Shown here: one piece after another, positions 1-34,556 of the stretch
How the letters are laid out: the number at the start of each line of letters is the position of its first letter
How positions within the stretch are numbered: position 1 is the stretch's first letter
Source: Sphingomonas segetis
GTDB lineage: Bacteria > Pseudomonadota > Alphaproteobacteria > Sphingomonadales > Sphingomonadaceae
Direction: 5' to 3'
Assembly (NCBI RefSeq): GCF_009720245.1
Contig: NZ_WJSQ01000008.1
Span: 1 to 34,556 of the forward strand
Length of the DNA: 34,556 nt
Notes under the pieces: generated by a model
The model's database searches: none
What the model saw: only the letters and a program-made list of their open reading frames with translations
What the model was told of the DNA's origin: nothing
Program-made: the position numbers and the translations under genes

Positions 1-1
1 G

Positions 2-394
2 CTCGATCTCGCGAGTGCTCACGCCCAGCGCGGCGACGGCTCCGCCCCGCCGTGGAAGGTCGAGGCATGGGCCAATGTCAGCGGCCCCGGCGCGTTCAAC
101 ATGCCCCACGTCCACGGCGGGACCTACTGGGCCGCCGTCTACTACGTCCGCGTCGGCGAGGGCGAAGGCGGACAGCTCGTGCTCCACGACCCGCGCATGC
201 CCGGCCTGAGGATGCACGCGCCCGGCGTCCGCTTCCGCAACCTCGGCCCCGAGCTTCGCGCCGACATCCGGCCAAGGGAAGGGCTGATGGTGCTGTTCCC
301 CGGCTGGCTGTCGCACAGCGTCGAACCCTGGCAGGGCGGCGGCGAGCGGATCTCGGTGGCGATGAACGTCCGCGTCGCGCACCCCCACGGCTGA
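2..394 (+). CDS. 2OG-Fe(II) oxygenase family protein, 5'-truncated
   Basis: Open reading frame that enters from the left edge and ends at a TGA at 392-394, so only about the last 130 residues are present. The segment contains HVHGGTYWAAVYYV, a HxH-type metal-binding stretch followed by the strand typical of the putative 2OG-Fe(II) oxygenase family TIGR02466. Near the end are GWLSHSVEP (distal histidine) and RISVAMN (the arginine that normally binds 2-oxoglutarate). The order His-x-His, His, Arg matches a double-stranded beta-helix dioxygenase. The substrate is unknown. It lies upstream of the thiC riboswitch on the same strand with a gap of about 40 bp before the riboswitch, and nothing suggests a shared function with thiC. 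The family call is fairly secure; the biological role is not. Confidence 0.8.
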   Translation, partial: LDLASAHAQRGDGSAPPWKVEAWANVSGPGAFNMPHVHGGTYWAAVYYVRVGEGEGGQLVLHDPRMPGLRMHAPGVRFRNLGPELRADIRPREGLMVLFPGWLSHSVEPWQGGGERISVAMNVRVAHPHG

Positions 395-434
395 CGCGAG
401 GCTGGCGCCGCCGCCGGCGCGGGGCTAAGGCCGA

Positions 435-2400
<1,966 letters not shown>

Positions 2401-2437
2401 GGTCTGATCACGCACGTTAACTCATATAACTCTACAC

Positions 2438-2484
2438 GCGTATCCCCATATATACGTCCTAAGGACGTATATATGGGGATACGC
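2438..2484. repeat. Perfect 22-bp-arm palindrome, copy 1 (AbiE operator candidate)
   Basis: Two perfectly complementary 22-nt arms (2438-2459 and 2463-2484) separated by TAA. The inner core ACGTCCTAAGGACGT is identical to that of the second palindrome 82 bp downstream, while the outer arm sequences differ. It lies 38 bp after the thiC stop. There is no T-tract after it, so it is not a typical intrinsic terminator, although an RNA hairpin could still protect or end the thiC transcript. AbiEi antitoxins are known to bind paired long inverted repeats in their own promoter, which makes an operator the preferred reading. Confidence 0.75.
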
Positions 2485-2488
2485 TCAC

Positions 2489-2534
2489 TTGTCAAGCATG
2501 TTCGTTTGACAACATGTACGCAGCGTCCTACCCT
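2489..2534 (+). promoter_or_regulatory. Putative abiE promoter between the palindromes
   Basis: TTGACA (2506-2511) followed after 17 nt by TACCCT (2529-2534) gives a plausible sigma-70 promoter whose -10 lies in the left arm of the second palindrome. The spacer between the two palindromes also holds a near-direct repeat, TTGTCAAGCATG (2489-2500) and TTGACAACATG (2506-2516). TTGTCAA read on the other strand is a second TTGACA, facing a TATATA (2468-2473) inside palindrome 1. A regulator bound to either palindrome would cover the promoter. This is inferred from sequence only. Confidence 0.4.
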
Positions 2535-2566
2535 CACGTCCTAAGGACGTGAGGGTAGGACGCTGC
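2520..2566. repeat. Perfect 22-bp-arm palindrome, copy 2 (AbiE operator candidate)
   Basis: Arms 2520-2541 and 2545-2566 are perfectly complementary around a TAA loop, with the same ACGTCCTAAGGACGT core as copy 1. The right arm ends at the base immediately before the ATG at 2567 and contains the AGGA (2557-2560) that would serve as Shine-Dalgarno for the first abiE gene. In a long transcript the hairpin would bury this site. In a transcript starting in the loop region it would be free. Confidence 0.75.
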
Positions 2567-3463
2567 ATGGAAACTGCCAAGCCATTTGTTGACCGCAAGC
2601 GGATGACGAACCTCGCCGAGGCGGTTGCAAACAAGCTACGCTCTGCGGGTCGGCCTGTCGTTGCCGATGTCGAGATCATTCGCGCAATGGAAGAAGTGTA
2701 TGGCGAAGGGAAAGTCCGATATTTACGCGGCGACCGACCTACTCTCGGGGCTTTCGATAGAACTCGATCAATTCTCAAGGCCGAAAAAATCATCGGCCGA
2801 GACGCCGATTATCGAAGATTTTGGCGCGTCAACACGGTTCCCGATCGTTCGGCCGATGAGATTGTTTGTCTGGTCGACCAGACCGTCTACATCTCTCATC
2901 TGTCCGCTATGCAAACATATGGCCTAACCAATCGACGGCCGACAGACCTATATCTCACTCGATCCGATGACGCATATTGGCGGACGACAAGGGCAGAAAT
3001 TCTTCAGCGTTCGCCGGAATACGATGAGTTTGGTTTCAAATTGCTAAGAACGCACCATCCGAGCTCAGTTCGCGGTAGGCGCCTATCAACGCTCTCAACG
3101 AAGTGCTTCGGGCGCTTCACACAATTGCGAAACTCGTTCGCGCGCATTTCCTCCATCGGGCAGACATTCTACGACATGCTTTCCAGCCCAGAGCTGTGCG
3201 GGGGAATGCCACACGTTTTGGACGTCTTCGAAGACCATGCACCCAAATATCTCGAAGAAATAATAGAAAACGTCGATGAGGGCGAAAGCCAAATCGTCAA
3301 GGTACGGGCCGGCTACATACTAGAGGAAAGACTTGGTGTACGAGACGGCAAAGTACAAAAGTGGACCTCATTTGCGCAGCGCGGCGGCAGTCGCATTCTC
3401 GATCCACAAAAGCCATTCAGCCCCGCGCATTCCGAAAAGTGGATGATCTCGATCAATGTCTGA
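2567..3463 (+). CDS. abiEi: AbiEi-like antitoxin / transcriptional autorepressor (type IV toxin-antitoxin)
   Basis: 298 residues from the ATG at 2567. An in-frame GTG at 2549 lies inside the palindrome and is less likely as the start. The N-terminal third resembles the winged-helix domain of AbiEi proteins, and the segment YISHLSAMQTYGLTNRRP matches the AbiEi signature in which a short 'SHLSAL..YGLT' strand-helix follows that domain. Family knowledge: AbiEi antitoxins neutralise AbiEii without stable binding to it and repress their own operon by binding inverted repeats. The two palindromes just upstream fit that role. The gene overlaps the toxin gene by 8 bp, so the two are probably translationally coupled. 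GC content and codon use are visibly lower than in the flanking genes, which suggests acquisition by transfer. Sequence similarity to characterised AbiEi is only moderate. Confidence 0.78.
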   Translation: METAKPFVDRKRMTNLAEAVANKLRSAGRPVVADVEIIRAMEEVYGEGKVRYLRGDRPTLGAFDRTRSILKAEKIIGRDADYRRFWRVNTVPDRSADEIVCLVDQTVYISHLSAMQTYGLTNRRPTDLYLTRSDDAYWRTTRAEILQRSPEYDEFGFKLLRTHHPSSVRGRRLSTLSTKCFGRFTQLRNSFARISSIGQTFYDMLSSPELCGGMPHVLDVFEDHAPKYLEEIIENVDEGESQIVKVRAGYILEERLGVRDGKVQKWTSFAQRGGSRILDPQKPFSPAHSEKWMISINV

Positions 3464-4352
3464 TCCGGAGAAACAGGAAGAAACACTAGAGGTCGACCTG
3501 ACTGAATGGAGTGCTGCGGCAGCTGGAGACCCGCAGGTCGAACGAGAACGGGAAGCCACTGAGGTGTTTCTCGCCGCGCTAGGCATGACGAAAACATGCC
3601 ACAATAAAATTTACCTCAAAGGAGGGATTCTCGTAGGAGCGATATACGCGAGCGGACGCAACACGGCCGACTTGGATTTTTCAACAACAAGCACGCCGGA
3701 CCTCAAATTCCCAGAGCGACTAAGTGACGAACTCGAAGAGGCGTTCCCTCGCGCCGCGGCGCAGCTAGGCTTTCCCGGACTTCGACTCAGAATGCAGTCA
3801 GTTAAGTTTCGTCCGCGTAAAAACAACTTCACCGAGTCTGATTTTCCCGCTGTCGAAGCGAAATTCGCGTACGCCTATGTTGGGTCCAAGCAGGAAGCAG
3901 GTCTCGACGCCGGTACGTGCGCTGATGTCTTATATGCAGACATCAGCTTCAATGAGCCAATATCGTGCGTTCAGTCGGTCAAAATGAAGGGCGTAGATGC
4001 AGAGATATTGGTTTATTCTCTGCATGACCTTGTTGCGGAAAAATTCAGAGCCCTTCTCCAGCAGGTGACGCGAGATCGTTACCGGAGGCAGGACGTTTTC
4101 GACCTCTACTACCTAATCAATAACGCCGACGTCGAATCCATCCCCAAGGCGTTACTGTTGCAAACGTTTCAAGAGAAATGCCGCTCCCGGGGCATCGAAC
4201 CGACGAAAACATCTCTGGAGAATGAGGAAGTCAGGCGGAGGGCGTCGAGCGAATGGGACACCCTCTTGCAGGAGGTCGATGAGCTCCCAAACTTCGAAAC
4301 TGCGTACCAGGCGGTCGTCGAACTTTACTATTCCCTGCCTTGGAAACACTGA
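3456..4352 (+). CDS. abiEii: AbiEii/AbiGii family nucleotidyltransferase toxin
   Basis: 298 residues. The nucleotidyltransferase fold signature is clear: LKGGILV at residues 54-60 followed by ADLDF at 71-75, the DxD metal-binding pair expected in this family. Further on, HDLVAEKFRALL and RDRYRRQDVFDLYYL match the conserved C-terminal motifs (a Lys, then Arg-x-x-Asp-x-x-Asp-Leu). AbiEii toxins of type IV systems are GTP-binding nucleotidyltransferases that arrest growth; homologues can cause abortive infection by phage. The start ATG at 3456 overlaps the end of the antitoxin gene. The gene is AT-richer than the flanks like its partner, and the next gene is an unrelated cupin, so the two-gene module ends here. 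The functional label rests on family motifs. Confidence 0.87.
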   Translation: MSDPEKQEETLEVDLTEWSAAAAGDPQVEREREATEVFLAALGMTKTCHNKIYLKGGILVGAIYASGRNTADLDFSTTSTPDLKFPERLSDELEEAFPRAAAQLGFPGLRLRMQSVKFRPRKNNFTESDFPAVEAKFAYAYVGSKQEAGLDAGTCADVLYADISFNEPISCVQSVKMKGVDAEILVYSLHDLVAEKFRALLQQVTRDRYRRQDVFDLYYLINNADVESIPKALLLQTFQEKCRSRGIEPTKTSLENEEVRRRASSEWDTLLQEVDELPNFETAYQAVVELYYSLPWKH

Positions 4353-4481
4353 TCAAGCCGCACCGATCTACCGCGGGTGCCGGCAATTCGGGGGAGACAA
4401 ATCCTGACACAATGGTCTCGCTGAACTTCGCCATGTAAACTCGCCGCGCGCCACCACGGCGCAGAAAGATCGGGGGGTCTT

Positions 4482-4913
4482 ATGAAACTGACGCTTGCCT
4501 TAGTCGCCGCTTCCGCTTTGCTTTCGCTCGCCACCATGGCCCAAGCCGCGCCACCAGTCGCCGAACCACCGCCCGCCACCACCGGCCCGGTCGACGGGCT
4601 CGTCTCCTCACCCGGCAACTTCAAGCTGCTGCTCGAGAACGAGCATGTCCGCGTCCTCCAATACACCCTGCTCCCCGGCGCGCTCGACCATTGGCACACG
4701 CACCCGCCGCGCGTCGGCTATGTGCTGTCGGGCGCGAAGATCCGGGTGACCGAGGCCGACGGCACGCACCAGGATTATGACGAGAAGACCGGCGACACTT
4801 ACTGGGGTGAGTTCTCCCCGCTCCACGACACGCTCAACATCGGCACCACGCCCTACATCGCGCTGCTGGTCGAGGTGAAGGACACGCCGGCCAAGGCGCC
4901 GCCGGCGAAGTAG
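4482..4913 (+). CDS. Secreted cupin-domain protein
   Basis: 143 residues. A Sec signal peptide (MKLTLALVAASALLSL..AQA, cleavage near residue 22) is followed by a proline-rich linker and a single cupin domain. The cupin motif is visible as LLPGALDHWHTHPPRVGYVLSG, close to the G(X)5HXH form, with a short second motif near the C-terminus and a lysine/proline-rich tail. The protein should be periplasmic and may bind a metal through the three histidines; no reaction can be assigned. A G-rich ribosome binding site (4472-4477) precedes the ATG. GC content returns to the level of the flanks here, which marks the right end of the toxin-antitoxin insert. The 129 bp before it show no strong promoter to my eye. 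Confidence 0.8.
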   Translation: MKLTLALVAASALLSLATMAQAAPPVAEPPPATTGPVDGLVSSPGNFKLLLENEHVRVLQYTLLPGALDHWHTHPPRVGYVLSGAKIRVTEADGTHQDYDEKTGDTYWGEFSPLHDTLNIGTTPYIALLVEVKDTPAKAPPAK

Positions 4914-4920
4914 AACCGCA

Positions 4921-5373
4921 TCATTTCCCCAACCGCACCAGCGCCTTGTCGAGCGCCTGCAGGAACCGCGACCGGTCGGCCCTGGCGAACGGCGCCGGCC
5001 CGCCGGTCATGCCGGCCCCGGCCCTCAAGTCCGCCATGATCGCCCGCGTCGCGATCGCGCCGCCGATGCTCGCGCTCGTGAATGGCTTCCCGTTATTGCC
5101 GATCACCGTCGCGCCCTTCTTCAGGCAGCGGTCGGCAAGCAATATGTCGCCGGTGACCACCACCGTCCTGGCGTCTGCCGCTTCCACGATCCAGTCGTCC
5201 GCCGCGTCGAACGCGTCCGACACCAGCACCCGCTCGATGAGCGGATGCTCGGGCACGCGCAGCCATGAATTGCTCACCACCCGCACCGGCACCCCGCGCC
5301 GGTACGCGACGCGATAGACCTCCTCCTTCACCGGACAGGCATCGGCGTCGACCAGGACTCGGAGAGGACTCAT
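4921..5373 (-). CDS. YaiI/YqxD family protein (UPF0178, DUF188)
   Basis: 150 residues from the ATG at 5373, where the family N-terminus begins (MSPLRVLVDADACPVKEEVY). The open frame continues upstream, but GGAGAA sits just before this ATG and the length then equals that of typical family members. Conserved stretches are VDADACPVK, VSNSWLRVP, VVTGDILLADRCL and the C-terminal MADLRAGAG..GGPAPF. The family adopts a PIN-like nuclease fold by prediction, but the biological function is unknown. The gene is convergent with the cupin gene, with 7 bp between stops, and divergent from the small gene at 5476. Confidence 0.9.
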   Translation of the reverse strand: MSPLRVLVDADACPVKEEVYRVAYRRGVPVRVVSNSWLRVPEHPLIERVLVSDAFDAADDWIVEAADARTVVVTGDILLADRCLKKGATVIGNNGKPFTSASIGGAIATRAIMADLRAGAGMTGGPAPFARADRSRFLQALDKALVRLGK

Positions 5374-5434
5374 CCAGTTCTCCAGCGGCATGGGAATCAC
5401 CTCAGCATCCGCCTCTTGCGCGATAGTATGTCCT

Positions 5435-5448
5435 AAAGTATGTACTTT
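5435..5448. promoter_or_regulatory. Small palindrome in divergent intergenic region
   Basis: AAAGTATGTACTTT is a perfect 6-bp inverted repeat around TG, in the 102-bp gap between the divergent yaiI-like gene and the DUF7662-like gene. It overlaps a second GTATGT copy just upstream (5426-5431). It could be an operator or part of a promoter. There is no other support. Confidence 0.2.
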
Positions 5449-5475
5449 TCGTCGGTTGAACACGGGAGCGCAGTA

Positions 5476-5853
5476 ATGCCCAAATACGATCGTTTAGGAG
5501 AGCATCTGTCCGGCCTTGGCCGGGATTCGAGCCGTACGTTCAGCTTCGATCGAATAGAAGCAATCCTCGGCTTCACCCTACCCAAGAGCGCGCGCACATA
5601 TCAGGCATGGTGGGCGAACCAGGTCGGCGGCGGCCATGTTCAAGCCAATGCATGGCTGGACGAGGGTTGGCGTACCGAGCAGCTGTCCCTCACGCGCCGT
5701 CAGGTGACCTTCACACCGGTGGCCATCCCACGAGCGCCAAAGGGCGCGCGCGGCTCCGCCTTGGCCGGACTGTCGATCGACGAAGCCAGGCGAGCGGTTG
5801 CACTCCGATATCGCGTCCGTCCCGAGCAAGTGGAAATCGCCGTTCGGACTTGA
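5476..5853 (+). CDS. Small DUF7662-like protein
   Basis: 125 residues from the ATG at 5476, preceded by GGGAGC at a 7-nt distance; an in-frame upstream ATG at 5440 lacks a ribosome binding site. The sequence begins MPKYDRLGEHLSGLG and contains FDRIEAILGFTLPKSAR and AWWANQVGGGHVQANAWLDEGW. This is the pattern of a small bacterial family that I recall as DUF7662: a short domain ending in a strand that reads 'GWR...V.L....VTF'. After it comes a tail of about 45 residues including LSIDEARRAVALRYRVRPEQVEI, which looks like a short helical add-on. The function is unknown. There is no signal peptide, so the protein should be cytoplasmic. Confidence 0.7.
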   Translation: MPKYDRLGEHLSGLGRDSSRTFSFDRIEAILGFTLPKSARTYQAWWANQVGGGHVQANAWLDEGWRTEQLSLTRRQVTFTPVAIPRAPKGARGSALAGLSIDEARRAVALRYRVRPEQVEIAVRT

Positions 5854-5876
5854 GCAGGCAAACAGACCGCACGCTC

Positions 5877-6005
5877 CTAATCGTTCTTCAGATTCTCCAG
5901 GCCGCGCTGGCCGCCCTTCTGCGATGGCTGCGAGGCGTTGGTCTTGACCTTGGCCTTCTTGGGCTTTCGCGCTTCCTTGCTCGATCTCTGCTGGCCCTTG
6001 GCCAT
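5877..6005 (-). CDS. Very small basic protein (42 aa), function unknown
   Basis: A 43-codon frame starting at the ATG at 6005. It is preceded by a strong Shine-Dalgarno, AGGAGAG, about 6 nt upstream on this strand. The product begins MAKGQQRSSKEARKPKKAKV and ends GLENLKND, so it is lysine-rich, hydrophilic and probably disordered. The excellent ribosome binding site and the non-random lysine-rich composition support a real gene. It is convergent with the DUF7662-like gene. Nothing indicates its role; nucleic-acid binding is possible from charge alone. Confidence 0.62.
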   Translation of the reverse strand: MAKGQQRSSKEARKPKKAKVKTNASQPSQKGGQRGLENLKND

Positions 6006-6092
6006 GGCTGCTCTCCTGCGGCGCGGGAATGCGCTGCTTCGGCGGGCTTATAGCCGTTCGGGGGCGCCGTTCCTATCCGCTTGGACCTGCGA

Positions 6093-6269
6093 TCAGGCCT
6101 CGGGCGGCTGCGCGAACCGCTTCTTGAGGTCGGCCCGGATCGAGGCGCCCGAAAGATGCGCGTCGATGTTGGTATAACCTTCGTGCCTCAGCGCCTTCCT
6201 GATCTCCTCGACGCTGGAGAAGTCCGGCGCGAGCTGGAAGGCGCGTTCGATGATGTGCGGCGTTTGCAT
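6093..6269 (-). CDS. Small protein (58 aa), function unknown
   Basis: A 59-codon minus-strand frame with ATG at 6269. The product starts MQTPHIIERAFQLAPDF, continues with SVEEIRKALRHEGYTNIDAHL and ends KKRFAQPPEA. It reads like a compact two-helix protein with an alternating charge pattern, not like antisense noise. A modest GGGAA lies 7-8 nt before the ATG. It is followed 87 bp downstream, on the same strand, by the 42-residue gene. I recognise no domain with a known function. Confidence 0.62.
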   Translation of the reverse strand: MQTPHIIERAFQLAPDFSSVEEIRKALRHEGYTNIDAHLSGASIRADLKKRFAQPPEA

Positions 6270-6469
6270 CTGAATTCCCGGAAAATTTCGTCCCCGTCAC
6301 AAACGCACCGGATGGCCGTTCCGTTCCGGCTGTCCGCCCGGCGCGACCATCCGCCATGCTCGACAAGGCAGTGCCTTCCGGTCGAATGTGGCGGCCATCC
6401 GTCGACTTTGCATGGCAAGCCGTCGCCGCGAGGCATAGCATCCGTATCGCCCGTCCAAGGGGACGCATC

Positions 6470-6637
6470 GTGTCCACGCCTCGCCTGGCCCTGTTGTTCG
6501 CGTTCGGCCTGATTGTCGCCGGCCCGGCGATCGGCGCGGCTGCGGCCCCGCCGCGCATCGGCAAGCCGCGGCCGGCGCCGCGACGGCAGCACTCGCGACC
6601 AGCGCGGCTCCGCCGGCGAGCGCCTGGCGGCGACTGA
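6470..6637 (+). CDS. Possible small secreted protein or gene-start remnant
   Basis: A GTG at 6470 preceded by AAGGGGAC opens a 55-residue frame. It has a good Sec signal peptide (STPRLALLFAFGLIVAGPAIGAAA), followed only by a short arginine/proline-rich tail before a TGA. After about position 6550 the sequence loses coding character. It may be a tiny exported basic peptide, or the surviving 5' end of a gene whose body was lost. It runs head-on into the minus-strand signal peptide remnant at 6565-6644. Confidence 0.28.
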   Translation: MSTPRLALLFAFGLIVAGPAIGAAAAPPRIGKPRPAPRRQHSRPARLRRRAPGGD

Positions 6638-6644
6638 GCTCCAT
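6565..6644 (-). pseudogene. 5' remnant of an exported-protein gene (Tat-like signal)
   Basis: On the minus strand AGGAGGGG sits 2-9 nt before an ATG at 6644 that opens MELSRRQALAGGAALVASAA, a textbook twin-arginine-like export signal ending in an Ala-rich cleavage region. Downstream the frame continues only as Arg/Cys/Pro-rich low-quality sequence with no recognisable domain. The TAGCGCTA operator at 6659-6666 lies between this start and the GH67 start, just as at the other divergent promoters of the locus. The best reading is that a sugar-regulated exported enzyme once stood here and was deleted after its signal peptide. A frameshift introduced by sequencing cannot be excluded. Confidence 0.38.
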
Positions 6645-6656
6645 CACCCCTCCTAT

Positions 6657-6668
6657 GATAGCGCTACC
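6657..6668. promoter_or_regulatory. LacI-type operator, site a
   Basis: GATAGCGCTACC, core TAGCGCTA at 6659-6666. It is centred 24 bp before the GH67 start and 18 bp before the minus-strand remnant start. The same core recurs in four other intergenic positions of the locus. Confidence 0.72.
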
Positions 6669-6686
6669 AATGCTAGGCTGCCGCGG

Positions 6687-8846
6687 GTGTTGTCAACGAC
6701 TCCAATTCGGCTGCTGCCGTTCGTGATGCTCGTCCTGGCGCCGGGCGCGGCAGCGGCGGAGGACGGCTACGACCTGTGGCTGCGCTACCGGACCGTCGAA
6801 GCCCAGTGGCGCGCCGCATATGCGGCCCATGCCACATCGATCGTCGACGAGTCCCGTTCGCCGACATCACGCGCCGCAGCAGAAGAACTTCGGCGCGGCC
6901 TCCTCGGAATGCTCGGACGTCCACCGGCCACTCGGCTGAGCGACGGCGCGATCATTCTCCGTACCTCCACGCCCTCGCGGCTCAAAGGAGCCGGCGATGA
7001 AGGCTATTGCCTGAAGAGCACGCGCATTGACGGTCACCCGGTCACCTTCATCGCAGCGAACCGCGACATCGGTCTGCTTTACGGCGCCTTCGCGCTCCTG
7101 CGACTAATGCAGACGCGCTCGCTTTCCGCCCGCCTCGACCTGTGCGACGCGCCGGCGGTCCCGCTGCGCATGCTCGACCATTGGGACAATCTCGATGGCA
7201 CGGTCGAACGCGGCTATTCCGGCCGCTCGCTGTGGGACTGGGAGCGGCTGCCCGCGATCGAACCGCGGCTGATCGACTATGCTCGCGCCAACGCTTCGAT
7301 CGGAATCAACGGCGCGGTTCTCAACAACGTCAACGCCGACGCGCGAATTCTCACGCCCGAATATCTGCGCAAGGTCGCGGCGATCGCCGAAGCGTGGCGG
7401 CCGTACGGCCTGCACGTGTACCTGTCGGCGCGCTTTTCGGCGCCCGAGGAAATCGGCGGCCTGACGACCGCCGACCCGCTCGACCCTCGCGTGCGCGCCT
7501 GGTGGCGAACGAAGGCCGACGAGATATATCGCCTGATTCCCGACTTCGGCGGTTTCCTCGTCAAGGCCACTGCCGAGGGCCAGCCGGGGCCTCAGACCTA
7601 CGGCCGAACCCATGCTGACGGCGCCAACATGCTCGCCGGCGCGCTCGAGCCGCACCGCGGCACCGTGCTGTGGCGCGCGTTCGTCTATTCCGACGCGTCC
7701 GAGCAAGACCGAGCGAAGCAGGCCTATGCCGAGTTCGCGCCGCTCGACGGCAAGTTCGCGCCGAACGTCATCGTCCAGGTGAAGAACGGCCCGGTCGACT
7801 TCCAGCCGCGCGAACCCTTCCATCCCTTGTTCGGGGCGATGCCGAACACGCGGCTCGCGATGGAAGTGCAGATCACCAAGGAATATCTCGGCGAGAGCAC
7901 GCACCTCGCCTACCTCGGCACGATGTGGTCGGAGGTGCTGCGCAGCCGCACCGCGCGCCCCCATCCGTCGTCCATGGTGGTGGACTCGCTGTCGGCGATC
8001 GCCGGAGTTGCGAACGTCGGGAGCTATCGCAACTGGAGCGGTTCCGATTTCGACCAGGCCAATTGGTACGCGCTTGGGAGGCTTGCGTGGGATCCATCGG
8101 CCGATCCGGCGGGGATCGCCGAGGATTGGACTAGAATGACCTGGGGCAACGACCCGCGGCTCGTCAGGCCGGTCGTCGCCATGATGATGAAGTCGCGGCA
8201 GGCAGTGGTCGACACCATGACCCCGCTCGGCCTCTCCCACCAGATGGCGAGCGACCATCATTATGGTCCCGGACCCTGGGTCAGCGACCAGCCCGCAGCG
8301 CTGTGGAACCCGACCTATTACAACCGCGCCGATGCAGGCGGCATCGGCTTCGACCGCACCCCCAGCGGCAGCGATGCCGTCGCTCAATATGCGCCAGCGG
8401 TTGGCCGCTGCTTTGCAGACTTGAAATGCGTCTCCGACGACGATCTCCTGTGGTTCCATCATGTGCCGTGGACTTATCGCATGCGCTCCGGAAGTAGCCT
8501 TTGGAACGAACTCATCGGCCGCTATGACCAGGGTCTGGCGGCGGTCGAGGAGATAAAGCGCGAGTGGAATCTGATCCGCCCGCTGGTCGATCCTTCCCGC
8601 CACATCGCGGTTGCCGCGAAGCTCGACCGGCAAGCCGTGGAAGCGCAATGGTGGCGCGACGCCTCGATCGCTTACTGGCAGAGCGTCTCCCATCTGCCGC
8701 TCCCCGCGGGAACCCGCGCGCCGCATCGCGATCTAAACTGGTATAAGGCGATTCACTTCGATACCGTGCCAGGCTTCCTGACCCCGGGGACCGGCCGGCA
8801 GCCGTCGTGCGTTCCACCTGCAGGAGGCCCCCCATGCGCGCTTTGA
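6687..8846 (+). CDS. aguA: GH67 alpha-glucuronidase
   Basis: 719 residues from the GTG at 6687, giving a Sec signal peptide (LLPFVMLVLAPGAAAA) and a mature start EDGYDLWLRY that matches the family N-terminus; an ATG at 6726 is an alternative. GH67 enzymes remove (4-O-methyl-)glucuronic acid from the non-reducing end of xylo-oligosaccharides. Family blocks: RMLDHWDNLDGTVERGYSG, SIGINGAVLNNVNA, GFLVKATAEGQPGPQ and YGRTHADGANMLA. The likely catalytic acid is Glu297 (ATAEGQPGP); the activating pair is Asp371 (GPVDFQ) and Glu399 (TKEYLG), with spacings close to those of the characterised enzyme from Cellvibrio japonicus. The gene starts an operon with the next two genes, under operator site a. The product is probably periplasmic. 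Confidence 0.95.
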   Translation: MLSTTPIRLLPFVMLVLAPGAAAAEDGYDLWLRYRTVEAQWRAAYAAHATSIVDESRSPTSRAAAEELRRGLLGMLGRPPATRLSDGAIILRTSTPSRLKGAGDEGYCLKSTRIDGHPVTFIAANRDIGLLYGAFALLRLMQTRSLSARLDLCDAPAVPLRMLDHWDNLDGTVERGYSGRSLWDWERLPAIEPRLIDYARANASIGINGAVLNNVNADARILTPEYLRKVAAIAEAWRPYGLHVYLSARFSAPEEIGGLTTADPLDPRVRAWWRTKADEIYRLIPDFGGFLVKATAEGQPGPQTYGRTHADGANMLAGALEPHRGTVLWRAFVYSDASEQDRAKQAYAEFAPLDGKFAPNVIVQVKNGPVDFQPREPFHPLFGAMPNTRLAMEVQITKEYLGESTHLAYLGTMWSEVLRSRTARPHPSSMVVDSLSAIAGVANVGSYRNWSGSDFDQANWYALGRLAWDPSADPAGIAEDWTRMTWGNDPRLVRPVVAMMMKSRQAVVDTMTPLGLSHQMASDHHYGPGPWVSDQPAALWNPTYYNRADAGGIGFDRTPSGSDAVAQYAPAVGRCFADLKCVSDDDLLWFHHVPWTYRMRSGSSLWNELIGRYDQGLAAVEEIKREWNLIRPLVDPSRHIAVAAKLDRQAVEAQWWRDASIAYWQSVSHLPLPAGTRAPHRDLNWYKAIHFDTVPGFLTPGTGRQPSCVPPAGGPPCAL

Positions 8847-9214
8847 TGATCATCGCCGCCGCCGCACTTTCGCTGAGCTGCTCCCGCCCCGTCACGCCGC
8901 CCGGAGCCGCGCTTGCGCAGGAAACCGCCGGACGCGTCGCCGGCCCGCCGCAGACCTGCATTTCGAGCAACCGATCCGAGAATCTGCGCGTGCTCGATCC
9001 GCAGACTCTCGCTTACGGCTTTGGGCGCACCATCTACATCAACCATCTGCCGGCCGCATGCCCGGGCCTCAGCATGTTCAACACGATCATCGTCGAGGCC
9101 GATGACGGGATGCAATATTGCCGCAACAACCGTATCCGCGCGCTCGAGCCGGGAGCCATCATCCCCGGCCCGACTTGCGTGCTCGGCGACTGGGTGCCGT
9201 ACACGCGGCCGTAG
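8834..9214 (+). CDS. Small secreted DUF6491-like protein
   Basis: 126 residues from the ATG at 8834, which follows a strong CAGGAGG (8821-8827) at 6 nt. It overlaps the end of the GH67 gene by 13 bp, which indicates translational coupling. The N-terminus MRALMIIAAAALSLSC is a signal peptide ending in a Cys; the lipobox is imperfect (Ser-Leu-Ser before Cys), so a lipoprotein anchor is possible but not certain. The mature part has paired cysteines (PQTCIS, AACPG, QYCRNN, PTCVLGDW) and resembles the small exported DUF6491 family ('..R.LD..TL....GR..Y...L...CPGL'). The function is unknown. Its position between an alpha-glucuronidase and a halogenase, in the same operon, is notable. Confidence 0.75.
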   Translation: MRALMIIAAAALSLSCSRPVTPPGAALAQETAGRVAGPPQTCISSNRSENLRVLDPQTLAYGFGRTIYINHLPAACPGLSMFNTIIVEADDGMQYCRNNRIRALEPGAIIPGPTCVLGDWVPYTRP

Positions 9215-9255
9215 CGAGGGGTTTCATCCGCCCCCAAACGCCCTAGTGATCGCGA

Positions 9256-10761
9256 ATGGCTGAAGCAGGGGCAATCCGGCGCATCGTCGTGGTCGGCGGC
9301 GGTACCGCAGGGTGGATGACCGCCGCGGCGCTGTCGCGCTTCCTCGGGGGGAGCGGCCGGCGCATCGTACTGATCGAATCCGAAGCCATCGGCACGGTCG
9401 GCGTCGGCGAAGGCACCATCCCGCCGATCCTCGAATATAACCTCCAGCTCGGGCTCGACGAGAGCGAGTTCCTTCGCGAGACCCACGCGGCGTACAAGCT
9501 CGGGATCGAGTTCGTCGGCTGGACCATTCCGGGCGAGCGCTACTTCCACCAATTCGGGCAGATCGGCCGTCCGCTCAACGGCGTACCGCTCCACCAGCTG
9601 TGGCTCGCTCATCGGAGCGAGCCCTCGGTCGGGCCGCTCGCCGCTTACTCGATGACGGCGGCCGCTGCCGCGCGCCACCGCTTCGGCCATCCGTCGCCCG
9701 ATCCGTCCGATGCGCTGTCGCAGATCGCCTACGCCTTCCACTTCGACGCGACCGCCTACGGCAAGTTCCTCCGCCGCTACGCCGAAGCGCGCGGCGCCGA
9801 GAGGATCGAAGGCCGCATCGTCGGCGTCGAGCAGGATGGCGAAACTGGCATCGTGACCGGCGTCACCCTCGAAGACGACCGACGGGTGCGCGGCGATCTG
9901 TTCATCGATTGCTCGGGCTTCCGCAGCCTGCTGCTCGGGCAGCAGCTCGGCGTGCGGTTCGAGGACTGGTCGCACTGGCTTCCGTGCGACCGCGCGGTGA
10001 CGGTCGGGTCCGAACGGACCGAGCCTCTCCTCCCCTACACGCGGACGACGGCGCATCCCGCCGGCTGGCAGTGGCGAATCCCGCTCCAGCACCGCACCGG
10101 CAACGGTCATGTCTATTGCAGCGCCTTCATGGAGGATGACGAGGCCGAGCGGATCCTGCTCGACACGCTCGACGCGCCGCCGATCGCGGAACCGAGGCTG
10201 CTGCGTTTCAAGGCGGGTCGGCGGAGCAAGGCATGGGAAGCGAACGTTATCGCCATCGGCCTCTCTTCCGGCTTTCTCGAGCCGCTCGAATCGACCAGCA
10301 TCCACCTGATCCAGCACGGCATCCAGAAGCTTCTCAGCCTCTTCCCGAGCCATGGCGTCAGCCCGGTCGAGCGCGACGAATACAACCGCGCGATGGCGAG
10401 CAGCTACGAGCCAACGCGTGACTTCATCATTCTGCATTATTTCGCGAACATGCGCGGCGAGCCTTTTTGGAGGCGGATGCGCGAGATGGAGCTTCCGGAC
10501 TCGCTCCGGCACAAGATCGAGCTGTTCCGAGAGCACGGGCGCGTGTTCCGCTACAACGAAGAATTGTTCGACGTGCCAAGCTGGGTCGCCGTGATGCTCG
10601 GCCAGAACATCATCCCCGCCAGGGCCGACCCGCTCGCGACCGCGCTGCCCCAGTCCGAGGTGCTGCGCGCAATGGCGGAGCTGCGCGGCTCATACGAAAG
10701 CGCGGCCGAGCGGCTTCCGCTCGCGAGCGAGTATATCGAGCGGCGGATCGCTGCCGGCTAG
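9256..10761 (+). CDS. Flavin-dependent tryptophan halogenase-family protein 1
   Basis: 501 residues. The FAD-binding GxGxxG is present as VVGGGTAGW (residues 12-20), followed by the family block GTVGVGEGTIPPI. The catalytic lysine is Lys81 (THAAYKLGIEF), equivalent to the lysine that carries the chloramine/hypohalite intermediate in PrnA. The halogenase fingerprint WxWxIP is present as GWQWRIP (270-276). All elements needed for FADH2-dependent halogenation are intact. The substrate is unknown; this clade is commonly found beside TonB-dependent receptors, and tested relatives from Brevundimonas and Xanthomonas prefer bromination of indole-like compounds. No flavin reductase is nearby. The gene is 41 bp downstream of the small secreted protein, and its stop overlaps that of the convergent MFS gene by 3 bp. 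No secretion signal. Confidence 0.93.
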   Translation: MAEAGAIRRIVVVGGGTAGWMTAAALSRFLGGSGRRIVLIESEAIGTVGVGEGTIPPILEYNLQLGLDESEFLRETHAAYKLGIEFVGWTIPGERYFHQFGQIGRPLNGVPLHQLWLAHRSEPSVGPLAAYSMTAAAAARHRFGHPSPDPSDALSQIAYAFHFDATAYGKFLRRYAEARGAERIEGRIVGVEQDGETGIVTGVTLEDDRRVRGDLFIDCSGFRSLLLGQQLGVRFEDWSHWLPCDRAVTVGSERTEPLLPYTRTTAHPAGWQWRIPLQHRTGNGHVYCSAFMEDDEAERILLDTLDAPPIAEPRLLRFKAGRRSKAWEANVIAIGLSSGFLEPLESTSIHLIQHGIQKLLSLFPSHGVSPVERDEYNRAMASSYEPTRDFIILHYFANMRGEPFWRRMREMELPDSLRHKIELFREHGRVFRYNEELFDVPSWVAVMLGQNIIPARADPLATALPQSEVLRAMAELRGSYESAAERLPLASEYIERRIAAG

Positions 10762-12113
10762 TGAATCGTCGCTGCCGCCGGCTCTTCGCTCAGGTGAATG
10801 CGCGCGCGGTAGGAGGCGAGCGCGAAGGCGCACAGCACCGCGTAGCAGGCCGCGGGCACGATCAGCGCGAAATGGTAGCTGGTCAGCTCCGACATCTTGC
10901 CGACGACAAGGGGGATGAGCGCGCCGCCGACGATCGCCGTGCACAGCAGGCCGGACGTTGCTTCTACGCTCGCGCTCGACCGCTCGAGCGTGATCGTGAA
11001 GATCACTGGAAACATGATCGAGTTGAACAGGCCGATGGACAGCGCGACGAAGCCGGCACCGACGCCGCCGACGAAGACCACGTAGAGGCACATCAGCGTT
11101 GCGATGGCCGTGAAAGCGGCGAGCAGCTTGGGCGCGGAGACACGTGCCAGAAGCGCGGAGCCTATCGCCCGTCCGACCATGGCGCCGCCCCAGTAAAATC
11201 CGACGGCCTTGCCCGCTTCCTCGACCGAAACGCCATGAACGCCGTCGCTGCCCATGGTCGCGCCGAGCAGCGGGACGCGGAACGGCGCATCCGAAAGGCC
11301 CCAAATCGCGTTGTCGTTGAGGAATGCGGTCATCTGGGTGCCGATCGCGACCTCTGCGCCGACGTAGAGGAAGATGGCGATGCCGCCGAAGATCGCCCAG
11401 CGCGACGAGAAGGCGTCGGCGATCACCGCGCCGAGGCCCTGGCGGTTCGCGTCGCGCTCCTCGGGCAAGGCAGCAGTGACGGTACGGCGAAGCAGCCACA
11501 TGAACAGGGTCAGCGCGGCGATCAGGCCGCACAGCCAGAAATAAGCCGTGTCGATGCCCCCGAGCGCGTTGGCGCGCACCGCATCGGTGACCACCACCCC
11601 CTCCTTGACCTCGACGCCCTTTAGGAAAAGGTGCGCTCCGAGGATCGGGGCTATGAAAGTTCCGAGCGAGTTGAAGGTCTGGCTCAGCGTCAGTCGGAAG
11701 TGGCTGCGGGCCGGGTCGCCGAGCGCCGCGACCAGCGGGTTGGCAGCGACCTGCAGGATCGTAATTCCGCTCGCCAGCACGAACAATCCGACCAGCACCA
11801 GCGGGAAGATCGCGACGTTGGCGGCAATCAGGATGATCAGGCAGCCGACGATCATGGTCACCAGCGCGGCGACGATCGAAGGCATCGGGCGGAAGCGCTG
11901 CAACAGCACCGCGGCGGGAAATGAAATAATCCCGTAGGCAATGAAGAAGGCGAAGGCGATGAACTGCGCTTCGAAGCGGCTTAGCGTGAAGATGCCCTTC
12001 ACCGCCGCGACCAGCGGATCGTTCAAGGCGGTGATGAAACCCCAGGCGAAGAACAGGCATGTGACGATGATGAAGGCGCCGGTGACGCCGGCCGATTGCC
12101 GCTCTTGCTGCAC
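10758..12113 (-). CDS. FucP/GluP-type sugar:proton MFS transporter
   Basis: 451 residues with about twelve hydrophobic segments, so an inner-membrane carrier. The N-terminus GAFIIVTCLFFAWGFITALND is the signature of the fucose-galactose-glucose/H+ symporter family, and ASGITILQVAANP with TLSQTFNSLGTFIAP are further conserved family blocks. Such carriers import monosaccharides (fucose, galactose, glucose, and in some species mannose). The surrounding enzymes release galactose, mannose, fucose and xylose, and galactose or mannose import fits best with the ROK kinase and ManA nearby. It is transcribed divergently from the esterase gene, with the TAGCGCTA operator b between them. A roughly 25-residue segment in the second half (GSDGVHGVSVEEAG) enlarges one extramembrane loop. 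Confidence 0.9.
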   Translation of the reverse strand: MQQERQSAGVTGAFIIVTCLFFAWGFITALNDPLVAAVKGIFTLSRFEAQFIAFAFFIAYGIISFPAAVLLQRFRPMPSIVAALVTMIVGCLIILIAANVAIFPLVLVGLFVLASGITILQVAANPLVAALGDPARSHFRLTLSQTFNSLGTFIAPILGAHLFLKGVEVKEGVVVTDAVRANALGGIDTAYFWLCGLIAALTLFMWLLRRTVTAALPEERDANRQGLGAVIADAFSSRWAIFGGIAIFLYVGAEVAIGTQMTAFLNDNAIWGLSDAPFRVPLLGATMGSDGVHGVSVEEAGKAVGFYWGGAMVGRAIGSALLARVSAPKLLAAFTAIATLMCLYVVFVGGVGAGFVALSIGLFNSIMFPVIFTITLERSSASVEATSGLLCTAIVGGALIPLVVGKMSELTSYHFALIVPAACYAVLCAFALASYRARIHLSEEPAAATIH

Positions 12114-12176
12114 GTTGATCCCTCTCGAATTTGCGCGGCAGATTGGCAGCGAAAAATGGGTCGCACAAGCGGCGCG

Positions 12177-12188
12177 GTTAGCGCTAAC
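12177..12188. promoter_or_regulatory. LacI-type operator, site b
   Basis: GTTAGCGCTAAC is a perfect 12-bp palindrome in the 83-bp gap between the divergent MFS and esterase genes. It is centred 14 bp before the esterase ATG and 69 bp before the MFS start. It is so close to the esterase start that a bound protein would block its transcription or translation initiation region. Confidence 0.8.
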
Positions 12189-12196
12189 TCTGCCCT

Positions 12197-13651
12197 ATGC
12201 GACATCTTCTCTTTGCGGTCTTGGCAACGTTGATGAGCGTGCCGGCACGGGCGCAAGTGGTGCCGGTCGACGGCGGCTCCGTCCGCGGGTCGGAGTGGAA
12301 CGGCGGACATCTATTCCGCGGCATCCCCTTCGCCGCTCCTCCAGTCGACAAACTTCGCTGGAAGCCGCCGCAGCCGGTCATTCCGTGGAAGGGCGTGCGC
12401 GACGCCACGGCTCAGCCGCCCTCGTGCATCCAGAACAGCCAGGACTGGAACTATTCCGACTATCTGATCGGCAACGAAGATTGCCTGACGCTCGACGTCC
12501 GAACGCCGTCGATGACCGGCAAGCTGCCGGTGCTGGTGTGGATCCACGGCGGCAGCAATCGCGCCGGCGGGCCGAACGACATCGTGCTGTCCGACGTAGG
12601 CAAGCAGGCGGTGATCGTCGGAGTCCGCTACCGGCTCGGAATCTTCGGCTTCCTGTCGCACCCGGCGTTGACCGCCGAGCAGGGCGGGTCTGGCAATTAC
12701 GCGATCATGGACCAGGTCGCCGCGCTGCGCTGGGTGCACGACAATATTGCCCGGTTCGGCGGCGATCCGGCGAACATCACTATAGCCGGGGAGTCGGCAG
12801 GATCGCAGGACGTCAGCCTGCTGCTCGCCGCGCCCGCCGCCCGCGGCCTGTTCCAGAAGGCGATCATGGAAAGCGGTACGCCTGGCTTCGGAATGCCGTT
12901 CAGATCACTCAAAGATGCCGAGCGGATCGGCATGCAGGCCGACGACCTGCTCAAGGCCGCCGGAAGCATCGAGAAGCTGCGGGCGATGTCGGTTCCGGCG
13001 CTGCTCGCCATCGACCTGAAGCTGCACGACGAAGCGGCGGTGTCGGACGCAATGATGTGGCTTCGCACCACCGTCGACGGGAAGCTGTTGCCGAACGACC
13101 CGCGCACGCTGCTCGAGCAAGCGCCGCCGCGGCCGGTGATCGTCGGCACGAATCGGCTCGAGTTCGGGTCCGACCGCGCCCATCGCGATCAGCTTATCGC
13201 CTTGACCTTCCGCCGTAACGAGGCGGCTGCCCGAGCTTATTACCATGCCGACAAACCCAACCCGCCCGACGATCCGCGCCTCGGTAGCCTCGACGAGCAG
13301 ATCGGCACGGACATCACCTTCCGCTGTCCGGCGCAGCATGTGGCCGAACTGATTTCAGGCAAGGGCGCGCCGGTGTGGCGCTACGAATTCGACGCGGCGC
13401 CCCATAGGGGAAAGACTTCCCACGCGGCTGAGATCCCCTATGCGTTCGGCGATTCTCACTTCGCGAATGGCCTTCAGCTCAAGCCTTACTGGATCAACTT
13501 CATCCGCACCGGCGATCCGAACGGTGGCGACCTCCCGCGTTGGCCGCGATTCACGCCCGCCGCTCCGGCACATGTGCTGTTCGACGATTCCAGCGTGACT
13601 CCGCTCGGCGCGCTTCGGCCAGAAATCTGTTCGCTGACGGAGTGGCTGTGA
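12197..13651 (+). CDS. Type-B carboxylesterase (exported)
   Basis: 484 residues with a Sec signal peptide (MRHLLFAVLATLMSVPARAQ). Carboxylesterase/lipase type-B fold: FRGIPFAAPPV, NEDCLTLDVRTP, the oxyanion motif WIHGGSN, and the nucleophile elbow GESAGS with Ser200. The likely catalytic histidine is His409 (KTSHAAEIPYAFG). The acid is probably the Glu in GTNRLEFGSD. In this setting it may remove acetyl or other acyl groups from hemicellulose fragments in the periplasm, but type-B esterases are broad and this is inference. It is the first gene of an overlapping three-gene run (esterase, GDSL esterase, ManA) under operator b. Confidence 0.9.
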   Translation: MRHLLFAVLATLMSVPARAQVVPVDGGSVRGSEWNGGHLFRGIPFAAPPVDKLRWKPPQPVIPWKGVRDATAQPPSCIQNSQDWNYSDYLIGNEDCLTLDVRTPSMTGKLPVLVWIHGGSNRAGGPNDIVLSDVGKQAVIVGVRYRLGIFGFLSHPALTAEQGGSGNYAIMDQVAALRWVHDNIARFGGDPANITIAGESAGSQDVSLLLAAPAARGLFQKAIMESGTPGFGMPFRSLKDAERIGMQADDLLKAAGSIEKLRAMSVPALLAIDLKLHDEAAVSDAMMWLRTTVDGKLLPNDPRTLLEQAPPRPVIVGTNRLEFGSDRAHRDQLIALTFRRNEAAARAYYHADKPNPPDDPRLGSLDEQIGTDITFRCPAQHVAELISGKGAPVWRYEFDAAPHRGKTSHAAEIPYAFGDSHFANGLQLKPYWINFIRTGDPNGGDLPRWPRFTPAAPAHVLFDDSSVTPLGALRPEICSLTEWL

Positions 13652-14397
13652 TGCCATTCAACCGGCGCAATCTGATCCGCATCGCGCTGGCCGCGCCGCT
13701 GATACTGGCATCGGGCGCGGCCTGGGCCAAACAGAAGATGCCGCCGGGCGCAGACTGGAACAGCTGGTTCCACGGCTGGTTCGGCCGCGACTTCGGAATG
13801 GTCGGCTATTACGCCGACGATAATGCAGCGCTGATCGCATCGAACGCGCCGGTCGACGTTGTCTTCATCGGGGATTCGATCACCGAAGGGTGGCCCGACA
13901 AGCGCCCCGGCTTCTTCACGCGCGGGCGCATCGACCGCGGCATCGGCGGGCAGACGACGTCGCAAATGCTGCTGAGGATGATGAGTGACGTGGTCGCGCT
14001 CAAACCGCGGGCAGTGCACATCATGGGGGGAACCAATGACATTGCGGGCAACACCGGGCCGATGACCGCGCAGATGAGCGAGGACAATGCGCGCGCGATG
14101 ACCGACATCGCGCAGCGGCATGGGATCGAGGTGCTCATCGCGTCGGTACCGCCGGCGGCGAATTTCCCGTGGGCGCCGGCGATCGAGACGCGCGGCGCGA
14201 TCGCGGAGCTGAACCGGCGCCTCCACCGCGTCGCGCATGAGACCGCCGCGACGTGGGTCGACTACCATCCTGCGCTCGACGACGGCAGCGGCGCAATCAA
14301 GCCCGGCCTCGCCTCTGACGGCGTTCACCCGACCGAAGCGGGCTATGACGCGATGGCGACCATCGTCGAGCCGATCCTGCGGCGCGTGCTCGCATGA
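13651..14397 (+). CDS. SGNH/GDSL hydrolase (probable acetylesterase)
   Basis: 248 residues. The ATG at 13651 overlaps the esterase TGA by one base (TGATG); a GTG three bases earlier is also possible. The N-terminus MPFNRRNLIRIALAAPLIL is an export signal with twin arginines, ending at AWA. The four SGNH blocks are present: GDSIT (Ser76), GIGGQ, GGTNDI, and SDGVHPT (Asp223, His226). The sequence around them resembles the platelet-activating-factor acetylhydrolase-like subgroup, which includes carbohydrate deacetylases. Together with the upstream esterase it suggests two-step deacetylation of imported mannan, xylan or xyloglucan pieces. The exact bond hydrolysed is unproven. Confidence 0.9.
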   Translation: MPFNRRNLIRIALAAPLILASGAAWAKQKMPPGADWNSWFHGWFGRDFGMVGYYADDNAALIASNAPVDVVFIGDSITEGWPDKRPGFFTRGRIDRGIGGQTTSQMLLRMMSDVVALKPRAVHIMGGTNDIAGNTGPMTAQMSEDNARAMTDIAQRHGIEVLIASVPPAANFPWAPAIETRGAIAELNRRLHRVAHETAATWVDYHPALDDGSGAIKPGLASDGVHPTEAGYDAMATIVEPILRRVLA

Positions 14398-15140
14398 AGC
14401 TCGAGCGGCGCTACGTCGAAAAGCCGTGGGGCAGGACTCAGCTTCCGCCGATGTTCGACGCGCCAGGCGGCAAGCGGATCGGCGAGGTGTGGTTCACCGG
14501 CGCGGGCGAGCAGCCTTTGCTGGTCAAATATCTCTTCACCAGCGAGCGGCTGTCGATCCAGGTCCATCCGGACGACGAGCAGGCGCGCGAGCGCGGGCTG
14601 GCGCGTGGCAAGAGCGAGTGCTGGACCATCCTCGATGCCGAGCCCGGCTCCAGCCTCGGCCTGGGGTTGAAGCTCGAAGTCTCGTCCGACGAGCTCCGCG
14701 CTGCCGCACTCGACGGCTCGATCGAGGAGCTGATGGACTGGCGGCCGGTTCGCGCCGGCGACTTCTTCATGGTCCCGGCAGGGACGATCCACGCCGTTGG
14801 CGCCGGGATTTCGTTGCTCGAATTCCAGCAGAATTCGGACGTGACCTACCGCCTCTACGACTACGGCCGCCCGCGCGAGCTTCATCTCGACGATGGCATC
14901 GCCGTGGCGCGCTCGGAGCCCTATCCCGAAACCTTGGCGCAGCACGTGGAGCCGAACGACCGGCGGACGCTTGTCGATGGCCCTCAATTCGTCCTGGTTC
15001 ACACGGACAGCGATGCGCTCGAGGACCGGGAGCGGTGGGTAATTCCGCTCGACGGAGCGCACGCCGGCAACTGCTTGCTGCTGCAGCCGGGGGAGCGCTT
15101 CGAATCCGACGGACGAATGCTGATCGGCGCTACGGCCTGA
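14394..15140 (+). CDS. manA: Class I mannose-6-phosphate isomerase
   Basis: 248 residues, the short bacterial form. It interconverts mannose-6-phosphate and fructose-6-phosphate in the cytoplasm. Zinc ligands are visible in QVHPDDE (Gln56, His58) and GTIHAVG (His133), with the family start EKPWGRTQL close to the N-terminus. ATG at 14394 overlaps the GDSL gene stop in an ATGA, so the two are translationally coupled. The 3' end overlaps the convergent ROK kinase gene by 11 bp. With that kinase it forms a two-step route from mannose to glycolysis, which supports mannan as one substrate of the locus. Confidence 0.94.
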   Translation: MKLERRYVEKPWGRTQLPPMFDAPGGKRIGEVWFTGAGEQPLLVKYLFTSERLSIQVHPDDEQARERGLARGKSECWTILDAEPGSSLGLGLKLEVSSDELRAAALDGSIEELMDWRPVRAGDFFMVPAGTIHAVGAGISLLEFQQNSDVTYRLYDYGRPRELHLDDGIAVARSEPYPETLAQHVEPNDRRTLVDGPQFVLVHTDSDALEDRERWVIPLDGAHAGNCLLLQPGERFESDGRMLIGATA

Positions 15141-15996
15141 CGGTCATCGCCAGCGCAATTGCACCGAGCGGTCCTGCATCCCGGCCGAGCGCCGGCGCCC
15201 GCAAATAGGGCGCTCCAGCCGGCAATGTCATGTACCCGTTGAGGCTCTCGACCAGCATCGTCTCGATGCGCCTGAGCAGGTGCGGCTGGTTGTCGAGAAC
15301 GCCGCCGCCGACCGCGATCGCACGCGGCGCTGCGGCGCACACGATCGTGTGGCAGAGCTGAGCGAGCGCCCACGCGACCGACTTCCATAACGGATCGTCA
15401 CCCGCAAGTCCGGCCACGTGCTCCGTACCGACGCGCGCGATCAGCGACGGCCCGGCGGCGAGTCCTTCGACACAATCACCGTGGAACGGGCACGAGCCAG
15501 CGAACTTGTCGCCTTGCAAGCGGGCGACGCGGATGTGTCCCATCTCGCAATGTGCGAAGCCGCGCATCGGCAAGCCATTGGCGATCAGTCCCACGCCCAC
15601 GCCCGTGCCGACGGTCACATAAGCGAAATCCTGAAAGCCGCGCCCCGAACCCCAGCGCATCTCGGCCAGCGCGGCGCCGTTCACATCGGTGTCGAACGCC
15701 GCCGGCACTCCCGCAGCGTGCCGCAGCGGTCCGAGCACGTCCGTTCCCGCCCAACCGGGCTTCGGCGTACTGGTGATGTGCCCGTAGGTGGCGGATTGCG
15801 GATCGAGATCGACCGGCCCGAAGCTGGCGATGCCGAGCGCTTGGAACTGCCACCTCGACAGGATATTCGCTATCGCGCCGAGCGTCTCCTCGGGGCTGGT
15901 CGTCGGTACCGTCTCGCGCGCAAGCACCTCGCCGGGACCTGGGGCGAGAATCGCCACGCATTTCGTCCCCCCGAGCTCGACCCCCGCGTAGGTCAA
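15130..15996 (-). CDS. ROK-family sugar kinase (fructokinase/mannokinase type)
   Basis: 288 residues. The N-terminal ATP-binding motif VELGGTKCVAI and the zinc-binding stretch CEMGHIRVARL..GSCPFHGDCVEGLA place it in the ROK subgroup of fructokinases, to which the kinase GmuE of the Bacillus glucomannan operon also belongs. It should phosphorylate mannose or fructose at O6. The only sensible start is a TTG at 15996 that overlaps the stop of the upstream halogenase (TTGA); no ATG lies near the conserved N-terminus. It is the last gene of the four-gene minus-strand operon. It faces manA with an 11-bp overlap, and the two enzymes catalyse consecutive steps if the substrate is mannose. Confidence 0.92.
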   Translation of the reverse strand: MTYAGVELGGTKCVAILAPGPGEVLARETVPTTSPEETLGAIANILSRWQFQALGIASFGPVDLDPQSATYGHITSTPKPGWAGTDVLGPLRHAAGVPAAFDTDVNGAALAEMRWGSGRGFQDFAYVTVGTGVGVGLIANGLPMRGFAHCEMGHIRVARLQGDKFAGSCPFHGDCVEGLAAGPSLIARVGTEHVAGLAGDDPLWKSVAWALAQLCHTIVCAAAPRAIAVGGGVLDNQPHLLRRIETMLVESLNGYMTLPAGAPYLRAPALGRDAGPLGAIALAMTVRP

Positions 15997-17513
15997 GCGG
16001 CCGTCGTCACCGGCCGCGCGGCGCAGCAGCTGCGGATGAAATCGGCGTGCGACGGCAGGCCGTCGACGCGTTGCCTGATGGCCGAGCGGATGCGCGACAA
16101 AGTCAGTTCGAGATCATCCTCCGACATTGCGTCCGCCAGCGGGTGGTGCCCGGTCGGCACCAGCCCCTGCCCGTAAAGGATCGCGAACCAGCTGACCTCG
16201 CTGAAGATGTCGGCCCATCTGGGCTTCACCTCGCCGCGCGCCATGAACAGCTCGAGCTTCTCGGCGAGGCTGCAGGGGATGCTCATATGCTTGCAGTAGC
16301 GCCAGAACTCCGTGTCCTCGCGCTCGGTCACCTTGTAATGCGCGATGATGAAGTCGCGGATGGTCTCGTACTGGAAGCGCATCTCGTCATTGAACCGGTC
16401 GATCAGGATCGGGTCCGGCTCGCGCTGCGGGAAATAATCGAGGAATTTGGTGATCGCCGCCTGCACGAGGTGGATGCTGGTCGATTCGAGCGGCTCGAGG
16501 AATCCGCTCGACAGCCCGAGCGCGAGCACGTTCTTGACCCAGTGCGCCTTGCGTCGGCCCGCCTTGAAGCGGAGCACCTTCGGCTCGGCGAGCGCGGACT
16601 CGCCGAGCGACTCCATGAGCTGGGCTGTAGCTTCGTCGTCCGAGATGTAGCTGCTGCAGAAAACGTAGCCGTTGCCGGTGCGGTGCTGGAGCGGGATTCG
16701 CCACTGCCAGCCGGAGTCGCGCGCGCGGGCGAGGGTGAACGGTGTCGGATCGGTCATGCGCTCGGCCGGCACGGCGGCCGCGCGGTCGTTCGGAAGCCAA
16801 TGGCTCCAGTCCTCGAACCCGGCCTTGTAGACCTGCTCGATCAACAGCCCACGGAAGCCCGAGCAGTCGATGAAGAAGTCGCCGCGGACACTGCTTCCGT
16901 CGGCCATGTCGACCGCTTCGATGCAGCCCGTCTGACTGTCCTGGCGGACGTTGACGACCTTGCCTTCCTTGCGGACGACCCCGCGCCGTTCCGAATAGCG
17001 GCGCAGGTAAGCGGCATAAGTCGAGGCATCGAACTGGAAGGCGTAATTCACGTTGGGTTGATTGCCGCCCTGCGATGGGGGAGTGCGGCCGAACTTGCCG
17101 AGCCGCGCAGCCTGGGCTTCGGCGCTGAAGCGCAGCTGATCGGGATCGCCGCCCGACTGCGCCCAGCGCAGCCAGTATTGGATGAACGAAATCCCGGTCC
17201 TCAGGTCGGCACCGAGCAATCCGAAATTGTGAAAGTAATTATGGCCGACATTCCGCCAGTCGACGAACTCGATCCCCAGCTTGAACGTCGCATTGGTTTC
17301 GCGGACGAACTCGTCCTCGTCGATGCCGAGCAGCTTGTTGAACAGCTGGATTGGGGGGATCGTCGACTCGCCGACTCCGACAGTGCCGATCTCTTCGGAT
17401 TCGATCAGCGTGATGCGATGCTGCTGCGTGCCGACGCATTTGGCGAGCGCCCCGGCGGCCATCCAGCCCGCCGTGCCGCCGCCGACGATGACGATGTCGC
17501 GCAGCGTGTTCAT
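15993..17513 (-). CDS. Flavin-dependent tryptophan halogenase-family protein 2
   Basis: 506 residues with all family signatures: GxGxxG as IVGGGTAGW, GTVGVGESTIPPI, catalytic lysine Lys78 (NATFKLGIEF) and WxWxIP as GWQWRIP (268-274). Expected to use FADH2, O2 and halide to form an active-site halogenating species; substrate unknown. The ATG at 17513 overlaps the stop of the divergent paralogue gene in an ATGA, and its own stop overlaps the ROK kinase start. It is one of three halogenase-like genes in tandem on this strand, clearly paralogous to those at 9256 and 19018 but not nearly identical, so the duplications are old. No flavin reductase or tryptophan biosynthesis gene is nearby. Confidence 0.93.
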   Translation of the reverse strand: MNTLRDIVIVGGGTAGWMAAGALAKCVGTQQHRITLIESEEIGTVGVGESTIPPIQLFNKLLGIDEDEFVRETNATFKLGIEFVDWRNVGHNYFHNFGLLGADLRTGISFIQYWLRWAQSGGDPDQLRFSAEAQAARLGKFGRTPPSQGGNQPNVNYAFQFDASTYAAYLRRYSERRGVVRKEGKVVNVRQDSQTGCIEAVDMADGSSVRGDFFIDCSGFRGLLIEQVYKAGFEDWSHWLPNDRAAAVPAERMTDPTPFTLARARDSGWQWRIPLQHRTGNGYVFCSSYISDDEATAQLMESLGESALAEPKVLRFKAGRRKAHWVKNVLALGLSSGFLEPLESTSIHLVQAAITKFLDYFPQREPDPILIDRFNDEMRFQYETIRDFIIAHYKVTEREDTEFWRYCKHMSIPCSLAEKLELFMARGEVKPRWADIFSEVSWFAILYGQGLVPTGHHPLADAMSEDDLELTLSRIRSAIRQRVDGLPSHADFIRSCCAARPVTTAA

Positions 17514-19021
17514 GCCTGCCCGCTCACTCGTGCCGGCGTCGGCTGATCGATGCCGAGGAAATGCTCGACAGACGGCATTTGCCTGGCGATCGCCGCAACG
17601 CCGCGCAAGCGTTCCTGCACCTTCTGGATATGCGCTTCATCGGGAAGCCCATCGACACGGGGATCGTAGCCCTTGGGAATGATGCCGCTTCCGAGCAGGA
17701 GGCTGGCCCACGCCTGTTCGAAAAAGCTCTCGTCGTCGGTCAGCGGAACCAGCGCGCGCGCGTCGAACATATCGACCTTGCGCTGGAGCCCCGGCGGCAT
17801 CCGGGTTTCACGAACCTCGTCCCAGAAGGGGTCGTCGTAACGACGGTTGAGGCAATAATGAGCGGCCTGGAAGTCGCGAAGATTGGTTGCAAACGAATTG
17901 ACCGAGCGGTTGTACGCCTCGGATTCCGGGAACTCGCCGGCGGCCGCGGGGAACATCGCCATCAGATGCGAGATGCAGCCGTGGGTCGTGTGCAGGTCGA
18001 GCGCGTCGATCGGTTCGAGCGTGATTGCCGACTGACCGACCGCGACGCAATTGCCGATCCATGGCCTCTGCTGCATGCCCGGACGAAGCTCGCTCACTAC
18101 CGCATCCCCGCCGACCGGCATGCGCGAAACCACGCTCGCGAGCTCGACCACTTCCGCATCGCCGATCGCGCCCGAGCTGTAGGCCGCAACGATGGCGGTG
18201 CGGTCCTGCAGCGGGAACAGGCCAACCCAGCCGCACTTGAAAGCGGAGATTTGGCTGAACGCGGGCAGGCTCGGCAACCGCGGCCCGCTCGCCGTCAGAA
18301 GCCTGTCGCACGGCAGCCACTCGCTCCACGGCTCGAACCCGGCGCCGCCGAGATTGCCGATCAGCCGCGCCTCGGGACCCGACGCGTCGATGTACAGGTC
18401 GGCGGCGATGCGCGTCCCGTCGGCAAGGTCGATCCCGGCGATGCGGTCGCCCTCGACATCGACGTTGCGCAGGCCGGCGGGCGCCCCTTGCGCGCCGAGT
18501 CGGAGCGCCAGCTGTTTCGCGAGCTCGGCATAGCGGGGGGCATCGAGATGATAGCCGTAGCTCGCGGAAGGCGGCGCCAGCTCGCTCGGCGGAACGGGCA
18601 CGGCATTCAGCCGGGCGCAGGCGGTCCCGAGCGAGAAGTCTTCGAGCCCGACGCGCAGCCCCTCGAGCATGCCCTTGGCCCAATATTGGGTGAACGGCAG
18701 GTCGCCGCCTGGCGGCGGCTCGTCGTCATAGGCGACGAAATAGGGCGGCGCGCCCTTCGCCCAGTTGGAGAACCGCTGCGCCACCATCGGAACGGCATTG
18801 CAGACCTGGAGGACCAACCGCTCTTCGAGGCCGAGCAGCCGATGCATCGAAGCAATTGAGGGAACGGCGGCATAGACGTCGACGTCGGCAAGGCGCGTTT
18901 CCTGCTCCACCACACGAACCGTCACGCCGGTGCGGCCGAGCGCGCGCTGCACGGCGGCAGCGGCAAGCCACACCGGCGCATCCCTGCCGACGACCGCGAC
19001 GGTCTGGACCCGCCCGCTCAC
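17510..19021 (-). CDS. Degenerate halogenase-like protein (probable pseudoenzyme)
   Basis: 503 residues, full family length and overall pattern (IDASGPEARLIGN, EPWSEWLPCDRLL, FPLQDRTAIVAAYSS, CVAVGQSAITLEPIDALDLH), but every catalytic signature is changed. The dinucleotide motif is VGRDAPVW in place of GGGTAGW. The GVGExTxPPI block reads DVYAAVPSI. The lysine position holds Met79 (VPMVAQRFSNW). WxWxIP reads GWVGLFP (264-270). The reading frame is intact and translationally coupled on both sides (GTG start in a GTGA overlap), so it is maintained and not decaying. It may serve as a partner or scaffold for the two intact halogenases beside it, or as a binding protein. FAD binding looks doubtful. 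Confidence 0.85.
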   Translation of the reverse strand: MSGRVQTVAVVGRDAPVWLAAAAVQRALGRTGVTVRVVEQETRLADVDVYAAVPSIASMHRLLGLEERLVLQVCNAVPMVAQRFSNWAKGAPPYFVAYDDEPPPGGDLPFTQYWAKGMLEGLRVGLEDFSLGTACARLNAVPVPPSELAPPSASYGYHLDAPRYAELAKQLALRLGAQGAPAGLRNVDVEGDRIAGIDLADGTRIAADLYIDASGPEARLIGNLGGAGFEPWSEWLPCDRLLTASGPRLPSLPAFSQISAFKCGWVGLFPLQDRTAIVAAYSSGAIGDAEVVELASVVSRMPVGGDAVVSELRPGMQQRPWIGNCVAVGQSAITLEPIDALDLHTTHGCISHLMAMFPAAAGEFPESEAYNRSVNSFATNLRDFQAAHYCLNRRYDDPFWDEVRETRMPPGLQRKVDMFDARALVPLTDDESFFEQAWASLLLGSGIIPKGYDPRVDGLPDEAHIQKVQERLRGVAAIARQMPSVEHFLGIDQPTPARVSGQA

Positions 19022-20562
19022 AGCCGCGCTTCGACTTCGTGGAGCAGTGCGTCGCTCGCCGGCTCGGCACTGGCGTAACGCGCGAGCAAGGTCGCGTGCT
19101 TCGGCATTTCGTCGACCCGATCCCGAATGTCGCCATGTAGCTCGTCGAGCTCACCGAGGAGCCGGTCGAGCGGCATCGCGTCGGCGAGGGGGTTGTAATG
19201 CTCCGGCCTCAGGCCCTGGCCGAGATAGACGGCGAGCCAGCTCGGCGGCGTGAACAGCCCCTCGTTGTACTGCTCGAGAATGCCCGAATGGCGAAACAGG
19301 CGCATTTTTCGATGCAGGCTGTCGGGCACCTCCATGGTCCGGCAGTAGCGCCATAGCTCCGTGTCGTCGCGGCTGTTGAGGTGGTAGTGAAGGATCAGGA
19401 AGTCGCGGATGCGCTCATATTCCACGTCGATCCTGCGGTTGAACTCGTCGGTCAGCCTTTGGTCGTGCCGCTTTGTCGGAAGCAGTGGCAGCAGGTGCAT
19501 GATCGCGATCTGGACGAGGTAGATGCTCGTCGACTCGAGCGGTTCGAGGAAGCCGCTCGACAGGCCCAGCGCAACGCAATTGCGCTCCCAAGACTTCAGC
19601 CGGCGGCCGGCCTGGAATTTGAGCAGGCGCGGCTCGGCGAGCAGCGGCTCGTCGAGGCTTTCGAGCAGCTCTTCGCGCGCCATGTCCTCGTCGATGAAGC
19701 GGCTCGAGAAGACGTAGCCATTGCCGGTGCGATGCTGCAGCGGGATTCGCCAGCGCCAGCCGGCATTCATCGCCGCGACGCGCGTGTAGGGCGTCAGGTC
19801 GCCGCAGCGCTCGGTCGGGACAGGCAGCGCGCGGTCGCAGGGGAGCCAGCGCGACCAGTCGTCCCAGCCGACTCCGAGCTTGTTGGCCAGCAGCAGCGAG
19901 CGGAAGCCGGAGCAGTCGATGAAGAAATCGCCTGTGACGCGATCGCCCGATTCCATCAGCAGCGCGCGAATGTCGCCCGTGTCGACGTCCTGCTCGACGT
20001 CGCGGACCTTCCCCTCGATGCGGGTGACGCCACACGGCTCGGCGATATGCCGGCGCAGATATTGCGAATAGAGGCTCGCATCGAAATGGTAGGCGTAGGC
20101 GAAGGTCGAGTTGATCGTCCTCTTGCCCGTCGGCGGGAAATCGAAGCGGTTGGCGCGCGCGGCCATGCACGCGAACGAGAATTCCTCGAGGTCCCAGTTT
20201 CGGCCGGCGGCCAGCGAACGCAGCCACTGCTGGTGGAAGCCGAGGCCCGCCTCTGCGCTCCCGTGGATTCCGAACGGATGGATGTAGCGCGAGCCCTTCG
20301 CGCCCCAGTCGACGAAATCGATGCCGAGCTTAAAGGTCGCCTTGGTCGCCCGCATCATCTCGGCTTCGTCGAGGCCGATCGAATCATTGAAGTTCTTGAT
20401 GTGCGGCAGGGTCGCCTCGCCGACCCCGACGATCCCGATCTCGTCCGATTCCACGAGCGTGATCCGGCAGCGGCTCGGTGGCAGGAGCGAGACCAGCCCC
20501 GCAGCCGCCATCCATCCCGCGGTGCCACCGCCGAGGATCACGATTTCGAGGGGTTGGTTCAC
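19018..20562 (-). CDS. Flavin-dependent tryptophan halogenase-family protein 3
   Basis: 514 residues starting at a GTG (20562). Intact signatures: ILGGGTAGW, GIVGVGEATLP, catalytic Lys78 (KATFKLGIDF) and GWRWRIP (268-274). It is the first gene of the overlapping run halogenase 3, degenerate paralogue, halogenase 2, ROK kinase. It lies 163 bp downstream of the TonB-dependent receptor gene, and the terminator-like hairpin at 20643-20671 lies between them, so the run is probably expressed at a lower level by readthrough or from a local promoter. No TAGCGCTA operator is seen in this gap. Substrate unknown; a compound taken up by, or bound to, the receptor is a reasonable guess. Confidence 0.93.
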   Translation of the reverse strand: MNQPLEIVILGGGTAGWMAAAGLVSLLPPSRCRITLVESDEIGIVGVGEATLPHIKNFNDSIGLDEAEMMRATKATFKLGIDFVDWGAKGSRYIHPFGIHGSAEAGLGFHQQWLRSLAAGRNWDLEEFSFACMAARANRFDFPPTGKRTINSTFAYAYHFDASLYSQYLRRHIAEPCGVTRIEGKVRDVEQDVDTGDIRALLMESGDRVTGDFFIDCSGFRSLLLANKLGVGWDDWSRWLPCDRALPVPTERCGDLTPYTRVAAMNAGWRWRIPLQHRTGNGYVFSSRFIDEDMAREELLESLDEPLLAEPRLLKFQAGRRLKSWERNCVALGLSSGFLEPLESTSIYLVQIAIMHLLPLLPTKRHDQRLTDEFNRRIDVEYERIRDFLILHYHLNSRDDTELWRYCRTMEVPDSLHRKMRLFRHSGILEQYNEGLFTPPSWLAVYLGQGLRPEHYNPLADAMPLDRLLGELDELHGDIRDRVDEMPKHATLLARYASAEPASDALLHEVEARL

Positions 20563-20642
20563 GCTCTGCTTTTGTCCCGTACCAGGTCGAAGGGCTACTT
20601 GAGGACGCCGTTCCGGTCACGCTCTTTTGAGCACAAGAAAAT

Positions 20643-20671
20643 GGGGCGTCGCTTCAATCGAGCGACGCCCC
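20643..20671 (-). terminator. Intrinsic terminator after the TonB-dependent receptor gene
   Basis: GGGGCGTCGCT (20643-20653) pairs perfectly with AGCGACGCCCC (20661-20671) around a 7-nt loop. Read on the minus strand the stem is followed by ATTTTCTT, a T-rich tail. It lies 55 bp beyond the receptor stop codon and 80 bp before the halogenase 3 start, so it could act as an incomplete terminator that lowers halogenase expression relative to the receptor. Confidence 0.75.
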
Positions 20672-20725
20672 CTTTGACTTGACCATCGCAGAGGCCGGTT
20701 GCCCGACCCGCCGCGATCGTCGGCG

Positions 20726-23700
20726 CTAGAATCCGCGCTCCGGCATCGCGGCGGGCGGAGGCGGCGGCGGGACCGGGCACGCATCCGTCGCAAGCACTAC
20801 CGATCCATCTGCGCACGTCTGTGTCGCCGGCGGAGCCACCGGTGGAGGCGGCGGCGGAGGCGGCGCAACGAACGCCGGTGGCGTCGGCCCCTCGCCGGAA
20901 GCCATCTTCCAGCGGACGCCGACGATGAACCGCCGATCGTTCTGGAACCAGCCGTTTGGCGTCAAAATGTTTTTGCCCTCGAGGCTGTCGACATCGGTGA
21001 GCTGCTGCTGCAGCACGGTCTTGGTGTTCAGGAGGTTGCTGCCCTCTAGGCTGAACTCGATCGCATCGTTCAGACGGTACCGGACGGATGCATCGAGGAA
21101 TCCGGACGCCTTCTGCCAAACCGGCAGATAGACGCAGCAGTCAACGACCGTCACGAGATACTTGGACCGCCAGTTGTAGGCGACGCGCGCCGACACTTTG
21201 CCTTTGTCGTACATGCCCACGAGATTGTACGTGTACTTGGACAGGCCCTCGAGCGAGCCGGGCTGTAATGCCGTACCGGCGTTGCCCGGGTTGGTCTGAT
21301 TGCCTCCAGTGCTTCCCACTGGAGTCAGTCCCGAGTTTGGAACGCCGCTGTTCTTCACATAGGTGAAGTTCGCCTGCACGCCGAGACCGCTGAAGGCGCC
21401 CGGCAGGAAGTCGAAGAAGCGCTGATAATCGACTTCGAAGCCTTTGATCTTCGCGCCCTTGCCATTCGCCGGCCCGGTAACCTGTACCGTCCGCGTCGTG
21501 CCGCCATTGGCGAATTGCTCGTCGAAGGTGCCGTATTGAATGTAGTTGGTGAAATTCTTGTAGAAGGCGGCGACGCTGAACTGCCCGACATTCCCGAAAT
21601 AGTTTTCTAGCGAGAGGTCGAACTGCCACGCTTCCGAAGGCCTCAAATAGGGATTGTAGGCGTTGGCCGTGTAGAACGGATTGACGCCGATCGGTTGCCC
21701 GTTGGTGCCCAGGACCCATCGTGAATCGCTCAGATCGCTTCCGTTCGGCAAGCCGAGGCCGATCGCCGTGAAGTTTTTGAGCAGCCCCATGTCGGGCCGC
21801 GAGATCGCCTTGGATGCCGCAAAACGCAGCAACCACTTCGGAGAGAAATCCAAGCGGATGTTGAAGCTCGGCAGGAAGTGATGGAACTTGTTCTTCGCGT
21901 TGACCGACGTTCCGCCACCGCTTGCAAAGGCAAGGTCCTCAGCGCCGAGATAGCAAAAGGAGGGATAGAAAGCACCGCCGGTCGGCGGCGCTTCGAAATC
22001 CGGATCTCCCGGAATGGGCGCCGAGCCCTGCAACCCACCAGTAACAACCGGCACTCTCGGGCACAGAGTTTGATTGAGGCCCGGAATGGTCGCGTATCGG
22101 ACGAAACCAGCACTCTCATCGCGCGTGCCGACGTAGCGCAATCCGATATTCCCGCTAACCTTGATCGTTCCGAGCAAGGCATCCGGACCACCGAACTTGA
22201 TCATTGCGTAGGCGGCCTGCGTCTTCTCGTTGACGTCGGCGATCTCATCCGGCGAGAAGCAGCTGTTCGGCAACTCCACGGGGGTTGCTCCGAGTTGTCC
22301 GTCCCGCTGACAGATCGGAATGAAGGTACCAACACCAGTCAGCTCCTGGCTGAACAGGTCGGCCTTGTGATCGTTGAGGAAGTCGAAGGGTACGAACGGG
22401 AACTTGCCGAGATGGCCGCCGAAGAACGACGTGCCGAAATTGTCCATCTCATAGAAGCCGGCAGGATAGCCCTTGAATGTTTCCCCGGTGGCGGGGCAGG
22501 TGCCACCCGCGGGGCTGTCGATGTTCCAATAGGGATGCGTTGCGCCGCAATCAGTCCAGGTATTGGCGACGTTCTGCCAGTTGTAGGTGCTCCACTGGAC
22601 TAGCTGCTTGCGGTCCGAATATCGCGCGCCGAACTTGAGGCTGCTGAGCCATTCCGTATGGAAGTCGTACTGGCCGTCACCGCGCAGCGCGAGCTCGTGG
22701 CCCTTGCTGTCTTCAAGGTGATCCATGACCGAACGCAGATACCAATTGTTGGGGTTCTCCAGGCCGCCCGCCGACTGATTGACGTTGGTCGGCGGGAGGT
22801 GCTCGATGCGCGGCAAGTCGCCGGTCGCGTCAAACGCCACGTCGGCGAAGGAATGCATCTCAATCGAGATATCGTAATTGTCGACCTTCGACTTCACGTA
22901 CTGCCCATCGAAGTTGAAGTGCAGGTCGTTCGTCGGGTCCCACTTGAGGTTGAGCGCAGCGTCCTGCGTCATGTTGCGGTTCTGGTTGATGCGGCTTCCG
23001 GTGCCGACTTCCGGCGCATAGCTCGGGTGACCCGGCGCGTAGAACGTGCACTCCGGCGCCGACCCCCAGCTGTAGCAGGCCGGGAACATCGGGCCGCCCT
23101 GGTCATTGGCGCCGAAGCCGGTGGTGCCCGGCGGGTTGCCCCACCAGAACTGGCCGTTGCTTGCATCGCGACTGACGGTGCCGCTCTGGAAATTGCCGTT
23201 CGAGTCGAACGTGAAGTCGGGCGACCCCGGAGCCGGCACGGGAACGCGCCCACTGAGATTGCCGGGCCCGTTGAGCGGCCCCTCGATCCGGGTGCGGACG
23301 TTGAATCCGTAAAGGTCGGGGCCGAGCCCCCAGTCGCCGAACGAGCGCTCGCGCCAGTTGTTCTTGTAAAGCGAGCGCAAATATTGCGCCGTGGCGAGCA
23401 CCTTGCCGCTGTTGCTCTTCCACTGACCGGCAGCCGCGATGCCGTAGCGCTTGCGGTCATATTCGTTGTTGAGGAAGTTGATCGACGCCGGGAAGAAAGT
23501 CAGCTCGGGCCAGTCCGGAGCGCCATTCTCGACGATTGCGGTACGGCCATACTGGATGCCTTGCGAGCGCGTCTTGACGTGCGAATAGGCCACGTTGGCC
23601 ATGATCCCGAATTCGCCGCCCTCGGTCTGCCAACGGTTGCTGTAGAAGCCATTGACATCGGGCGTCCATTTCTTGTCGAGATCGCCGTAATTGGCGCGCG

Positions 23701-24355
23701 CGCCGACCTGGATCAGCTGGCCGCGCGCGTCGAACGGAACGCGCGTGCGAAGGTCGACGGATCCGGCGATGCCGCCCTCGATCATGTCGGCGGTCTGGTT
23801 CTTGTAGACGTCCACGCCGCCGAGGAGCTCGGGCGTGATGTCGGTCCAGCTCAACCCGCGACTGCTGTTCGCGCTGAACGTGTCACGGCCGTTGAATTCG
23901 GAGCGGACCTGGGGAAGGCCGCGGATGATGACGCCCGACGGCTCGGCCGAGAAGTGCGCCGTGTCGCTGGTGGCAGCGAAGCGGTTGACGGTAATGCCGG
24001 GGATGCGCTGCAGCGCTTCGGCGACCGACTTGTCCGGGAATGCGCCTATGTCGGTCGCAGTGATCGAGTCGACGACGGTGTCGGCGTTCCTCTTGATCTG
24101 CTGCGACGTGCGCAATGCGCGCCGCTGACCGGTGACGATGATCGCGTTCTTTTCGGGGGCGCTCGGCGGAGTCGTCTTGTCGGTGTTGGTGCTCTGGCTC
24201 AGCGGAGTGGCCTGGTCCTCCTGCTGCTGCTGTTGCTCCTGCTGCTGTTCCGTCTGGGCCAGCGCTGGCCCGGCCTGAAGCATCGCTGCGCCGAGAACCA
24301 GTGTCGATGCACCACAACGCAATAGGCGCGCAGTCCGAGCCGAGCATCCGAACAT
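20726..24355 (-). CDS. TonB-dependent receptor (Xanthomonas/Caulobacter type)
   Basis: 1209 residues from the ATG at 24355, preceded by GGGGAGAA. Order of parts: signal peptide (residues 1 to about 34); Gln/Glu-rich low-complexity stretch; TonB-box region with IIVTGQRRALRTS; plug domain (AFPDKSVAEALQRIPGITV, GVIIRGLPQVRSEFNG, GGVDVYKNQTADMIEGGIAG); long 22-stranded barrel with LRFAASKAISRPDMGLL near the end. The family (TIGR01782) imports oligosaccharides across the outer membrane. After the last normal barrel strand (RRFIVGVRWKM) comes an unusual 58-residue tail with poly-proline blocks and two cysteines, ending in Phe. Operator c sits 55 bp upstream. It is expected to bring hemicellulose oligosaccharides into the periplasm for the glycosidases encoded around it; the exact ligand is unknown. 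Confidence 0.95.
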   Translation of the reverse strand: MFGCSARTARLLRCGASTLVLGAAMLQAGPALAQTEQQQEQQQQQEDQATPLSQSTNTDKTTPPSAPEKNAIIVTGQRRALRTSQQIKRNADTVVDSITATDIGAFPDKSVAEALQRIPGITVNRFAATSDTAHFSAEPSGVIIRGLPQVRSEFNGRDTFSANSSRGLSWTDITPELLGGVDVYKNQTADMIEGGIAGSVDLRTRVPFDARGQLIQVGARANYGDLDKKWTPDVNGFYSNRWQTEGGEFGIMANVAYSHVKTRSQGIQYGRTAIVENGAPDWPELTFFPASINFLNNEYDRKRYGIAAAGQWKSNSGKVLATAQYLRSLYKNNWRERSFGDWGLGPDLYGFNVRTRIEGPLNGPGNLSGRVPVPAPGSPDFTFDSNGNFQSGTVSRDASNGQFWWGNPPGTTGFGANDQGGPMFPACYSWGSAPECTFYAPGHPSYAPEVGTGSRINQNRNMTQDAALNLKWDPTNDLHFNFDGQYVKSKVDNYDISIEMHSFADVAFDATGDLPRIEHLPPTNVNQSAGGLENPNNWYLRSVMDHLEDSKGHELALRGDGQYDFHTEWLSSLKFGARYSDRKQLVQWSTYNWQNVANTWTDCGATHPYWNIDSPAGGTCPATGETFKGYPAGFYEMDNFGTSFFGGHLGKFPFVPFDFLNDHKADLFSQELTGVGTFIPICQRDGQLGATPVELPNSCFSPDEIADVNEKTQAAYAMIKFGGPDALLGTIKVSGNIGLRYVGTRDESAGFVRYATIPGLNQTLCPRVPVVTGGLQGSAPIPGDPDFEAPPTGGAFYPSFCYLGAEDLAFASGGGTSVNAKNKFHHFLPSFNIRLDFSPKWLLRFAASKAISRPDMGLLKNFTAIGLGLPNGSDLSDSRWVLGTNGQPIGVNPFYTANAYNPYLRPSEAWQFDLSLENYFGNVGQFSVAAFYKNFTNYIQYGTFDEQFANGGTTRTVQVTGPANGKGAKIKGFEVDYQRFFDFLPGAFSGLGVQANFTYVKNSGVPNSGLTPVGSTGGNQTNPGNAGTALQPGSLEGLSKYTYNLVGMYDKGKVSARVAYNWRSKYLVTVVDCCVYLPVWQKASGFLDASVRYRLNDAIEFSLEGSNLLNTKTVLQQQLTDVDSLEGKNILTPNGWFQNDRRFIVGVRWKMASGEGPTPPAFVAPPPPPPPPVAPPATQTCADGSVVLATDACPVPPPPPPAAMPERGF
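24218..24250. repeat. CTG/CAG-rich microsatellite in the receptor gene
   Basis: Tract of CTG-type triplets broken by CTC and TTG. On the coding (minus) strand it gives a Gln/Glu run (QQQEQQQQQED) just after the signal peptide. Slippage would change the length by whole codons and keep the frame. Confidence 0.6.
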
Positions 24356-24403
24356 ACTTTTCTCCCCTCGATCCCGTTTCCGGGGCCCCCGAGTCGGAGG
24401 AAG

Positions 24404-24417
24404 TGGTAGCGCTACCA
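24404..24417. promoter_or_regulatory. LacI-type operator, site c
   Basis: TGGTAGCGCTACCA, a perfect 14-bp palindrome centred 55 bp upstream of the receptor ATG. It is the longest and most symmetric of the five sites. Confidence 0.85.
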
Positions 24418-24644
24418 AAAGGACCTACTAACAAGCGCCGCGGTGCATATTTTTATGCTTTCGCGGCGCGAGACCGTGGTTGTCGCAACTCTCCCCAACC
24501 CACTCTCGTGAGCAGCATGCATTCGTATGCAATCTGTGGCGTCAGTCAATCCGTCCATGAGGCGCGACGAAATTGGGCGCCCGTCGTTGCGCAGCGGCAA
24601 CAGGTGGCCGCGTGCATGTTGGGGAGCCGACGTTCGCACGATCT
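24418..24644. promoter_or_regulatory. Divergent promoter region between receptor and GH5 genes
   Basis: The 354-bp gap between the receptor start (24355) and the GH5 start (24710) holds operators c and d at its two ends and no open frame that looks coding. The central part is comparatively AT-rich (for example CATATTTTTATGC at 24446-24458) and includes TGCATTCGTATGCA (24518-24531), a short imperfect palindrome. I expect the two promoters here, but cannot place -35 and -10 elements with confidence. Confidence 0.45.
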
Positions 24645-24656
24645 GTTAGCGCTATC
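24645..24656. promoter_or_regulatory. LacI-type operator, site d
   Basis: GTTAGCGCTATC, core TAGCGCTA at 24647-24654, centred 59 bp upstream of the GH5 ATG. Together with site c it gives one operator for each arm of this divergent promoter pair, about 240 bp apart, which would also allow looping by a tetrameric repressor. Confidence 0.78.
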
Positions 24657-24709
24657 TTGCGCCGCCGCCGCCGCCGCTTGAAATAGCGTGCGCAAACAGG
24701 GAGAGACAG

Positions 24710-26071
24710 ATGACCGCAAGGATCACGCGACGGGGCCTGCTCGTCGGCACTTCGGCATTGCTCGCCTCGTCTGCAGCGATCGGCGGGCCGCGCCGGCCGG
24801 CGTTCGTCCGGGCGGAAGCGATGCGGTTCGCCCATGAGGGCGCGCCGTACCGGGTCGCCGGCACGAACATGTGGTACGCGGCTTATCTCGGCGCCGATGC
24901 ACCGGTCGGCGACCGCGACCGCCTGAAGCGTGAACTCGACCGGCTTGCGGCGCTCGACGTCAACAACATCCGGATCCTCGGCAGCAGCGAACTCTCGCCG
25001 CTCAGGAATTCGGTTCGCCCGACGTTCCGCGACCGCACACCGAAGTTCAACGAGGCGCTGCTTCGCGGCCTGGATCACGCCCTCGCCGAAATGGGCCAGC
25101 GCGGCATGACTGCCGTCATCTACCTGACCAATTTCTGGGAGTGGTCGGGAGGGATGATGACCTATCTCTACTGGACCAACGGCGGCCGCTACATCGACAT
25201 GAACGACCCGGGGCACCCGTGGCCCGAGTTCCCCGACATGGCTTCCGATTTCTACGGCCAGGCCGCCGCGGTGAAGATGTTCGACGATTATGTTCGCGCC
25301 GTCGTCGGCCGCCGCAACACCGTGACCGGAAGGCTCTATCGCGACGACCCCGCGATCATGTCGTGGCAGCTCGCCAACGAGCCTCGGCCCGGCGGCAGCG
25401 AGGAGGCGGGACGCCGGCACATGGCTGCCTACCTCGCGTGGATCGGCGCCACCGCGCGCCTCATCAAGTCGCTCGACCCCCACCACATGGTGTCGACCGG
25501 AAGCGAGGGGACGCAGGGCTGCATCAACGATGCCCAGTGCGTCGTCGACGCGCACAGCTCGCCGTCGGTTGATTATGTCACCGCGCACATCTGGCCGCAG
25601 AACTGGAGTTGGGCGGACCCGAACGATCTCGCCGGCACCTGGCCGACGGTCGAGCGCAACACGCGCGACTATATCGGCCAGCAGCTCGCCATCGCGCGGC
25701 GGCTGAACAAGCCGCTGGTGATCGAGGAATTCGGGTTCCCGCGCGACGGCGGGAGCTTCGATCCGGGCACGCCGACGACCTACAAGGACCGCTTCTACCA
25801 GCTCATCTATGCGGCCGTTCTCGACAGCGTCCGCTCGGGCGGGCCGCTCCAGGGCAGCAACTTTTGGGGCTGGGGCGGCGAAGGGCGCGCGCAGCATGCC
25901 GACCATCGTTTCGTGCGCGGCGACACCCGCTATGTCGGCGACCCGCCGCACGAACCGCAAGGCTGGTACAGCGTTTTCGACGTCGACGCGTCCACGCAGG
26001 CGGTGATCCGCGATTACGCAAGTGCCTCGAAGGCGGCGCCTGCGCAGTCCGCGAAGGGCGAACGCGGATAG
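24710..26071 (+). CDS. GH5 endo-beta-1,4-mannanase-like glycoside hydrolase
   Basis: 453 residues. The ATG follows GGGAGAGAC. A twin-arginine-like signal (TRRGLLVGTSALLASSAAIG) precedes a GH5 (beta/alpha)8 barrel: GTNMWYAAYLG at the first strand, NNIRILGSSE, acid/base Glu224 in WQLANEPRP, TAHIWPQNW, and nucleophile Glu340 in VIEEFGFPRDGG. The pattern (NEPRP, then EFG) fits subfamily 7 mannanases, which cut the mannan or glucomannan backbone. In context with GH27 alpha-galactosidase, ManA and a ROK kinase, galactomannan or galactoglucomannan is the likely substrate. It is regulated with the receptor by operators c and d. The stop is 3 bp from that of the convergent GH27 gene. The subfamily assignment is by eye. 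Confidence 0.9.
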   Translation: MTARITRRGLLVGTSALLASSAAIGGPRRPAFVRAEAMRFAHEGAPYRVAGTNMWYAAYLGADAPVGDRDRLKRELDRLAALDVNNIRILGSSELSPLRNSVRPTFRDRTPKFNEALLRGLDHALAEMGQRGMTAVIYLTNFWEWSGGMMTYLYWTNGGRYIDMNDPGHPWPEFPDMASDFYGQAAAVKMFDDYVRAVVGRRNTVTGRLYRDDPAIMSWQLANEPRPGGSEEAGRRHMAAYLAWIGATARLIKSLDPHHMVSTGSEGTQGCINDAQCVVDAHSSPSVDYVTAHIWPQNWSWADPNDLAGTWPTVERNTRDYIGQQLAIARRLNKPLVIEEFGFPRDGGSFDPGTPTTYKDRFYQLIYAAVLDSVRSGGPLQGSNFWGWGGEGRAQHADHRFVRGDTRYVGDPPHEPQGWYSVFDVDASTQAVIRDYASASKAAPAQSAKGERG

Positions 26072-26074
26072 GGC

Positions 26075-27286
26075 CTAGGACGCGATCCGGAACATCGCGA
26101 CTCCGTGCGGCTCAATTGTCGCTTCGATCGAGCCGGTCCACCTGCCGACATCCCTGTGCGCCCACAGGTCGCGCACATTCGCGCGGACGCTTGCAGGCCA
26201 GCCGAGTTCGTCGGCACTCGCGCGGATCGATGCGGACGCGTCGCCGCGGTTGAACAGCAGCACCGCGCGTCCGCCGCCTGAAAGCGGCTTAACCCACACT
26301 TCACGGTCGCCGTCCTTCCACACCCGGCGGCCCTGAACGCCGAGCTTGTCCTGGTCGATCGCGATTACGTCCTTGTTGAGTAGAATCGAGCGCGTGCTCT
26401 CGTCCATGTGCGCGATGTCGTTCCCGGCCATCAGCGGCGACGCCATCATCGCCCACAGCGAGAAATGCGCGCGATATTCGGCCGGTGACATCCCCCCGTT
26501 GCCGACTTCGAGCATGTCGGCGTCGTTCCAGTGCCCCGGCCCGGCGTAGGGCCACAGCGGCTCGTTCATATCGACGATCGCGGTCATCGGGTGAGCCCAG
26601 TCGCGCTTGGGGTCCTTGGCCGAGAAACTGTCGAAAATGTCACCGGTCGTGCGCCACAGATTGCCGACGTTCTGCGCCCATAGCCACGGCCTGGCGGTAC
26701 CCCATTCGCACATCGAAAACACAATTTCGCGTCCGCTCTGGCGGAGCGCGTCGGCCATCAGCGCATAGGCCTCCTGCGCGTTGCGATCGCCGGTGCTGCA
26801 CCAGTCGTACTTCAGATAGTCGACGCCCCAGCGTGCGTAGGTCAGCGCGTCCTGATATTCGTGCCCCTGGCTGCCGGGGCGCCCGCCGCAGGTCAGCCGG
26901 CCCGCGTCCGAATAGATTCCGAACTTGAGCCCGCGCGAATGGACGTAGTCGGCAAGCACCTTGATACCCGACGGGAATTTCTTGGCATCCGCGGTGATGA
27001 AGCCGTTGGCGTCGCGCGGCCCGTGCCAGCAATCGTCGATCACGACATATTGGTACCCGGCGTCGCGCATCCCCGAGCTGACCATCGCGTCGGCCGTATC
27101 GCGGACGGTCTGCTCGTTCACGTCGCACGCGAACTTGTTCCAGCTGTTCCACCCCATCGGCGGCGTGAGCGCGAGTCCGTTCGGCGCCTTGTTCACGACT
27201 TCCTGCGTGGTCTCCGCGAGCGCCGGCGCCGCGGTGAGAGTCGCCGCGACCGCTGCCGAGACCATCAAGTTCACGATGCGAGACAT
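26075..27286 (-). CDS. GH27 alpha-galactosidase
   Basis: 403 residues from the ATG at 27286, with GGAGGGGG just upstream; the Sec signal peptide ends at PALAE. Family blocks: [41 protein letters not shown], nucleophile Asp161 in YLKYDWC, and acid/base Asp257 in GHWNDADML. These enzymes remove alpha-1,6-galactose from galactomannan and galactoglucomannan oligosaccharides; some GH27 members act on beta-L-arabinopyranose instead, which cannot be excluded. A C-terminal beta-sandwich of about 90 residues follows the barrel as usual. It is transcribed divergently from the GH35 gene and shares operator e with it. Confidence 0.95.
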
Positions 27287-27317
27287 GCCCCCTCCCAAGC
27301 TCCCCTTCGGGTCTTGC

Positions 27318-27329
27318 GTTAGCGCTACC
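27318..27329. promoter_or_regulatory. LacI-type operator, site e
   Basis: GTTAGCGCTACC, core TAGCGCTA at 27320-27327, in the middle of the 74-bp gap between the divergent GH27 and GH35 genes. Its centre is 37 bp from each start codon, so a single bound dimer could control both genes. Confidence 0.8.
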
Positions 27330-27360
27330 AAACGGCAATGCCGGACGCGAGGGGAGAATC

Positions 27361-28971
27361 ATGACCGGCTTGCGCGCGCTGCTGATCGGGGCCTTGCTGA
27401 CGGTTGCCGGCGCAGCCGCTTACGCGCAGACAGCGCCGCTCCCGCGCGTCGTCGAATCCGGCGGCAGGCACGCCTTGCTCGTCGATGGCAAGCCGTTTCT
27501 GATGCTCGGCGCGCAGGTCAACAACAGCAGCAATTATCCGGCGATGCTTGCTGACGTCTGGCAGGTCGTCGATCCGCTCCACGCCAACACCGTCGAGATT
27601 CCCGTCGCCTGGGAGCAGATCGAGCCGACGGAAGGCAGATTCGACTTTTCTTTCATCGACGCGCTGCTTCCGCAGGCGAGGCAGCATGATGTGCGGCTCG
27701 TCTTGCTATGGTTCGGAGCGTCCAAGAACACTTCCCCGAGCTACGCGCCCGAATGGGTGAAGAGCGACACCAGGCGCTTCCCGCGCATGGTCACCAAGGC
27801 CGGCAAGACTCACTACGTCTTGTCCCCCATGGCGCGCTCGACTCTCGCCGCTGACAGCCGCGCCTTCGGCGCGCTGATGCGCCACATTCGCGAGGTCGAT
27901 CCGCAACACACGGTGGTGATGGTGCAGGTCGAAAACGAGACTGGAAGCTATCAGTCGCCGCGCGATTTCTCGCCCGAGTCCAACCGCTTGTTCGCTGAGC
28001 CCGTCCCTCGCGAGCTCGGCAAGAGCGGAACCTGGGCGCAAGCCTACGGCTGGAAGGCGGACCAGGCGTTCAACGCCTGGCACACCGCGCGCTATGTCGA
28101 CCAGGTCGCTGCTGCGGGTCAGGCCGAGCTGAACCTGCCGATGTACGCAAATGCGTCGCTCAGCGATCCGTTCAAGGAAGAAGGCGCGCAGTACGGCGCG
28201 AGCGGCGGGCCGAACTGGAACGTGATCGACATCTGGAAGGCCGCCGCGCCGCACCTCGCGCTGGTCGCGCCCGACATCTACGACCGCGACGAGAAGGTCT
28301 ATCGCGCCCAGCTCGACCATTATGCGAGGTCGGACAACGCGCTCCTCGTCCCCGAGAACGGCAACGCCCCCGAATATTCCCGCTTCCTGTGGCTCGCGCT
28401 CGGCAAGGGCGCGATCGGCTGGGCGCCGTTCGGGATGGACGCGACCGGCTATTCCAACTTCCCGCTCGGCGCGAAGCAGCTCGACGCCGAGACGCTCGAG
28501 GCGTTCGCGTCGAAATATGCGCTGCTCGCGCCGATCGCGCGCGACTGGGCGCGCCTGGCGTTCGAGCATCCGGCGATCGGCTTTGCAAAGCCCAAGGACG
28601 GCTCCGACCAGTCCGCGGCGCTCGGCCGCTGGAAGGTCACGGCGATGTACGGGATGTGGGAGTTCGGCGAGCGCGACTGGACCTGGATCGACATGCCGCC
28701 GCACCCGAACAAGGACAAGCCGGTCGGCGGGGCCGCGGTAATCCAGCTCGGCCCGGACGAATTCCTGCTTGCAGGATCGGACGTCCGCATCCGCTTCGGT
28801 CTCATCAAGCCCGCAGCCGGCGAGAACGTCCAGTTCCTCGACGTCGAGGAGGGCACGTTCGAGAACGGCCGCTGGGCGATGAAGCGCCGCTGGAATGGCG
28901 ACCAGACCGACTACGGACTGAACCTGACGCGGCCGGTGCTGCTCAAGGTTCGGATGGGGACGTACCGATGA
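27361..28971 (+). CDS. GH35 beta-galactosidase (Bgl35A-like, DUF5597 C-terminus)
   Basis: 536 residues with a Sec signal peptide ([17 protein letters not shown]). The barrel shows [49 protein letters not shown], acid/base Glu193 in QVENETGSY and nucleophile Glu332 in [10 protein letters not shown]. The C-terminal 180 residues look like the DUF5597 beta-domain found in this subgroup. The best characterised relative by architecture is Bgl35A of Cellvibrio japonicus, an exo-beta-galactosidase that strips galactose from xyloglucan side chains. The gene overlaps the GH31 gene by 4 bp (ATGA), and in Cellvibrio the equivalent pair also lies together. GH42 membership was considered because the two families share this fold and motif. 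Confidence 0.88.
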
Positions 28972-31826
28972 GAAAAGCAGTGTTCGCGTGCATCATGGCG
29001 GCAGTGAGCTCGGCCGCGCTTGCGCAAAGCTACCGCCGCACCGAGACCGGCATCCTCGTCACCCCAACCGCCGGACCGGTCGTGCAGCTGCAATCGTACG
29101 GCGAGGGAGTCATTCGTGTCACCGAAGCGCCGTCGCCGGACGTGAAGCTTCCGGCGAGCCTGATGGTGCGCGCCACACCGATCGCTGGCGGTTTTACCGT
29201 TAGCGAAGGGCCGGGCTCCGTCACGCTCGGCACCGGCAGCGCCTTCGCCGATGTCGACCTCGCGACCGGCAAGGTCCGCTTCCGCGATGCAGCCGGCAAG
29301 CCGGTGCTCGAACAAAGCGGCCCGCCGACGTTCAAGCCCGTGACCGCCGAAGGCACGCCTTGGCTCTCGATCTCGCAGCAGTTCAACCGCGGGACCGACG
29401 AGGGCTTCTACGGGCTTGGCCAGCACCAGTTCGGCCAGATGAACTACAACGGCGAAGACGTCGAGCTGATGCAGCACAACATGGACGTCGCGATTCCGTT
29501 CGTCGTGTCGACGCGCAATTACGGCCTGCTGTGGGACAACAACTCGATCACGCGCTTCGGCGATCCCGAGCCCTACACCTACGCCGGCGCGCCCGACGAC
29601 CGGTTGCGGGTCAATGGCGGCAGCGGCTGGACCGCGACCTATTCGGTCAAGGGCAAGACGATCGCGACGCGGCAGGAGCCGACGATCCAGCTGCAATATC
29701 TCGAAGACGTGAATCGCTGGCCCGCAGGCACGCGCAAGCCCGACATGCAAAGCACGGTCGACGGCCTCCACGTAACCTGGGAAGGCACGGTGACTCCGCG
29801 CAACGGCGGCCTGCACCGCTTCCGGCTCTACGGCTCGAGCTATTTCAAGGTCTTCGTCGACGGCAACGAAGTGCTAGACCGCTGGCGGCAGAACTGGAAC
29901 CCCTGGTACCATAATTTCGACGTCGCGCTTGCCGCGGGAACGCCGCACAAATTGCGTGTCGAGTGGGAGCCGGACTCGGGCTACATCGCGCTTCTGCACA
30001 ACGACCCGCGCCCCGAGCCCGACCGCCATTCGCTGACCCTCACGTCCGATTTCGGCCGGGCGGTCGATTATTATTTCATCCCCGGCAGCAGTATGGACGA
30101 GGTGATCGCCGGCTATCGCCACCTCACCGGCAAGGCGCCGATCCTGCCCAAATGGGCGTACGGCTTCTGGCAGAGCCGGCAGCGCTACGAGACGCAGGAC
30201 CAGCTGCTCGGAGTCCTTCGCGAATATCGCAAGCGCAAGCTGCCGCTCGACAATATCGTGCAGGACTGGCTCTACTGGCCGATGGACCAGTGGGGCTGCC
30301 AGTGCTTCGACCCGGCGCGCTTCCCCGATCCCAAGGCGATGGTCGACGAGATCCACGACAGCGGCGCGCACGTGATGATCTCGGTCTGGGCCAAATACTA
30401 CAAGGGCTTGCCCAACTATGATGCCTTGAACGGGATCGGTGGCATTTACGAGCGCATGTCGAACCCGCGTCCGGACGAGCCCAAGGACTCGAATTACATC
30501 AAGTGGATGTACCTCGACTGGGTCGGGCCCGGCTATTTCAACGCCTTTTACGACGCTTACAATCCGGCCGCACGCGACCTCTACTGGAAGCAGGTGCGCG
30601 AGGGGATCGAGAGCAAGGGGTTCGACGCTTGGTGGCTCGATTCCGACGAGCCCGATTTCCACTCGAACATCTCGCCTGCGGAAACCGCGTACCGGATGGG
30701 CCCGACCGCGATCGGCCCAGCGGAGCCCTACTTCAACTCATTTCCGATCGTGCACGTCGATGGAGTCCACGACCACCAGCTCGTCGACAAGCCCGATGTG
30801 CGCCCCTTCATCCTCACCCGTTCGGCCTTCGGCGGAATCCAGCGCGACAGCGCCGCGGTCTGGTCCGGCGACGTTGCGTCGCGCTGGGACAATTTGCGCG
30901 AGCAGATTTCGGCAGGCCTCAATTTTTCGCTGTCGGGCGGACCGAACTGGAGCCACGACATCGGCGGCTACACGATGGAGCCGCGATTCCAGAAACCGAC
31001 CGCGGCGGATCTCGCCGAATGGCGCGAGCTCAACACGCGCTGGTTCCAGTTCGGTGCCTTCTCGCCGATCTTCCGCAGCCATGGCGAGAACATCAAGCGC
31101 GAGATTTACGAGCTATCGCCGACCGGCTCGCCGACGTACGAATCGATGGTCTGGTACGACCGGCTTCGCTACCGGCTGATGCCGTACATCTACACGCTCG
31201 GCGCCAACAGCTACTTCGACGACGGCACGATCATGCGCGCGCTGGTGATGGATTTCCCAAGTGACAAGAAGACCTGGGACATCGACGACGAATATCTGTT
31301 CGGCCCCGCGTTCCTCGTCGCACCGGTGACCGAATACAAGGCACGGTCGCGCACGGTCTATCTGCCGGCGGGAACCTGGTACGACTTCTACACCGGCCGC
31401 AGCACGAAGGGCGGGCAGACAATAACCGCCGCCGCGCCGTATGAGCGCATGCCCTTGTTCGTCCGCGCAGGCTCGATCGTCCCGACCGGCCCCGCCATCC
31501 AGCATACCGGCGAAGCCAAGGGCGCCCCGGTCACCCTCAACGTCTACACCGGCGCCGACGGCAGCTTCTCGCTCTACGAGGACGACGGCACCAGCCGCCA
31601 ATATCTCCACGGCCAATATTCGCGCATCCCGCTGAAGTGGGATGAGCGGACGAACACGCTGACCATCGGCGGGCGCGCGGGCAGCGGCTACAACGGCATG
31701 GCGACCAAGCGCGAAATCAACATTCGCTGGATGAGGCCGGGAAGCCCACGCACGCTGTCGTTCGATGCCAAGCCTGATGCCGGCGTCACCTATACAGGCG
31801 CGCCGCTCACGGTCACGATGCGCTGA
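28968..31826 (+). CDS. GH31 alpha-xylosidase with PA14 insert
   Basis: 952 residues from the ATG at 28968 that overlaps the GH35 stop; signal peptide [20 protein letters not shown]. Order: N-terminal beta-sandwich ([30 protein letters not shown]); a PA14-like insert at about residues 240-345 ([31 protein letters not shown]); catalytic barrel with nucleophile Asp558 in WWLDSDEPD and acid/base Asp635 in [10 protein letters not shown]-terminal beta domains. A PA14 domain inserted at this point is known from the xyloglucan alpha-xylosidase Xyl31A of Cellvibrio japonicus, so release of xylose from xyloglucan oligosaccharides is more likely than alpha-glucosidase activity. Its stop directly abuts that of the convergent S58 gene. 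Confidence 0.9.
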
Positions 31827-32954
31827 TTAGCGCCGCGCGCGCTTGTAGAGCTTCACCACCGCATCGACCGGCAGCGCTTCGATGTGACGGCCGTTGCCGT
31901 CCATCGGCGTGGCCGCGAATAGCGAGTTGATCGCCGCCTCTTCCGCCGCCTCGATCGCGGCTTCGAACAGCGGCGACATCTGCTCGTTGGGAAGGTCGAT
32001 GATCGCGCTCGGCTGCCCCCGCCGCTCCGGCGTCCGGCGCACATCCGCGTTGGTCGAGAAAGCGATCGCATATTCGCCCGAGCCGTTGGTCATCGGCGAG
32101 CCGGTGCGTGCGATGCCCAGCAGGCCGCGATGGGCCAGCCGCTCGAGGTTGCGGTCACTGAGCGGCGCATCCGTCGCCACCACCACGATGCACGATCCGT
32201 CGCCGCTCGCGGTCGAGAGCTCATCCTTGAGGAAATATTTCCCGAGCGCCTGCCCGACCGGCACGCCCGCGACCTGAAGCACGCCGCCGTAATTTGTCTG
32301 CACGAGCACTCCGACCGTCCATCCGCCGAGGCTCGCCGGAAGCCTGCGTGAGCTGGTTCCGATCCCGCCTTTCCAGCCAAATGCGATCGTTCCCGTTCCC
32401 GCGCCGACGGCGCCTTCCTGCACCGGCCCTTCGCGCGCCTGCTCGATGGCCGCAATCGCATCGGCGGGCCTGACCCGACGGGCGCGGATGTCGTTGAGCG
32501 TGCCGTCGTTGGTTTCGCCGACGACCGCATTTACCGAGCGCACTTCCTCGTTGCCGTACTGCTTCAGAGTCCACTCGATGACGCCCGCAGCGGCTTCCGG
32601 CACGTTCAGCGTATTGGTGAGCACGATCGGAGTCTCGATCTCGCCGAGCTCCTCGATCTGCGTCGAGCCCATGAACTTGCCGTAGGCATTGCCGACTGAG
32701 AAGCCGGCGGGAACCTTGTCCTGGTAGAGATTGCCGCCGTGCGGGAGGATCGCGGTGACGCCGGTACGGATGCTCGCGCCCTCGACGATCGTCACTTGCC
32801 CGACGCGCACGCCGCCAACGTCCGTAATCGCGTTGAGCGGGCCGGTGGGGAGAATGCCGAACGAAATCCCCGCTTCGCGGGCGCGAGGGCGGTGCTCGGC
32901 ACGAGCGGCGGTGGTCATAGCCGCGAGAACAAGCAGCAGTGCGATTTTGCGCAT
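31827..32954 (-). CDS. S58 (DmpA/P1) family aminopeptidase, exported
   Basis: 375 residues with a signal peptide (MRKIALLLVLAAMTTAARAE). The family opening GILPTGPLNAITDVGGVRVGQVT and the central NTLNVPEAAAGVIEW are clear. The self-cleavage site is conserved as Gly253-Ser254 in SGDGSCIVVVATDAPL; the new N-terminal serine (or its equivalent) is the catalytic nucleophile in DmpA. Members are aminopeptidases for D- or beta-amino acid amides and peptides, and some hydrolyse esters. It lies 7 bp downstream of the GH29 stop on the same strand, so it probably shares that transcript. No good Shine-Dalgarno precedes the ATG at 32954. A peptidase has no obvious role in hemicellulose breakdown. Confidence 0.93.
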   Translation of the reverse strand: MRKIALLLVLAAMTTAARAEHRPRAREAGISFGILPTGPLNAITDVGGVRVGQVTIVEGASIRTGVTAILPHGGNLYQDKVPAGFSVGNAYGKFMGSTQIEELGEIETPIVLTNTLNVPEAAAGVIEWTLKQYGNEEVRSVNAVVGETNDGTLNDIRARRVRPADAIAAIEQAREGPVQEGAVGAGTGTIAFGWKGGIGTSSRRLPASLGGWTVGVLVQTNYGGVLQVAGVPVGQALGKYFLKDELSTASGDGSCIVVVATDAPLSDRNLERLAHRGLLGIARTGSPMTNGSGEYAIAFSTNADVRRTPERRGQPSAIIDLPNEQMSPLFEAAIEAAEEAAINSLFAATPMDGNGRHIEALPVDAVVKLYKRARR

Positions 32955-32961
32955 CGGTTCG

Positions 32962-34556
32962 TCATACTAAGCCGCGGCCGACGATGCGAATGGCCGGCGT
33001 GAAGCCATCATCCCGCGGCAGGGTGACGCGCAAAGCATCGGCATCGCGCTGGAACTGGAGCGGAGGCCCGCCGAGCAGCTCCACCCCTTCGATCACAGCA
33101 CCGGGCAAGTTACGCACGCCGAGCGAGGCAATCGCGCTTTCGCGTTCGGGCCATTCCATGAAGATCGCATAGACCGCGCCGCCTCTAGCCGTGAAGCGCA
33201 TGTCCTCGCTCGTCAGCGGCTTGGCCTTGTCCTCGCCGAACGCTCCTGCGGGCGGCGGCTTCGTCGGCCCTTCTCCGAAGATGCGCCACGGCCGGGTGCC
33301 GAAAATCGCCTCGCCATTGCGCCGGGTCCAGGCCGCGATTTCGTCGAGTATCGCCTCTTCCTTGTCGTCGATCGTTCCATCGCCGCGGATCGGAATGCTG
33401 ATAAGCAAATTGCCGTTCTTCGACACCACGTCGGCGAGCATCTGCACCACCTGCCTGGCGCTCTTGTAGCTGCCCTCCTCGTAAATGCGCCGCGAATAAT
33501 GCCAGTTGCCGATGCAGGTCGCCGTCTGCCACGGCTCCTGCTGGATCGCATCGAGCGTGCCGCGTTCGACATTCGATACCAAAGCGCGCCGCTCGAACGG
33601 GCCCGCCTGTCCCGCCGTGATCACCACGTCCGGCGTCCCGTGCCACCGCGTCGCCTGGTTGTAATAATGCGCGACCGCCTCGAGCCCGTACTCGCCGAAC
33701 GGCACTTGCTGGTGATCGAGATAGACGATGTCGGGCCGGTAATCCTCGACCATCTGCTTCTGCCGGGCGAGCCATTTCCCGACGAACGCAACGTTGCCCG
33801 TGGGCACCCCTTCGAGCCATTGCCCGTCGCGCTTATCGTGCCAGTCGAACATGACCTCGTCCGACACGATCCCGTCGGGCGGCACGTAATAGGGCCCTGT
33901 GTAAAGCTCCTGCGGATCGAGCCCGTCCCAGAACTTGCCCCTCCCGTGGCGCTTCCTCAGCCAATAGGCATCGTACCGCCGCGCGCGCATCGGGCCTTGC
34001 GCGTCATAGCCGTACGCAACCTGGTACCAGTGCCACGCATGTCCCGAATGGTTGGAGACGCCGAATTTCAACCCCGCGTCGCGCACCAGCGGCGCCCACG
34101 TCCCGAGGATGTCCCGCTTCGGTCCGACGCGAGTGCTGTTCCACGCGTGGTGGCGGCTCGCGAACAGGTCGAGGTTGTCGTGGTGGCAGCCCATTGCCAT
34201 CAGGTAGCGCGCGCCGGCGGCTTGATAGCGCTTGAGCAGATATTCGGGCTGCCAGCTTTCCGCCTTCCACTGGCCGATGATGTCGATGAACCCGGTGCGG
34301 CTCGGATGGCCATAATGCTCGAGATGATGCTCGTACGCCGTCTCCGCCGGGAACCACGGCTGGCGCCCGCGCACGTACATCAACCGCGCGTACCAGTCGC
34401 CCCATTCGGGCTGGCACTGCGGGCCCCAATGGGTCCAGATCCCGAACTTGGCGTCGCGAAACCAGTCGGGCACGCGGTAGCGGCTCGCGAGCGATCGCCA
34501 CGTCGGCGCGAACGGCCCGCTGGTCTGCGCGACGGCGCTGCCCGCGCAGGCCGCGG
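32962..34556 (-). CDS. GH29 alpha-L-fucosidase, 5'-truncated at the window edge
   Basis: About 531 residues are present and the frame stays open to the right edge. The first visible residues (ACAGSAVAQTSGPFAPTW) look like the end of a signal peptide cleaved after AVA, so little is missing. A GTG at 34473 is not the true start because conserved sequence continues upstream. Family blocks: VPDWFRDAKFGIWTHWG, QPEYLLKRYQAAGARYLM, GCHHDNLDLF, and the probable nucleophile Asp in RPDIVYLDHQQ. A beta-sandwich tail (about 100 residues) follows. GH29 enzymes release L-fucose from plant or animal glycans; next to GH31 and GH35 the fucosylated side chain of xyloglucan is a natural target, but this is inference. 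Any operator for this gene would lie outside the window. Confidence 0.9.
   Translation of the reverse strand, partial: AACAGSAVAQTSGPFAPTWRSLASRYRVPDWFRDAKFGIWTHWGPQCQPEWGDWYARLMYVRGRQPWFPAETAYEHHLEHYGHPSRTGFIDIIGQWKAESWQPEYLLKRYQAAGARYLMAMGCHHDNLDLFASRHHAWNSTRVGPKRDILGTWAPLVRDAGLKFGVSNHSGHAWHWYQVAYGYDAQGPMRARRYDAYWLRKRHGRGKFWDGLDPQELYTGPYYVPPDGIVSDEVMFDWHDKRDGQWLEGVPTGNVAFVGKWLARQKQMVEDYRPDIVYLDHQQVPFGEYGLEAVAHYYNQATRWHGTPDVVITAGQAGPFERRALVSNVERGTLDAIQQEPWQTATCIGNWHYSRRIYEEGSYKSARQVVQMLADVVSKNGNLLISIPIRGDGTIDDKEEAILDEIAAWTRRNGEAIFGTRPWRIFGEGPTKPPPAGAFGEDKAKPLTSEDMRFTARGGAVYAIFMEWPERESAIASLGVRNLPGAVIEGVELLGGPPLQFQRDADALRVTLPRDDGFTPAIRIVGRGLV

Follow-up and report, generated by a model that had tools for sequence, protein, structure and literature searches.

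The stretch of DNA analyzed here (the window) comprises 34,556 nt of Sphingomonas segetis (assembly GCF_009720245.1, contig NZ_WJSQ01000008.1, positions 1–34,556) and carries a two-gene abiE module. The abiEi gene (2567–3463, + strand), encoding a predicted antitoxin and repressor of 298 aa, is recognized by the PADLOC profile PDLC02237 (E = 1.1e-97). The toxin gene abiEii (3456–4352, + strand) lies directly downstream with an overlap of 8 bp, and its product, a predicted nucleotidyltransferase also of 298 aa, matches Pfam PF08843 (E = 5.9e-26) and PADLOC PDLC02306 (E = 6.8e-92). Neither product has an NCBIfam match; for AbiEi, the Pfam search and a PDB sequence search for a solved structure likewise gave no match. 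An AlphaFold2 model of AbiEi (pLDDT 89.6, alignment of 42 sequences) was matched by Foldseek to AbiEi of Streptococcus agalactiae (6y8q, E = 1.8e-5) and to Rv2827c (1zel, E = 5.4e-5), and structural comparison yielded Z scores of 12.6 over 240 residues for 1zel (rmsd 6.1) and 11.5 over 187 residues for 6y8q (rmsd 4.2), with the next row at 9.0. The modeled protein appears to combine the winged helix and C-terminal antitoxin domain of the AbiEi fold, although the winged-helix likeness of its N-terminal part (Z 8–9) may reflect only a common arrangement. By family and predicted fold, the gene pair is assigned to the AbiE operons (type IV toxin–antitoxin systems), with toxicity and neutralization being predicted activities. 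The thiC gene (559–2400) is located upstream on the same strand, and a small gene encoding a DUF7662 domain is found at 5440–5853.

The interval between thiC and abiEi contains two perfect 47-bp palindromes with a common core, which reproduces the main observation of the preliminary description of this DNA. The upstream palindrome, P1 (2438–2484; arms 2438–2460 and 2462–2484), and the promoter-proximal palindrome, P2 (2520–2566; arms 2520–2542 and 2544–2566), both predicted operators without an assigned strand, have arms of 23 nt that are 100% complementary and are separated by a single A, at 2461 in P1 and at 2543 in P2; the 22-bp arms around TAA described previously are the same object. Their centers are 82 bp apart, as had been given, and the 15-mer ACGTCCTAAGGACGT forms the core of both (2454–2468 in P1 and 2536–2550 in P2). 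Given that perfect 23-bp arms have a probability of about 4^-23 per center, 2 such palindromes within 130 bp are not due to chance. As single-stranded DNA, P1 folds with −24.7 kcal/mol (z −10.6) and P2 with −29.6 kcal/mol (z −11.5). Copies scattered in the genome away from abiE, which had been named as the sign of a repeat element, were not found: a search of the 2.85-Mb assembly (97% complete) for ACGTCCTAAGGACGT with at most 1 mismatch returned no site beyond P1 and P2. The end of P2 abuts the ATG of abiEi directly, and its right arm is likely the 5′ leader of that gene.

A promoter had been proposed between the palindromes, and this is correct for one of its elements: a putative −35 box with the perfect TTGACA (2506–2511, + strand) lies between them, starting 37 bp ahead of the P2 center, whereas the best −10 candidate at a 17-bp spacing, TACCCT (2529–2534, + strand), lies inside the left arm of P2. 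The latter, located from the sequence and from its position in relatives, has 3 of 6 consensus matches as counted by eye. The predicted abiE promoter of the window is weak by consensus. A scan of positions 2380–2620 for sigma-70 promoters and terminators returned nothing at the threshold used. On the opposite strand, a putative divergent promoter was read from the sequence, with TTGACA at 2490–2495 and TATACG at 2471–2466, the latter in the right arm of P1. A possible ribosome-binding site, AGGA (2557–2560, + strand), falls within the P2 right arm, with 6 nt between it and the ATG.

Palindromes upstream of related abiEi genes

Relatives of AbiEi were drawn from whole genomes, GTDB contigs (the best 80 of 183 relatives), and plasmids, and the region from 450 bp upstream to 60 bp inside the matched gene was searched for palindromes, defined as a CCTNAGG center with arms of at least 9 bp, a rule that admits some short or broken sites (arms of 10 bp in locus L061 and of 14 bp in L100). 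Palindrome counts, coupled change, substitution rates, −35 orientation, start-codon distances, and tblastn results were drawn from 113 loci, which include the locus of the window itself (L007) and near-duplicates (L005/L043, L006/L040, and L115/L116 are identical in the compared stretches, and the L091–L108 group is close); the pair statistics and the core-started test described below cover 87 loci, and the P1–P2 spacing 98 loci.

Palindromes of this kind occur upstream of abiEi in 104 of the 113 loci, with 72 loci having 2 and 32 having 1. Among the 9 remaining loci, 2 (L008 and L057) do contain palindromes that are long and perfect but differ at the center, 3 (L053, L076, and L103) have too little upstream sequence, 3 (L009, L125, and L126) belong to distant relatives, and L067 is truly devoid of a palindrome. 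A relative of AbiEii was identified by tblastn in 107 of the 113 loci. The titles of the records span alpha- and gammaproteobacteria, Rhodothermales, Acidobacteria, and Nitrospinae, and the plasmid loci include small elements of Escherichia coli and Klebsiella, of 4.7 and 5.4 kb. No AbiEi relative was confirmed in one scan of viral contigs, and the search of phages gave no match. The palindromes were also considered as a general trait of all AbiEi families, a generalization that we rejected: no palindrome reaching the applied score was found in 19 of 20 loci with weak matches to AbiEi profiles (L010–L029, 1.8–3.4 kb each, not all of which may be AbiEi), the other one, L018, having 1 hairpin with a mismatch. 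The proposal that the palindromes are operators of the AbiE module is supported by their position, their restriction to abiE in the S. segetis genome, and their presence in 104 of the 113 loci, whereas binding by AbiEi itself is a part that we infer.

The search brought up several further arrangements. L055 has an additional perfect palindrome of 51 bp, built on the core shared by the others, about 1,900 bp after the start of the AbiEi match. Upstream of the match in L009, a distant AbiEi-like locus, there are, at 69–201 bp, 2 perfect 28-bp palindromes and 1 with a single mismatch, which have another core (TATAGTATATATACTATA in the first 2). In the upstream regions of L070 and L073, the CCTNAGG palindrome has a perfect neighbor close by that is built around another center. 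An unrelated perfect 49-bp palindrome lies about 750 bp upstream of abiEi in L131, a small Acinetobacter plasmid. Downstream of abiEii, the enterobacterial plasmids L127 and L128 carry a gene for a PP2C-type phosphatase, and the Rhodobacterales plasmids L114–L116 one for an N-6 DNA methylase. L119, in which recombinase genes follow, has AbiEi and a palindrome, but a tblastn search with the toxin of the window identified no AbiEii there, and the locus may represent an orphan antitoxin.

The comparison also bears on the promoter. TTGAC starts 31–39 bp before the P2 center in 58 of 90 distinct P2 palindromes, with 16 matches in the 35 positions further left, which places the −10 element in the left arm and predicts a transcription start near the P2 center. 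By comparative position, the inverted repeats overlap the abiEi promoter, with the candidate −10 of the window being weak. In a subgroup (for example, L110–L112), a −10-like sequence was read by eye just left of P2, so that P2 would there be transcribed entirely. The 64 distinct P1 palindromes comprise 19 with a forward −35 box, 18 with a divergent one, as in the window, and 27 with neither; upstream palindromes with a −35 box of their own look like self-contained promoter–operator units. The centers of P1 and P2 are 82–130 bp apart in 60 of 63 two-palindrome loci and 34, 198, and 200 bp apart in the other 3, a range too wide for the helical phasing that the preliminary description had read from the 82-bp distance.

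Symmetry, sequence, and coupled change in the arms

Across the relatives, the core GTCCT-N-AGGAC is nearly fixed. Among 125 distinct arms (positions numbered outward from the center), positions 1–4 are invariant, positions 1–3 by definition, and position 5 is conserved at 0.94, whereas pairs 11–22 each hold at most 0.25 bits (125 distinct palindromes from 79 of the 87 loci). The pairing itself is nearly perfect: 2,785 arm pairs of the 125 palindromes include 1 wobble and 1 other mismatch. Because this count came from a palindrome finder, the test was redone starting from the 7-base core alone. For 143 CCTNAGG sites upstream of the 87 loci, the paired fraction was 0.95–0.98 over pairs 4–18 and fell further out to 0.85, 0.55, and 0.29 at pairs 21, 23, and 24, respectively; for 51 CCTNAGG sites elsewhere in these loci, it was 0.18–0.35. 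The arms thus end sharply at 22–23 bp, their length being 22 or 23 in 67 of the 125 palindromes. In 72 loci, pairs 6–19 were intact in 1,008 of 1,008 cases for the upstream and in 1,007 of 1,008 for the downstream palindromes, with pairs 6–9 being conditioned by the 9-bp arm rule. Palindromes with an altered center (L008, L046, L057, and L100) keep perfect arms of 22–27 bp. Exceptions are the broken site of L061, with 10-bp arms, and uncorrected mismatches in L077 and L080.

The sequence of the outer arms is scarcely shared even between the 2 palindromes of one locus. At pairs 16–22, P1 and P2 agree at 0.32 within a locus and at 0.29 between loci (permutation p = 0.08, 58 non-redundant loci), extending to the relatives the unlikeness of outer arms noted originally for the window. 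A half-site sequence common to the repeat ends, as in S. agalactiae, is therefore not seen, and one repressor would face 2 differing sites, each of them perfectly symmetric. Agreement is higher closer to the center (0.60 within versus 0.46 between loci at pairs 6–10, and 0.42 versus 0.28 at pairs 11–15), which suggests that some of the arm is read or that promoter elements are shared there. At pairs 17 and 20, certain bases are weakly preferred (p about 6e-4 each, uncorrected; 73 arms), a hint that protein may touch the DNA close to where the arms end, which could account for the constant length.

The preliminary description had proposed a comparison of related AbiE loci for covarying arms against a fixed core, and the outcome, in keeping with the core-started pairing, is strongly positive. 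Across 34 palindrome comparisons drawn from 20 pairs of closely related loci, 132 arm changes were matched on both sides and 18 were unmatched, with all of the latter at pair 20 or beyond. For instance, L091, L092, and L098, the coding DNA of which is 98.5%–99.3% identical and which have an identical 47-bp spacer, show matched differences at pairs 9, 11, and 20. In 11 locus pairs, 49 of 254 sites had changed in arm pairs from 11 outward, 124 of 447 in the spacer, and 5 of 220 in the inner pairs; matched change in the outer arms thus proceeds at about 0.7 of the spacer rate, which is near neutral, and nearly without intermediates. Both the 20 and the 11 locus pairs were chosen by hand from close relatives, with several from one clade and L105 used twice among the 11. 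Near-neutral matched change without intermediates fits copying of one arm from the other, whereas selection for compensating changes, acting on its own, would be expected to take longer and to leave mismatched pairs behind. The palindromes display near-perfect arms with coupled substitutions, as template-switched inverted repeats do.

The arms are not always neutral, being better kept than the spacer between L127 and L128 (1 of 21 arm pairs changed, compared with 10 of 29 spacer sites). Mismatches are present in populations, at pair 16 in L153 and at pair 19 in L154 (matched version in L128 and L159, for which the palindrome columns alone were used, as their unequal ends make total difference counts meaningless). 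The central base of the 125 distinct palindromes is T in 52, A in 51, C in 15, and G in 7, that is, A or T in 103. The plasmid pColG (L152) differs from L127 at a single position in 541 bp, a T-to-A change at the center of P1, and the A form over 89 bases is matched by 9 of 47 well-covered plasmid records, with 32 differing at 1 base and 6 at 2 (L127 and L152–L158 being those inspected base by base). Other center changes are T to G in L101/L113 and A to C in L105/L115. Flips between A and T are predicted by inversion of the spacer during template switching, but a bias toward A or T at the center would produce the same pattern. Occurrence at 2 places in one record was dropped as proof of a center flip, as L155 shows the same without a flip.

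Interpretation and comparison with known systems

We hold with moderate confidence that P1 and P2 are autoregulatory operators of AbiEi, each centered near a transcription start, with arms homogenized by hairpin template switching. AbiEi, probably as 2 copies per palindrome, would recognize the core GTCCTNAGGAC, with weaker preferences extending to about pair 20; on P2, it would cover the −10 region and the transcription start of the abiEi promoter and thereby block transcription, and P1 would be a second promoter–operator unit. The symmetry of the outer arms would not be read base by base but would arise from the DNA: upon replication, fold-back of the arms would let the polymerase switch template and copy one arm from the other (quasipalindrome correction), so that a mutation in a single arm would soon be erased or mirrored and the arms would drift in concert near the spacer rate, with selection maintaining the core and the overall length. 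We infer the binding, its stoichiometry, the repression, and template switching as the copier from these patterns and from precedent: AbiEi proteins bind inverted repeats at their own promoters (PMC7319586, PMC3985639, and PMC11062541, as far as their accessible text goes), homogenization of arms with spacer inversion has been described (accessible text of PMC8604942 and PMC8794818), and paired substitutions occur in perfect palindromes (accessible text of PMC6649704). Copying alone does not predict that the arms stop sharply at 22–23 bp or that this limit is maintained from phylum to phylum, and weak contacts at pairs 17–20 would be a partial answer.

That limit is the strongest point for an alternative to which we assign a low but appreciable probability, namely, that a DNA cruciform or single-strand hairpin of about 22 bp is itself functional, sensed by AbiEi or a host factor upon, for example, a change in supercoiling or the appearance of single strands of a plasmid or phage, with complementarity rather than sequence under selection. 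The uniform arm length, near-perfect pairing despite little sequence information, the perfect arms of the 4 loci with an altered center, and the strong single-strand folds of P1 and P2 would all be expected of it. However, the coupled change appears too fast for pair-by-pair selection, as a near-neutral concerted rate would be hard to reach through intermediates that are selected against. Outer pairs should matter little to a hairpin, yet pairs 16–18 are as perfect as the inner ones, and the AbiEi model, with its winged-helix-like N terminus, has no recognized structure-specific domain. A GC-rich core such as this one should, moreover, slow the extrusion of a cruciform. A fuller form of the same idea, which we regard as rather unlikely, is that the abiE promoter carries 2 DNA-structure switches, sites of about 45 bp selected for self-complementarity, in which a hairpin or cruciform of about 2 helical turns per arm is functional. 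It is equally doubtful that AbiEi or a host factor senses this structure, releasing the operon at, for instance, phage infection or plasmid transfer, while arm copying keeps the switch perfect.

The preliminary description also raised a double role of the palindromes as operator and RNA hairpin, the second half of which the comparison disfavors. In the form considered here, read-through RNA would fold P2 and hide the ribosome-binding site of abiEi, whereas the operon's own transcripts, starting at the P2 center, would stay open; the abiE cassette would thereby be insulated from read-through. We judge both this folding and the insulation improbable. The placement of AGGA in the P2 arm, downstream of thiC on the same strand, would suit it, as would the arm ends of relatives: with start codons picked by a simple rule, the gap between the promoter-proximal arm and the start codon is 0–10 nt in 57 of 104 loci, the two overlap in 12, and 42 have a motif resembling a ribosome-binding site within the arm. 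In 48 of these loci, on the other hand, no such motif was recognized, and in 14, it lies only outside the arm. The upstream palindrome is no less perfect despite its distance from the start codon, and more than 1 G–T pair in 2,785 would be expected of RNA stems. Against an RNA hairpin in the operon's own transcript stands the start predicted near the P2 center in 58 of 90 distinct palindromes. An RNA hairpin may still apply to the subgroup with a −10-like sequence left of P2.

A dimeric mode of binding had likewise been suggested from the symmetry of the sites. Two copies of AbiEi per palindrome are probable, but dimeric binding is insufficient alone: the stricter reading, in which both half-sites would be recognized along all 23 bp and this recognition alone would keep the symmetry, has little to recommend it, since the 2 sites of one locus differ in their outer arms nearly as much as those of different loci, whereas the halves of each site are identical. 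It would agree with the 23-bp inverted repeats of other AbiEi proteins (accessible text of PMC7319586 and PMC3985639) and with the partial likeness of P1 and P2 at pairs 6–15. A mobile or scattered repeat element, finally, is extremely improbable, the extra copy in L055, some 1.9 kb past the AbiEi start, notwithstanding, because the S. segetis genome has 2 sites, both at abiE, which rejects this reading for that genome unless the missing 3% or so carries copies, and because the 6 non-abiE core sites that were read, of 10 found in 8 abiE genomes, all have arms of only 5 bp. In addition to the L055 site, a control of 600 kb outside the upstream regions contained 7 long palindromes (4 perfect, 3 with 1 mismatch), too few for judging the general frequency of such sequences.

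Protein-binding sites are normally found by their conserved sequence, whereas the abiE sites mostly conserve exact symmetry instead, which is kept across phyla and turned over in matched pairs. If arm copying is the cause, the 125 distinct palindromes would be natural examples for measuring template-switch correction in bacteria, and operators would be able to evolve in concert; if structure is what is read, the promoter of a defense gene would respond to DNA shape. The small E. coli plasmid with the same arrangement makes the question of copying versus structure testable. Such abiE palindromes appear in no title or abstract start among the matches listed in the open-access literature, and neither "inverted repeat" nor "palindrom" occurs in the accessible main text of PMC8436566 and PMC7725324. 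The kind of operator is known; family-wide perfect arms of nearly free sequence that appear to evolve in concert were not found among the matches listed.

Among the closest known counterparts is the abiE operator of S. agalactiae (accessible text of PMC3985639), for which autorepression by AbiEi through 23-bp inverted repeats is established. This operator (IR1-N3-IR2) joins two inverted halves of 23 bp, as each palindrome of the window does, into a site of about 49 bp that covers the abiEi promoter, and it is bound by AbiEi, with the operon autorepressed, a role that for the window is a prediction. It differs in having 1 inverted pair rather than 2 palindromes, in the 4 mismatches between its 23-bp halves, the outermost 11 bp of which are identical, and in its printed sequence, which is without a central GTCCTNAGGAC; repeats resembling it are said there to occur upstream of other abiE loci. 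In Mycobacterium tuberculosis, where autoregulation by Rv2827c is established (accessible text of PMC7319586), 2 pairs of 23-bp inverted repeats precede the gene for the AbiEi-like antitoxin of Rv2827c–Rv2826c, but each pair has a 13-bp gap, compared with 1 nt in the window, and the 4 repeats are unequal in consensus match and affinity. With respect to the arms, the template-switched inverted repeats described in the accessible text of PMC8604942 and PMC8794818 are similar in that copying equalizes short arms, changes are paired, and short spacers are inverted; those cases concern yeast coding genes and RNA genes, whereas the present one is a bacterial operator family across phyla. The mitochondrial palindromes of Nematomorpha (accessible text of PMC6649704) likewise have perfect arms, paired substitutions in close relatives, and concerted evolution, but they reside in protein-coding genes and vary in length up to 284 bp, whereas the abiE palindromes are regulatory sites in which both the length and the core are nearly fixed.
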